Shown piece by piece: positions 1 to 64,000 of a DNA stretch of 64,000 nucleotides. The position numbers were made by a program, and so were the translations under genes. Below the pieces are notes generated by a model. That model searched no databases and was not told the origin of the DNA. It was given only the letters and a program-made list of their open reading frames with translations. The stretch lies in contig JAIVFI010000003.1 of NCBI GenBank assembly GCA_025558095.1, forward strand, positions 496,001 through 560,000, given 5' to 3'. Each line of letters opens with the position of its first letter. Position 1 is the stretch's first letter. This DNA is from Hyaloraphidium curvatum. Lineage: Eukaryota; Monoblepharomycota; Hyaloraphidiomycetes; Hyaloraphidiales; Hyaloraphidiaceae.

Positions 1-3000
1 CTTCCTGCACCCGCTGCACTGGATGCTCGCGCAGCTGCTCGCCAAGATGCAGCAGATCGCCGCGCTTCGGTCCGCGCGGGGCGCCAAGCCCGGCGCGCTC
101 GGGATCGGCGCCGAGACGGAACCCGAGGGCCGGCTCAGGGTGTGGAAGCAGGTGTTTGACCTCGAGGCGGCGCCCGGGACCGAAGTGCCCCGCATCAAGC
201 TCATGAACCTGCAGCGCGTCGTGCTAAAGCCCGTGCGCGTGCAGGCCTTCGTGGCCCAGATCCGGGCCAACCTGTGGGTGCGCAACGGTGACGCCATGCG
301 GATGCAGGCTTTCCACTACAAATACGAGTCCCTGCGGGAGCTCGGCTACGATCAGGACCTCACGGTGATCCAGGCTGCCCTGTGCGTGATGGAGCCCGAG
401 GGCGTGCTGCAGACCATGGCCAACGCCTTCAACCTGGACTGGTGGCTGCGCGGGCGGTCGGCGACGTCGGCGCGCCTGCACGGCATGGAGCCCAGGCAGA
501 TGAACGTGCTGGCGGAGGAGTTCATGGAGCTCCTCATCTTTTTGCTGACGGAGCGCACCGCGGCCGCGGCGCTTTCGTACGAGGAGGTGGCGAGGCGCGA
601 GATCCGGCACCACCTGGCTTTCCAGCCGAACGGCATGACGTACAGCGCGCTGGTGAAGCGGGTTTCGGACCGGGCGACCGAGTCGGCGACGGACGAGAAC
701 CTCGAGCCGCAGTTCGAGAGGATCCTCAAGTCGATGGCCAGGTTCAAGGAGCCCGACGCGACCCGCGAGTACGGCGTCTACGAGCTGCACGACGGCGAGT
801 TCGACGCGGTCGATCCCTGGTTCTGGCATTACTCGCGCAACCACCGTGCCGAGGTCGCCGAGGTGGGTTTCGTCGAGGGTCGGCCAGCGGTACCGCACCC
901 GCGCTGACGCTGCTTCCGACAGATCCTCAAGAAGCGCGCGTCGGCAAAGAAGGGCATCCACGTCCCCGCCCTGCTCCCCGTGCCGCCCAACACGCCGTTC
1001 TCGCACCTTGCGGATCTCGTGCACGACAAGCACTTTGCCTCGGTGATGTTCTTCACGATCTGGAACTGCACGAAGCGTGCCGACGCCAAGGTCCGGGTCG
1101 CCAAGGACGTCAAGACCTGGTCCGCGGAGGACATCCGCGAGTGCGGCCACAGCAGCGGCATCCTCGACGCGTCTCTGCACCTGCTGCTTGTGGCTTGCCA
1201 GGAGGAGGTCGAGGGTTACGCCAGCTCGGTCTCGCGCCGGCGTGGTATCAACGCCCGCAAGGCCGGCTTCATGGCCAATGCGACATCGTGCGAGTTCGAG
1301 GTGCCGTTGCCCACCGGCGACAAGCTGGTGAAAAAGACGCTGCTGTCTTTGCTTCTGGAGCTCATCGAGGCTTTCGGAGGCGGAGTGACCCTTTCGGGGT
1401 CCACCAAGCTCAAGGCCAAGGAAGCTTCGGCGGGCTTCGTGGAGGAGTCGACGGTTGCGGATTTCGTCCCGCGCATGTACTGGATCGTGCAGCGGATCGA
1501 GGAGTGGGGCTCGGACGAAGCGCGCACGGCCGTCGCCGAATGGAGGATTCGCGTGGTCGAGAGCCAGGAGGACCGGGGCGGTGCCGACGAAAAGCCGAAG
1601 GAGCTCACGGACGTGGACAAGAAGAGGCAGGCGGCCAAAGATCGGCAGGCCGCCATCATGGCGCAGATGAAGGCGCAGCAGCAGCAGTTCATGGTCTCCC
1701 ACGGCTTTGGCGGCCCCGAGAGCGAGGAGGAAGACGACGACATGGACCTGCAAGCGGACGATGGGGCGCCTGCCGAGGACTCGCTGCGCGAGAGGGCGTG
1801 GAGATTCCCCGCCGGAACCTGCATCGTGTGCCAGGAGGATGCCGACAAGGGCAGCGAGCTGTACGGGATGCTGGCTTTCGCGCAGTCGAGCCGTCTGGTC
1901 CGGCCCCTGAACCCGGCCGAGCCGGACGAGGCCACGGCCGCCCTTGCTGGCGTCGTGCACCTACCGTCATCGCTGGACGAGGATGCTGGCCCGGCTTCCG
2001 GGTCCAATCTGTCGAAGGAGTACCTCGCGCGGCAGACCTTTGGGGCGCGAGCGGACATCTGCGTCAGCACCTGCGGCCACATCATGCATTCCAAATGCTT
2101 CACTTCCTTCATGCAGAGCGTGACCCAGAGGCTCACGCAGCACCGCGAACGCAATCATCCCGAGCAGGGACCCAAGGACTTCATGTGCCCGATGTGCAAG
2201 AGCCTGGGGAACATGCTTTTGCCCGTCGTTGCTTCAGTGAAGACGGAAAAGGTCAACGTCGTCGCCGACGACAGCAAGGGTGCGGCCCATTCGAAAGGCA
2301 AGGAAGATCACGTGGGACAGTTTACGACGTGGAGCCAGGGCGTTGTTCACCAGCGCGACTTCCTGGGCAAGCTGCGCAGCGGCGCTGCTTCACCCCGTAT
2401 GGATGCGGGTCCTCCGACGACGAGGGCGCGGGCGGCTCGCGCTGGCAGCTCGTCCGGCTCTTCGGCCGGGCCCCTCGCGTCGTCTCCCCCGACTCTGGGC
2501 TTCCGGGAACTGTTTGGACGTGCACTCGGCCAGATCATCCCAGGTTTGTTCCGCGGATCGCGTGCAGAGTCGGGAGCGGGAGACGGTGCGCCGGCTGAGA
2601 GCAAGGGGGAAGCTCTGCGTTTCGCGTACAATGCCCGCGTCGTCAACGTCCTGAAAGATATCAAGGCCAAGATCCGGATTTTGCCGAGGACCGCGGACAC
2701 GATGGACCTGATGGAAACGCTGTGGTCTTGCTTTGCGTACACCGTCAAGTGCTACGAAACGGCTGCTCGGGGCACGGGAAGGGCCGCCGGGGAGCCGCTG
2801 TGGCACCGGGGCCAGCCCTCCATTTGGGTTTCCCAGCTCAGTGCCAACCAAGTTACCCTGCTCCGGCTGCTCGGCGAGACGATCCTCGGGTACGCCAACA
2901 TGCTGATGACCGACGACGATCCAAACGTGTCGACGGAACCCGAGGTGGTCGAGGCGCAGATGCGAGAACGGAGTGCGGCGCTCGTCGGGGCAATCTTCGC

Positions 3001-4208
3001 TGGCATAATCGCAAAGCCGAGCTTGCCAGCCGAGCCTCTGTTGCTGCGCGATGGCCTCGACATCTTTGCCGAAGTGTCGTCCACCGTCATCCCGGCCACG
3101 GCCAATCCGCTGAGCGAGGATGACGACATGTGGCAGTGGACTCGCCTCATCTATCTGATCGACATCGTGAGGACCGCGGCCAACATCGCTCACCTCGTTG
3201 GCGACGTGCGCGCCACGCTCGAAATGGAAGGAGAGGCATTCGACGGCCCGGCATTCCCCGCCAAGGACCTGGTGCAATGGGTAGCGGGACTGATTGGCAT
3301 GTCGAGTGCCGTGACGCAGATCGGTTCAGTTGCGGAGGCGTCACTGGCGAAGCTCTTCCAGGCCCTGCTCCTTCCCTCGCTGCGGCGCTATGCTCTGCTC
3401 CTGCACGCCCGCTTTGGCGTCGTTCCCGAAGGCCAGGATGGCTCGACGCCGTCTCCCGTTTCGCCCACGGCGTCGTCCGCGGGGCACCATGACGGCGAGT
3501 TTGCGCGCCTCACCACGTTCCTGCGGCTGCCAACCCTCGCGGAGGTGTGCGCACACCTTCTGGGCCACGGCAGCGCGGCTGGAGAGCCGGGCGACCCCAC
3601 GTTGACGCGGATCGTGTCTTCTTGGTGCGCGCATTATCGGGATTGGACCCGTTCACCGTCTTCCTGGACCATTGCGATCGCCGACCCGACGATACCCCAG
3701 CTTGTCGCTTTGCCTCAGCAGCTTACTTTGCTCATCGAATCGTCCATCGCGTTTGTCTGCGGGAAGTGCGGCACGACGCCAACCGACCCGGCGCTCTGCC
3801 TTCTGTGCGGACAGTACGTTTGCTCGCAGTCCATGTGCTGCGCCGAGAACCGGCAGGGGGAATGCAACCAGCACATGCAGAACTGCGGCGGCGAGACGGG
3901 CATTTTCTTCATCGTCAAGCGCGGCGCCATTCTGTACCTGCACCGCGGCAACGGCACTTTTGTTCCTATGCCGTACCTCGACACACACGGGGAAAGTGAC
4001 GTGGGACTCAAGTGAGTGATACCTCATCGCCATGGCGGAACGGCACTGATCTCTCTTTTGTTTCTTTCGCAGGCGTGGAAGGCCCGCGTTCTTCAATGCG
4101 AAGAGATACGCCGACATCCGCAAGACGTGGCTGACCTTGCAGATCCCGCAGCTCATCGCGCGGAAAGTCGAGAGCAGCTACGACGTCGGTGGTTGGGGAG
4201 CATTCTGA
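1..4208 (+). CDS. UBR1: UBR1-type E3 ubiquitin ligase (N-recognin), 5' truncated by window edge
   Basis: Exons <1-862, 923-4011 and 4073-4208; introns of 60 bp (phase 0) and 61 bp (GTGAGT...CGCAG). About 1360 C-terminal residues are present and the frame is open at base 2, so the UBR box and ClpS-like domain lie upstream. Visible: the helical/winged region typical of the middle of UBR1/UBR2; a long charged helix ending in a poly-Gln run (about 530-545); a RING-H2 (about 587-713) with CIVCQED, CGHIMHSKCF and CPMCKS, carrying a long insertion between the first and second Cys pairs; and a C-terminal Cys/His cluster (CGKCG, CLLCGQYVCS, HMQNCGG) of the UBR autoinhibitory domain. The last short exon, starting RGRPAFFNAKRYADIRKTW, matches the UBR1 C-terminus. 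In the family, the protein recognises destabilising N-termini and ubiquitinates them for proteasomal decay. Family certain; UBR1 versus UBR2 paralogy not decidable. Confidence 0.93.
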
Positions 4209-4602
4209 TTCGGTGCAAAGTCTTTTGCAATACATCCTGCGTCTTATGAGCGAAACCGGTCCGATGGGTCCGATCCGGCGGGGACTTCGGAGTGGGCGCG
4301 TGCGTCCGCGGAGTTCCCACACCCACCACAACATGGTCGCGCTTCCCGCGTTTACCGCGCAGCCAGGCCCTGCACTAGGCATCAGAACACTTGTCTGCGC
4401 GGCCACAGTGTCCTGCAGCCGCCGCACCGTCTGCATTCGGACGACCCCCCCCTCCCGGTGTCTTGCGCCGAGCTACACCATTCGGACGCGCCCCCCTTCC
4501 CCGTTTCTTGGGCGGAGCTACACGAATCGAGCTGAAAGGCCAGGGAGAGACGACATAATTCCAAACTTTTTCCCTGCGAAGGCCCATCCCGTGTCTCCGG
4601 CG
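4209..4602. other. Intergenic region upstream of the Nudix gene, with tandem repeat
   Basis: A 394-bp gap between the UBR1 stop and the chosen Nudix start. The Nudix frame is open back to 4189, so part could be coding if an upstream ATG (for example 4252 or 4333) is used, but the predicted extension is low-complexity and unlike the family. It contains the 45-bp tandem repeat listed separately. I see no RNA gene. Confidence 0.5.
4434..4523. repeat. Two 45-bp imperfect tandem repeats in the Nudix upstream region
   Basis: Copies 4434-4478 and 4479-4523 each begin CATTCGGACG, run through a C-rich tract and end in GAGCTACAC. A degenerate partial copy may precede them (about 4408-4433). The repeat lies 80-170 bp upstream of the Nudix start, so it could be a duplicated promoter element. 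This is seen directly; function is unknown. Confidence 0.7.
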
Positions 4603-5466
4603 ATGCCGGGGTTTCGATTCGATGCCGGGACTCTGGAGGAGATGCGTCGCCACCTCGAGCGAGCCACTCGTGACCAGACAGTTGAAACGCTGCGCGACAG
4701 GCCCGCGCCTTCGCCGGCGTCCGCGCAATTCAACCAAACGAGTGCGACAGTCACGCCGCAAGCAGCGCCGGTGGTCGCCCAAACGGAGCAGGCGACCGCG
4801 ACGGTGACGCCGAAACGGCCTACACGCGAAGCTGCAATTTGCCTGCTATTCTGCGAGGTGGACGAGGTTCCGAGTGTTCTTTACACGGTCAGAAGTCCCC
4901 GACTGAGGCGACATACGGGGGAAATCAGCTTCCCTGGAGGCGTCCGAGACCCCTCGGACGCGTCGCCGCTGGCTGCGGCACTCAGGGAGACCAGGGAGGA
5001 GATTGGGATCAACGAGGCCGACGTTACCGTGCTCGGCGGGCTGCCGTGGCTGCCGGACCTCACTGGACGCATGCGCGTCTACCCCTTTTGCGGCTTCGTC
5101 GACCTCGCGAAGCTCGGGATCCGGCGCCCTTCCGAGATCAAGGGGAACCCCACGGAGGTAGCAAGGGTATTCCACCTCACGGTTCCCCAGCTCCTTGACC
5201 CGAATCGCCGGCGGGATCTGAAGTTTCGCAACCGCGATGTGGCATACACTGCTTTCCGAGCCGACGACGTTGACTTGCTGCCGGAACTGCCCCAGTCGGT
5301 CATTGAGACGGGGGACCTGCGAGCTCTCGCCGATTACGAACACCAGTACGGCTCGACGGTGGTGTGGGGCTTGACCGGCTACGTAACGACGCAAGTTCTG
5401 CGAATCGCTGTGGAACCCGTGGTGGAGCAGTTGCGAGTCGCGCGGGAAGGCAGTGGGAAAGGGTGA
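4603..5466 (+). CDS. Nudix hydrolase, CoA diphosphatase type (NUDT7/NUDT8/PCD1-like)
   Basis: Single-exon model of 287 aa. The start at 4603 (MPGFRFDAGTLEEMRRHL) was chosen because upstream in-frame sequence is repetitive. Residues about 85-240 form a Nudix fold of the CoA pyrophosphatase subfamily: the family signature RSPRLRRHTGEISFPGG immediately precedes the Nudix box, whose catalytic core RETREEIG (about residue 129) has the metal-binding glutamates. Such enzymes cut CoA and acyl-CoAs to 3',5'-ADP and phosphopantetheine in peroxisomes or mitochondria. The C-terminus (AREGSGKG) is not an obvious PTS1, and the basic Ser/Thr/Pro-rich N-terminus could be a mitochondrial presequence (inference). 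Interestingly, the window also encodes a CoA-biosynthesis enzyme (PPCS, 58384-59587), but there is no linkage suggesting co-regulation. Confidence 0.85.
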   Translation: MPGFRFDAGTLEEMRRHLERATRDQTVETLRDRPAPSPASAQFNQTSATVTPQAAPVVAQTEQATATVTPKRPTREAAICLLFCEVDEVPSVLYTVRSPRLRRHTGEISFPGGVRDPSDASPLAAALRETREEIGINEADVTVLGGLPWLPDLTGRMRVYPFCGFVDLAKLGIRRPSEIKGNPTEVARVFHLTVPQLLDPNRRRDLKFRNRDVAYTAFRADDVDLLPELPQSVIETGDLRALADYEHQYGSTVVWGLTGYVTTQVLRIAVEPVVEQLRVAREGSGKG

Positions 5467-5745
5467 ACGATGCGTGTTGTTCTATGGCCAACATGTGTCA
5501 AACTTTCTCGCTGAAGCTATCCAGTTCACGTCAGGACGAAGCTCCGGATCTTCGGGGATTCGAGTGCTCGTTAAGTCCCAATCCGACAACCGCACGGACA
5601 CCGACTCTAGGCATCATCATTGCCGCTTTAGTTAGAGGGACAAAGAGAGCAGTGGACTGTTCCTGTCCAGTTTCGGGCCGCCGCGGCAGGCCGGCCCCAT
5701 CGGGGCTTCGTTCGTTTGCGTCTTTGCCAGCACGAAGAAAAGAAA

Positions 5746-5983
5746 GCTGGACAGCAGCCCGAGAGAGTGCGATACGGGAGCCATCCGGGCGGCTGCTGAG
5801 CAAGCCCAGCGACACCGCCGTTGCCAAAAAGAAACATTATGCAACGAAGGTCAGTGACCTTCGATATAGACATAAATCTGCGGTGGGGCGCGGGATGAGC
5901 GGTTGCTGGAGCGGCGCGGCGCGGCGGACGCACCTATATAGAACAGATACTACACTTGATCTTAGCCAATAGGCCGAGAGGAT
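5746..5983 (-). ncRNA. U2: U2 spliceosomal snRNA gene, copy A, interrupted by a 56-bp intron
   Basis: The RNA 5' end is at 5983. The sequence then reads CUCUCGGCCUAUUGGCUAAG followed by AUCAAGUGUAGUAUCUGUUC, which is the U2 5' domain including the branch-site-pairing GUAGUA. A GT-AG insertion occupies 5878-5933 (GTGCGT...CCGCAG). Splicing it joins AUAUAG to AUUUAUGUCUAUAU, giving a 7-bp stem IIa. Next come stem IIb (CGAAGG/CCUUCG), a U-rich Sm-like site (UUUCUUUUUGG), stem III, and stem IV with a U2B''-type loop (UAUCGCACUC) closed by CCCG/CGGG. Exons 5934-5983 and 5746-5877 give about 182 nt, close to the ~188 nt of vertebrate U2; unspliced it would be 238 nt. The 3' end is approximate. Confidence 0.92.
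5878..5933 (-). other. mRNA-type intron inside U2 snRNA copy A
   Basis: 56 bp, 5' GTGCGTCC and 3' CCGCAG, with GCTCATC about 15 nt before the 3' end as a possible branch site. Length, donor type and GC content match protein-gene introns in this window. It splits stem IIa, and the exon junction restores the stem. The sequence is identical in copy B. Confidence 0.85.
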
Positions 5984-6654
5984 GGGCAAAATCTTTGGTG
6001 CGGGCGGTGCATTTGTTGCCGTCCGGGGCCCCGAGCTTCTGGGGGGAGCCGTATTTTTGGGTGCGCAGCAGCCCTCAATCCACCGCTGCGCATGATGACG
6101 GCGCCGCCGGGCCGTCCGGAGGGGTCGGGCGGGGCCGGAAGGTCGCCGCAGGACGGCGTCCGGCGTCCGGGTTGGAGCGGGCCTCGGAGTCCCGGGATGG
6201 AAAGGGACCGTGACCTTTCCCAGGCAAAACATGCCGTTCCTTCATTCGACCGAAGTAGGGCACTGGATACTGAACCTGCTGAACCTTGCGTGATCCCATG
6301 AACCCGGAGCGAACTTGTGAACCAGGCGCATCCCGCGAAACGCGCATCATTTCAGCAGTCCACGGTAAGCCCGAGCTGCTTTGGGCCGTGTAGAGACAAT
6401 GTAGGGAAGCAATGTAGGCCCCCTGAAGCCCATTCCGGCGGCAGAATGGAGGTGCTCAAGTTGCGCAAGTGCCAGACGCCGGAATCCCCGCGCTTGCCCT
6501 GGCCCCGAGCACCAGACATTCCCTCTGTGTGAGAAGCTTCATTCACGGCGCCGATTCTGGCAATTGGCCGGTTGAACATCGTCGTGTGCAGTGACAGGTC
6601 GCGTGCCGGCGCGGAGAAAGAGGATCATCAACACAAACACTGCGAATTGCAAGG
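5984..6654. other. Gene-free stretch between U2 copy A and the LRR gene
   Basis: The first ~230 bp (to 6212) are the U2 upstream flank shared with copy B and probably hold its promoter. The remainder (6213-6654) has lower GC. I find no conserved ORF or RNA; it should contain the promoter of the downstream secreted-protein gene. Confidence 0.6.
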
Positions 6655-8489
6655 ATGCCTCGCCTTCCCCGGACCGTGCATGGGCTCCTGTTTGCCTGTG
6701 CGCTGGCATTGCCAGGCACCCGCGGCAGCAGCGCCCCGCCGTCCGCGTTCTTCGAATGCGCGTTCGTCGACGCCGCGCTCAGCTACTTGGGCAGCCCGCC
6801 TCTGGCTCCGCCCAACGCATCCGCCAACGCGTCGTGGTGCTGCGGCCTTGACATGTCTTCCGGAAACTCCCGGCGAACCGTGACGTGCGCCGGCGCCGCC
6901 GCGGGGACCAACGGGTCCGCGACCGTGACGGAGCTGTGGTGGACAAACTCTGGCCTCAACGGGACCCTCGCGGACCTGACGCCGTCTTGGCTGCCTTCCC
7001 TGAAGGTGCTCAATCTGGCGGGCAACCCGGGGCTGACGGGCCCGTTTCCTACGTTCCTCGTGAGGGAGAGCAAGTCTCTCGTTTATCTGTAAGTTCCTTT
7101 CTCCGTCAAGCTGTCGATGCTTGCCCTGACCTCTGTTGCCGTACAGAAACCTCGAAGGCAGCTCAATTCATGGCTCGGTACCGGATCTGTCGTACCAGAA
7201 GCTGGAGTACCTCTACCTGCGCGGGACGCGCCTGCGGTCGCAGGTCGTCCTGCCATCCTTCATGCGGCAGTGCTTCCTCGTGCCCGGCGTGGATTCCATG
7301 TGCTTCCAGCAGGGTGCGCGGATCCCACCCGCGTGTGCAGCTACGGGAGCGGAGCGGTGCCCGTCCAACACCACGCTCCCGACGGCACCGCCGGCGTTGA
7401 TCGAATGGAAGTGCATTGACGGCTACAACACCCCCGTGCGGCTGGTCTCGGACGGCGCGGATCTCGTGCCGGCATGCATGACCATGGACGGAAAGAGCTG
7501 CGTCTTCACCGCGACGCCAGCAGAGTGCGACGTCTTGGCCGCGACACCCCTGCCAAACGCGATCGCCTTGACGTGCGGCCAGATGTTTGCAGACGTCTAC
7601 GGCGCATCCGGCTATTCCTACAGCCCCAGGACGTGGTGCACGGCCGCCTTTTACTCCCTTGCTTCGCCGGCCGTCATCCGGCCTTGGCCGTTCAGCCCAC
7701 ACTCACAAAATTACACGTGCCTGCCGGGCATCCACACGCCGCTGACGATCATCCACGAGACGGGCGAAACGGGCTGCATGCTGGCCCCGAGAACGCCCGA
7801 CTACCCACCCGGCTGCCTTTGGATGGGCTCCCAGGAGGGCTGCGAGGCCGTTGCTAAGGCGCCTCCCGCAGGCGTCGACGTCAACGATCCCTTTAGCTGC
7901 GGGAACTGGTACCGAGAAGTGTACGGCTGGGACGGGTGGGTGTGTTTCCCCGTGCACGGCTGCCCAAGAGCTGACGGATCGGCGCAAACTTGACAGCTAC
8001 AACGCGTCGGATCCCCACAACTGGTGCTCCCTCGGACGCAGTTACCTCTACGTCAACCAGACGGATATGCATGGCAACGTGACCCTTTTCCCGACAGCGA
8101 CCACTACGACCATCACGTCGATCTCGATCCCGACCGTCTCCCTCACGGGGACGGGCTCCCTCCCCCAGAGCCCGTACTTCTGCGTGCAATCGGTCAACAC
8201 CCCGATCCGAGTCTCGCCAAACGGCGTTGACGTGGCGTGCATGAGCATGGACGGCTACCTGTGCTACTGGCTGCCGAACTCGGATTCCTGCCAGCTCGCC
8301 GCCGGCAAGGGCGACTCGAGCACGTCTTACCTCTCCTGCGTGGGTGTTACCCGTGGCGGAGAACGCAGACCTCTCTGACCTGACTTCAACCAGGGCGCGG
8401 ACTACGACGCCAAGTACGGGACGAAGGACGGGGGCTACACGCCAGGAAGCTGGTGCACGATCGGGAGGGCGGCGCTCCTAGGTGTGTGA
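6655..8489 (+). CDS. Secreted LRR protein with Cys-rich tandem modules
   Basis: Exons 6655-7088, 7147-7935, 7997-8339 and 8394-8489; 553 aa; introns of 58, 61 and 54 bp, each with a CTGAC near the 3' end. Residues 1-25 form a signal peptide (LLFACALALPGTRG). Residues 30-80 resemble a plant-type LRR N-cap (WCCGLD...VTCAG), followed by about three short LRRs (SLKVLNLAGNPGLTG; LVYLNLEGSSIHG; KLEYLYLRGTRL). Three ~85-residue Cys-rich modules follow, with pattern C-x-NTP-[IV]-R, MDG-x2-C, C-x-LAA, C-[AG] and Y-x3-[GW]WC. The last module is the shortest and ends at WCTIGRAALLGV. Many N-glycosylation sequons are present. No transmembrane anchor or GPI signal is evident, so it is probably secreted or wall-associated. 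I do not recognise the Cys module as a named domain. The donor-like GTGTGTGAG at 8482 leaves open a further 3' exon. Confidence 0.75.
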
Positions 8490-8689
8490 GCCACGATCGG
8501 GCCAGGACTTCGCGGCGGCTGGAACGCGGGACTATTCATTCTTGTGGAATGTCAATACATGCTGGTTCATGCTCTCTTCCTTTTGAGGGGCTTCTTGATC
8601 TTGGGCGGCTTGCGGAGTTTGACTTGACAGACGACAGTAGTGCTTCGCGTCCCCAAACACCGGCCCCGCCGGGCCCGCGCGCCGCCGCC

Positions 8690-10561
8690 ATGTCCAGCGC
8701 GCCGATCCCGCCGGCGCTCGTGTGGCTGTCCGGCGCGGCGGCGTACGCGGCGTCGCTGCTGACGCTCGCGACGATGTGGCGGCACCTCAAGAACTACCGG
8801 CGGCCCGACTGCCAGCGGCTGATCTGCCGCATCCTGTGGATGTGAGCCGCGCCTTGTTCTGTGCCGCGGACGTCGCCGACGCCTCGCAGGGTGCCGATCT
8901 ACGCGCTGTCGTCGCACATCGCGCTCACCGCGCCGCCGCCCGTGCCGTCTTACATCGACGCGCTGCGCGACCTGTACGAGGCCTTCGTGCTCTACTCCTT
9001 CTTCGGGCTCTGCGTGGCGCTCATGGGCGGCGAGCGCGAGTTCCTCCGGCGACTGGAAGCGCGGCCGTGGGTCAATGCCGGGGGTTGCGGAGGCAGACTC
9101 GACGTGCGTGCTGCGTTCCGTCGACCCTGGGCTGGGATGACGCGATTTCCGCCGAGCAGATGTCGGATCCCTCGACGTTCCTCCTCATTCGCAGGCTCAT
9201 ATTCCAGTTCGTCGTTCTGAAGCCGGTCCTCACACTGGTCATCTTTGCGATGCAGCTGGCAGGGGCCTACACCGAGGGACGGATCGCGCTGGACTCGTCT
9301 TACATGTGGATCTCGCTCTTCTACAACCTGAGCGTGAGCGCCGCGCTGTGGGGCCTCGTGGTGTTGCTGCTCGCAGTGAAGGACGAGCTGGCGCCGTACC
9401 AGTGGGTTTGCTGCCGGCGACCTCGAGTGACTTGGCCTGAACGGTTCCTCTAGCCCGGTCGCGAAGTTTTTCTGCGTCAAAGCCATCGTCTTCTTCTCCT
9501 GGTGGCAATCTCTCTTGCTCGCGGTCCTCGTTTGGGCCGGCATCATCCGCGGGACGGTGGATTACCCCGCAGGCGTGCTGGCCACGGCGCTGCAGGACCT
9601 CCTAATCCCCTTCGAATGCCTCGTCCTCGCCTTTATCCACATGCGCGCGTTTCCCCCCTCGGATTACGACCCGGCGGCGGGGAACGCACCTCCGCTGTCG
9701 GGGCGCCTGGCGCTGCCGTACGCCTTCCGGGACGCGGTCGGGTTCCGGGACCTCGCCGACGAATGGAAGCACACCATGCTGCTCGGGACCCGCTTCGAAG
9801 GGAGGCCGGCGGGCGAGGCCGAGCGGTACGAGCGGCGTTTGGAAGACGCCGGCGCGCAGGGCCGGCTGAGGAGGAGCCTGGAGAGGGTGCGCGGGGAACA
9901 CGACGGCGGCGAAGGGCGCTGGGTTCTGCAGCGGACCGGGCGGTACTACGATTCCGCTGTCGTCGGTGATCCATCTTCGCCGTCGTTGGCGCAGGCGGAG
10001 GATCCCGACTGGGGCGGGCAGGAGCTCCTACATGCATCGGTCGAGTTTGCGGATCCCGCTGCTGCGTCTGAGGCCAGCACGGAACGGCTCTACGCCCAGG
10101 CGAGGGCGCTGCTATTCGGGGACTACAACTACCCGGTCCTCGGCGGACCCGAGGCGCCGTCTGCAGGGAAGCTGCGGATGGGAGCGGGCGGGTTCGGGTA
10201 TCAGATCGAGGGCGAGGACCACGGGAGGCTAGCGGGCTACGAGGATGCGGCAGTGCTGGAGGTCGAGCCGGAAGATGGTCCGGCGGAGACCGGACGGGGA
10301 CGGCAGGAGCGAAAGGGGCTGCTGGGATCCATGGTGGGGGCGGTGCGGAGCGCCGTCTCTCGCTCTCGATCACGCGATCGAGACTTGGAGGACGAGGATG
10401 ACGCGGATGCCGAGGGCCGCGGGGATGTTCCCCTCCTCGGCCCTGGGAGAGCAAACAATGGAAAGCCCCGGGCGAGCGTCGAGGGCAAACCCGATGTGTC
10501 GCCCATCCTTAGCCCCGTCGACGCAGAGGAGGCTCGGAGGGCTGTTGGATCTCGCGGTTGA
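8690..10561 (+). CDS. TMEM184 / organic-solute-transporter-alpha family multispanning protein
   Basis: Exons 8690-8841, 8890-9103, 9160-9401 and 9454-10561; 571 aa. The ~300-residue N-terminal membrane domain has seven likely helices and the family hallmarks HLKNYRRPDCQR, VPIYALSSHIAL, ALRDLYEAFVLYSFF, GGEREFLRRL, FQFVVLKP and VAKFFCVKAIVFFSWWQ. A DE/RS-rich cytoplasmic tail of about 250 residues follows (RDRDLEDEDDADAEGRGD). Family members sit in plasma, vacuolar or endosomal membranes; the transport role of the fungal branch is not established. The donor of intron 2 (9104-9159, GTGCGT) was chosen because it is the one that keeps frame; a GTGGGT at 9067 would break it. It ends 101 bp from the convergent LeuRS stop. 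Confidence 0.85.
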
Positions 10562-10662
10562 AGGTTCCGGACCTTCACCTGACGCATGCTGATGATGTTC
10601 ATCTCTTCGATTCCCTCTCTCTGAATCATACAATCTTCTTGCCATCTAGCCATGCTCTCCGT

Positions 10663-13600
10663 CTACGCCGAGGCGATAAAGCCTGGCAGTCCGGGGACCG
10701 CCTTGTCCACTATCCGTTTTTCGTCCGCCGACAGACCATCGACCGGGCCGTCGACCTCGACCACGTCCAGAGAAACCAGGTTCAGCTGTTTGCAGATGTA
10801 GTCCATGTTGTCCTCGACCGTCTTGCGCTCGTCGAACTTGAGAGTCCGGTCCAGCGCGGCCACACCAGCAGTCTCGGTCTTTGACTGTCGAATGCGGGTG
10901 AGTGGAATCCTGGATTCTGCCAACTGAATAACATACCCGAGTCTCCATGGCGAAGGGAAAAGCCAGTTTCTCCTTCATCAGGCCGGCCTTGGCCAGGATC
11001 TCCTTGATGTCGCGCTTGAATGTGTTGGTGGACTCGTCGTACTCTTTGCGCAGCTCCTCCAGGACCTTGTCCTGCCACGCCGGGAAGCTCTTGGCGAGGT
11101 ACAGCTTGCCCTTGCGGGGACCCTTGGTCGCCTCCGCCTGTCCGCCTTTCTTGGCGGCCTTGCGCGCGGCGAGCGACTCGGCACTGCGGATCTCGCCGAG
11201 CAGACTGCGGAGGTAGTTTGCGGCCGCCATCACAGACTCGTCGTTTGGTTGCGGCTTGGGCAGGGGCTGGTCAAGAACCGTCGAAGGCTGGAAAAGGACA
11301 AAGTCAGTTCTGTGCCACGACCATCCCCCAAACACCGCGGCCTCAGGGGATCAGACAGTGTGAATGAACAATCCCACGAAGGCAGGGCCCCGTCAACCAA
11401 CAAGATATCGTCCTTTCCCAGCACTCCAACCGTAGTAGCACGTACCTTCTTCAGCACCTCCCGCCAAATGTACTCGCTCCAGTGCGGGGCAATCGGCGTC
11501 AGGAGCAGGGTCTGCCACTCGATGAACCGCTCAACGAGGTCCTTGTGCAGGCCGACAGCCGCATCGTCCCGGCTCATTGCCGAGCTCACGCTCAGGTTGT
11601 AGTCCCGGTACCAGTCCTTGGCGGCCTGGAACTCATACAGGCCGTTCTTCAGCGCCTCCTTGTACATCATGCCGTCGTATGCCTTGGCGGCCGCCTCGGC
11701 GAAGCGGTTCATCTCAGCCTCGAACACGCGGTCATTGAAGTTGTAGGGCCCGGTGCGGAGCTTGCCCTCGGCAATCTCCTGCAGCGCCTGCTCCACCCAT
11801 TCCTTCTGCGTGAACAGCCGGAGGATGGCGGCGTTGGCGTTCGCCACCTGGAAGTTGGCATCGTCCGAGAAATCGCCGGCGTCGGCCAGAGCAACACGCG
11901 TCGCATCGGCGCCAAACTCCTCGACCGCGTCCTCCAGGGTCATGAAGTTGCCCGTGGACTTGCTCATCTTCTCCGCGTTCAACAGCAGGTGGCCGTTGGA
12001 ACGGATGGCCTTGGGCCACTTCTCCTCCGGGAAGATTGCCACGTGGTTGTAGATGGCAAAGGTCAGGTGGTTCGGGATCAGGTCCTTGCCCGAGCACCGC
12101 AAGTCCATGGGATACCAGTACTGGAACTCGTTCCGCAGCGTCTCCAGCTTCTCCTTCGGGATATCACTGGAGCTGGGGAAGGGCGCCGAGTCTATCAGGA
12201 TGTACTCCCAGACCTCGTCCGTCATCTGCTCGGGGGTGATGCCGAGTGGTCCAGGCTTGGAGCCGTCCAGCGTGCCCTCTGCGCGGAAGCTCTCTTTCAG
12301 AACGGAAGCTGCGCCTACACATGACCAGTAACTTACGGTGCAGGAGGTGCGAAACAGTGTAGTACGCCATGTAGATGGTAGAATCGGACAAGCTCTCGAT
12401 GAGCCACTCCTTGTCCCACGGCAGCCTGCTGCCCAGCCCGAAGCTCCTCGAGCACGCCCATTCGTGCAGCCACCCGAGGACGCTGACGAACTGGTTCCGG
12501 GTCTCTTCGCCGTACGTGTTCAACCTGTCCAGGCACTTGCGCGCGAGGTCCTTCCAGCTCTGCTCGCCGTAGTCGAGGTACCACTGATCGACCAGCGCGG
12601 CAACGCACTCGTCTCCCGAGCGCGACATGACGAGGTTCTCGGGCTCGCAGTATACGATGGCTTCACCGCTTGCCACCATGTCGTCCTTGATCAGCGGCTT
12701 CGCGTCTTGAACGGGCCTGCGCGAGACAGCACGTTAGTGGTGCGGTCAGGACTTCCTCCCCCCGCGCCAGCCAGAGTGCGATCAGAACGTCTTAATCTCC
12801 CCACAAGGTTTCGGAAGAACGAAAGTTATTTTTGAATGTGTCTCATCGTGTCGCCGCTGTGCCCGGTCCGGTCCCCACGATCACTCACTTTCCCTTGTAC
12901 TTGCCGATCAGCATGGTGCCGCCATAGAACCCGACCTTGTAGACTGCCTCCTTTGCCTGCGTAAGCTGCAGCTTGTCTTTCGGACTCTTGATCTTGAAGA
13001 TCTCGCAGGCCTTGACCGCGGCCAGGGTGCCGTACTCGGGCGTGTCGATAATCTCAATCGGGGGAAGGAACGGCTCGACCCAGGACGGATCGACGTTGTA
13101 GTAGGCCGGCTTCTTGACCAGGTCTGTCAGGGTGATGAAGTCGTCCGGCGAATCCGAAGGCACGGAGGTGACAACGCCGGTACCCTGTAGGCGAAAACTT
13201 TAGGACGACGGACACCAGACAACCGCCGCCCACCCACCTTCGTGCTCAGAACACCCTCCATCGGCACGACATAGACCTTCTCGTACTTCGTCAGCGGTGC
13301 CTTGATGGGCACTCCCACCAGATCCCAGCCGGTCAGTTCGAGCACCTTCTCCACCTCTCCGCGCGCTCGGTCCCTCCCAAACAAGCTCTGGTAGGCCATG
13401 TTCCTCGCAGCCCTCTCCGTGACGATCCAATACTCGTCTCTGTCGGCCGCGTGGGCCTTGTAGACACCGTATGTGATGTCAGGACCCACGTAGCAGTTGG
13501 TCTGGCCGTACATGGTCTCGGGCCTCAGCGTGGCCGCGACAAGGTAGACCTTGGCATCCCGCCCCATGGAGCCTTCAAGCATCTCCTTCGCCAGCTTCTC

Positions 13601-14643
13601 GCCGACCTTCTTGCCCTTGACCTGGAAGCCGCCTTCGGCCCCCATGGTGAATAGGTCCTCGTTGAGCACACGGATCTTGATCCCCGTGTACTCCTGCACG
13701 CCCACGCCTTCGCCGCTTTGGCGATCGTGGTCCATACACGGTTGCCCGTCCAGCGGAGAGTAGATCGTGTAGCGCTCGCCGAACTTGACCTTCTTCGGCT
13801 CCAGGGCGTTCAGCTTGTTGAACTGCCACCGGATGAACGAGTCGTAGTACGGGTTCGCGTCCGTGGTAATGAAGCTGCGACGCCAATCGTTCTTGATGCC
13901 CAGAGCTTTCAGATCCTCGATGGCCAGAGGAGGGAAGTAGTACAGCCAGTGGGTCGGGTCGGCAAACTTCGGGATCTCCTCCAGCGGCACGCCCATCGAC
14001 AGCATGATCTGGAACTGGTACTGAACGTTACCCGTCTTGGCCAGAACCTTGGACTTCTTAGGGGCCGCAGGTCCGTTTGCGGTAGCGTCAGCGTCATCTG
14101 GAGATCGTAGATCAAGCATGGCTCGATGTCGGCTCGTCTTCCAATTACCCACCTCTATCCTCGGGAACCTTAAACTCCGGGCCAAACATCTCGAGTTCGC
14201 GCTTGATCTTGTCGGCGGAGGCCTGCGAACGGGGATTCAGCAATACAGCAGGTCTCGACGACTGTGGCCCACCTTGATCGGCATGCCGGTGCAGTGGAAA
14301 CCGAAAGGGAATAGAGACTTCTTTCCCTTCATCCGCTCGTAAGACACGGCGAATTCCACCTTGCTGAGCGAGAAAGAGTGCCCGAGATGGAGCTTGCCGT
14401 TCATGTACGGGTAGGGGAACGTTGCCATGAACTTTGGCGGCCGCTCCTCTCCCGCGGCCGGCGCATCGATCTCGAAGACGCGCTCCTCGGCCCAGAGGGC
14501 CTGAATACGGCGCTCAATGGCGCGGAGGGTGTCCCTCTTGATGGTCTGCCGGCAAGATCGCTTCTAGTTTGGGTCCTCCTCCTTTGCGGCTGCAAACCCA
14601 CCGACTTGACCTCTGGGAGGCCAGCTTTTTCCTTTTCAGCCAT
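10663..14643 (-). CDS. Leucyl-tRNA synthetase, cytosolic (archaeal/eukaryotic) type
   Basis: Nine exons on the minus strand, listed 5' to 3': 14643-14602, 14545-14273, 14222-14153, 14097-13238, 13184-12889, 12716-12337, 12278-11446, 11287-10937 and 10884-10663. All frames close; 1108 aa, normal for cytosolic LeuRS. Class I signatures: HLGH at about residue 66 in [14 protein letters not shown], and KMSKS at about 743 in [17 protein letters not shown]. Between them lies the CP1 editing domain ([20 protein letters not shown]). The C-terminus ends [14 protein letters not shown]. It charges tRNA-Leu in the cytosol. Two introns are unusually long here (12717-12888, 172 bp; 11288-11445, 158 bp). The frame also opens upstream from an ATG at 14814, adding 57 Arg/Ala-rich residues; see findings. 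Confidence 0.95.
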
Positions 14644-14951
14644 CTCGGCAGCTACCGCGGCGCGGATACTATTGGCGGCGGAGTGCTGGGGGCGTGAACC
14701 CCGTGGGAAGTAGAGAGAGGGTGGCGCGGTTGCAGGTCCACGGGGCGCGCTGCGAGGCGCAACGGAGCGGGCAAATGCGGCACAGCGGTAAAAGAACGCT
14801 GGGCCGCGGGTCATGCAACCCGCTCAGACGCGCATCGGCCTTCCGAAGGAGCCGGAGCGACTGAAAACAAACGAAGCGCGTCCAGGTTCCGATCGTGATC
14901 GCCGCGCCGCCCGCGCGCAACCCACCTGCTCCGCGTTGATATCTCCGCCCG
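14644..14951. promoter_or_regulatory. Shared divergent promoter region of LeuRS and copine 1
   Basis: 308 bp separate the inner LeuRS ATG (14643, minus) from the copine 1 ATG (14952, plus). If LeuRS uses the outer ATG at 14814, the space shrinks to 137 bp. No TATA-like element stands out; the arrangement is inferred from the gene starts only. Confidence 0.5.
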
Positions 14952-16917
14952 ATGAGCGCGCCTCCGGGCTATCAAGGCGCACCACCGCCCGGCTACGCGC
15001 CTGCATATCCTCCTCCACCGCCTCCGGGGACCGGTTATGGGACTTCCGCGCCGCCTTCGTACGCCCCGGGCCCGCCGACAGCAGGCCCCGCAGAGCCCGT
15101 CTCGTGCGTTCACCATGGAGCTTGGACCCTCCTCCACAATCTTAACCCTCGTCGACGACAGCAAAGTTGAACTCAGATTCAGCTGCGAGAACCTGCCCAA
15201 CTTGGACGTGACATCGAAGAGTGATCCCCAAATCTTCGTTTTCCTAAAGACTCTGCTCCCGGGCCAGCTGGGCCAGACCGCCCGGGAGGCGTTTGTGGAG
15301 CTTGGCCGGACGGAAGTCGTCAAGGACAGCTTGAATCCTCGGTTCTCGACGCCATGCGTCATGGACTACTACTTCGAAGCTGTGCAGAACTTGCGCGTGG
15401 TCGTCGTGGACTCCGATAGCTCCAACCCTTCGGCCGGCTTGACTGCCCATGATTTCCTTGGGTACTGCGACGTGACCGCCGGTGAGAGTCGGGGAACTGT
15501 GCGAAAGCCTCATTGGCCAAAGTGTGACCTAAGCCGCAGGGAACATTGTCGCCTCGGGAAAGGCTAGCGCTTTCGAGCGCAAGCTTACGATGCAGGTTCC
15601 GCCAGGCATGTCCGTCAAACCGCCTTCTACTGCTCTCGTGAACCGGGGCGGGACCCTCAAGATTCAGGTGGAGGAGCTGGACGTCAACGGGGCCAAGCAG
15701 TCGGTCGTGCTCCGGCTGAGGGGATCCAAGCTCGATAAGAAAGACATGTTTGGAAAGTCCGACCCGTTTCTGGTCATTTCCAAGGCGAGGCCGGACGGTT
15801 CCTTTGCGGTCGTGCACAAGACCGAGGTGATCAAGAACACGCTGGACCCCACCTGGCAACCGCAGCGGCTGAAGATGGACGTGCTCTGCGGGGGCGACGT
15901 GAACCGGATGCTGCGCTTCGAGTGCTTCGATTGGGACAAGGACGGCACCCACGACCTGATTGGCATCTTTCAGGCTCCGCTGTCGGCCGTGACGCGCGGT
16001 GCAAGTTTCGCGCTCATCGAGCCCAAGAAGCAGGCCAAGAAGGGCAAATCGTACACCAACTCGGGAACCATCATTGTGGACGACGTACAATTCCACCGGG
16101 AGTTTTCGTTCCTGGACTACATCACCGCGGGAACGCAGATCGAGCTGGCAGTGTCCATAGACATGACTCAGAGCAACGGGGATCCGAACCATCCGGCCAG
16201 CCTACACTACCGCAACCCGAATCCCCGGATCCCGAATCCGTACCAGATGGCCATAACTGCGATTGGACAGGTGCTCGAGCCCTACGACGCCGACGGGCGG
16301 TTCCTTGCTTACGGCTACGGCGCGAAACTGCCGGACCAATCTGTCAGTCATTTTTTCCCTCTAGGGCTGGCGGCGGGGCCCGAGGTGCAGGGCGTGCCGG
16401 GCCTTTTGGACGCCTACAACCGGGCCCTTGGCACCGTGCAGCTCTGGGGCCCGACCAACTTCTCGAACACCATCAACGCCATTGGGGCTTGGGCCAGAGG
16501 ACCCAATCCTGGCGAGACTGTGCTCTCCCGCTATTGTATCCTCCTGATCATCACGGACGGTGCGATTACCGATCTTGACCAGACAATTCGGGCCATTGTG
16601 GACGCCTCCTACCAGGCCCTGTCGATCATCATCGTCGGCGTCGGGAATGCGGACTTCTCGACAATGGACGCGCTTGACAGCGACGATAGGAAGCTGCAAA
16701 GCGGTGGGAAAGTTGCGGAGCGCGACATTGTCCAGTTTGTCCCTTTCCGGTGAGCCTGAACCCGTGGTACTCGAATGCCTAGCGTGATTTTCGCATCATT
16801 GGCAGCCGCTTTAATCCCAACGACTTCCATGCCCTTTCGACCGTGACGCTGAAGGAGGTGCCGGGGCAGTTCATGGCATATGTTGGGACAAGGGGGCTGA
16901 AGCCTTTTGGGGCGTGA
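14952..16917 (+). CDS. Copine 1: two C2 domains plus copine/VWA domain
   Basis: Exons 14952-15103, 15162-15481, 15540-16749 and 16806-16917; 597 aa. Residues 1-50 are a Pro/Gly/Tyr-rich tail (GYAPAYPPPPPPGTGYG). C2A (about 55-170) has LPNLDVTSKSDPQIFVFL, and C2B (about 200-310) has LDKKDMFGKSDPFLVIS and FECFDWDKDGTHDLIG, both with Ca2+-binding aspartates. The copine A domain (about 340-590) has AVSIDMTQSNG, in which the usual D-x-T-x-SNG reads D-M-T-Q-SNG, then GDPNHPASLHY, GFGAK-like YGYGAKLP, and LLIITDGAITDLDQT. Copines bind membranes in a Ca2+-dependent way and act as signalling adaptors. A close paralogue lies at 23615-25536 on the other strand, so this is a local pair. Confidence 0.93.
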
Positions 16918-17459
16918 TTGTGTCGCAGCTGGTTTGTGACGCGAGCTCGACGGCACGGTACGGGCTTCACGCGTGCCTTTCTTCCTCGATCTCCCCGCCT
17001 GTTCTTGGCCTAGAGTGGCGGCAGGAACGACCCCCGTCGCCGTCCTTCGTGTGGGGAGATCTGCGCGACGTGCTTGTCCGACGTGCATGGCCTAACGCAG
17101 CCAAATGTAAGCTATGATCATGTACGGACGTCCACTCGCGTCCTCACTCTCGACCCGGCGGTCGAACCAGCGCAGGTTGGGCGGCCGAATGTGATTGGAG
17201 GGGCGGCGCCAGCGCGCTCGACCCCCTCCTCTGCCCCTGCTGGCCTGCGCCAGCACATCAGAGGCCCCGCTGCTAGCCAGCGAGCCTATCCATCCCTCTG
17301 GGTCTCCCCGGCGCGAGTGAACTGTGCGAACCCTCGTCGGGCTCGGATTAGCAGGTGGAAGACATATAGCAGACGTTTCTGTGATCGCGGCTGCATCACA
17401 GTGATCGGACTGATGCACGGACGACGCGCCACGTGCGGACGCGACGAGCACAGCGAACG
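16918..17459. other. Gene-free stretch between copine 1 and the small membrane protein
   Basis: 542 bp with no supported ORF or RNA. It holds copine 1's 3' end and presumably the promoter of the gene at 17460. A run resembling coding sequence in frame from 17074 has no start context and overlaps the next gene out of frame. Confidence 0.5.
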
Positions 17460-18002
17460 ATGCTCTATCGCCTATTTAGTTTGGGCTTTTCGTTCGGCGT
17501 CTACTACGCCGCGTCCTTGCCGCTTTCCTTGGCGCTTGTTTTGCGCACCGTGGAAATGCTTCCCGCGAATCCGAACCCTCCGGATCACCGTCCTGGAGCT
17601 TCTCTACAGCGGACACAGACGAGCACGGGCTTTCGCAGCCTGGATCGAACTTTCAAAAGGACCCCGACGCGCTCGTCGACAATCACGGGGAATGAGCCCG
17701 CTCCGTCGATTATCCAAATCGTGTTCGAAGAGGTCGCAAGGCAGTTTGTCGATGTCATGCTGCTGTCAATGGGCACGATTGCAGCGAGCACGGCCGCGGT
17801 CGCCCTTTTGAGCACGACTGTCGTGAGCCCAGTCATCTCCATTGGCCTCCTGTCAGTTTCTCCGCGTCGGGACGACGGCTCCATCACCATCAACGGGAGA
17901 TTTCCGGTCGCCATGCTTGCGGCTGGCCTGGTTTTGGGTCCCGGGATAGCCTGGGTGCGTTCCATGATGGCGAACCAGGGGGAACCGACAAAGAAACAGT
18001 AA
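17460..18002 (+). CDS. Small predicted membrane protein, unknown
   Basis: 180 aa from the first ATG (17460, MLYRLFSLGFSFGVYY). Three hydrophobic segments: about 6-30 (a signal anchor), 105-135 (LLSMGTIAASTAAVALLS) and 155-172 (MLAAGLVLGPGIAWVRSM). A Thr/Pro/Arg-rich loop lies between the first two (about 35-90), and a short basic tail ends TKKQ. No family recognised. It ends 106 bp before the convergent ALDH gene. The coding call rests on the uninterrupted frame and sensible hydropathy, with no motif support. Confidence 0.5.
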   Translation: MLYRLFSLGFSFGVYYAASLPLSLALVLRTVEMLPANPNPPDHRPGASLQRTQTSTGFRSLDRTFKRTPTRSSTITGNEPAPSIIQIVFEEVARQFVDVMLLSMGTIAASTAAVALLSTTVVSPVISIGLLSVSPRRDDGSITINGRFPVAMLAAGLVLGPGIAWVRSMMANQGEPTKKQ

Positions 18003-18108
18003 GGCTCGAAACGTTCAAACAGCATTCCAATTTCGATTGATGCAATGCGATTGATGCAATGAATGGCATGTCTAGTGTCTCTTTGCGATGTACAGATGTC
18101 TGGAAAGA

Positions 18109-20375
18109 TCACATTCCCACCAATGTGTTCAGTGCCGAGTGCACCTCGGACGGGTCGTCCTGGTGGCCCTCGGCCGTGTCCGTCAGCGCCTCGACTTGTG
18201 CCGAGTGGAAGTTGATGCCCTGAGCGGGCGGCAACTCGTGACCGTAGTTGATTGTTGCAGAGACGCGCCGCATGTACGCCTGCAGGGGATGTCGGTCGAT
18301 CTCGATCGGGGGTCGCGGTAGGACAAGATCGAGTCCAACTCACCTTCCAGCTGTCGCTGCCGCCCTCCCTGCCTCCACCGCTCTCCTTTTCCCCGCCAAA
18401 GGCACTCCCAATCTCGGTCCCGCTCGTGGGAACGTTGACGTTGACGATGCCGCAGTCGGAGCCCATCACAGAGGTGAAACGGAACGAGGCCCGCATGTTG
18501 GTGGTAAAGAGCGCCGACGCCAGGCCCTGGGGCACCGAGTTGTTGATTTGGATCGCCTCGTCAAGTTTCTGCAGTGTGGCGAGCAGTTTAGAGGAATGAT
18601 AGTCACGCCGGTCCAAGACGTCAACGAACCTTGAACTTGGCGGTGTAGAGAATGGGAGCAAACGTTTCGCGCTGCACAATGAGCGCGAAAGGGTCGATCT
18701 TGATGATGGCGGGCCTGACAAAGAGGCCACCCTTGAGGTCGCCAGGGAGCTCCAGCACGTCACCGCCAAAGATGACCTCCCCGCCCTCCTTCTTGGCCTG
18801 CTCGATGGTCGCACGGAATTGGTCCACCGACTCGGGCTTGTGCAGCGGGCCGCACATGGTCCGGGGCTCCAGAGGGTCGCCAATACGGATCTGACGGTAG
18901 GCGTGGACGAGGGATTCAACAAAGGCGTCGTACGAGCTCTGCTGGACAAGCAGGCGGCGAGTCGATGTGCAACGCTGGCCGGTGCTCCCGATGGCGGAAA
19001 AGACGGTGCCACGCAGGGCAAGGGCCATGTCTGCGTCGTCCATGACAACTGGAGAACGAACGGTCAGCGATCACGGCGGTGAGGAATGCGGGGCAGAACC
19101 AACTGATGGCGTTGTTGCCGCCCAGCTGGAGCACCGTCCTGCCGAACCGCTCCTGGACGACCACGCCGACGTTGCGGCCCACAGCGGTGCTCCCCGTGAA
19201 GCTGACAAGCTTGTAGCGATCGTCCCGGCACAGGGCTTCGCCGATGTCGGCCGTGCCGGTACACAGCGAAGCGACCGCGGGGTCGACCTTGTGGCCGATC
19301 AGGACTTTGGAGATGAGCTTGGTCATGGCGATGGCAACGAGGTTGGTGGAGAGCGCGGGCTTCCAAACGGTGGTGTTGCCGCAGACGAGGGCGACGGACA
19401 TGTTCCACCCATAAACAGCGCAGGGGGAGTTGAAGCTGGATAGCGTTTTTGCGTCCATCAATGCGAGTGGCGGGGACCGCGGGCCCGCGCGACCCACGTT
19501 GTGATGATGCCGACCACTCCGAGCGGGTGGTAAGCCTCCAGGAGAAGGTGCTGCTTGCGCTCGCTGGGGAGCGTTTTGCCCTCGAGCTTCCTGCTCAGCC
19601 CCAGTGCGAGCTCGGTCATGTCGATAAACTCCTGGACCTCGCTCTCGGCTTCCGCGAGAAGCTTGCCGACCTCGAGAGAGATGAGCCTTGCCAGCTTCGG
19701 CTTGTGGAGGCGCAAGGTAGCGCCAATGTCGCGCACAACAGCACCGCGGGTCGGCATGGGGGTCTAAAGGTGGAACGGTCGAGGACACCGGCGGTCAGCT
19801 GTCAGTTCACACGCAAAAGCCGAAATCAGGTAAAGGCTCCCGAGAGCAGCAATGTCCGGAGCTCCGGAGCTGGACCACTCAAATCAACGCTCCCAGCTTT
19901 AGCTCATTGGACCCCTGCCGTCGTGGCGTCCCTGATTCCGTCAGCAACCCACCCGCTTCCAGCGATCCCACGCCGCGCGTGCCCGCTTGGAGACCGCGTC
20001 AAGATCCTCCTTGCTGCCCGTTGCAACCTCGGCGATCACGCGGCCCGTGCTCGGGTTCAGGCAAAAGACGCGCTCCCCGCTGCCCCGCCATTCGCCGTCG
20101 AACACGCCCTGGTTCGCCTCTGCCAGGCCCAACGAGGACAGCAGCTCCGCGTGGTGGGCGTACTCCGAGACCAGGGTATCCGATGGCGGGACGGCGGCGT
20201 AGCCGCGGACGGCGGGCCTCGCCGGGGCGGGCGCGATGCGGGGCACCTGGCGAGGCCGGCCGGCCGCGGCCCACGGCCTCGCGGGCGCCGCCGCCGCCGC
20301 ATGCAGTGTGCGAGCAGCAACCCGCGACGGGATGCGCAGCAGCCGCGACGCGGCAGTCGTCCGCGGGAGGGACAT
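18109..20375 (-). CDS. ALDH7A1-type (antiquitin) aldehyde dehydrogenase, mitochondrial
   Basis: Exons, minus strand: 20375-19953, 19763-19498, 19435-19104, 19048-18630, 18568-18344 and 18279-18109; 611 aa. Residues 1-60 are an Arg/Ala-rich presequence without acids (ASRLLRIPSRVAARTLHAAA), indicating mitochondria. The body aligns with antiquitin: NQGVFDGEWRGSGE, LPSERKQHLLLEAYHPLGVV, VYGWNMSVALVCGNTTVWK, VSFTGSTAVGRNVG, GSTGQRCTSTRRL with the nucleophile Cys (codon 18969-18971), and FGGEKESGGGREGGSDSW. In the family it oxidises alpha-aminoadipic semialdehyde/P6C in lysine breakdown. The expected general-base Glu in LLELGGNN is Gln here (LQLGGNN, codon 19126-19128). About 28 extra C-terminal residues follow the usual end. 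The first intron is 189 bp. An in-frame ATG at 20471 is less likely as start. Confidence 0.92.
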
Positions 20376-21020
20376 GGTGGGCGGGGCGAATGAGTCAGGT
20401 GGCGTGAGTCGACGGGGCGTCGCGAGGGACAGGGACGCAACCGTACCGGCACAATTGCGTGCCATCAACATCGATTTGCATGTAGTACAGTAGAAACATC
20501 TCCCTATTTGTCCGAGCGGAGGGCTCCGGGGAGCGGTGATCGCTCTTACAGTAGCAGCTTGCCGAGTCGATCGCTCACCATCAGTGGCCCGATCCAGTGG
20601 AAGCGTGAGCAGGGTGAAACTTTGCTGTTTGCTTACGACGAAGCTCTGGGCCGAAAGAGTAGCCGGAAAGAGCGCAGTGCTAAAGCAGCTGGTCGAGGAT
20701 ATCGCTGAACCATCTGGAGGCTCCGAAACGCGTTTCCCGGAGAGCGGACGGCATTAAAGTCGGTCCAGAGCAACGCTCTTGGCTCAATCCAGCGATAGGA
20801 GCCCTTGTCGGCCGCGATTGACAAACGAGTGGCACCTCAGCACGAGTTGCACCTCAGCCCGACGACGCCGAGAACGGGAGTCCACAAGCTCCGGGCCCCC
20901 ATGAATCCACTGCAATACGCTGAATTCGCGTGTGAAGGTCAATTTCGACGCGACGCGACGCGGATTGACAGGGGGAAACGCGTGCGAAGTCGCGGCATCT
21001 CGTCCCCGTCCCCGCGACGC
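20376..21020. other. Gene-free stretch between ALDH7 and inverted arm B
   Basis: 645 bp with no convincing ORF or RNA gene. It should hold the ALDH7 promoter at its left end. Composition is more AT-rich than the flanking genes. Confidence 0.5.
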
Positions 21021-21248
21021 CACGGTCATTTCCATCCCGGGACTCCGAGGCCCGCTCCAACCCGGACGCCGGACGCCGTCCTGCGGCGACCTTCCGGCCC
21101 CGCCCGACCCCTCCGGACGGCCCGGCGGCGCCGTCATCATGAGCAGCGGTGGATTGAGGGCTGCTGCGCACCCAAAAATACGGCTCCCCCCAGAAGCTCG
21201 GGGCCCCGGACGGCAACAAATGCACCGCCCGCACCAAAGATTTTGCCC

Positions 21249-21486
21249 ATCCTCTCGGCCTATTGGCTAAGATCAAGTGTAGTATCTGTTCTATATAGGT
21301 GCGTCCGCCGCGCCGCGCCGCTCCAGCAACCGCTCATCCCGCGCCCCACCGCAGATTTATGTCTATATCGAAGGTCACTGACCTTCGTTGCATAATGTTT
21401 CTTTTTGGCAACGGCGGTGTCGCTGGGCTTGCTCAGCAGCCGCCCGGATGGCTCCCGTATAGCACTCTCTCGGGCTGCTGTCCAGC
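21249..21486 (+). ncRNA. U2: U2 spliceosomal snRNA gene, copy B, interrupted by a 56-bp intron
   Basis: Exons 21249-21298 and 21355-about 21486; intron 21299-21354 (GTGCGT...CCGCAG), identical to copy A. Spliced length is about 182 nt. Features in order: the conserved 5' end with GGCUAAGAUCAAGUGUAGUA; junction-formed stem IIa (AUAUAGA / UCUAUAU around loop UUUAUG); stem IIb (CGAAGGUCACUGACCUUCG); a U-rich Sm-like site UUUCUUUUUGG; stem III (GGCGG...GCUG/CAGC...CCGCC); and stem IV closed by CCCG/CGGG with loop UAUAGCACUC. The one difference I see from copy A in the mature RNA is this loop base (A instead of C). Both copies look intact and functional. Confidence 0.92.
21299..21354 (+). other. 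mRNA-type intron inside U2 snRNA copy B
   Basis: 56 bp, GT-AG, same sequence and position as in copy A. It interrupts stem IIa between the two halves of the helix. Retention of an identical intron in both genes fits duplication after insertion, or later gene conversion. Confidence 0.85.
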
Positions 21487-21761
21487 TTTCTTTTCTTCGT
21501 GCTGGCAAAGACGCAAACGAACGAAGCCCGATGGGGCCGGCCTGCCGCGGCGGCCCGAAACTGGACAGGAACCGTTCACTGCTCTCGTTGTCGTAGAGAA
21601 ATGGTGCTACGTGCCCTCGTTGGATGGGCTGTCCGTGCTGTTGTCGGGGGGCCGGGTTGCGAATGCGCTCGAGCCGCACGAGGTTGGCGTTTCTTCGTAT
21701 TTGATGAATGAGCAACTTCCATGTTTCATATTCAAAAAGCAATACAAATGTGGCAGCCAAA

Positions 21762-23430
21762 TCACGTCGCAAACGAGTGGATGCAGAGGACGTTGTTGAA
21801 CCCGTCCGACAGGAGGAAGTCCGGCCCCACGTGGACCGATCCGAGATCTGTGCGGGTCGCGGCATGGTCAGCATCGCCAGCACGACATCCAGAGCCGACC
21901 GAGGCGGGGGAACCCACATGCGGTATGCCTCCAGATAATCCACCCGTCGTCCCGCATCAGGTCGTCCCCAACAAGCCACACCTTGACCGCGCCGTCCGTC
22001 CCTCCCGTCGAAAGTCGCCCACGAGCGAGGTCGAGGTCGATCGACATGACGGTGCCGTGGTTGTGCGCGCGGAAGGAGCGCACGGGGTCGATTGAGGGCG
22101 CCGCGGGGCCGGCGGGGAGGGCGAGGGACCACAGGCGGAGGCGGCAGTCGTCGCCGCCCGAGGCGAGGATACCGCGCGCGGGGTCGCGGCGGAGGGAGCG
22201 CACCGGGCCCCCGTGGGCGCCCTGGATGGCGGTTTCGGGGGCGGAGGGCGGCAGGGGAGGGAAGGATGCCAGGGGCACGCGGATGACGTGTATCGAGCCG
22301 TTGGAGGTGCCGAGCACCAGCAGATCAGCGGAGCAGAGGAAGGAAGTGAGGCGGCCGTTAAGGGTGGGTAGGTCGAGCCGCTTGGTGTCACGGTCCGGGT
22401 CGTAGCAAGGTGGCGAGGGCGTTGCCGCACCGTGCGGCGGACGGGGCGGCAGAGTGATCCTGTGTGCCAGCACAACTCCGTCCAAGCCGGCCGAATAGAC
22501 GACTTTTGTCCTCGCTGCCCGGGTTACCAAAGCCATCCTCGAGGCGACCACACCCGAGTCGCCGGCATCAAAGGAAACAGCGGCATCCCAGCCCTCGAGA
22601 TCGGAACCGGCGAGGTCCATGATTTTGACGCCCACGACGCCCCTGGAGTGGCCCGCTACGACGGCGAGCTCCTCGCCCGTCCACGCGTCCCACACGCGAA
22701 CGGAGCCCGAGCAGCCCGCGGCCACCACGTCCCCGTCGCAGTCCAGGCACGTCGTCTCGGTGGGCTGCCCTTCGTATGTCACCTCGATCTCGCCCGATAT
22801 CGCGTTGATGAGGTGCAGCGGCCCGGCATAGGTTCCCAGGAGTATCATCTGCGGCATGGAGGGCAGAGGGAGAAGCCTGCGCACATAATCGTCCAGAACG
22901 TGGATCGTGCGTGTGCGGAATGAGCCGTCGGCCCACATGGCCTCGCGACGCGCCTCTGCGACGTGCAGGCGGCCGTACAGCGCCTTGAACGGCGAGGGAG
23001 GCGCGATCGCCGGCGAGGGCAGGTCCCCGAGGGCCTCTGCCGCCTCCGCCTGGCCTGCCGCATCGCCTTCAATTTCGCTGTCGTCCTCGAAGTTAAGCGG
23101 CACCGAGCGACGCGCGCCGGGGCTCGCGGGTGCGGCGGCCCTGCCGCTGCCCGAGCCGAAGCGGCGCTTCGCGTCGCCCGGCAGCCCCGCCGAGCGCGCC
23201 GCGCGCGGACGGCCGACGGGCGACGGCGGCTCCCTGCCGGCCAGCGCCGCGCGGCCCCACCGCCGCGCGATCTGCTCGCTCCAGAAGAGGTCCGACGCGT
23301 CGAGCAGCGACAGCGCCCGGCACGTCGCCGCGAGCCGCGCCGCGGACTCGGCATCGAGAAAACCCCGCGCAAGGTGCAACACGAGGTCCGGCGGTAAGTC
23401 TAGCAGCACGGTCGGGGGCTCAGGCTCCAT
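21762..23430 (-). CDS. F-box / WD40-repeat protein
   Basis: Exons 23430-21918 and 21847-21762; 532 aa. The 70-bp intron (21848-21917) starts GTGGGT and has GCTGACC before its CAG. An N-terminal F-box (about 8-55: LLDLPPDLVLHLARGFLDAE, then SAARLAATCRALSLL) is followed by a low-complexity linker and WD40 repeats (about 190-532), for example AAGCSGSVRVWDAWTGEELA, HGGPVRSLRRDPARGILASG and STGGTDGAVKVWLVGDD. Such proteins are usually substrate receptors of SCF ubiquitin ligases. Without the intron the frame ends in a poor tail; the spliced end LGSVHVGPDFLLSDGFNNVL makes a good final blade. Its stop lies 276 bp from U2 copy B's 3' end. Substrate unknown. Confidence 0.85.
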
Positions 23431-23614
23431 CGCACGGGTGCGCCGGGGGTGCGGGGGACACAGGATCGCGCTTCTCCCTCCTGACCAGTCACCCTTTCTC
23501 CTCCCTTCTGAAATCTAGTGAAATCAACCTATGGCAACATACAGGCCATGTAAATTCGAAGTAGAAGACACCAGGGCACAGTCCCGCGTCACAGATCTCG
23601 CTCCCCGCACCCCC

Positions 23615-25536
23615 TCACGGCTCGCCGATCGGCTTCAGCCCGCGCCGCGTCGCATACTGCACGAGCTGCTCCGGCACCTCAGCTAGCGTCGCAGCAGACA
23701 GCGCGCCAAAGTCGTTGGGATTGAAGGCTCTGAACGGGACGAACTGAACGCAGTCCCGTTCGGCCCTCTTGCCGCCCGCCTGAAGCACTGCGTCGTCGCT
23801 GTCCAGCAAATCCATACTGCTGAAGTCCGCACCACCGACGCCGACGATGATGATCGACATTGGAAGCGCGGAGGCGTCGACGACGGCCCTGAGGGGAGGG
23901 TGAGGAGAATGACAAGTGGCTCCCCGACCTCCACACCCACTTTATCGTCTGATCCAGGTCCGTGATGGCGCCATCCGTTATGATGAGCAAGATGCAGTAC
24001 TTGCGCAGGTGCCTGTCGCCGGGGGGCATGGAGGACCGTACCCATTGCCCGATCGAATTGATCGTCGTGGCGAAGATCGTAGGTCCCCAGAGCTGGTTGC
24101 CGTACAGTGACCTGTGCGCCAAGAACCGTCAGTAGCTCGACAGGCGCAGCCGATAGGGACCCACTTATTGTACGCCTCCATCAGCCCCGCCACCCCGATC
24201 ACCTCGGGCCCCACCGCCCCGTTGAGAGGGAAGAAGTGGCTGACAGTCCCATCGGGCAGCTTGGCACCGAAGCCGTAGGCGAGGAACCGCCCGTCGGCGT
24301 CGTACGGTTCGAGCACCTGGCCGACGCTCGACAAGGCACGCTGGTACTCGTTCAGGATCCGCGGATTAGGGTTGCGGTAGTGCAGGCTGGCCGGATGGTT
24401 CGGGTCACCTGTTGGTCGATCGGTGGTTAGATTCCGGGTGCAAAGATCGATGCAGAAGCCATGCCGTTTGATTGCGTGAAATCTATAGACACCGCCAGCT
24501 CGATTTCCGTGCCCGCCGTGATGTAGTCGAGGAAGGAGTACTCGCGCTGGAAAGAGACATCGTCCACGATGATGGTTCCCGAGTTGGTGTACGATTTGCC
24601 CTTCTTGGCCTGCTTCTTGGGCTCGATGAGCGCGAACGTGGCTCCCCGGGTGAAGGCCGACAGGGGCGCCTGAAAAATGCCGATCAGGTCGTGGGTGCCG
24701 TCCCGGTCCCAATCGAAGCACTCGAAACGCAACATCCGATTGACGTCGCCGCCGCAGAGCACGTCCAGCTTCAGTTTGAAGGGCTGCCACACCGGATCAA
24801 GGGTGTTCTTGATCACCTCGGTCTTGTGGACCACAGCAAACGCGCCGTCGTTGCGCGCCTTGGAAATGACGATAAACGGGTCGGACTTCCCGAAGAAGTC
24901 CTTCTTATCCAGCTTGGATCCCCTCAGCCGGAGCGTGACGGACTGCTTGGCGCCTCCGGCGTCGAGCTCCTCCACCTGCACGCGGAGCGTCCCCGGCCGA
25001 GACTGCGCCGAGGCCGGCGCGGGCTTCAGGTCCATCCCGGGAGGCACCTGCATCGAAAACTTGCGCTCGAACGCGTTGACCTTCCCAGAAGCCACCAAGT
25101 TTCCTAATTGCACGTCGACATGACCAAGGTAGTCATGGTCCCGCAACGGTGCCGTTGGCGAGGGGTTATCCACGTCGAGGCACACGATCCTCAGGTTCTG
25201 CACGCTCTCGAAGATGTAGTCCATGACGATCGCTTTCGCGAAGCGGGGGTTGAGCGAGTCCCGAATGACCTCCGTCCGCCCGATCTCAAGCAGCACCTCG
25301 CGCGCCGTCTGTCCGGGCGGGCCGGGACGCAGCTGGCGGAGGAAAACGAACAGCTGGGGGTCCGATTTGCTCGTGATATCAAGATTGGGCAGCTGCGAGC
25401 AGCTGAACCGCAGCTCGACTTTGGCGGCCGGCGCAGCCGGCCCGGGCCCAGGCGCGGAGGCATTGTAGGACGGCAGCCCTGCGGTCGGGGGTGGCGCCGC
25501 GGGGTACGGCGTGTAGGGCGGGAGATTGGCCGACAT
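23615..25536 (-). CDS. Copine 2: two C2 domains plus copine/VWA domain
   Basis: Exons 25536-24465, 24408-24165, 24111-23941 and 23888-23615; 586 aa. The architecture matches copine 1 (14952-16917): a Pro-rich start (MSANLPPYTPYPAAPPP), C2A with LPNLDITSKSDPQLFVFL, C2B with LDKKDFFGKSDPFIVIS, and a copine domain with SIDFTQSNG, LLIITDGAITDLDQT and SIIIVGVGGADF. The two proteins are highly similar throughout, but exon 1 here is unbroken where copine 1 has two introns. The first intron (24409-24464) is most easily read as GC-AG: the exon must end AACG to give SNGDPNHP, the intron starts GCATGG, and a perfect CTAAC precedes CAACAG. Function as for copine 1. Confidence 0.92.
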
Positions 25537-25859
25537 GCCGCGACGGTGTTGCGTTTGAGCTGTGCTGTTTGGACTCGCGGACTCCGATTGGCAATCGGCA
25601 CGAGGCGGCGCCTGGCCGGCGCGGCTCGAGCCGTGACTTCCCCAGATCGATTCGTTCCTGGCGTCTAAAGTCATCTTGGAGCTACATGCTGTTTTGCCGA
25701 GGGGGTGATCTCGGGCGTGGTCAGCCCAGGCGATCGGATCTGAGGCGTCTGGACTTGACCAAGACCCCAGCATGCATCGCAGGCTCCAAACTGCCAAAAG
25801 ACATTCATATTTGAACTTCCGACGCAGGTGCTCGAATGATCAGCACAACGACAAAGAAA
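25537..25859. other. Gene-free gap between copine 2 start and coiled-coil gene end
   Basis: 323 bp. It holds the copine 2 promoter (minus strand reads away to the left) and the 3' end of the coiled-coil gene. No ORF or RNA is supported. Confidence 0.5.
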
Positions 25860-28800
25860 TCACGACATAGATACTGTAGATTCACCGTCCCTCGCGGGGA
25901 GCCACCGAGACGAGCCCTTCGCCTCGGTGATGAGCTGGTCCACGGCGTCGCCGAGCTGCAAAAGCAGCGCGTCAATGTCCACGCCCTCGTCCCCCAAGGA
26001 GCCGTGCTCGTCCGCGGCGCCGAGCCGCGAGTTGGCGGATGCCGCGGAAGAGGCCAGCACCGTCTCGGTGGCACCGATTGTGGAGGCGTCCCGATCCACG
26101 GAGAAGGCGGCGGAATGCTGTGACTGCGAAGGCCGCCGGCCGCCCAGGTCACTGCCCGCCAGCCAATGAAAATCGCCCGACTGCGAGTCACGGGCGTGGA
26201 CCCCGGCGTCGTGAACTACCGGAGCACCTCTGCCGCCCTCTCCGCGGCTTGCAACACTGGCCGCCTCGGTCGAAGGCTGGGCCGAGGTAGCTTCGGGCTC
26301 GAATGCTCCGAGAACTCGAGCCAGAACGACGGGATTCGTTCCGCGGTCGGCGCCGTCCGCGCTTGTCGGCGACCATTTGCTGGAGCTCCCTCCGTCAGCG
26401 CCATTGCCTAGGCCGTTCAATGTGCCTCCAGAAGAGGAGGTGCCGATGCTTCCGCCGGTATCGGCAGGGGTGAGCATTGCGGAGGCAAGAACGGTACCGT
26501 AGCCGGGGCTCCGCAGGACCCTCGGCAGCGTCGCAGACGGCGTGACTGTCGGTGTCGACGCGGCGGAGACGACCGAGTTATCGAAATGCAGGGCAAATAG
26601 CGCACTGGAGATGGCCAGCAGAGTGGCATCGACCGTGGCCGGGTCCGAAGGGGTATTGAAGATGTCGAAGCTGTTTGGATCGAGAGGATTAATCCGATAG
26701 ATCCAACGAGGTCTGCGACATCGTACCTGAAAGAGACTTTCGACCCGCTCGACCCGTCGCCGTCGAAGATCCCGCTCTTCTTCAACGTTTCCATCACTCT
26801 CCGCCCAACGTTCCGAAGCTCCTCCGCGTTGGACTCGGCGGAGTCTTTCAAAGCGCAAACCAGTTGGTATCTCTGTTTGAGATCCGCTTGATCCAACGCG
26901 GATCCATCCGTGTCGATCGTCTGGCTCGCGTTGTCGCTCGTGGACCTGTTCCAAACGAAACGCTCGCCCGCCGAAGCACTCCGGGGCAAGCTCGGCTCGT
27001 CGTAGGCTGCAGCTTCGGCCTTGTTTCCTTCGAGCTCTGCTGCCATCTGCGCGTTGCGGGAGGCCGTGGCGGCCAGACGCGCCTCGAGTTCCCGGAGCTC
27101 GGCTTCTCTGTCGGCAATCTCCTGCTCTTCGGTTCGGAGCCGTTCCCTGAGCTCTTCGACAGCAATGAGCAGCTCCGGACCACGAGCAGCCGCCGCCTCG
27201 ACTTCTTCCTCAAGCTCCACCACGCGCAAGCCGCTGATCCGTGCCGCTTCCTGCATGACACGGAGGTCCGACTCCAGCGACTCGGCCTTGCCCCGCAAAT
27301 CTGCCGCCCTGCGGTCCTCCTCGAGGATCGCCGCCTCGATGTTGGCAATATCGGCTTCCGCGGTGGTGACGATGAGCTTGGCGGCGACCAGCTTCTCCCG
27401 GAGATCGGCCACTCGGCGCTCGGCGCTCGACTTGAGGACCAGCTGGCTCATCAGGTCCGATTCGAGAGCGGCCACTTCGGCCTCGAGCGCAACCGTCTCC
27501 GTCCGAGCCACGCTCAGGGCAGAACTCGCGGAGTCAAGATGTGCCTTGACCTCGGTCGCATCGGCAGATTCCGCCCCATTTGGCGACTCGTCGGGAACGG
27601 AAAGCGCCGCTCTCTGCTCCAGTTGCGCGCTCGCAGAAGCTGAAATAGGCGAATCTGCTGCCCTCGCCGCACCAAGACTCTTGGCGTTCGCCAGTTCGAG
27701 CTCAAGGGCTTCAGTCCGTGCGGCGCTTTCCGCTGCCCGCGCCGCTTCGATGGCAAGCTCGGCTTCCAGCGCAGCTGCAGCTGCCGCAAGGCGCTTGGCT
27801 GCATCGCCGGAAGCATCTAGCCGCACGCGCAATTCTCCAACGTGCGCTTGAGCGAGGATCTGGCGAGCTTGTTCAGCCGCGAGTTCCGCCTCCAGTGCTG
27901 ACGTCTCCGAAACGCGAGTTTTGCACTCCTCCTTGACCGCCAGAAGTTTCGGCTCGAGATTTGCTTTACGCGCAGCGGCCTCCGCGACGCGCGACTCCTC
28001 CGTCACCAGTTCGGCTTCCAGCTCGGCAAGCTCCGACACAGCACGCTCCGAGGCTGCTTTCGTATCCTCGATCCGGATCCGAAGCTCCTCCACCTTGGCC
28101 GCAGCCTCCCGTTGCCGCTCCGCCTCGGTCAAAAGAGCCGCTTCCTGCCTCCCGTGCTCATCCTCCAACTCGTCGGCACGCTTCCTGGCCGTTGCGAGCT
28201 TTTCTGAGGTTTCGGCGACCCGCGATTGCGTTTCAGCGAAAGCGGACTCCATTGCCAAGAGGTCCGATCGAGTTCTTTCTGCCTCTCGCCGCGCCTCCTC
28301 AATCACAGTTTGCAGCTCCGTTACGCGCGTTTCGGCGTCGGCCTTGCGGGCCATCTCGGCGGCCAACGCTGCCTCCAAATCCGTCAGCTCCAACAAACAG
28401 GCATCCGCCGCCTCCTTGTTGCCGAGAAGATCCTTCGCAAGCACGTCCTTCCGGGCAACAGCCTCGTCGAAACGCGTCCGTTCTTCGGTGACTTGCTCTT
28501 CGAGCGCAGAAAGCTCGAGGGCGACCTTTGCGCTCTCATCCCGTGCTGCAGAAAGGTCGCCCGCAAGAATTTCCAATGCGGTTTGCCGGGTGGCGTTGTC
28601 GTCCTTGATGGACAGCAGCTCCTTCTCGAGCGAATCCTTCCGCACCGCTGCATCGCCCGCTTTGGAACGCTCCGATTTCATCTGCGCCTCGATTGCAGCC
28701 GTATCAGCAGCTGCTTTCCCAGCATCCTCGGTCGCTGCCGCCAGGGCAGCCTTCAACGCGACCACGGCCGCAACTGCTGTGGCAGCATCGTTCTTGACCG

Positions 28801-31800
28801 CTTCCAGCTCGTTCTCGAACGACGCCTTCTGCTCCGAGAACTCTGCGATCCGCGACCGCTCCTTGGAGAGCTGTGCTTCAAGAGCCGATACCTGCGTCGA
28901 CAGTTTCTCCGCTTCGACGAGAGTCGTGCGAAGATCGGCATCCAAAGCTTCGATAGCGGACGCCTGTGCGGCTGCCTGGTCCCGGCAAGCCTGCAGCTCC
29001 TGCTCAAGGGCGTCCTTGCCCGCAGAGATATCCGAGAGCCGCGACCGCTCCGAGTCCAGTTGCGCTTCCAGAGCGACAGAGTCTGGCGCAACGATCTCCT
29101 CTTCAACGACCAGCTCACGCTCAGGACTCAAAGAAGCGGCTTCGGATGCCAACCCGGCGATTTCCTTCGGTGCAACAGATGGAGCGATCTGCAACTGCGA
29201 GTCCCTTAGCCTTCCTTCCCGCATCGCACGTGACGAAAGCAGCCTCACCTCCAGTTGTGTAGCTCGTGCAGAAACTTCTAGTGCATCTGTCGTCGCCACG
29301 TCCAAAACCGACGCCTCCAATTCCAAGCCGGCTTTACGCGCGGTTGCTTCGGCGACCCGCGACCGCTCCAATGCCAGTTGCTCCTGGAGTGCCTGCGCGT
29401 CGGCGGAGAACTTGGCCACTTCATCGCGAACAGCACCGAGAGCTGCTTCCGCGACAGCTACTTGGGCAACGAGCGACGTAACCTCGTCCTTGCAGGTCTG
29501 CAGCTCCGCGGCGAGAACCCCCTTGCGCCGGTCAGCTTCGGCGGCATTTGACCGTTCCGCGGCGAGCTGCTCCTCCAAAGCGGCAAGGTCCGTTGAAACC
29601 CGTTGCGCTTCGTCCCGCGCGGCGAGCAAAAGGACCTCTGAGTCGGCAAGTTGCGATGTCTTCGCGGCCACGTCTTCCCTGCACGACTGCAACTCGTTCT
29701 CGGCAGCTTCTTTCCGCTGTGCCACGTCGGCGAGGTCTGCGGCGCCCTTCTGCCTTGCGTCCTCGATCTCTTTAACAGCTGCCTCGAGCGCGGCAAGCTC
29801 CAAAGCACGGGTCGCGAGCTCATCCTTCGATACCCGGAGCTCCCCGGCGAGAACATCCTTGCGCTGCCCGGCTTCGACGGCAGCTGATTGTTCCGCGGCA
29901 ATCTGCACCTCCAACCCGACAATGTCGGCGGCAATTTTCTGCGCTTCGTCCCGCGCGGCCAGCAAAGCGGCCTCCGAATCGGCAAGCTGCCTTGCCTTTG
30001 CCGCGGCGTCGTCCCTGCAGGCTTGTAAATCCTTCTCGGCGGCCTCCTTCTGTTGCGCCACATCGGCGAGATCCGCAGCAGCTTCCTGTTTCGCGTCCTC
30101 GATCTCCTTGACCGAGGCCTCGAGCGCGGCAAGCTCCGACGTCCGCGCCACGAGCTCGTCCTTGGATGTCTGTAGCTGGTCCTGCAGCGTCCCTTTGCGG
30201 GTTTCGGCTTCGGCAGCAGACGACCGTTCCGCGGCTAGCTGCTCCTCCAATCCGGCAAGGTCCGCGGAGACCTTCTGCGCTTCGTCCCGCGCGGCCAGCA
30301 AAGCTGCCTCCGAATCGGCTAGCAGCAACGCTTTTGCGGCCGCATCGTCCCTGTAGGCCTGCAAATTCTTCTCGGCGGCCTCTCTCCGTTGCACCATGTC
30401 GGCAAGGTCCGCGACGGCCTTCTGTCTCTCGTCACCGATCTCCTTGACGGCAACCTCGAGCGCGTCGAGTTCCGACGTCCGCGCGGTGAGCTCCTCCTTG
30501 GACGCTTGCAGCCGGTCCTGAAGTTCAGCCTTGCGCTTCTCGGCCTCAGCAACCTTTGCCCGCTCCGATGCCAGTTGCTCCTCCAACCCAGCGGTGTCCG
30601 ATGCGGATTTATCGCCCTCCTTCTGCGCGTCCTTCAGCGCAGCTTCCAGAACCGCCTGCGATTCGGCAAGCTGCGACGCCTTCGCAGCGGCTTCGTCCTT
30701 GAATGCCTGCAGGTCCTTCTCGACGGCCTCTCTCCGTTGCGCCATTTCGGCAAGGTCCGCGACGGCTTTCTGCCTCTCGTCCTCGAGCTCCTTGATCGCG
30801 GCCTCGAGAGAAGCAAAGTCCGACGTCCGCGCCGCGAGCTCCTCCTTGGACGTCTGCAGGTCCTTCTGCAGCGCCACCTTGCGGGTTTCGGCCTCGGCTG
30901 CCTTTGCCCGCTCCGACGCCAGCTGCTCCTCCAGCGCCGCCATGTCCGATGCGGATCTGTCGGCCTCCCGCTGCGCGTCCCTGAGCGACGCTTCCAAAGC
31001 GGCCACGGCCGCCAGTCCGGCCGCCGCCGCATCCTGCACCGACTTGAGCCGGTCCGCCAGCACGTCCTTTTCCCGCTCGGCAGCCTCGGCCCGCGCCTGC
31101 TCCGCCGCGAGCGGCCCGCGCAGGTCGTCGGCCGCAGTCGCCGTCTGATCGGCGTGATCCCGCGCCGTCCGCAACGCCGCGGATTGCTCCTGCACGCGGA
31201 CCTCGGAGTTCGTGGTGCTGCGTGCCTCTGAGGCGAGCCCTGCGAGGCCGGCGACCACGGTAGCACCTCCGACGACCGCGGCAACCGATCCCAAAGTGGT
31301 TGCGCCGCGCGATTCCGCGGAACTGCCGGCTTCCTGGGCTGCCTTCAAGGCTTCCTGCAGCGCCGCGCTCTTCCTTTCCGCGTCAAGTTCGGCCTGCACG
31401 GCGGCGAGCGCGAAGGCGGTGTCGCCCGGCCGCGAGACGTCTGGAGCCGGGGAGGAGACGAACTCGGTCGCGGCGGAGGAGGGTGCCGGGGATATCGGCG
31501 CGTCCGAGTGCTTGGGGGTTGCGGGCTCGGGAACCAGGAGGCCGGGCTCTTCCGGCGCGGCTTCGGGGAGGTCCGGCGCGAGGCCGCGCCCCGAGTTCGT
31601 GGCGGTGGCAATGCCGCGCCCCGAGTTCGTGGCGGTGGCAATGATGGCTGTGACGACGGGAGCTGCCTCTGAAGCCGAGGACGTTGGCGCAGCGTCCAAG
31701 CTTTCGGTCGCGACGATATGCGCGGGCCGAGCACCGGTCTCCGCCTCTGCCTTGAGCTTCCCGTACGAGTGCTGAAGGTATCGTACGCCGACTTCTAGAC

Positions 31801-32570
31801 CGGCCAGCCGTGCGCGGGCGGTCCGCAGCTCATCCTTGGTCCGCTTGAGTTCGTCACCGGCATCGGGCGGGGCCAAAGCCGCGGCGTCCCCGGGAGAGGG
31901 CGGCTCCACGTCCACCAGAGGAAGATCATGCCCAGTTGCAAGCGACCGTTCGGCTGCATTCACGTCGATTTGCAAGTCGGCGACTGGCTCCGCGTCCGAG
32001 GAGGAGATTCCGCCGGCGAGTTCGTCGCCGACGTCGAGGGAACCGGGAAGGATCAGCGGCGTCCCGGACTTTGCGTCCAGCAGGCCGCGCAGCACGACCT
32101 GGCGATGCCGACGGGCGTGAGAAGGCAGAGACGGACATCATCGGTCGAGAACACACCTCTTCCTGAAGCAACAGCGCGACCAGCGCCCCGGCTGCCCCGA
32201 CCAGCAGCGCCGACCACACGCCCGACGCCGTCCCCGACCCCGCGTGCCCGGCAGCGACCCTCAGCGTGCCCAGCTCGGTCTCCAGCGCGGCACGGCCCTC
32301 CTCTGCGCGCGCCAGCCGCGCGGCCAGCGAGCTCGAGCGGTTGCGCTCCGCGATGAGCAGCAGCTCGAGCTGCACGGCCTTGGCGTTCGTCGGCAGCGGC
32401 GCGGGCGGCGTGGCGGGGCCGCGGCGCGCGACCAGCGAGAGCGCGAAGCCGAGCAGCAGGAGCGCGGAGATCCACAGCGTCGGCGGCGACCGCGGCGGCC
32501 GCGCGGCAGTCCGCCCCGCGGGCCGCCGCTCGGGGCGCGGCGCTTCCGTCTCCGCTCGATCGGCCGCCAT
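25860..32570 (-). CDS. Giant membrane-anchored coiled-coil protein
   Basis: Exons 32570-32157, 32098-26727 and 26670-25860; 2198 aa; introns of 58 and 56 bp. The N-terminus is short and basic, then a hydrophobic helix (about 36-55, LWISALLLLGFALSLVARR), a short coiled coil and a second hydrophobic stretch (about 112-132, VWSALLVGAAGALVALLL). A third Gly/Ala-rich hydrophobic run occurs near residue 400. From about 420 to 1850 it is almost unbroken Ala/Glu/Lys/Asp coiled coil, including the 112-residue repeats listed below. The last 300 residues are Ser/Gly-rich with a final helix (VDIDALLLQLGDAVDQLI). No motor or named domain is seen. It could be a Golgi, nuclear-envelope or ER tether (inference). 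Without the 56-bp intron the second exon would run out of frame to 26417, so the final join is well supported. Confidence 0.8.
29530..30630 (-). repeat. 336-bp tandem repeat coding 112 residues (16 heptads)
   Basis: Equivalent points, such as the GCGGC(C/G)AGCA motif, occur at 29619, 29955 and 30291, exactly 336 bp apart; a fourth, more diverged unit follows with a 12-bp insertion. Each unit reads roughly EKDLQACRDDAAAKARQLAD, SEAALLAARDEAQK, GLEEQLAAERS, RKDVLAGELR, SKDELATR and ALEAAVKEIEDAR. The 112-residue period is a whole number of heptads, so units can be gained or lost without breaking coiled-coil register. Edges are approximate. Confidence 0.8.
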
Positions 32571-32951
32571 GCCGAGCCCGGAGTTCAGGACGCCGGGGCC
32601 GATTGGTGGACCCGGTCGGAGTTGCGGCTCGGAGTCCCCCGCGGCAAGCCCTGATCGGCCGCAGCGCGCTCGAGCCCCTTCATGGACGACCGTGGACGTG
32701 GACAGCGGCAATGGAAATGGGAAAAGACTTCCAAGAACATGATTAATTGACTGACGCATTGTACAGGATGATGGCAACTTCCCCGCCGTCCGGCGGCGAG
32801 GTGACAACGATTGGCAGACGGCATGCACCCGACGCTCTACAGGTAAGAAAATCCCGCATCCGCGTTCTTTTTGGGCTTATCGTTGTTGCTTCAAGCAGGA
32901 TCCAGGGGTCCTGCACCCCGTGACAGATCTGTGATGATGAACTGAGGCTGA
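32571..32951. other. Gap between coiled-coil start and zinc-finger-like gene 1
   Basis: 381 bp. It holds the coiled-coil gene's promoter and the 3' side of the gene ending at 32952. Both genes are on the minus strand. No other feature seen. Confidence 0.5.
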
Positions 32952-33788
32952 TCACGCCTCCAGTCCATCAGCAAGATCAATGTACTCGTAAGGAAAGTCC
33001 TCAGGGGCGTCGCCCAGCACCTGGGCTATCGTGGCATCGAGCACGGCCGATGCCAGGGCGTGGATGTCCTGCAGCGTGCGTCCGTGCGCCACCACCATCA
33101 GGTGGTCCAGCAGGGCGTCGATCGCGGCCCTTTGGCAGGCCGGATCGGGATTGAGCGTCGCGACGTGAAGCTCGACGGTCGTTTGGAAGAGCTCCTGCTT
33201 GAGCGCCACCTCGGAGGGCGAGGGCTTCTCGAACTCTTCGAACTTGGCCATCGCCGACCACTGATCGACCGGCTGATCAGCCTCATCGGAGGGCTCGGCA
33301 TCGCCCAGGGGCTCGCCGCGGGACATGGGGCTGAGCGTTTCGTCGTCCCCGTCTTCCTCGGCTTTGACGGCGGGCGAGCGGGGCTCGGCGCGGGGGGCTT
33401 GCGCGGCTCTTTTGCGCGCGGCCGTGATGCGCTGCCCGCGCCGCCTCACACTCTGCACCTTTGCGCGGCCGGGGCAGGCCGCCCTTTTGATGTGGCGGTT
33501 GAGGTTTCCCCCCATCTGACCCTCGTCGACGGCCTGCGGTCCGATGACCTCCCGGCAGTGCGGGCACAGGCTGACGATGCGGGGCTTCGATTTCCCGCCC
33601 GTGGCGCGGGCTTTGCCGCGCCGCGGGGCGGCGGAATCATCGGGGACGACGAAAATCGGGGTCGCGGCGGTGCCGTTCGACTCCCATTGCAGGTGGGAGA
33701 TGTGCTGCGCATCGGGGAACCTGCTTCGCAGTTCGGTGCAGAGTTCGTCAAAAGCGCCGTCGGCGCGTTCTCTAGGGCGGTCGGACAT
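32952..33788 (-). CDS. Zinc-finger-like protein, local family member 1
   Basis: Single exon, 278 aa. The N-terminal ~80 residues (ELCTELRSRFPDAQHISHL; TPIFVVPDD) lead into a putative zinc-binding motif at about 75-112: SLCPHC, a spacer, GGNLNRHIKRAAC. A basic patch (VQSVRRRGQRITAARKRAA), an acidic SP-rich linker and a helical C-terminal domain (about 190-275, ALKQELFQTTVELHVATLNP; AIDALLDHLMVVAHGRTLQ) follow. The same order, C-x2-C then N-x-N-[RK]-H, occurs in the proteins at 36176 and 38189. The finger resembles a BED or C2HC type, which suggests DNA binding, but I cannot assign it to a named family. Confidence 0.7.
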   Translation of the reverse strand: MSDRPRERADGAFDELCTELRSRFPDAQHISHLQWESNGTAATPIFVVPDDSAAPRRGKARATGGKSKPRIVSLCPHCREVIGPQAVDEGQMGGNLNRHIKRAACPGRAKVQSVRRRGQRITAARKRAAQAPRAEPRSPAVKAEEDGDDETLSPMSRGEPLGDAEPSDEADQPVDQWSAMAKFEEFEKPSPSEVALKQELFQTTVELHVATLNPDPACQRAAIDALLDHLMVVAHGRTLQDIHALASAVLDATIAQVLGDAPEDFPYEYIDLADGLEA

Positions 33789-34707
33789 TGTTTTCGAAGC
33801 GCTAGGCCTCGTTTTCGAGGACTACAGGTCGATTCAAAGGGGCAGAGGGGCTGCCGGAGCGCGGGCGGGAGCGGCCCGGCGTGTGAGCTTGATTGCCCGC
33901 GGGCGCACCGCTCCGACCCCGCCGCCGTGCTCTAGACGTACCTGAGAGTGCGCGCTGTGACGGCGCGGCGATTCCAACGGTGGACAAGCGCGGGATGCGC
34001 GGAAAGGTAAAAAGCGTTGAATGCAGTTGAATAGCGCGAGTGATCACGCGGCACAGCAAGCTTGCTGGGATGCTTTCGAGTATCGACCGTCTAGTGATAT
34101 CCGTATCTGTACAAAAAGGATATCATCCCGCGCCGGCCGGTGGCACGTAGCCTCGCTTCCGGAAGGCGGTAAAGATGTCAGTAGTGCCGCGAATACATAA
34201 AATAGATAGGCGTTGACGCATGTTGCACATGAAGGTAGCACGGAGTCCGTCCAGGTCTTCGTCATCGGGGTACTTGGTGTATGCGATCTTCTTCATGAGG
34301 CGTTCGGCATCATCGTGGAATGCACAGTACGATTCCATGGCGAACGGTACGAGGCGGTGTGGTCCCTTCAAAGGCAATACCCACCAGGAGGATCAGCCGT
34401 TCGACATCGAGCATCGACTCCAAAGCATCCCTACAAGGCCCGGTGGGTATACGTCGGAGGACCACGCTGCAAGATACCGAGGCAGATTAGAAGCGGCACG
34501 GCCTATTCTCGCCCCGGATACGGAAGATTGACATCGAAAGTACCGCTTCGTGGTCCAAATAGCTTCTCAGAGGCGTCTGAATAGCTTCGGTTTGCTGTTT
34601 CGCCCAACGCCTCGAAAAGGCGAAATTGGTGCGCCGGCGCCGAGAGCAACACAAACACGTCGCCCGGAGTCCCGTTGGTCGGCCCGAATGCAAACGAGCG
34701 GCCAGCG
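33789..34707. other. Mostly gene-free stretch with one small doubtful minus-strand ORF
   Basis: 919 bp. On the minus strand, 34338-34123 encodes 71 residues (MESYCAFHDDAERLMKK... ending YVPPAGAG) with natural composition. An upstream piece at 34466-34385 has a CAG acceptor and GTGGGT donor and reads RRIPTGPCRDALESMLDVER. I could not join them in frame, so this may be a degenerate gene. The rest shows no supported feature. Confidence 0.4.
34123..34338 (-). other. Possible small gene or gene remnant
   Basis: 71-residue ORF from an ATG in CCATGG at 34338. It contains KYPDDEDLDGLRATFMCNM and DIFTAFRKRGYVPP. No family recognised and no convincing splice join to the possible upstream exon (34385-34466). 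It could be a fragment of a decayed gene or simply chance. Confidence 0.25.
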
Positions 34708-35932
34708 ATGACCGGAGAGAGCGGAGCGAACACTTCGGACGCGGCGGCGGCCGCGCCCGGCGGGCCGGCAGACCCCGTGTCGCCCACCTCGGCGCCCTCG
34801 GTCCCCGCCTCGCGGTATCCGTCGCCCTCGCCCGATTCTCCGCCGCTGCGGCCACAGTCGCTGCCGCCACTGAGACCGACGGTGGTCATCCCGCCATCGC
34901 TGTCTTCGCCTGCCGCCGCCTCGGCGCCCGCGGCCGCTGTTTACCGCGGCCCGCCGACCGTTTCACGATGGGGACTGGACCGTTCCATGCCTGCCGCCCC
35001 TTCTCCCGTCTCTCCGCGCCAGCCGTCCAATGTATTGCGAGGGGCGGACGCAAGGATGAAGGGAACCTACAAACTGAACACTCGGCCGCGTGTGCTGCGT
35101 GCCGCCGGCGGGATGGCGGTCTGGGCGTGCCTGATGTGCGCCCTGGCGGCCACGGGAGGCTGGCTGCTCATCGGCATGGGAGAGGATCCGGGCGGGTGGG
35201 AAGAGTGGATGGCGTGGGGCCGCTGGTTCGACGGAGATGTGGGTTCTTGCCGCGCTTTGGACCCTCCCCGATTTCTAACTGGGCATGCCGCCGTGGTAGG
35301 GCAACACTCGCGTCACGCTCGGCGTTGCTGGCTACTGCCTGCGCTCGCTGCTGCGCACGGTGCCCGATCGCGCTCCCGTGTCGCTGGCCTTGGTGCCGGG
35401 GCCGAACCTGACGCTTGCAAACAGCTACCAGACCGTCTGCTCTTTCTACCCCCAGGACATGCCTACTTCGCCGCTGGCGCCGGCGTTTGCCCCCATCTAC
35501 TTCCCGTTCCGCGGCCAGCCGCAGTTCTACTCTTCCAGCTACCTGGTCGCCATGCCAGCCCTCTTCCTGGCGCACGTTTGCGCGACCGTTGGCGCGATCA
35601 TCCTTCCTATCATCTGCGCCGGCCCCGACGCGCGCCGCTTCGCGAAGGGGCTGGGCTGGGGAGCGCTGGCCGCGCTGCTGAGCGGCTTCGGCATGACCGT
35701 GGCCTTTGTCGAGACCTGGAGGCAAGGCATGGCGAACCTGGCCAGCATCGGACAGATACCGGGGATCGTGCTGGACGGCCAGCAGTTCCAGTACGCCGGC
35801 GGGCTTGGCGCGGCCATCGCCGCTATTCTTACCTCGGCGTTCGGCGTGCAGCTGGGGTTCTGGCGCGGGTTCCAGAGACCGGGGAAGAAGAGGCGGGGGA
35901 ACGAGGATGGGCTCTACGATTGGATGGACTAG
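34708..35932 (+). CDS. Tetraspanning membrane protein, Sur7/PalI (claudin-like) type
   Basis: Exons 34708-35238 and 35300-35932; 387 aa; intron 61 bp (GTGGGT...GGTAG, phase 0). A Ser/Pro/Ala-rich cytoplasmic N-terminus of ~115 residues precedes four hydrophobic helices: AVWACLMCALAATGGWLLIG, then MPALFLAHVCATVGAIILP, WGALAALLSGFGMTVAF and AAIAAILTSAFGVQLGF. After the first helix the extracellular loop has GVAGYC and a later Cys (TVCSFYPQD), resembling the GLxGYC...C loop signature shared by fungal Sur7/PalI and animal claudins. The C-terminus is short, basic then acidic (KKRRGNEDGLYDWMD). Family members organise plasma-membrane domains or sense pH. The assignment rests on topology and the loop motif only. 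Confidence 0.6.
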
Positions 35933-36175
35933 CGCGGCGGCGACATGGGCGCGAGCAGGAACTGGGTCATGCTTTGTACTTCTTCTCATACCTATCGATC
36001 TATTGCCTTTTCTTCTTCCTCTGTTTGCTGCTCAAGCTGTTTTGTCGCAAAATTGCCCCATGAGGCGGCCATCGGCGCAGATTGGACTGAAGAAGGTGGG
36101 ATTCATCTGGGGCTCGAGCATACACCCGCCGTCACAGTCCTCTCAACACCGCAACAACCCACCTTCATCACCGCA

Positions 36176-37172
36176 ATGGACGATGCGGACCACCCCGAGC
36201 ACGAGGATTACGCCGACCATGTCGATGCAATCAGGGCGGCGAGCGGCGATGCCGTGCCGAGCGGCTATCTGCTCGTCAAGCGCACCGGACTCGGCCAGAT
36301 GGCCATCACGAAAATCCCGCTGTACCGGGACCCGGCCGGGCAAGCGGGCGCCAAGCGCATCCTTTCCGTGTGTCCCTCCAAGGATTGCCGCTACGTCTTC
36401 CACCGGAAAGGGTACCCCAGTGAGTTCCACGGTGCCGGGACGCCCGTACCTGGTCTGAGAGGTCCTCCGATGCGCAGGTGGTGCCCAAGGAGCGATGAAT
36501 CGGCACAGGAGTTCGAACCATCGTGGTGGAGAGGCCTTCGAGGTCCTCGTGCCTCGCCGGCAGGGGCAGCGGGAGGTGGGTCATTCCCCCGCTTTCCCCT
36601 TCCCCTCTCACCCCTTCATCCAGTTTGCCGCCAACACCAGCAAGGGCTCGTTCGGCGCAAGGACCAGGGGCAAATCCATCGCTACTGCGCCCCGGACTGC
36701 CGCCGTGAAGGGCAAGGAGACCATCGACAAGGTGGCCAGGCGCCCGACGCGAACGTGCCGTTCGAACCCCAAGGCCGTGCAACCGCTGCAGGAGATGCCG
36801 GAGGTGCAACCTCCCCAGGACGACAGTGCGTCCAGTGCGCTGCGCCAGGAGCCTCGTGGGGACCAAGACCTGCTCCAGCAAGCAATCCACACCCTCTTTG
36901 CGACGTACCCAGACTTGTTCAACGGGCCGCTGCAATCCGTCGTGGATTCCTACGGCAGCATCCCGGACTCCAACCCTCACGATCTGGAAGGCGATGCTTT
37001 CATATGGGAAGCTGGCGTTCTCTCACAAGAGTACCGTGATCAGCTGCCGGCCGCAGACGACTTCGGCCCCTATGGGCCGGTCCTTCCGAGCCTCCCGACG
37101 AGCGTGCTCGGCGCGGATGAGGACGGCTACTTCATTCAGCCAGCTTTCGGCCTTTCCTACCATTTGGACTAG
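36176..37172 (+). CDS. Zinc-finger-like protein, local family member 2
   Basis: Exons 36176-36419, 36478-36575 and 36624-37172; 296 aa; introns of 58 bp (GTGAGT) and 48 bp (GTGGGT). N-terminal acidic start, then DAVPSGYLLVKRTG and KRILSVCPSKDC. The spliced second exon supplies GAQGAMNRHRSSNH, giving C-x4-C ... N-R-H-x4-H, which aligns with SLCPHC ... NLNRH in the protein at 32952. A basic stretch (ARTRGKSIATAPRTAAVKGK) and an acidic, Pro-rich C-terminus (DFGPYGPVLPSLP; FGLSYHLD) follow. The exon model is supported by the match of this motif to its paralogues. A DNA-binding role is an inference. The second Cys spacing is wider than in the other two members. Confidence 0.65.
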
Positions 37173-37251
37173 CAGATGTGTCGAAACTTGGTCATGTATG
37201 CAGCTGTGTCATGTATCATCGGATGGAGAAAAGATCAAATGCGTCATTGCG

Positions 37252-37850
37252 CTACACAGCAAGCATCTCGGTCCCGTTCCCGTTGCCGTTCCGGATTGCA
37301 ATCGACCGGCGCTTGGGAGTTTTCTCGGCAGGCTTGCGAATCCGGATCGTGAGCACGCCGTCGCGGATGTCGGCGGAGCACTTGGTATCGGTGAGATCGA
37401 AAGGCAGCCTTTGCACAAACAGCTTAGTTGTAGGACGGACCGAACTGGCCGGAACCCACTGGATGGCCGTGGAAGCCTGATCCACTCCTCTCTCCTGCAG
37501 CACCAGCTTGCCATCTCCCACTTCGGACGGCAGTGAGGTAGCGCGACTCGCAGAGACAACCAACTGCTTGCCCTCGCTTCTCACGGCGACCGAGCTGGCC
37601 TCAGCGCCGGCCAAATCTTGGGCAGGGTCACTAGGCTGCTCGTAGGGGGCGCTCGAGGGACAGCAACCCACCAGCTGTCACCACGAACTCTTTTCCTAGT
37701 GCGAGAAAAGTGAATTTTCTAAGCGCTGCAGCCTAGGTGTAGTCCACGAACCGGTTTCGACGAGATCGATCGGAATCTGCCAGTGTCGGCCGGCGACAGC
37801 GGGCGAAGGCGCTCCGGCCACAGTGCTTGCTTCTTCATCCTCCGACGATG
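37252..37850 (-). CDS. Small heat-shock (Hsp20/alpha-crystallin) protein with a 24-bp micro-exon; N-terminus unresolved
   Basis: Core exons on the minus strand: about 37850-37752, 37695-37672 (24 bp) and 37616-37252; introns of 56 bp (GTTCGT...ACTAG) and 55 bp (GTGGGT...CCAAG). Spliced, they read HWQIPIDLVETG-KEFVVTA-DLAGAEASSVAV, then RSEGKQLVVSASR, a standard alpha-crystallin start (W-x-P-x-D-x-x-E-T ... L-x-G). The domain ends FDLTDTKCSADIRDGVLTIR with the final beta-strand. The chaperone holds unfolding proteins. Upstream, the frame meets a TGA at 37852-37854 before the first in-frame ATG (37911), so either the gene is broken or a further 5' exon exists; MFSIVDFFGEENRRA (ATG near 38015) is a tempting sHsp-like candidate joined through a ~130-bp intron. 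Confidence 0.65.
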
Positions 37851-38188
37851 GTCATGGAACAGCACCGGACTCGGGAAATGCTCCGGGATCGGGGTTCGAG
37901 GGCGACGGCATGTTGTCGATGATTCGGTCGGCGTGGCGATGAGTTGCCGATGAGTCGTCGTGAACTTGCTCGACGGTTTTCTTCGCCGAAAAAATCGACG
38001 ATGGAAAACATCGAAGAGGATAGAGGCTAGGTATTTGTCACGAATCGAGCATCGAAGCACGACCGTTGAATGAGAGATTGAATGAGAGATTTGAGGCGTC
38101 CAACGGGAGTGAGGACGCGAGCTACCGCTGGAGCTACCGCACCATTTCTCGCGTTGGACAGTGCTCACGCTCCGCAACGAAAGCAACC

Positions 38189-39324
38189 ATGGCATCGGCC
38201 GTTGCGCCGGAGCACTCTTATGAAGACCTTGCCGTCGAACTGGTCAGGAGATGGAAAGGAGCCGACCTGGTCCCGCATAGCTTCTTCCTCTATGTCGACG
38301 CTCCGGGCCACCGCGGGCCCATCTTCAAGCCGCAGAACACGTCGGACGCAGACAAATTCACGATGGTGACCATTTGTCACGTGTGCCTGCACGTGCACAC
38401 GGGCAAGCGCGAAGAAGGTGGGCAGCACGGCCAGCTGCCTCCGGCGCCGCCCGAGTTGACTATCTGCGATTTTCAGGCCAGCTTCTCTCGAACGTGAACA
38501 AACACATCAGCCTGAAGCAGGAAGGCTCTTTGAAAGTCAAAAGCTGCCGGAACGTGGGGCAGCGGAAGACCGTTGTCAAAAAGGAGCCTGTCGACGACTC
38601 CTTTCCGGACCCACATCCGGTAGAAGGACCCGAAGCTCAGGCGGACGCCGTTCCCTCTGCCGTCAAACCCAAAGACGATGATTTGGGGCCAGTGGACGAC
38701 AAGGCGGTCGCCGCTGCGTCTTCCGCGGCACCTGACGTCGGCGCCTGCGCTGGAGAGGACCCAATGGCCGAGTCGTCTCTCGACGTCAAGGGCACGGATG
38801 CCACGAGCATCACGCTTTCGCTTCCGGAGCTGCCACTTCACCTGCAGCATCTGGCACCTGGATTTGTCGTTTACGCTGCCCAGCTTCTTGCAAAGTCTCA
38901 TTTTGCAGCAGACCAAGAGGCGCTTGGTGCAAGCCGCGAACTCATTTCACTTCTCATGCCGGTTGTTTTCGGGGACGTGAATGTTTTTGAGTACGCTGCC
39001 AAGATTGGCTCCCTCGTGCAAGCGGAGGCAGAGAAGAAGGGCGCCGAGTGCCAGGCGGCCAAAGTGGGATCACCAAAACCTCTTGCCGACGACGACGAAG
39101 CGAGCGAAACGGACAGTGCCGAGGACTCCCCGTGTCTCGTGAAGGTGGGGGATTTTCCTCATTCGCCTGCTTGGTCGAACTCCGGACATTCGCCAGCTCG
39201 GTCGGAGTCTCCGGAATCGGACGCTTCGGACGAGATGCACCTGAGCATCGTGAAGATGGAGGAGGTGGAGGCGGACCCAGTTAGCCCGTCTGACGATTTC
39301 GTCTCGTGGGATGGCCTTGAGTGA
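38189..39324 (+). CDS. Zinc-finger-like protein, local family member 3
   Basis: Exons 38189-38417 and 38477-39324; 358 aa; 59-bp intron (GTGGGC...TTCAG) at phase 1. N-terminal domain (DLAVELVRRWKGADLVPHSF; GPIFKPQNTSD) then MVTICHVC, and, across the intron, GGQLLSNVNKHISLKQ followed by a Cys (VKSC). This is the same C-x2-C ... N-x-N-K-H arrangement as at 32952 and 36176. The rest is acidic and Ser/Asp-rich with a helical segment (about 215-290, LPLHLQHLAPGFVVYAAQLL; ASRELISLLMPVVFG) like the C-terminal helical part of member 1, then SP motifs (SPAWSNSGHSPARSESPESD). Possible nuclear regulator; no named family. Confidence 0.65.
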
Positions 39325-39448
39325 GGCACGCTTGTCAGCATTGGAGCTTGGTCATGGAAGGGCGTGGCGTGGACGTGCTGGGACAGATGTGTATGCCATT
39401 GTGTTGGCTAATCGTATTGTTTGCTCATTCTCTGCCGCGCCGTCGGAG

Positions 39449-40967
39449 CTAGCCCACTCCGGGAATCCAGATTGCAGTCCGTTTTCGGTAGGCATCCCAG
39501 CCCGCTGCGCCAGCCAGTCTTTCCTCTTCCTCTGCAATCCTCGCAGCAAAGAAGTTCGCAAGCACGTAAGCGTATGCACCGCACGCCAGCGGATTAAGCA
39601 GCATCAGCTGCGTTCCGACAGAGTACCAGAAGAACCCCGTGTAGCTCGGATGCCGCAGGATTGAATAAATGCCGTGCTGGACAAGGGTCGAGGGCGGGTG
39701 CGAGGGAAGCTGGTGGGTGAAGTGCGGACCCAGAGTGTGGATGGCCAGGTTGCGCAGAACGAGGCCTCCAAGGGTCACTAAAAGACCTGCAAAGCTACGG
39801 TCAGCTGCGAGAACCGGGCAGCGGCCTTCACCACATACCAGCGATCGAAAACAGATTCCACCGCTTCCAGGACGGAACGACGTACCACTCCAGCAGGTAC
39901 TCGACCAGGCCAAACACGAACGCAGCATGGTACGCGGTCGAATGGTTGATAAGGAACGCTGCAAGGGATGCGCCTGTAAGGAAAGGGCGGCATATGAAGA
40001 GATGGCTGAACTCGTGACACGCACAGTTTATGTTGACCTCCCTCGTGCGCCACGTTGCTGCTCCGAGGTATTCTGCCTCGTGAAACGCCCCCAGCAATGC
40101 AAACCACATGCCCAGAGGACCGTAACCCGCCATGTCCTTGGAAATGGTGCTGGCAAAAGCAAACCCAAGTCCCAATCCGGAAAGCAAGCCAAGAATGTAG
40201 CTCAAAGAGGAGATATTCGGCGGATTGTGAAGAGGGAGAGAAACCAGCGGCAGCTGCGCGCGTGTCTGAGCTTGGGTGGCACGAGGAAACGATTGGGCAT
40301 TCAGGATCGGTCGGGGAGCGGAAGGCGTGGAGATCACGGGCGTTGCGGCGGCATTTTGCGAGCCGGAAGAAGAAGGTTGCGCCCTCGCCGGCGTACTCGG
40401 CTCGTTGCCGGGTGTCGAAGATTCGCCAGTCGAAACAGGTCCGACGCGCTGTCGCAACCCCGGCATTTCCTTCTGCGGCGTCGGAAACGATGTTCTGGAA
40501 CCAGACACCCCACCAAGTGGGGTCGAATTCAATGGCGCGGTAGGGCCCGAACGCGTGTCCTTCGGTCGCTGCGGCGCCGGTTCTTCCGCCATGTACGCGT
40601 CCTCGGCGGCCTTGGACGCCGCCTCATCGATGCGCAGGTTCGATAGAATCGAAGGAAGCTCCTTGGACGCGGTGGCCGTGGGCGAGAGCTCGGCGTCCGC
40701 CAGCGAGAGGTTTCCCAGGGCAGCAGTCTCGTTCGCGACGTCGCGTCCGCCGTCCAGGGTGAGATCCTTCATGGTTTCATCCACCGCCTCGACGGACGCG
40801 TCTCCGACTTTGGCCATCGGAGTGGAGCCAGAGAGAGGCGGCGCGTCTGCGAAGGTTGTCGTCTGGCGATCGTCTTCGGAAGTATCATCAATCCATGTCC
40901 CCATGGCCTCCAACGTCGATACCTCCACCAACGACGAACGATCGGTGGACTCGGAGTCGCCGCTCAT
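39449..40967 (-). CDS. STE14: Protein-S-isoprenylcysteine O-methyltransferase (ICMT / Ste14)
   Basis: Exons 40967-39839 and 39786-39449 with a 52-bp intron (GTATGT...TGCAG, phase 1); 488 aa, or 467 if the ATG at 40904 is used. The N-terminal ~270 residues are disordered and Ser/Thr/Pro-rich, far longer than in yeast Ste14. The membrane enzyme follows: ISSLSYILGLLSGLGLGFAF, MWFALLGAFHEAEYLGA, SLAAFLINHSTAYHAAF, LVEYLLEWYVVPSWKRW and the catalytic region HGIYSILRHPSYTGFFWY, ending EEEERL. It methylates the prenylated cysteine of CAAX proteins such as Ras in the ER. About 22 residues (VNINCACHEFSHLF...) before SLAAFL look inserted relative to the family; no canonical intron would remove them in frame. 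It starts head-to-head with ERF4. Confidence 0.88.
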
Positions 40968-41496
40968 TGCTTCCGATTTTGCGGCGGCCGACCGGCCCCA
41001 GGGCGATGCAGCTTCCGGCGCCGCAGCACCGGATCCAGCGGGTCCTTCGGCTCCCAAGGACTTTCCGTGGTCTTTGCGTCTCGAACGGGACTACATACAC
41101 GGCGATGTAGTGCAGTACACCGCGGACTTCCCGCCTTTGCTGTCGCCGTACCTTCCCGCGGACGTTTTTGAGTCCGTGGTTGCCCACGTCAACTGTCGCC
41201 TCTTGGAGCTGGACCGCCCGACCACCGCATCTGTGGTTGAAGGCCTTGTTTCGTGGCTCACGTTGGGACTGTCGGACTTGTGGCGCGGCACGCCCCGGTT
41301 CTGGATCGAACTGGATAAGCTCCGAGAGTATCTTCGAGAACGGAGCGAAGAATGGGCGGAGTACGGACTTTCCATAGTCGACCCCAAGGAGACGGCGTGG
41401 CAGTTTGTGAGTCTTCCGTCCGTCGTCTTTGTGTACCTGACGTAGCTGCATCGCCAGCTCGAGATACGCGTTTTGCGGGCGCCAACAGTTCCGTAG
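40903..41496 (+). CDS. ERF4: ERF4 / GOLGA7-family palmitoyltransferase subunit
   Basis: Exons 40903-41406 and 41458-41496; 180 aa; 51-bp intron (GTGAGT...GCCAG, phase 0). A ~60-residue acidic, disordered N-terminus is followed by the Erf4/Golgin-A7 domain (about 65-180): LRLERDYIHGDVVQYTADFP, then VVAHVNCRLLELDR, VVEGLVSWLTLGLSD and the spliced end AWQFLEIRVLRAP. It partners a DHHC enzyme (Erf2/ZDHHC9) to palmitoylate Ras at the ER/Golgi. Without the intron the C-terminus would be SLPSVVFVYLT, unlike the family. The start ATG shares CCATGG (40902-40905) with an in-frame ATG of ICMT on the other strand. It ends 91 bp from the convergent BRCA2 stop. Confidence 0.85.
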
Positions 41497-41587
41497 CAGA
41501 CAACGTGTCTACCGGCAAGTCTATCCAATCTAAACATCGACCATGCTCTCGAGTTCATGCGCATGCCACTTGTTCTGCTCCCATGTC

Positions 41588-44500
41588 CTAGACAGCGTCC
41601 TCCATGTTGACAGGCCCTTCACCTCCATCCAGCAGCAAGCCGCACTTCTCCGTGGCTGGCACGCCCCTCCGTTCGTTTGCGGCGGGCTTCAAACCCCGCA
41701 CGATCCAGAGGGCCTGGTTCCCCAGCGTCGGAGTTGCAAGCAGTTCGATCTGCAGGGAATGTGTCACGATTCCGCCTACGGGTGACACAAAGAAATCACA
41801 GACCTCCCACATCGCCGTCGCCAGAAAGCTCGCAAGCTCGATGACGAGCTCCCTGGAAACCGCATCCGTTGGTGCAGAGGCCGCGATTGTGTTCACGGTA
41901 AAGCTCGCAAGGTCTGGATCCCCGAAGTCTGGTCGTGCTTGCGAAGAGGCACGCCAAGCTTCTTCCCACGCGGGCATTGCAAATGCGCCCTTGGCGTCCA
42001 ATAGACTTTCCACGCTACCGACAAACACCTTCCAAGGGATAGCGACGCGCAGCGCCTGGAATGGATGCGCTAGGAGCGAAACTGAAAGCTGTACAGCGAT
42101 CGGCGACGACCCCATGAGGTCTGAGTAGGCTGCCGATTGCGGTGCGCTCCTTTCCGAGAACCGAACCACCGTGCGCCCGTTTCCAGTTGTCACGTGTGAA
42201 ACCGAGTCGAAAAAGTCGATCGTTCCAAGTCCTTCCAGGGTGCGCGGGAGTCGCCTCAAGCGCGCGAACGTTGGCGCGGAGCGAGTCGGTTCCGGATGGT
42301 GCAGCAGCGGGAGCTCCCTCATTGCTTGCAGCTCGCGCTCCGTGCAAGAGTAAGCATGCAGTGACGAAGCTGGGGCGTCCACAAGAGTCCGACCTCCCGC
42401 CCGCAAGGATGCGAGAAGCGTGTCGGCCGATCGCATCAAGGTCTGCATCGCCACAGGATCCCTGAGAAGCTGATGCAGCGACTCGAGACGAGTCTTGCCG
42501 TCCGGCTTCCGATCATCGGTCTTGACGACAGCAGACTCCGTGGGGGCAAGCCACGGAACTTGCAGACGGTTGTGTACACCACGGTGCTGCAGATCGTAGA
42601 ACGCTGCTGCCGCCGGGCCCTGCGGAAAAGATATCAGGAGAAACTCAGCGAACCAGCAGAACAGGAGAGCACCGTGAAATCGCCCCAAATCAAGGCGCCG
42701 CCGAATCCCTCCTTGGCCCGAATGACCACAAGGGATCCTGATTCGTCCGAAACGACTGCATTCCTGAACTTGCGCCGATCATCTCCGATTTCCTCGACAT
42801 TGGCAAGCGCTGGCTTTGGTTAGGGCGAGAACAACCGGACAACCTTGATTGCCCTCACCTAGTAGCAGCCCGACGCAATCGACGTCGGAGCCCTCTTGGA
42901 CTTCGAAAAGCTCGGTGCACGTCCAAAACCGCCGGTGGCTGTAGCCAATTGCGGCAAGCTCTTCCGAGCTAACAACCACCGGCTGATACCGGGTCATCCG
43001 CTGCGTACTCAAGCGCACTCTGGACGCCAATGCGGAAGCTCCGACAAATCGTCGCGGAAGCGGCTTGGAGGATGCCGAAAGCGAAGAAATCTGTAGCCCC
43101 ATGGTAAGGTACCGAAACGCCATGCACGACATTGCGATCAACGTACGCGGAACCTGCTGCCCTCCTTCAAAAGTACCCAAGACTCCTCGCCCGGACGCCA
43201 AAACGTGAGTTCCAAATCCGGTCCCTCTGCGAGAACCCCGTCCCTGGGGAAATCACGGATCTTGATTCGGAAGAATGGAACCACGTTTCGCTCAGAAGCC
43301 ATCAGGGTCTGCGATTGAATCAAAGCATTAGCTGGTGTTCATTGGGAAAGAGGGTCCGCGTCCAAACTCACTTCGGCCTCGGCCTCCGCCTCCTGCCACA
43401 TTTCACGTCGCTTTCGCTCGCGAGCTTCCTCCGCGGCAGAATTGAGTGCCGTCAGCTGTCGCGGCCTGAGTCCTTCACGGAAAGCTGCCGGATCGCGATG
43501 CTTGCGCATAAGGAAAAGGAGCTCTCTGCCGTCCTCAATCTCAGAGAGAGGAGCTGCCATGACACGCATGAACTACGGCTCTGCATCGGGCAGGCAGCGA
43601 GAGACAAACCCACTTCCTGCGCCAGATTTGGAACCAAAAGGGGGAGTCTCCTCGTACGATGAAACCGAATTCTGTTCCATTCTCAGCCGGACTGCTGCCT
43701 GCGCTGCGAACATCTTTTCCTGATTGAGACGCTCCGTCAGAATGACACGAGGATAGGATCGAGGGCACAGCTAACCTGGTGCTCACGCTTCGCCCGCTCT
43801 TCCTCCTGCTCCGTGCGCACGATTTTTGTTCCGTCCTGCAGAGTTTCCATGAAGCGCATCTCGCTTCGACGCATGACGATGACGTCCACTTCCGACACGG
43901 CGCCGCCGTCGGGTTCCAGGGTCCGCAGGGGAACTGTCAAAGCTCGCAGTCTGTGGAACCCCAGTCTGGCGTCCCAGCGGGCCCGGCGAGTAGAATTCGC
44001 GTTCAGGATAAGCTTCACGGACGGCGGAGCTTCCAGAGGCGGGCACGCTTCGCCGTGCGTAAGCTTGTTGGACACCGTCGAATGAGGCCACGCAACGCGT
44101 GCAAAGCGAGCATCACTCACCTGTGCACCGCACGTCACAAGCTTGAGACCGACGTAAATCTTGCCGCGCCTCACAGCCTCCTTCAGCGGTTCGTCGAACT
44201 GCGCCCCAATGCAGTACCATCCATCCGTCAGCTCCACAGTCACGGATCCTTGATCGCAGAGGACTCTTGACACACAAAGCACAAGACTGCGGCCAGGGTT
44301 CCCGTCTCTTTCCAAAATCAGCTTCACGGCCGATCGGCGACCTCGATTGACTTCCTGTTCGTATCTGAGAAGATTTGGACAGGTCTTGAGCACACGTGCG
44401 GAGACCAACCCCAGTCTCCCTTACCGGTAGCGCAGCTGGTTCAAGACGTTGACTGCGTTCCACATCGAGATCGTGTTTGGGAACTTGCGAACGGTGCACG

Positions 44501-47500
44501 CCAGCTTCCATACGATCCATCTGTAGTGGTTTGCCACCCATGCCAGAGAAATCAAGTGTTCATTGGCCCCTGCACAAACGAGATCGCGGAAGGCCTCCGA
44601 AACTCCCCAAGGCTCGTCAGGGGTCTCGAACTTGTGCGCGCCTGCCGTAGCGCTGCTGACGGCCAATAACACAGGCGCACTACAAACATGTTGCAGCTTA
44701 GCAACGTCGACAAGCCCGCCGACGAGAAGCACCAACAGAGGTTCCACAATACCCTTGCCATGCTGAAGCTGGAGCTCTCGCAAAGTCATGCGATGCCCCC
44801 CTGATCCTATTGACAGAATGAGCACCGAGCACGCACGATTCGACAATTGACAGTACTTTGCAAGTTGAAGACCGGCTGGAGCTGCTTGCGCTGCATTTTG
44901 GAAGAGGTTTCAGTAAGATGGCCTTCACCGTCGTTCCGGAGGCCGGTTTGAGTGCCTGCCGGCCCAGCAGGAAGGGGTGTGGTGATTGGCGTGACTATCC
45001 CAGCGGCATTGGGCCTGATGACGGAAGGTGCCTTGAAGGGCGTGTTAAAGCGACCCTTTGCGAGTTTCCGCAGCGGCAAGGGGTCCGGAGTGCCAAAAGA
45101 AGTTGGGCGAGCAGGTTTTGCCGGCACAAGAAACGTGCTGGCCAGGTCGGCTTGCTCGGGAGCTCTTTGTGCCAACGGAGATTGGTCCTCGAGAAGCTGC
45201 TGCGCCTTCAGCAGTCGATCGCCTGAAACAGCTTGCAGGCGTTTGCCAGTTGCCTTGGCAAAACCTTGGCCACGGTGTGGCACGTCGTGTCCGCTGCGCA
45301 ATGGCAGCGGGGTGGTCTCCGCATGCGGGACTTCTGCAGCTGTACGGTCCACTTGAGGTGTGCGGAGCGTGCCGTTGCCAGAAAGGGGCGCGACATCCTC
45401 CACCGTGAGCAATTGATTCGCTTTGGCAAGTTGCTCCGGGCCGACGTCTCGCAATCGCTTGCCAGTTGCCGTAGCAAACCCCGATCCACCTCGCATGGGA
45501 AGGTGCTCCTTCCCCGTGTCCTTAGAGAAGAAATCTTCTGCCTCTTGAAGCATCTCCGCAGTCACGGCAGGGAGCTTGTTTCCGCCCGCTGTCGCAAAGC
45601 TAGATCCTTTTGCGGCGGTCCGCGGAACTTCGGCGCTCGATGCGAGAAGCGACTGTGACACTTGAAGCTTCGCTGGACTCATGAGCGGAAGACGGCCACC
45701 GCCAGCGGTCGAGAAGCCTCCGCCTCTAACGGGAGTCGTCGGCAAATCCACTGACTTTGGACTCGTTGGCGCAAAGGCTGCAGCAACCAAGGAAGCGGCC
45801 CCCGTCGTGGGCGTCGTCAAAGGGGGGGCACCTTGCTGCTTTCCCGGAGGCTCCGCGAGCCTAGATTCGGCCTCGCGGAGCTGAGTTTCGCTCATGGGTG
45901 GCAGATTCCGTCCCGCAGCGCTGCTAAAGCCGGCGTACTTTCGCGGCGTCGTCGAAGAAGAAGCTTTCCGATCCGGGGATTCTGAGCGGCGACTCCTTCC
46001 ATCTGCTGCAGAAGGTTCGGCTGCCGACCCACGCTCCTGACCAACGGTGGGGAGGACGCTCTTCCAAACAACGCAAGCGATCGCATCGCCAACTTGTGGC
46101 GCATGCACCGCGACCGCGTTCAACGCCGCAGGGTCATTCTCCGCCATGGCAGGTACCGCCGTCGCGGCGAGCGGGCAAGCAGCAGGCGGTTTGTCCGCCC
46201 CATCCGCCTCGAGAGCCTGGTCATGACCATCGAAAGAAGCAAGTGCTGCGGCAGTGCGCCGCACAGGGCTCAGGAGCTGCTTTCCGGATGCTGAGTGAAA
46301 CAGGTTCGGTTCCAGCGGCGGTCCGGCTTCGGGTTCAGTCGACAAGCGCGAGAAAGTGCCACGGTCAGTAGATTCGAGGCTCTTCCTCGCTGGCCGTTGC
46401 CGAGACCTGTGCGCAGCGTCCAATGCAAGCGTCTTGAGATTCTTTGGTCCGAACTTGTCGAACTTGTAGTCCGGATCGACGAGATGCACGTCAAACGGTG
46501 CGCGAGCCGCTCGAGGATTTTTGGTTTCCGTGAGATGTTCGGGCTCATCCAGCATGACTGGCGGATCCGGATCCACGACCTGTCCGGCTGCGGTTGCCGG
46601 CTGACCCTCCTGTTGCTCCGCGGCAGGCTCCACGACTAGGGCAAAGTCTGGGTCGCAAGGACCATCCCGGGGTGCAGGAGCTGGAGGAACAAGAGCGACT
46701 GCTTGCAGCGCTGAAGCAGTTGGTAAATCATCGTGGGTCAGAGCAACTTCGCCTGCTTTCGGCACCATGGCGTTGTCCTCGCCCGATCGTTCCTCGATCG
46801 CATTCGGAACTGCATTGTCCAAATCCTCCGCACGAAGCACGGGCGGTGCACGGATTGGTTCGGTGGAAACAATGACTGCGTCCATCGGCCCCAGCAGACG
46901 AGACCGGAGCTGTGCCTCTACAGCAAGATCCGGAGGGCTGGGCGGCTTAGATGCTTGCGGGCTTCCACAGTCGTCAATCTCGTCCTGCAAGCTCATGTGG
47001 CCGCCCGGGCGTGGGGAAGGCAAGGAACCGGGAAGGCCGAGCTCCTCATCGTCCCGCGCATGGCGCATTCCTTCGACGGGAAGACCCTCCACCTGGCTGC
47101 CGTCTAGGATATCGTCCTCAATGCCAAAAGGCCGGCAAGAATCCGACTGGAGGCCTTCGATGTCCCCCGACCCATCGCGGTCGGCGGCCACAGCCTCGGC
47201 TTCTCCAGACTGGTTCCCGTAGCTCTCCAACGAAGCGTGCAAAGGATCTTCCCCAACTAACCCGGGATCGATTGATGCGGATTCCGAAGGGCCATCGCGA
47301 TCGCTCCCCGCACCAGACGCATGCTGGACCGCGACAGGCGCGCCCAAGTCCAAGGAACCGCTGTGGTGACCGCCCTCGGAGCGGAAAAGTGCCGAGAGCT
47401 CTCCACTGTTCTCCATGAAGAAGCGGCCTCGCACGGGCGTGCAATCCTTCAGCGAACTCGGCATCGGCACTTCGCCAAAGTTCCACCCTGAAAACTCCCT

Positions 47501-49957
47501 TTCGGCCACGGAATCACGGACCGCTGGGCTAGATGGCTGGATCTCCGCAGCAGCCGCCGAAAGACCTGAAAGAAATGCGGGTGTGAGCCCCGTCATGCAC
47601 ATGGCGATGCGTGGCTGACCTCGAAAGTCTGTGCCTCGAGCCTGGTCCGCCATCCGCTCCGGAAAAGCCTTGGCAATGCGCAGAGGAGGCCTCCTCCGCC
47701 TTGCCCTCGTCAAGATGCTCGGGCTCGCGTCGCCCTCGTCGTCGTCCTCTTCGACGTCCGCTGCAATGTCCGCCCGACCTTCCTTTGCCGGCTCTTCTTC
47801 CTCCGGATGCACCGTGAACCCCGCTGGTCCAGCCGTCGGCGTTGCGTTGACCATGGCCGGACTCGGCGGCCCGTCCGGGACCTCGATCGAAGCAAGCTTG
47901 CGTCTCGCGGGGGTTTCCGCGGCTAGCACCTGGCCGTCCGAGGATCCGCGTGCGGGGGCCGCATCCGAACTAAGGCTGTCAGCCTGCAGGATCTCGGGGG
48001 GATCCGGGTGCCTGATGAGGCTCCGCCTCGCCCGGCTTTTGGGCGCCGGTTTCGGGTCGTTCGCGGGCGGCGATGACGAGAGCACGACCAGGGGCCGCGC
48101 TGCCGGAACCACTGGCACCAGGGTGGCGCGATGCCCCGAAAATGCGGCCAAGTCCGATTCCTGCTTTCCTGTCCCGGCCACAGGAGACGGGAAAAGTGCG
48201 TCGACGTCCACGACCGCCGCGGGAGGCCGAGACGCGGAAGCCTGCGGTGCAGCAGTCCGGTCCGTTGCGTTCGGCGAGACGATGCGCCTCTTCCTGCCAC
48301 CTGGTGCGGAGGAGGGCTGGCGGCGCCGCGTCCGCCGGAAAATAATGCTGGGAGAAACGTCGCCGGCGTCGCAGTCCATATCCGCCTGGATCTCCATCTT
48401 CGGGGTCTTTGTCGCGGCGACAGGTGCCGTGTTGCCGGGGCCGTTCCACGTCCGCCGCCGGTTCGCGGCGGGCGGGGTGCTTTCCGGCAGGAGGTGCTCG
48501 CCAAACAGCTCGTCGCCGAGCTGCGACTGCGGCACCTCGTCTGGCACCATCTGCTGCGTCCCCGTGACGAAGGCTTGCGAGAGCCTGGCCGGCGAGGTCT
48601 CGAGACCATTCGCAGCCCAATCCTGCGCGAACCGAACCCCGGAGCTGCCGCGCGTTGGGCTGTCCCCGCCCGACTCCAGATCCAGACCAAACAGCTCTGC
48701 GTCCCGGAAAAGCTCGGCCGCCGCTGGCTCGTTCCCGCGGGTGAGCAGCCTCCTTTTCCTCCTCCGGCCGTTGTGCGACGACGAGACGGGGTCCATGGGC
48801 TTTGTCCGGTTGGCCGTGGGGGCACTGGGCCGAACGCGGTCGGTCCTCGGCGTTCCCAGCAATGCATCCTGTTCGTCCCCGGAAGCGTCGTCGTGTGCGT
48901 CGATTGCTGGATTTCTGCGTGCACATTAGGCAAGGCAACGCATGCGTCGAAAAGACGACCAAACTTACGGTGGCGGAAGAAGCCCTGCGAGATCGCCGTA
49001 CGACTGCCCGTCTGCCTCGGACCGATCGAACGCGGGCCCCAGTCCGAACCCGTTTTGGTCGCTGTGCTCGAAGGGGAACGCCGCATCCGCGTCGCTAGGC
49101 AGCTTGAACCGCGCCGGCGTCTCCTCGAACGCGCGGCCTGCAGCGAGCTTCCTCCGCAGATCCTCCATGGCGGCCGTCGGATCCTGCGCGGCGGCGGGGC
49201 CGCCGACGCCGACTGCTGGGGACTCCATGCTAGGGCTCCATTGCAGGGCCGCGGGCCTGCCGGGGCCGAAGGGCGTCCTCTGGCCGACGTGGAACTGGTT
49301 GATCCCGGCGTGCGAGAGAGGTGCCCAGGGGGTGTGCGCCGCGCCGTAGCCGCCGGGCACGAACGGGCTGATGACAGGGGAGGAGGAGGGGAACAGGTTG
49401 GGGAATGCAGCAGGCGAATCCCTCTGGGGCCCAGACAGGTACGGCGTCTTGAAGCGCTGCCGCGTCAGCGGTGCCCTGTGCATTGTCTGCGACGGCCCGG
49501 TCCTGTGCCGCTGCGCGGCGGGCACCCTGTCCGGCGTCGAGTTTGCGGCTTGCTCCGCGTCCGGGTCGTCCACGATGGCGTCCGATGGCCGGTCGCGCAG
49601 GCTGCGGAGCCGCGATGCGGGGTGGCTGGCCGGGCCGAGCTCCGAGAGGCGCCGCTTGCGCGCCGGCGCGGCCATGCCGTTCGAGGTGTAGCTTCCGTGG
49701 TCGGGGTAGTGCGGCGGGGCGGTCCGGACCGCTCGTCCAGGCAGGGACGTGCGCCTCCTGCCGCGGCTCCGCGTCGAGACCTCCGCGTCCGACAGCGGCC
49801 CCTGCGACCTGCGGCCCCGCGCCGTGCGGACGGGTCCCGGTGCCGGGCTCGCAGACCGTGCCCGGCTGTCCTCCGAGCCGCTCCCGCGTGCGCGCCTGAT
49901 GTTCGCCTTCGTGCGCGGCGGGTCGGCCGTCTGCGAGCAGCCTTTGCGCCGCGTCAT
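41588..49957 (-). CDS. BRCA2: BRCA2 homologue with five BRC repeats and full DNA-binding domain
   Basis: Eleven exons, minus strand: 49957-48969, 48914-44857, 44806-44425, 44364-44121, 44063-43776, 43719-43614, 43553-43372, 43308-43147, 43090-42859, 42809-42673 and 42619-41588; all frames close; 2603 aa. Five BRC repeats lie at about 1320-1570 (GFSSAAGRNLPP, GFSTAGGGRLPL, SFATAGGNKLPA, GFATATGKRLRD, GFAKATGKRLQA), binding Rad51 through F-x-x-A. RFNTPFKAPSVIRP precedes the helical domain (about 1690-1825, NHYRWIVWKLA, VLNQLRYRYEQEV). OB1 carries VELTDGWYCIGAQFD, PPLEAP and NSTRRARWDARLGF; then comes the tower helix pair (DPAAFREGLRPRQLTALNSA), OB2 (RIKIRDF, LELTFWRPGE) and OB3 (SDVDCVGLLL, VVSDESG). 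It loads Rad51 onto RPA-coated ssDNA. About 230 residues extend past OB3. The 57-bp intron 44064-44120 is stop-free and a multiple of three. Confidence 0.93.
45190..45940 (-). repeat. BRC repeat array of BRCA2
   Basis: Five units of about 30 codons, at variable spacing, share [GS]-F-[SA]-x-A-x-G-x-x-L-x-x(4)-L-x-x-A/S. Order in the protein runs from high to low coordinate. Units 4 and 5 (GFATATGKRL, GFAKATGKRL) are nearest the consensus; units 1-3 lack the Lys after Gly (GRNL, GGRL, GNKL). Confidence 0.88.
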
Positions 49958-50224
49958 TGGCGCGCGGGCCGCGGGGAGCGGGTCGGCCTCGTCGCGGGGG
50001 TGCCGCCGCTCATCGGCCGCCCGTGCGCCGCTGCGCCACCGGGAGACTCAATCGGCTCTAGAGCACGCGCAGCCGCGCAGACAGACCCGCCCACTCAAGC
50101 CGCAGGCCGGACGGTCTTCGGAGGTGGCTCCTTGGGGACGGGCGACCCAAACGATCCTCTCTTCGCCACCTTCAATAGAAAATGCCAAGTCTACTGACGC
50201 CGCAGCCCATCTACAATGCCAGCA

Positions 50225-51302
50225 TCAGCTCTGCAGCCTGCAGTTGCTCATCGAGAACAGCAGGATGTCCTTCGCCCCGACCGCCTCCAGCCTGTCCATG
50301 ATCTCGGCCGCGTCGCTCTTGAGCACCATCGCGCTCATGCTGACCCAGTCGTAGTCGTCCAGCGGCATGATGGTCGGCGCCTTGTTGCCCGGCGTGATCT
50401 TTGCGCACTCCTTGATCTTTTCGCGCGGCGCGTTGTACGTGCACTGGACGTAGCGGTTGGCGTTCCACACGCCGCGTATCCGGTTGGCGATCCGGTCGAC
50501 GAGGGCCAGCTTATCCGCCTGGGGCATCCGGCCGTCGTCCACGGCCGATTGGCCGCCCTGGGATTTCGGCTTGGAGATGAGCACGGCCTGGGAGGTGAGG
50601 ATGGTGTGGATGGCGGTGAGGCCCGCGGCCCTCATCGTATCGCCCGATTCTGGAAACGGCTATCAGGGGGAGCGGCCGCGCCGCGCCGACGCGGGACCCA
50701 CCGACGAGGTCGACGATGCCGTCGGCCAGCCCCAGTGCGCAGGCCGCCTCCACCGACCCCGAAACGTACTCGATGTGGGTCGGCGTCTCCGTGCCGACCT
50801 CCTTGTCCAGCTTCTCAAAGAAATTCGTCGCCATGGTAGTGAAGCTCGTCACCACCCGGCGCCCCACGAGCTGCTTCGGGTCCGTGATGCCCGAGTCCAC
50901 GGGCACCTGCACGCACAGGCGGCATTTGCCAAAGCCCAGCTGCATCAGTTCGTTCACTTCCACGCCGGCCTCGGCGACCATGTCCTGGCCCGTGATGCCA
51001 AGGTCCACGTTGCCCTCGCCGACGAACTTGGCGATGTCCGCCGCGGGCAAAAAGAGCAGGGCCAGGGGAAAGTTGGTCGCGATGGCAATGTCCAGCCGGT
51101 TTTTCCGGTAGAACTGGATGTCCGCGCCCTCGACGAGCTTCAGCGCATGCTCGGCGAGCCGGCCCTTCTTTGGCAACTGTCCGGCGCCCGCGGAAAGTCA
51201 GCCCGGCCGTCGAACCCCATCGCGGCACAAAGCACCCACAGCAAACAAAAGCTTTCCGTGGAGATCGCTGATCCCGCCGAAGCTCGATTTCTCGGACGCC
51301 AT
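50225..51302 (-). CDS. HIS1: ATP phosphoribosyltransferase (first step of histidine biosynthesis)
   Basis: Exons 51302-51240, 51176-50702 and 50649-50225; 320 aa, close to yeast His1; introns of 63 and 52 bp, both starting GTGGGT. The short long-form/fungal HisG fold shows LLFALPKKGRLAEHALKL, LPAADIAKFVGEGNVDLGIT, GKCRLCVQVPVDSG, and the PRPP-binding SGSVEAACALGLADGIVDLV joined across the second intron to ESGDTMRAAG. The C-terminal regulatory ACT-like domain has NAPREKIKECAKITPGNKAP and ends SNCRLQS. It condenses ATP and PRPP and is feedback-inhibited by histidine. Start: ATG 51302 gives MASEKSSFGGISDLHGK directly before the conserved LLFA; upstream in-frame ATGs at 51443 and 51488 would add unlike-family sequence. 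Confidence 0.95.
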
Positions 51303-51569
51303 GTGGGGAGCGGGCGAGCCGGGCACGCTGATTTCGTCGCGGATCGAGAGGAAGTGGAGCCCGTTGAGGGCGGAGTTGCTGGGTCTCCTTCTCTCCCGCT
51401 CGGGCGTGGCCGCGTTTCCGTTCGCCTGGTCCTCCTTGACCATCGGTGGCGCGGACACCACCACCAGCACGAGGTTCTGTTGACGCAAAGGGATCGGTAG
51501 CGTCGCGTCGATCGCCCAACGTCGGATAGGGTCCCCGCAAACACCTCAGTTCCCGGACATTTCGCAGCG
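51303..51569. promoter_or_regulatory. Divergent promoter region of HIS1 and the SRA1-domain gene
   Basis: 267 bp between two head-to-head starts. A Gcn4/AP-1-like TGACTC is not evident in my reading. The role is inferred from geometry alone. Confidence 0.45.
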
Positions 51570-52569
51570 ATGGATCCCTCTGCGCCCCCGCCCTCTGTTG
51601 CCTTCCCGCCGCAGTCTGCGACGCCGCCGCTGCCGCCGTCGTACCAGACACAGCGGCCCGAGCAGCACGGCTGGAACGACCCGCCGCCCGCGTCGTTCTC
51701 GGCCGGCGCGTCATCCCGCCGCAAGGCGCCGCGGCTCGCCGGCAGCTATCTGAACCCGCAGCACGCGCCGCCGCCGCACCCGCTGCCGCAGTACCCCGCC
51801 GGCCACCCGCACCACGCGGGCCACGAGGACGCTCCGGTCGGCAACGGCGCCCCGGCATTCGAGGCCGCTTACGCCCCCGCCGGCCCCGCGTACGGCGTGC
51901 CGCCCCCCGCCCTCGCGCCCACGCCGCCCCCGCAGCACGCGGTGGCCTACCGCCCGGCCACGGCGACCCCGGAACCGCCGCGCACCGTCACCCCCACCGC
52001 CTCGGCGTCGCCGGCCCCGGCACCCACGCCGCCGCCGCAGCGGGTATCCTCCGTGTCGCCCGCGCCGGCGGCGGCCGCGGCACAGCCCTCGCAGACCCCG
52101 GTGCTGCAGGCGGACTCCGAGGCCATCCTGGCCTCCATCCGCCAGGCGATGGACGACGCGAGGGCCAACGTCAGCGATGTGGGTTGCTTTTTGGGCCCTC
52201 CTGGAGGACCATTCGCTGACGCTCGCGCGGCAGACCCCGAGCAAGCGGATACTGGACGACTCGGAGCGGAGGCTAAAGAGCCTGACGGACAAGCTGGGCC
52301 GGAACGCGCTGGCGCCGCAGGTCCTCCAGCTCCTCATCGAGCTGTCAGATGGTGAGTTGCCCGTTCTTCTTTCGCGGACTTTGTCTGACGTGTAGTGGTG
52401 CTTGATCCCAGGCCTCACGAAGAAGGACAAGGCCGCCGCGTCGGCGACCGCGACGTCGCTCATGTCCGCCGCGCTGGCGTACTCGAAGGAGGGCGACGAC
52501 AGCGGCTGGTCTGTTGGCTTGAAGCGGCTGGTGGTGGACGTCTGGGCCAAGGCGGTGCCCACGGAATAG
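51570..52569 (+). CDS. SRA1/Sec31-C-domain protein with Pro-rich N-terminus
   Basis: Exons 51570-52178, 52234-52351 and 52412-52569; 294 aa; introns of 55 bp (GTGGGT...GGCAG) and 60 bp (GTGAGT...CCCAG). Residues 1-180 are Pro/Ala/His-rich and disordered (YQTQRPEQHGWNDPPPASFS). Residues about 185-294 form a helical bundle: AILASIRQAMDDARANVSD, SKRILDDSERRLKSLTDKL, LAPQVLQLLIELSDGLTKKD and GWSVGLKRLVVDVWAK. This is the SRA1 domain, shared with the Sec31 C-terminus. The order Pro-rich then SRA1 domain resembles a detached COPII Sec31 tail, but WD40 repeats are absent. It is either an SRA1-like regulator or a COPII-related accessory protein; sequence alone does not decide. Confidence 0.78.
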
Positions 52570-52810
52570 CGGGCGGACGGTGCCGGCTGAGACTGTGTCG
52601 AGGAAGTAATCTACTGGCAAACGTAGGAACGAAACTTTGGAAGGAGTAGATCTTGCTACCAGCTACCAGGTCCGTGGGGAGGAGCACTTCCATCCGATCG
52701 CGGACTTCGCGAAGGAATATGAGCACACAATGCAGGCCCGTCACGCCCTCAAACCACTCCTACGCGTCGCCTGTCCCCGTGTCAGATGCGCGTTCTATCG
52801 TACCGCATCG

Positions 52811-53068
52811 ATGGGGGGTCGGAAGGACGGCAAACCCGGCCAGACGGACGCGGAATCGCGGACGGCGGACCTGAAGGCCCGCTCCCCCAAGGAACGAACA
52901 AACGGCCCGGAAGACCCGGCACCGATCAGCGCCGCCTTTGCCGAGACCAAAGCCGCGGTGGAGTCGGACCCGGAGCTGGCGGCCCTCGTGGACCGGATCG
53001 TGGCCCAGCTGGAGGACTCGCCCGCGCGGGCGGCGTTCCAGGCCCTGAGGAATCCCCCGAAGCGATGA
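52811..53068 (+). CDS. Small unknown protein
   Basis: 85 aa from ATG 52811. The first half is Lys/Arg/Asp-rich and polar (KDGKPGQTDAESRTADLK). The second half is a predicted helix (ISAAFAETKAAVESDPELAA, LVDRIVAQLEDSPARAAF). The frame is open upstream to 52637, but that sequence contains the 3' region of the SRA1 gene's neighbourhood and looks non-coding. No family recognised; coding status is moderately supported by composition only. Confidence 0.4.
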   Translation: MGGRKDGKPGQTDAESRTADLKARSPKERTNGPEDPAPISAAFAETKAAVESDPELAALVDRIVAQLEDSPARAAFQALRNPPKR

Positions 53069-53493
53069 TCGGAAGCACGCTTCGGCGCGTCCTGGCGCTG
53101 CGAGCACACATTGAACGTGGTGGCGTTAGGGCTCGGTCGAGGTGGACTCATTGAGTTGAAGCGGGCGGAGCAGTGTGACCATGCCGCCGGTGATCTTGAA
53201 ATGGCAGCCGGAAAAGTTGTCTGAGGCTGGGGCGGCAGGGTCGAACGCGAGTGGAGCCTCAGCTCCGAGCTCGGAGGGTATGTTGTTGGGCGACGCGTCC
53301 AGGCGGCCGCCTCGACGCATAATCTCCCTCTCGGCCCCGACGGACGTCGACTCGCTCACAAAAAGACGAGGTATCAGGTGTTTTGTGGCATCGTGCGTAG
53401 GTTACATATAGTTGTCTCTGAAGATACGATCGGGTATCGTGCTGTTTGCTCTGGCTCAAGTGCAGTCCACTTTGCATTCGGGCCCCCGTCCGG
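53069..53493. other. Gene-free gap between convergent genes
   Basis: 425 bp between the small ORF's stop and the stop of the minus-strand gene ending at 53494. More AT-rich than the coding flanks. Nothing recognisable. Confidence 0.5.
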
Positions 53494-55416
53494 TCACGCG
53501 AGCAGTGCACCGGGAACGTAGGCCTCGGCGTCCCAGAAACAGTCTCCCCTGCGCACAATCTCCTGCTCCGACTCGAGGCTGCCGCCTTCGACGAAGCAGC
53601 TCAGGTCCCCCACGGCGAGGAGGAGCCTGACGATGTGCTCGTCGCGCAGGCCATGCCAGCGGTACGACAGGACGCGCTTGCCGCAAGCCATCTTGATCTG
53701 CTGGATGACGACGACCAGGCCGCGCACGAGCGTCCTCAGGCCGGTCTTGACCCCCTCGAGCGCGTCCGCGACCCGCAGGCAGGCCCGGCCCATGTCCTGG
53801 TCCACCTGCCTCGCGAAGCCTCGCAGCTGGATCTGGTGCTGCTCGACCTTATCGAGGAAGGCGTAGGCCACGCCCGTGATGCCGTCCATGGAATCGTGCA
53901 CGGCCCTGAGGCGGCGCGCATAGCCCGGTGCCGAGGCCAGCCAGTCCCGAACGCCCCGGAGGGTCTTGAGCAGGGCCAGGGCTTCGCGGGCCCGGCCGTC
54001 GAAGTGACACGCCTTCCTGGTCTTGCCGAGCTCCTCGGTCGAGGCGAGGACGGTGAGGAAGTTGTCGAAGGCGCCACCGTGCTCGAAGGGGGTGTTGAAG
54101 AGGTCGAGGAGGTTGTCGGCGATGGCAAGGGCGGCGGGGCTCTTGGGGTTGGCGAGAGCCGGGGCCGCCTTGCGCGGCTTGAAGACCTTTGCCTTGAGGA
54201 TCTCGAACCTGATGCGGCATTGGTCGATGATGTTGACGGTGTCGTCCGAGCCGCAGCTGGAGGCGGTCGAGGTGGGGCTGGGCACGGCCGTCGAGTCCGT
54301 GTCGGAGTAGGCGTCGACGGCGCCGTCCCTGGTGACGTCGAGGCCGAGGGTGGTCCACGCCTCGATCTCCAGCTGGTCCGTCTCGAGCTCGGCCGCGGGC
54401 TTAACGTCGTGCGCAGCGGCCGGCTCCGGAGCGGGCTGCTCGACCGGCTCGACGTAGAGGTCGACGACGGAGGCGACGGCGGAGGCGTTCTGCTCGTCCT
54501 TGTCGGTGAAGATGATGGGCTCGATGGAGTAGGCGAGCTTGATGTCGACGATGTACTGGTCGAAGATTTCCGAGACGGCGCTGTAGGTGCTGTCGGTCTC
54601 GGACTTGGAAAGGGCGTCCTCGGCGACGTCGGTTTCGATGCTCGCGGTGCTGAGCTCGATCGACTCGCGCAGGTGCTTGAGCGAGTGCAGGCGGGTCGGG
54701 ATGATCTGCAAAGAGGGCACAGGTTAGCATGCATCGTCGTGGGCCTGCGCATGCAACTCACCACCTTGTCCAGCGCGAGCGCGTCGGACACGGAGTCCTT
54801 GATGCCCTTGGGCTCGAACGCAGGGGACGTCTGCGTGTTCGAGTTGTCCTTGAGGATCTCGGCGATGTCGATGCCGGTCTGGGTGCACGGCTGAAATGGA
54901 GACGAATGTCAGGGGTGGCTTCCATCGAAGCAAGGCAGCGACGCACCTGAGCGACGATCGAAACAATGGGTATGATGGGTATGATGGCAGAGACTTCGGT
55001 GGCCTTGGGCAGCTCGATGGTCTGGACGGCGGCGACGATGGCGGTCTGCGTGACAGGTGGCACTAGGTCAGCGGCTGCGGGCGAGAAGCGCAGGCTCAGA
55101 TGCGCCCTACCTGCTCCACCGTGGGGGTATCAATGCTTGCGATGGCGGCGGCGTCCTCGGGTTGGGCGGGCGATTCGTCGGTCATCTGCGAAATGGCGGG
55201 GGGAGGTGTCAACAAAGGGTGCACTCGCGCTCACACATCCCCGGCGGCGACACCCACCTCGGCGAAAATGGCCTTGAAGGAGTCGATGACCGTCTCGGCA
55301 GCTTCGGGTAAAGACTGGGGAGGGCGGGACGGCGTCAGAGGGGAAAGTGGGCACCCGGCGCCGGGCCTCACCTCGGTGAAAAAGCGCTGCGCGCGACGCA
55401 GGGCCTGCTTGAACAT
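53494..55416 (-). CDS. Unknown protein assembled from short phase-0 exons
   Basis: Six exons, minus strand: 55416-55372, 55314-55258, 55185-55111, 55045-54947, 54890-54762 and 54705-53494; 538 aa. All five introns (57, 72, 65, 56 and 56 bp) are phase 0. It starts MFKQALRRAQRFFTE, a basic amphipathic stretch that could target mitochondria or a membrane. Helix SLPEAAETVIDSFKAIFAE and acidic MTDESPAQPEDAAA follow, then an Ile-rich run (VSAIIPIIPIVSIVAQ). The large last exon is helical: LKHLRESIELSTASIETDVA, LDLFNTPFEHGGAFDNFLTV, LALLKTLRGVRDWLASA and LRTLVRGLVVVIQQIKMA. No named domain recognised. The exon 5 donor was taken as GTGAGT after GTG, giving LDKVIIPTRL. Gene real; function unknown. Confidence 0.7.
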
Positions 55417-56796
55417 ATTGTTTGGAGCTTGGAGCTCGGAGCACAGGACACGTTGAGGCAAAGCACGGGTGCTGCGGCGCGAAGAGCCGGGGCAGTGTTT
55501 GCGGTGTCGAGTGCAATTCTCTCAGTTTCAATTGCCGCCGCCTTATGTACCTTGCGGAGCGCTAGGTTAGGTCACGCGGCCCCTCTGCTGCTCCCTGGCC
55601 TCGCACGCGGTCCTGGAGGGTCGCTCGGTCGTCGCGGGACCTCTGCGAGCTTCAGGGAGGCACCGCCGGGGGCGGCGCGGCGCCCGGAAGCGGTGGGGCG
55701 CCCGCGGGATTCCCGGGCCTCCCCCTGGATCTTTTGACGCGCTGGAGTCTCCTGGGCATCTTCCGGCGCTCCGACGGCGAGCGCCAGACCGAGAGGGCTC
55801 TCCTCGGCCGAGAAGCCTCACCGGACCGATGGCGTGTCGTTTCGAATTCGCCAACCGAGGAACTGGAGCCCAAAAGTCATGTCAGCTTTACATTCCGTCG
55901 TGGATGAGCAAGTCCTGGCGCTCCACGGCCCATGCTTTGTCTTCCGTGGTTCCAAGAAGTAGATGCCTTGCGGAATCCCACTCGCGCGCAGCGAGCGTCG
56001 GCGATCGCGGATCCGCGGTACCCAAGCAATTCCAGGCCAATCTTAAACCGTGGCCAAAGCTGGAAACGTGCCGAAAGAACTTGTGTGCTGCAATATCTCC
56101 CCGAGAGGTGGTGCAACGAACCGGCGGGCCTGATCCGGACATTCCACCGAGCGGAACCCATTATCGACCCCCGGATCACCTCAGAAAAATGCTTAAAATC
56201 CGGATGCCGCGCATTCGTGTTCAGCTCAGCGGGATTGAAGTTTCGGGAGCGGAGGCCGTCGGGGACAACATCACTTGGAACCGCGGATCCCCCAATCCCC
56301 CTCCGGCTCCAAAACGGGGCGGTCGCGCCGTAATCTCTTTCATTCACTTTCTATCCTTGCTGAGGCGCGAGCGGGAGTCAAGGCGGCCAGAGAAAAGCGT
56401 TGCAGCGCGTGTTGCGTTGGAGTGTGTTTGGGTGGACGGTCGACTGATCAACTATTGCTTTGCGATCACTGGGCTGATCGCCCTCCGAAGCTCGAACGTT
56501 GGCTGCGGTCTACAGGCAGATCTATCCTTGAAAACGACGCAATTACCAGCGTGATGATGTGAACGTTTTCATGTGGGCCCTGGAGCGTCTCGACCCCCGG
56601 GACTGAGCCCGCGACGGTGATGCTCATCTTGGCGGCGATGGAGGCAACGATTTGGGACAGGATATCGCGTTCGACTTTTGTATTCTTGCTGCATTATCAC
56701 TTGTTGCTTCCGGGTATCGACAATGAACGGTTCCTGCACCTGCACTCCGGGCATCACGCGTCTCAAGTCCGCCGCACCTGCCCCGACGACGCCGCC
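55417..56796. other. Longest gene-free stretch of the window
   Basis: 1.38 kb between the unknown gene's start and the end of the next minus-strand gene. Base composition is clearly less GC-rich than its flanks from about 55830 to 56560. Open frames on both strands in this part have no motif, poor start context and no consistent codon bias, so I do not call them. It could hold an unannotated non-coding RNA or decayed element; none is recognisable. Confidence 0.5.
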
Positions 56797-58232
56797 TCAC
56801 CCCTCGGCCTCGAGCATCACCGCCTTCCTCACCCTGTCCCACATCTTCTGTCTCTCCGCCTCGCTCCTCCTCTTTTCCTCCTCCAGCTCCGCCCTGACCG
56901 CCTCCAGCTCCCTCTCCAGCTCTCCCACTCTCCCCTGGGCCCCCTTTGCCCCCTGGAGCTCCCTCTCTAGCCCCTCGGCCTTCGCGACCGCCACCTCCAA
57001 ACCGCGCAGCGCCTCCCTCGCGCGGGCCTCCCACCTCGCCGAACGCCGCTGCGAGTCGGCCAGCTGCGCCGAGAGGTAGCCCAGCTGCCGGCGGTGGAAC
57101 TCTTCACGCCCTTCAGCGAGCCGGAGCAGCGCGGAAGAGTAGGCGGAGAAGCCGGGCACTGTGATGGAGGCGTCCGCGGGGCGCGGGGGCGAGTCGTCGC
57201 CCGAGGCGCCGGGGGAGGAGAAGGCGGTGCCTGCCGTGTCGGGCTGGGGCGTGCCGCCGCCGCTCGAGGCCGAGTCGGGGCTCGCGGTCGCGCGGATGGG
57301 GGTGGGGCGGCCGGTGGCGGCGCGGGAGCTGCCCGGGCCGGCGCTTCCGGGGGTGCTCTTGGGGTCGGCGAAGCGGGCGCGATATTCGGGATGGGGGTCG
57401 CGGCGCAGGGTGAGGACCATGCCGTCGAGGAGCGAGGGCGAGGCGGGTTCGGCGATCGTCTGCGAAACGGCACAAGGCAAATTCAGCACATCGGGGCTAA
57501 CACGAACTTGCATGCATGTACGGAGCTTACCTCGGCGGACCGCTCCCCGCGCTGCTCAGCGTCGCCAAACAGCCTGCCCCTCCCGTGCGCAAAGCGCGTG
57601 ATCTCGTCGTCGTCCTCCTCGTCCTCTTCATCGGCGTGCTCCTGCTCGTCGCCGCGCTGGGGTATGATGCGCTCCGTGACGGGGCCGAACGAGACCGACT
57701 GCGACCGCGGCCGCTGCGGCGTCTCGCCGACAATGTCCGATTCGGGGGCGGGGGGGCGTGCGGGCTGGCGCTGCGCGGCCCTTGTCGGCGCTGCCTTTGT
57801 GGGGGTCGGGGCCGCCGAGTGCCTGCTGCGCTTCGAGGGCGGCGCGGAGCCCTTGCCGCCGACCAGCGGGTCGCTGGGGCTGCTCGCCGACGACTCGGAG
57901 CCGTTCCTGCCCCGCCGGCCGGGCCTGTTCGGGGAGCTCTCCTGGGCCGCAGCGGGCACGCCGTCCACCTGGTCGGTGCTTGCTGCGTCGCCCCGCTTGC
58001 GCTTCTGCAGCCTGCGGCGCGGCGCGGGCGGCGAGCCGTCGTTCTTTGCGGGCGAGTCGGGCATCTCGGGGTAAATCTCTGCGAGCTTCTTGCGGCGCGA
58101 CGAGTTCGGGTGGTCCTCGCTCTTGACGGCGGTCGCCGGTGCGGGCAGCTCAAGCGCGTCGCCCGACTTGGGAGCGATCCAATACGGCGTCGGTGGCTGG
58201 CGGCTGCGCTTCACAACGGAAGGCGTTGTCAT
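56797..58232 (-). CDS. Predicted nuclear protein with C-terminal coiled coil, unknown
   Basis: Exons 58232-57531 and 57459-56797; 454 aa; 71-bp intron (GTAAGC...CGCAG, phase 0). The N-terminal half is basic, SP/TP-rich and disordered ([29 protein letters not shown] as [23 protein letters not shown]), with a DE-rich stretch ([12 protein letters not shown]). After the intron a conserved-looking segment, [20 protein letters not shown], is followed by a Ser/Pro linker and a ~100-residue coiled coil ([40 protein letters not shown]) running to the end. SP/TP sites suggest CDK phosphorylation. It starts 151 bp from PPCS on the other strand. A GTGAGG near the stop (56790s) leaves an alternative 3' exon possible. 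No family assigned. Confidence 0.65.
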
Positions 58233-58383
58233 GATCCACCCGACCGAGGTGTCGACGGTTGGTGCGGGGACAGCCGTCCCCGCGGTTCGGCCGCTCGCGG
58301 ATCAAGCGACGGAGTCAGAGTCCGTTGCAGGACACCTCACACACTCCACACCCCGCTTCCGCCCGAGCAAACACCGCATCGCC
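58233..58383. promoter_or_regulatory. Short divergent promoter between the nuclear coiled-coil gene and PPCS
   Basis: 151 bp separate the two ATGs (58232 minus, 58384 plus), the shortest clear bidirectional promoter in the window apart from ICMT/ERF4. No motif assigned. Confidence 0.45.
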
Positions 58384-59587
58384 ATGGCGGGGCCCGCGAA
58401 GAAGCCGAAGCTGGACCATTCCGACGGCCCGGCGCCGCCCGCGTTCGACTACGCCGCCTGGCTGCTGCGCAACCCGCCCGACTCGCCGCACGACGCAGAC
58501 GTGGCCCGCATCGCAAAGTTCGTCGGCACGCAGCTGGAAAAGGGCCGCCGGATCGCGCTCGTCACGTCGGGCGGCACCACCGTGCCGCTGGAGCGCAACA
58601 TGGTCCGCTTCGTGGACAACTTCTCGGCCGGCACGCGCGGCGCCGCCTCGACAGAGCACTTCCTGCGCGCGGGCTACGGCGTCGTGTTCCTGCACCGCCA
58701 GCACTCGCTGCTGCCCTACTCGCGCCACTACTCGCACTCGCGCCACTGCTTCCTCGACTTCATGTCCGGCGGCAAGGACGGGCGCGTGGAGGTGCTGCCC
58801 GAGTACGCCGGGGAGATGCGGACGGTGCTGGAGGAGTACAGGCGGGCGCAGGAGCAGGAGCAGCTGCTCATGGTGCCGTACGTCACCGTGCAGTCGTACC
58901 TGCACTTTCTGCGCGAGATCGCGCGCGCCCTGGAAAAGGCGGGCTCCTCGGCCTTGCTTTACCTCGCCGCGGCCGTCAGCGACTTCTACATTCCCCGGGA
59001 CGAAATGGTGGGACCGGCGCGGGGCTGCCACGGGCTCTGCCGATGGCTTGATGCCAAGCATGACTCCACAGGCGGAGCACAAGATCCAGTCCAGCGGCGG
59101 CGGCCTCGAGCTCCGCCTCGATCCCGTCCCCAAGTTCCTCAAGCCCCTCGTCGGCGAATGGTGCCGCGACGCCTACGTCATCTCCTTCAAGGTCGCTGCC
59201 CCGCCGCTTCCTCGCGACCGCGGCTGACGTCCCTTCCTGCAGCTCGAGACGGACCCGGCGCTCGTGGTGCCCAAGGCCCGCGAGGCGCTGGCCAAGTACG
59301 GGCACCAGCTCGTGGTGGCCAACATGCTCACGAACCGCAAGAAGGTCGTCACGCTCGTGACGGCCGAGGACGAGAAGGAGCTGCACATGTCGGACGTGGA
59401 GCTGGAAAAGGGGCACGAGATCGAGGAGAAGCTGATACCGGCGTGCATCGAGGCGCACGACGCGTGGATCAAGGACCTGAAGGTGGGCAGCGCGGTCGCG
59501 GCGCGCGGGCGGTGCTGACGTAGAACGTTGCAGGAGTTTCGGGACGGGCAGCTGGAGGCGCCGGCGCCCGGGATGGTCGAGGAGTGA
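58384..59587 (+). CDS. CAB2: Phosphopantothenate-cysteine ligase (PPCS / Cab2), CoA biosynthesis
   Basis: Exons 58384-59007, 59072-59191, 59243-59482 and 59534-59587; 345 aa; introns of 64, 51 and 51 bp. Eukaryotic monofunctional PPCS: after a short basic N-terminus come [20 protein letters not shown] and [17 protein letters not shown] (nucleotide and phosphopantothenate binding), then [56 protein letters not shown] and [11 protein letters not shown]. It joins 4'-phosphopantothenate and cysteine using ATP or CTP, step 2 of CoA synthesis in the cytosol. The last intron (59483-59533, with CTGAC) replaces a poor Ala/Arg tail by [17 protein letters not shown]. The second donor is GTCGCT, atypical for this window. 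Confidence 0.93.
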
Positions 59588-59700
59588 ACGGGACCGGCCT
59601 TGTCTTGATATGCTGCTTCTTCATTCTACAGCTACAGATGATGATCGCCAATACAGCGGAACCGTGCCCACAAGCCCTGTGCCTCGTCTCTCCCGCTCCT

Positions 59701-62700
59701 TCACTGGGACTTCGCGTTGGGCTGCATCTGGGGCGCTGCGACCAGGTTGCGCCCGACGGGGCTGATCGACCGGGAGCGCAACGTGGCCGCCTTGCCGGCA
59801 ACGGGATCGAACTTGGCGAGGAGGTCGGCGACCTTGTGGATGGATTCGGTCTGAACCCCGTCCGAAGCGGGTGCGGCAGCGGGCTGGGCGACCTGCTCTT
59901 GCACGGCGGCAGGCGCAGGCGTGGCCTCCGCTTCCGAGTGCACGGCTTCGGCCTCCTGCTGCGGCTGCTCCGCGGCGGGCGCCTCCGTCGCCGCGGGAAC
60001 CGAAACCGATTCGGGCACAGGCTCGGGCACATCGGGCACGGCCTCGACGGCGGGTGCCTGCTGCTCCGGCTCCTGGACCTCCGCTTGCGGTTCGGCCGGC
60101 GCCGCCTCCGCAACGACCTCAGCAACGGCCTCCTCCTGCTTCTGCTGCTCCTCCGTCGCAAGAATCTCCGTCGCCTCGGGTGCTGCCTCTCCGTTCGCCT
60201 CGCTTGTGGGCTCGACGGGCATCTCCACCTCGTCCACGACGGCAGCGGCCGCCTCCTCGGCGACGTCCGCGCTCGACGGGGCGCTGACGACGTCGGCCTG
60301 GGGCTCCACGACGGTGGAAGCCTCCTCGACCACGACGGCTTCGACCTCGGGCTGCGGCTGCGCCTCGGCGGTGCTTGCCGCGGCGAGGGGCCTCAGGTCC
60401 GTCTCTGACGAGTCCCGCGGCAGGGCGGCGATGAGAGATCCGAGGTCTCCGAACAGGTCCGTGGGCGTGGTCTGCTCCGACTTGAGCTCCAGCGACATCT
60501 CCGCGGCCCGGGTCACCTCGTACGACGACGCGGGCTTGGGCAGCTGGCGCTCAAAGTAGACGACGGTCGAAACGACCTTCATCTCGGCCGCCGTCTCGAC
60601 CTCCTGCGCGGCCGCGCTCTGCACTTCGGTAGCGGTTCCGGCCATGCGCTTGGCGAGCCTCTCGGCAGCTGCCATCTGCGCCTCCAGCTTGGTCAGGTCG
60701 GCGAGGAAGCCCTTACGGATCTCGAGCATGGTGCCCTCGGCGAGGATGTCGTTGAAGTGCTTCTGCAGCTTTTCGAGCTGGACCCTGGCGGCGTCCTGGG
60801 TCTCGTTGACGAGCGGAGAGACCTGCGCGAGCTTGGTGGCGTACTCGGCTTTGGCGGCGTCCAGGTCCTCCCTCATGCGGTTCAGCTTGGCGATGAAGTT
60901 GCGCCCCTGCTGCGTGATCTGTACCGAGATGACGTGCTGCACGGCGAGAAGCATCTCGATGTCGTCCGAGCACTGCGTACAGTAGGTCAGCGTGCACATT
61001 CTCCAAGACCGGCATGCCTCGCTTACCCTCTTGGTGGCAGCATCAAACTCCCTGTGGAACTTGGCGGCGCGATCGGCAACGACCTTATCGTACCGTTCGA
61101 GCGAGTCCAGCGGACGCTCGCCATCGAAAGAAATGTTGAAGCGGCCCTTGAGGGGAGCGACGGCAGCCGCGGCTTGCGACAGCGCCCTGTTCAGCTCCGC
61201 ACGTTCCTGTGTCGTTGCGTGGGATTAGGCGACATCATCCTGATGTGCACAATTTACCCACGTTGGCCAGCTTCTCCTTTTCTCGCTCCCAGTCCGCGAT
61301 CTTGGCCCTGTACATCTCGACCTTCTTGGTGATCTCGGCGATCGCGTCCTTGTCCGCCTTGATGGGCATGCTCCGTGCGACCCGCACGTTCCTCGTCAGC
61401 CGATCGGTGAGGTACACAACGAGCCGGCCTCGGTCGCGCAGGTTCTCGCACGCCTGCTCCAGGGCCGTCTCGGCTTCGGTCGCCTCGATCTTTGCCCTGA
61501 TTGTCGAGACCTTGCCGTCCACGGGAACCACGTTGCGGAACTCGGCCATGGGCCGCGCGACAGACACTCCGAGGTACTTGGCAACGTCGCGGAAGTGCGA
61601 TTCGTTGCGCGCCTCTGCGAGGGTCCTCTTGATGAGCTCGAAAGGACCGTCGCAGGCGTCGAACTCGGCGCCCTGGAACGCTCCGGTGGCCTTGATGTCC
61701 TTCAGCATGCCCTGAAGCTTCTCGATGCACTGCGAGACGTATGCCTCCGTCGGGAAGGGGCGGACTTTGTGTGCGTTTTTGACCTCCTCCTGCTCCGTCA
61801 TGTCAGCTGCGGCGCGGCACTGCAGGTCGGTCATGGTGACAAGCGACGGGTAGCGCTCCAGCATGAAGCGGACGAGGCTGGGGTGGTTGCCCATGGTTGC
61901 GTGGGCGAGCATGGTCAGGCCGTCGTTGTCGCGGTGCTCGAAGTTGACGCCCTCGGCGATCAAGAACTTGATCGACTGTGCGGATGCTGGTCAACGTGCG
62001 GTCAAGCTCGGTATCCGGATGACGCACCTCGACCTGACCGCGCTGCGCGGCAAGCAGCAGGGGAGTCCTGCCGCGGTGGTCGCACGCGTTGAGAAGCTCC
62101 TTGTCTTCCACGGCCAGAGTACGCAGCACAGAAACGGATCCCGTCAGCGCAGCGACATGGGCCAGCGTGTATCCCTCCTTGTCCGCCTTCATGAGGTCGG
62201 GACGGCGCGTGAGGAGCAACTCCACCACCGGCAGGCGCTGCTGGTCAAGAGCCAGAAGCAGGGCAGTGGCGCTGAAGGAGTCGGTGGCGTCCAGCAGAGC
62301 CGGCTGGACCGCAAGCAGGCACCCGCAAACTTCGACGTGTCCGCGGAGGGCCGCAACATGGAGCGCAGTCCGGCGCGTTTCATCGGTGTGCTCAGGCTTC
62401 GCTCCCTTCTCGAGGAGGAAGTTGACGATGTGGAGGTGCCCGTTGCTGCACGCCTCGATGAGCGCCGTCCATCCACGACCGTCCGCCCAGTTCACGTGCT
62501 CCGACTGCGGGTAGTGGTGGAGCAGCGACTTGACGCAGCTGCAAAGCCGCGTAAGTTGGTGCGCTGCACCATGGGCAATCGAACTCACTCCAGGTGACCG
62601 TTGCGAGCCGCGAGCTGAAGAGCCGAAAACTTGGAGCGGTTGGTGGGGATGTACCTCGAGCCCGAGTCCAGGAGCAAGTCAACGACTAGCAAACGGCAGC

Positions 62701-63457
62701 TTCAGTCTTTGTCCTAACCGAGGGTCGCTTTAAGGGCCCACCAGGGGTGCTCCCGAAGCATGATGCGTGCATGAGCGGAGTGAGTCCATCCTGGTCTTCC
62801 ACGTCGACATTTGCTCCACGGTCGAGAAGCAGAGTAACGGCTGAAGCACAGGTCAGAAGATGCAATGGGGACGTCCGCGCGACTCACTCGAGAGCTTTCC
62901 ACCGATGGCTGCCCAGATGAGGGCATTCTTCCCCTTCCCGTCTACGGTTTTCAGGTTGGCCTTGTTGTTGAGGAGCAGGCGGATCATGTCGTCGCGTCCT
63001 GGGAGAAACAGTGTCATTGGGTGTTGTTTCCATCCCTCTCCATCCGGCGCCCACCTTCTTGCGCGGCAAACATGAGTGCGGTGTGGTGGAGCTATAGATG
63101 GGTCCGTCAGTCCGACAGCTGGGAGTCCGACCGGGAAATCCGACCCACAGTGTCAATCTCGCAGTCGGCCGACATGCCCTTCTCAATGAGGTGGGCCAGC
63201 GCGTGCAGGTCGGCCCTCTGCGTGGCCGCGCACCATTGCTGCACTTCGGGCGATGCCTCCTCAAAGACGCCAATGGAAGCCGCATCGATCTTGTGGCGCT
63301 TGGCCGGCGGGTCGACTGCCGGGCGGGGTCCTGTCGGGGCCTGCACAACCGGCGACAGTGGGCTAGACGGCGCGCTGTCCTTGCCGCTGCCGGGAGCTCC
63401 GCCGAGCTTGGCGCCCTTGTGCATGCGCAGCGAGCCGAAGCCCAACGCGCTCTTCAT
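59701..63457 (-). CDS. Large ankyrin-repeat protein with C-terminal coiled coil
   Basis: Nine exons, minus strand: 63457-63149, 63091-63055 (37 bp), 62998-62888, 62840-62742, 62685-62589, 62538-62028, 61975-61262, 61206-61027 and 60972-59701; all frames close; 1109 aa. About ten ankyrin repeats span roughly 95-430, for example HHTALMFAAQEGRDDMIRLL, GLTPLMHASCFG, GWTALIEACSNGHLHIVNFL, RTALHVAALRGHVEVCGCLL and GRTPLLLAAQRGQVE. Then come helical coiled-coil segments (about 490-790: AKIEATEAETALEQACENLR; KADKDAIAEITKKVEMYRAK; LNRMREDLDAAKAEYATKLA) and an acidic Ala/Glu/Pro/Val-rich tail (about 850-1070). It is probably a cytoplasmic scaffold. Exons in the ankyrin part are small and roughly repeat-sized; introns are 47-57 bp. 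No enzyme domain. It ends 113 bp from the convergent PPCS stop. Confidence 0.82.
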
Positions 63458-63717
63458 CGCGAGGACTGTTTGGGGGCTCTGTTTACGTTGGTGGGGAGCG
63501 GCGGCGTCAGGAGCTGCCGCGCGAGCGCGCGGGCAAGAACGCCCGGGACGCCACGTGCCTACACACGATGTCTTCGATCGTCGTGGGTTTGAGTGGCACA
63601 GGTCTCGCGATGGGGCGCAGGAGCAATGGGATTCGAGGTGCGAGTGCTGGGTGGCTGACGTGCGCCAAACGGGGTCCATGCGGTCCAGGACCTAGGCGAG
63701 ATTCCGCGGCAGTCGCA
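63458..63717. promoter_or_regulatory. Divergent promoter region of the ankyrin gene and the terminal secreted-protein gene
   Basis: 260 bp between two outward-facing starts. The ankyrin frame is open upstream to 63679, but no second plausible start is needed. No specific element identified. Confidence 0.4.
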
Positions 63718-64000
63718 ATGCTGTCGCTCCTCAGAAACCCAGGATCCCTCTTCGGCATTGCTTGTGCCCTGTTTCTTCTCTTGGGATCCTCGGTCGTCTC
63801 CGCATCCTCGCGCCGTGTACCGCGAAATGGGAACCTCCGCTCCTACGGCAAAGACGGGGCGGTTCCGGCCTTCGCATCGCCGCGTCGGGTACCGCGAAAC
63901 GGCCAGGAAAGCAACCTCCGTTCACACGGCATCGATGAACCAGTGTCGATGTTCCGTCGGCAGAACGGAACGGCGATTCAATGCCAGCTCGAGCTGTTCA
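63718..64000 (+). CDS. Secreted protein, 5' part only (runs off the window)
   Basis: An open frame from ATG 63718 to the window end, 94 codons and no stop, so it is missed by searches that require a stop. Residues 1-28 are a clear signal peptide (FGIACALFLLLGSSVVSASS). Directly after it an internal repeat appears: RRVPRNGNLRSYGKDGAV then RRVPRNGQESNLRSHGIDEP, about 26-28 residues apart. No family recognised. It could be an effector- or matrix-like secreted repeat protein; the rest lies beyond the window. Confidence 0.6.
   Translation, partial: MLSLLRNPGSLFGIACALFLLLGSSVVSASSRRVPRNGNLRSYGKDGAVPAFASPRRVPRNGQESNLRSHGIDEPVSMFRRQNGTAIQCQLELF

Follow-up and report, generated by a model that had tools for sequence, protein, structure and literature searches.

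A probable spliceosomal intron in stem IIa of the two U2 snRNA genes identified in Hyaloraphidium curvatum

Analysis of a 64,000-nt stretch of the genome of the fungus Hyaloraphidium curvatum (hereafter the window) confirmed that its U2 snRNA gene carries a 56-nt insert and that this insert is real. We put the probability that it is a major-type (GT-AG) spliceosomal intron, which would be spliced out of the U2 precursor, at roughly 0.9. This reading is based on the sequence of the insert, on its resemblance to introns of protein genes in the same genome and on the structure predicted for the RNA after its flanks are joined.

U2 genes and the position of the insert

The window was searched with the Rfam U2 model RF00004. 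The original prediction of a U2 gene with canonical parts at 21249-21486 was borne out by a match to the full model that far exceeded the gathering score of 46 (110.4 bits, E 2e-21), but it had overlooked a second full-length match with the same score on the opposite strand (Table 1). The two genes, designated copies A and B, differ at a single base over the 244 nt of the match, and the mismatch lies in the loop of stem-loop IV. Their 56-nt inserts are identical. As revealed by self-BLAST of the window, the copies sit in an inverted duplication of 574 columns with 98.6% identity. Because the two copies have different outer flanks and nevertheless share the same insert, the insert is not an assembly slip. 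The GUAGUA sequence for branch-site recognition, stem I, stem IIb and the Sm-like site were all present, as judged from the Rfam alignment, from our comparative alignment of U2 sequences (alignment A1) and from pair counts.

Table 1. Coordinates of the U2 genes and associated features in the window
Feature	Position	Strand	Basis or remark
U2 snRNA gene, copy A (span of the original prediction, 21249-21486)	21247..21490	+	RF00004, 110.4 bits, model positions 1-192 of 192
Exon 1: 5' domain, stem I, branch-site-recognition GUAGUA, 5' arm of stem IIa	21249..21298	+	Rfam alignment, alignment A1
56-nt GT..AG insert, putative spliceosomal intron; 5' splice site GTGCGT, candidate branch CTCAT, 3' splice site CCGCAG	21299..21354	+	
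Exon 2: loop IIa, 3' arm of IIa, IIb, Sm-like site, stems III and IV	21355..21490	+	Rfam alignment
U2 snRNA gene, copy B, inverted	5742..5985	-	RF00004, 110.4 bits, model positions 1-192 of 192; 1 mismatch in 244 nt with copy A
Insert of copy B, identical to that of copy A	5878..5933	-	
Duplicated block with U2 copy A and flanks on both sides	21021..21592	+	Partner 5639-6212 (-); self-BLAST
Element AAACGAACGAAG, common downstream of U1, U2 and U4 genes	21515..21526	+	Near-matches after U5 and U3

The Rfam hit table gives both genes as 244 nt and leaves the insert unmarked. Precisely between the arms of stem IIa, the alignment skips 64 nt in place of the 8 of the model, and this is where the 56-bp GT...AG insertion had been proposed. 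The insert starts with GTGCGTCC and finishes with CCACCGCAG. Three equivalent insertion registers are possible, and GT..AG ends are obtained in the register of Table 1 only. By hand count on alignment A1, the insertion point is flanked by nt 52 and 53 of an ordinary U2, exemplified by locus L010 (see below). Subtraction of the 56 nt from 21249-21486 leaves a predicted joined RNA of 182 nt for that span, in agreement with the length proposed originally.

An intron-free U2 gene elsewhere had been named among the observations that would refute the intron, and it was sought in two ways. A search of the whole genome (31.9 Mb, 55 contigs) with RF00004, in which 45 of 62 first-look candidates were scored, returned two U2 matches, both of them in the window. 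A 25-nt query across the joined junction, for which as many as three mismatches were tolerated, had no match in the genome and thus identified neither an intron-free gene nor a retro-copy recording splicing. Because no intron-less copy was found, the second U2 copy strengthens the case. The insert together with flanking bases was also used as a query across the genome for an intron donor, and only the two U2 genes matched.

Two further sets of repeats were noticed in the window. Overlapping repeats of 72-75% identity occupy 29483-31004, inside an open frame of 1,892 codons without a Pfam match. Diverged inverted duplicates, 69-76% identical, were found at 15162-16686 and 23793-25423, the second of which overlaps an open frame with C2 domains.

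Intron signals of the insert and structure of the joined RNA

The insert was compared with a reference set of 17 H. curvatum introns from three genes, six from an ALDH gene, ten from Prp8 and one from a WD40 gene. All 552 residues encoded by the ALDH gene (P0005, an aldehyde dehydrogenase domain-containing protein annotated by the depositor) are recovered exactly from the window once six introns of 43-294 nt are removed. Spliced alignment to P0126, a protein of Basidiobolus ranarum, yielded the ten Prp8 introns of 51-62 nt, and the neighbouring WD40 gene contributed an intron of 70 nt with the 5' splice site GTGGGT. A second Prp8 reference, P0132, reproduced eight of the ten introns exactly; the three others that it proposed (33, 223 and 162 nt) were apparent misalignments and were excluded from the training set. 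Intron 2334-2384 and, at its donor, intron 7454-7508 were kept from P0126 without support from P0132. The 5' splice sites of the Prp8 introns were GTGCGT (5/10), GTGGGT (3/10), GTGAGT (1/10) and GTCGGT (1/10). With 56 nt, the insert falls within the length range of the introns in these three genes, and its GTGCGT start is the one seen in half of the Prp8 introns.

A splice-site matrix was built from the 14 introns of less than 100 nt in Prp8 and ALDH, the two ALDH introns above 100 nt being excluded. The U2 insert scored 18.1, compared with leave-one-out scores of 7.7-19.5 for the 14 short introns and 16.3 for the held-out WD40 intron. Among 10,041 GT..AG pairs of 45-70 nt on both strands of the window, eight scored at least as high as the insert, and two of these were the U2 inserts themselves; five of the eight also had a branch motif as good as that of the insert. 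Of the six high scorers outside U2, one is the annotated ALDH intron 18629-18569 and another uses the donor of a second annotated ALDH intron, at 18343; the remaining four lie on the minus strand and may be introns of further genes. When the insert was shuffled 400,000 times in the given register, 283 shuffles had GT..AG termini and 45 reached the score of the lowest-scoring real intron, while none reached that of the insert.

The best branch motif of the insert is CTCAT, whose A lies 18 nt from the 3' end by our count. On a branch-site scale devised ad hoc for this analysis, CTCAT is weaker than CTGAC and CTAAC, which occur in 5 of the 14 short introns, and it is the best motif of one of the 14, a Prp8 intron. 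The branch motif is the weakest signal of the intron reading. The insert also has a very high G+C content and, in contrast to many of the other introns, no T-rich 3' part. The region of its 5' splice site is predicted to pair with the 5' end of the genome's own U1 at -5.3 kcal/mol, and the corresponding values for the 14 short introns and the WD40 intron extend from -1.6 to -9.7 kcal/mol. The insert by itself folds no better than its shuffles (z -0.27). A minor-type (U12) intron was considered and set aside, since GTGCGT is unlike a U12-type start. Apart from the weak branch motif, the sequence comparisons agree with the original proposal that the insert resembles protein-gene introns in length and splice signals. 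In length and 5' splice site it is compatible with the 17 introns, and its CTCAT branch-like motif is a weaker match.

Joining of the flanks gives AUAUAGA/UCUAUAU. That this would build stem IIa had been proposed from the sequence, and fold prediction concurred, with stem IIa appearing in the spliced model only. For the six pairs AUAUAG/CUAUAU, the predicted pairing probabilities were 0.505-0.946 in the spliced RNA as opposed to 0.000 in the unspliced RNA, all fold predictions being those of naked RNA. The predicted cost of imposing stem IIa is 0.43 kcal/mol when the RNA is joined (seven pairs), compared with 7.98 kcal/mol when it is not (six pairs).

Sequences for comparison were retrieved with a conserved U2 22-mer. 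It had no match in the viral_contigs collection, and four stretches in the genome_contigs collection matched it, all of which are eukaryotic U2 sequences under bacterial labels (L010-L013). Two of these four loci also contain U1, and one contains 5S and histone stem-loops. The four represent contamination of bacterial metagenome-assembled genomes (MAGs). Three U2 sequences from these eukaryotic contaminant contigs were used, with the partial L013 and a second, minus-strand match of the 22-mer in L012 excluded. In comparison with the three, both partners have changed at four of the seven pairs of stem IIa. The seventh pair (A-U, involving the first base of exon 2) is absent in the other three U2s, and the first pair assigned to stem IIb is likewise unformed in them. 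When the 22-pair structure was evaluated as a whole, 92.1% of pairs were standard, as against 27.4-43.4% after sliding by 1-3 columns. The seven pairs of stem I are uninformative on covariation because they are invariant across the compared U2s. Stem IIc, whose name and role come from work on yeast, is an alternative pairing between loop IIa and the stretch after IIb. It is kept in H. curvatum and has changes on both sides at two of six pairs; its covariation is modest, and 10 of 500 shuffles reach its score. A stem IIa with a short loop, together with the competing stem IIc, is obtained for the joined RNA model only.

These results bear on the alternative that the insert is never removed and persists in mature U2, where it would extend stem IIa by a long loop specific to this lineage. 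The unspliced gene does still score 110.4 bits against the Rfam model, and large extra stretches are carried by some fungal U2 RNAs such as that of Saccharomyces cerevisiae, albeit elsewhere in the molecule. A retained loop would, however, come at the expense of stem IIa, given the vanishing pairing probability and the high cost of forcing predicted for the naked unspliced RNA. Nor would a GTGCGT start, a CAG end and a length typical of the genome's introns be expected of a neutral loop, and no shuffle attained the splice-site score of the insert. We therefore regard retention of the insert as improbable.

According to the preferred reading, removal of the insert as an intron, both U2 genes found would be interrupted by one 56-nt major-type intron inside stem IIa. 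Polymerase II would presumably transcribe U2 as a precursor of about 240 nt. Existing spliceosomes, containing mature U2, would recognise GTGCGT, CAG and the branch region at CTCAT in this precursor and excise the insert. Once joined, the RNA would measure about 182-186 nt and adopt stem IIa or its competitor, stem IIc. From the sequence we infer both transcription and spliceosomal excision of the insert, and hence that the whole supply of U2 would depend on pre-existing U2. If the assembly is complete, new U2 could be made only where U2 is already present.

Other small RNA genes and the possibility of a missed U2

Searches with further Rfam families identified at least two copies each of U1, U4, U6 and U3 and at least one of U5. 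These copy numbers are lower bounds because only part of the candidates was scored in each search. The two U1 copies scored 63 bits, below the gathering score of 69.5. No comparable insert was present in the alignments of U1, U4, U5, U6 and U3, the last of which covered one of the two copies. Thus, U2 is the only interrupted gene among the six families searched (U1, U2, U3, U4, U5 and U6).

U1, U2, U4, U6 and U3 each occur as two near-identical local copies in direct or inverted orientation, with starts 1.7-15.5 kb apart (in the window and on contigs C2, C10, C42 and C8 of the assembly, G000). This arrangement suggests that the paired snRNA genes are under concerted evolution.

The U1, U2 and U4 genes share an element, AAACGAAYGAAG, which starts 16-25 nt past their Rfam ends. 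It has 14 matches genome-wide, compared with nine for the reversed control, and 6 of the 14 lie at snRNA genes. At the other eight loci, Rfam searches gave nothing at E values up to 0.05 and two matches far below threshold at E 4-5. AAACGAAYGAAG is possibly a 3'-end signal, equivalent in fungi to the snRNA 3' box. No TTTT run occurs within 1.2 kb downstream of either of the U6 genes on contig C42 (L003 and L004), so the usual polymerase III stop is missing at these copies. The sequence GGATACGAATAGACC downstream of U6 has a faint likeness to the element that follows the other snRNA genes. Comparison by eye also pointed to a motif of the type CCCRTAATTT about 50-80 nt upstream of U1, U4, U5, U6 and U2, which reads CCCAAAATTC at U5, CCCAAAAATA at U2, CCCGTAATCT at U6 and CTCATAATTT at U4. 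This motif may be an snRNA promoter element.

The survey of snRNA genes is pertinent to a second alternative, in which both U2 genes are dead or minor and a working, intron-free U2 resides in unassembled sequence or was missed. The 55-contig assembly comes without a completeness figure, and 17 of the 62 first-look candidates of the U2 search remained unscored. In addition, both copies lie within one duplicated block; their score is below those of the U2s on the contaminant contigs L010 (172.1 bits) and L011 (131.6 bits, truncated), and the Rfam alignment contains some non-standard pairs in stems III and IV. Against this, the joined-junction search, which is independent of the family search, found nothing. 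The conserved elements of U2 align, and stems IIa, IIb and IIc covary. The downstream element common to U1 and U4 is present at U2 as well, and a pairing of the U2 5' end with the genome's U6 is predicted. Finally, U1, U4, U5 and U6 were all found, and U1, U4 and U6, too, exist as two near-identical local copies. A hidden working U2 thus appears less probable still than a retained loop. Removal by a tRNA-type endonuclease, by Ire1-like cleavage or by self-splicing is the least credible of the alternatives: introns of these kinds do sit near hairpin loops, as this insert does, but 56 nt is too short for a group I or II intron, the termini are GT and AG with a start that fits the genome's own 5' splice-site pattern, and the insert has no special fold.

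Precedents and implications

H. curvatum is assigned in the NCBI taxonomy to Fungi, chytridiomyceta, Monoblepharomycota, Hyaloraphidiomycetes. Given its place in Monoblepharomycota, it is not one of the yeasts that, to our knowledge, have introns in snRNA genes. The closest precedent is found in Rhodotorula hasegawae. Its U2 intron, said to be 60 bp long, reportedly follows directly on the sequence that recognises the branch site, and introns are reported from U6, U1 and U5 of this yeast as well. Both the U2 of H. curvatum and, by this description, that of R. hasegawae have a single short mRNA-type intron in the conserved 5' half. The hosts differ, R. hasegawae being a basidiomycete yeast and H. 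curvatum a chytrid-side fungus. The sites appear to differ as well: the H. curvatum insert lies inside stem IIa, whereas that of R. hasegawae is described as just following the branch-site-recognition sequence. In contrast to the introns reported for U6, U1 and U5 of R. hasegawae, the U1, U4, U5 and U6 genes of H. curvatum have none. The existence of an mRNA-type intron in the U2 snRNA gene of R. hasegawae was reported in 1993 (Takahashi et al., as cited in an excerpt of PMC2586383). An intron in a U2 gene is thus a kind of feature known already, with R. hasegawae as the precedent.

Introns in other small RNA genes are more distant parallels. The U6 snRNA genes of fission yeast and other fungi contain introns (Tani and Ohshima 1989; Canzler et al. 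2016; both as cited in an excerpt of PMC5832005). There, too, a spliceosomal RNA gene is cut by a spliceosomal intron, but the snRNA and the host lineage are different, and the U6 genes of H. curvatum, unlike that of fission yeast, have no such insert. In fungi, U3 snoRNA genes also carry spliceosomal introns, mostly in the 5' half; a survey of 147 genomes reported none in the U3 genes of Chytridiomycota and other early lineages (PMC5832005). At the time of that survey, no small structured RNAs apart from U3 and U6 were known for frequent interruption by introns (PMC5832005). These U3 introns also reside in the gene of a structured small RNA, but U3 acts outside the spliceosome, and both U3 genes of H. 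curvatum are without a comparable insert. The original statement that no case was known in this kind of fungus is in line with the open-licence literature, in which the matches listed included no report of a chytrid U2 intron, although this does not show that such reports are absent. As far as can be told from the literature searched, the phylum of occurrence is new, and the position of the intron is probably new as well.

U2 is needed for the removal of every major-type intron. With an intron in every U2 gene, the splicing machinery would therefore rely on a product of its own previous activity. We offer a wider proposal tentatively, rating it at somewhat less than even odds. It holds that no intron-free U2 exists in H. 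curvatum and that its U2 forms a self-perpetuating loop, which would be unable to restart once lost and could meter U2 levels. It further supposes a gain of the intron within Monoblepharomycota, separate from the yeast cases and at a new site in the IIa/IIc switch, possibly by reverse splicing into U2 within the spliceosome.

If confirmed, the U2 intron of H. curvatum would extend the occurrence of introns in snRNA genes from yeasts to an early-branching fungal phylum and would suggest that such an intron was gained independently. Because the interrupted gene is U2 rather than U6, it would offer a natural test of the entry of introns into snRNA genes by reverse splicing. It would also provide a system in which assembly of the U2 snRNP and splicing of U2 are separable.
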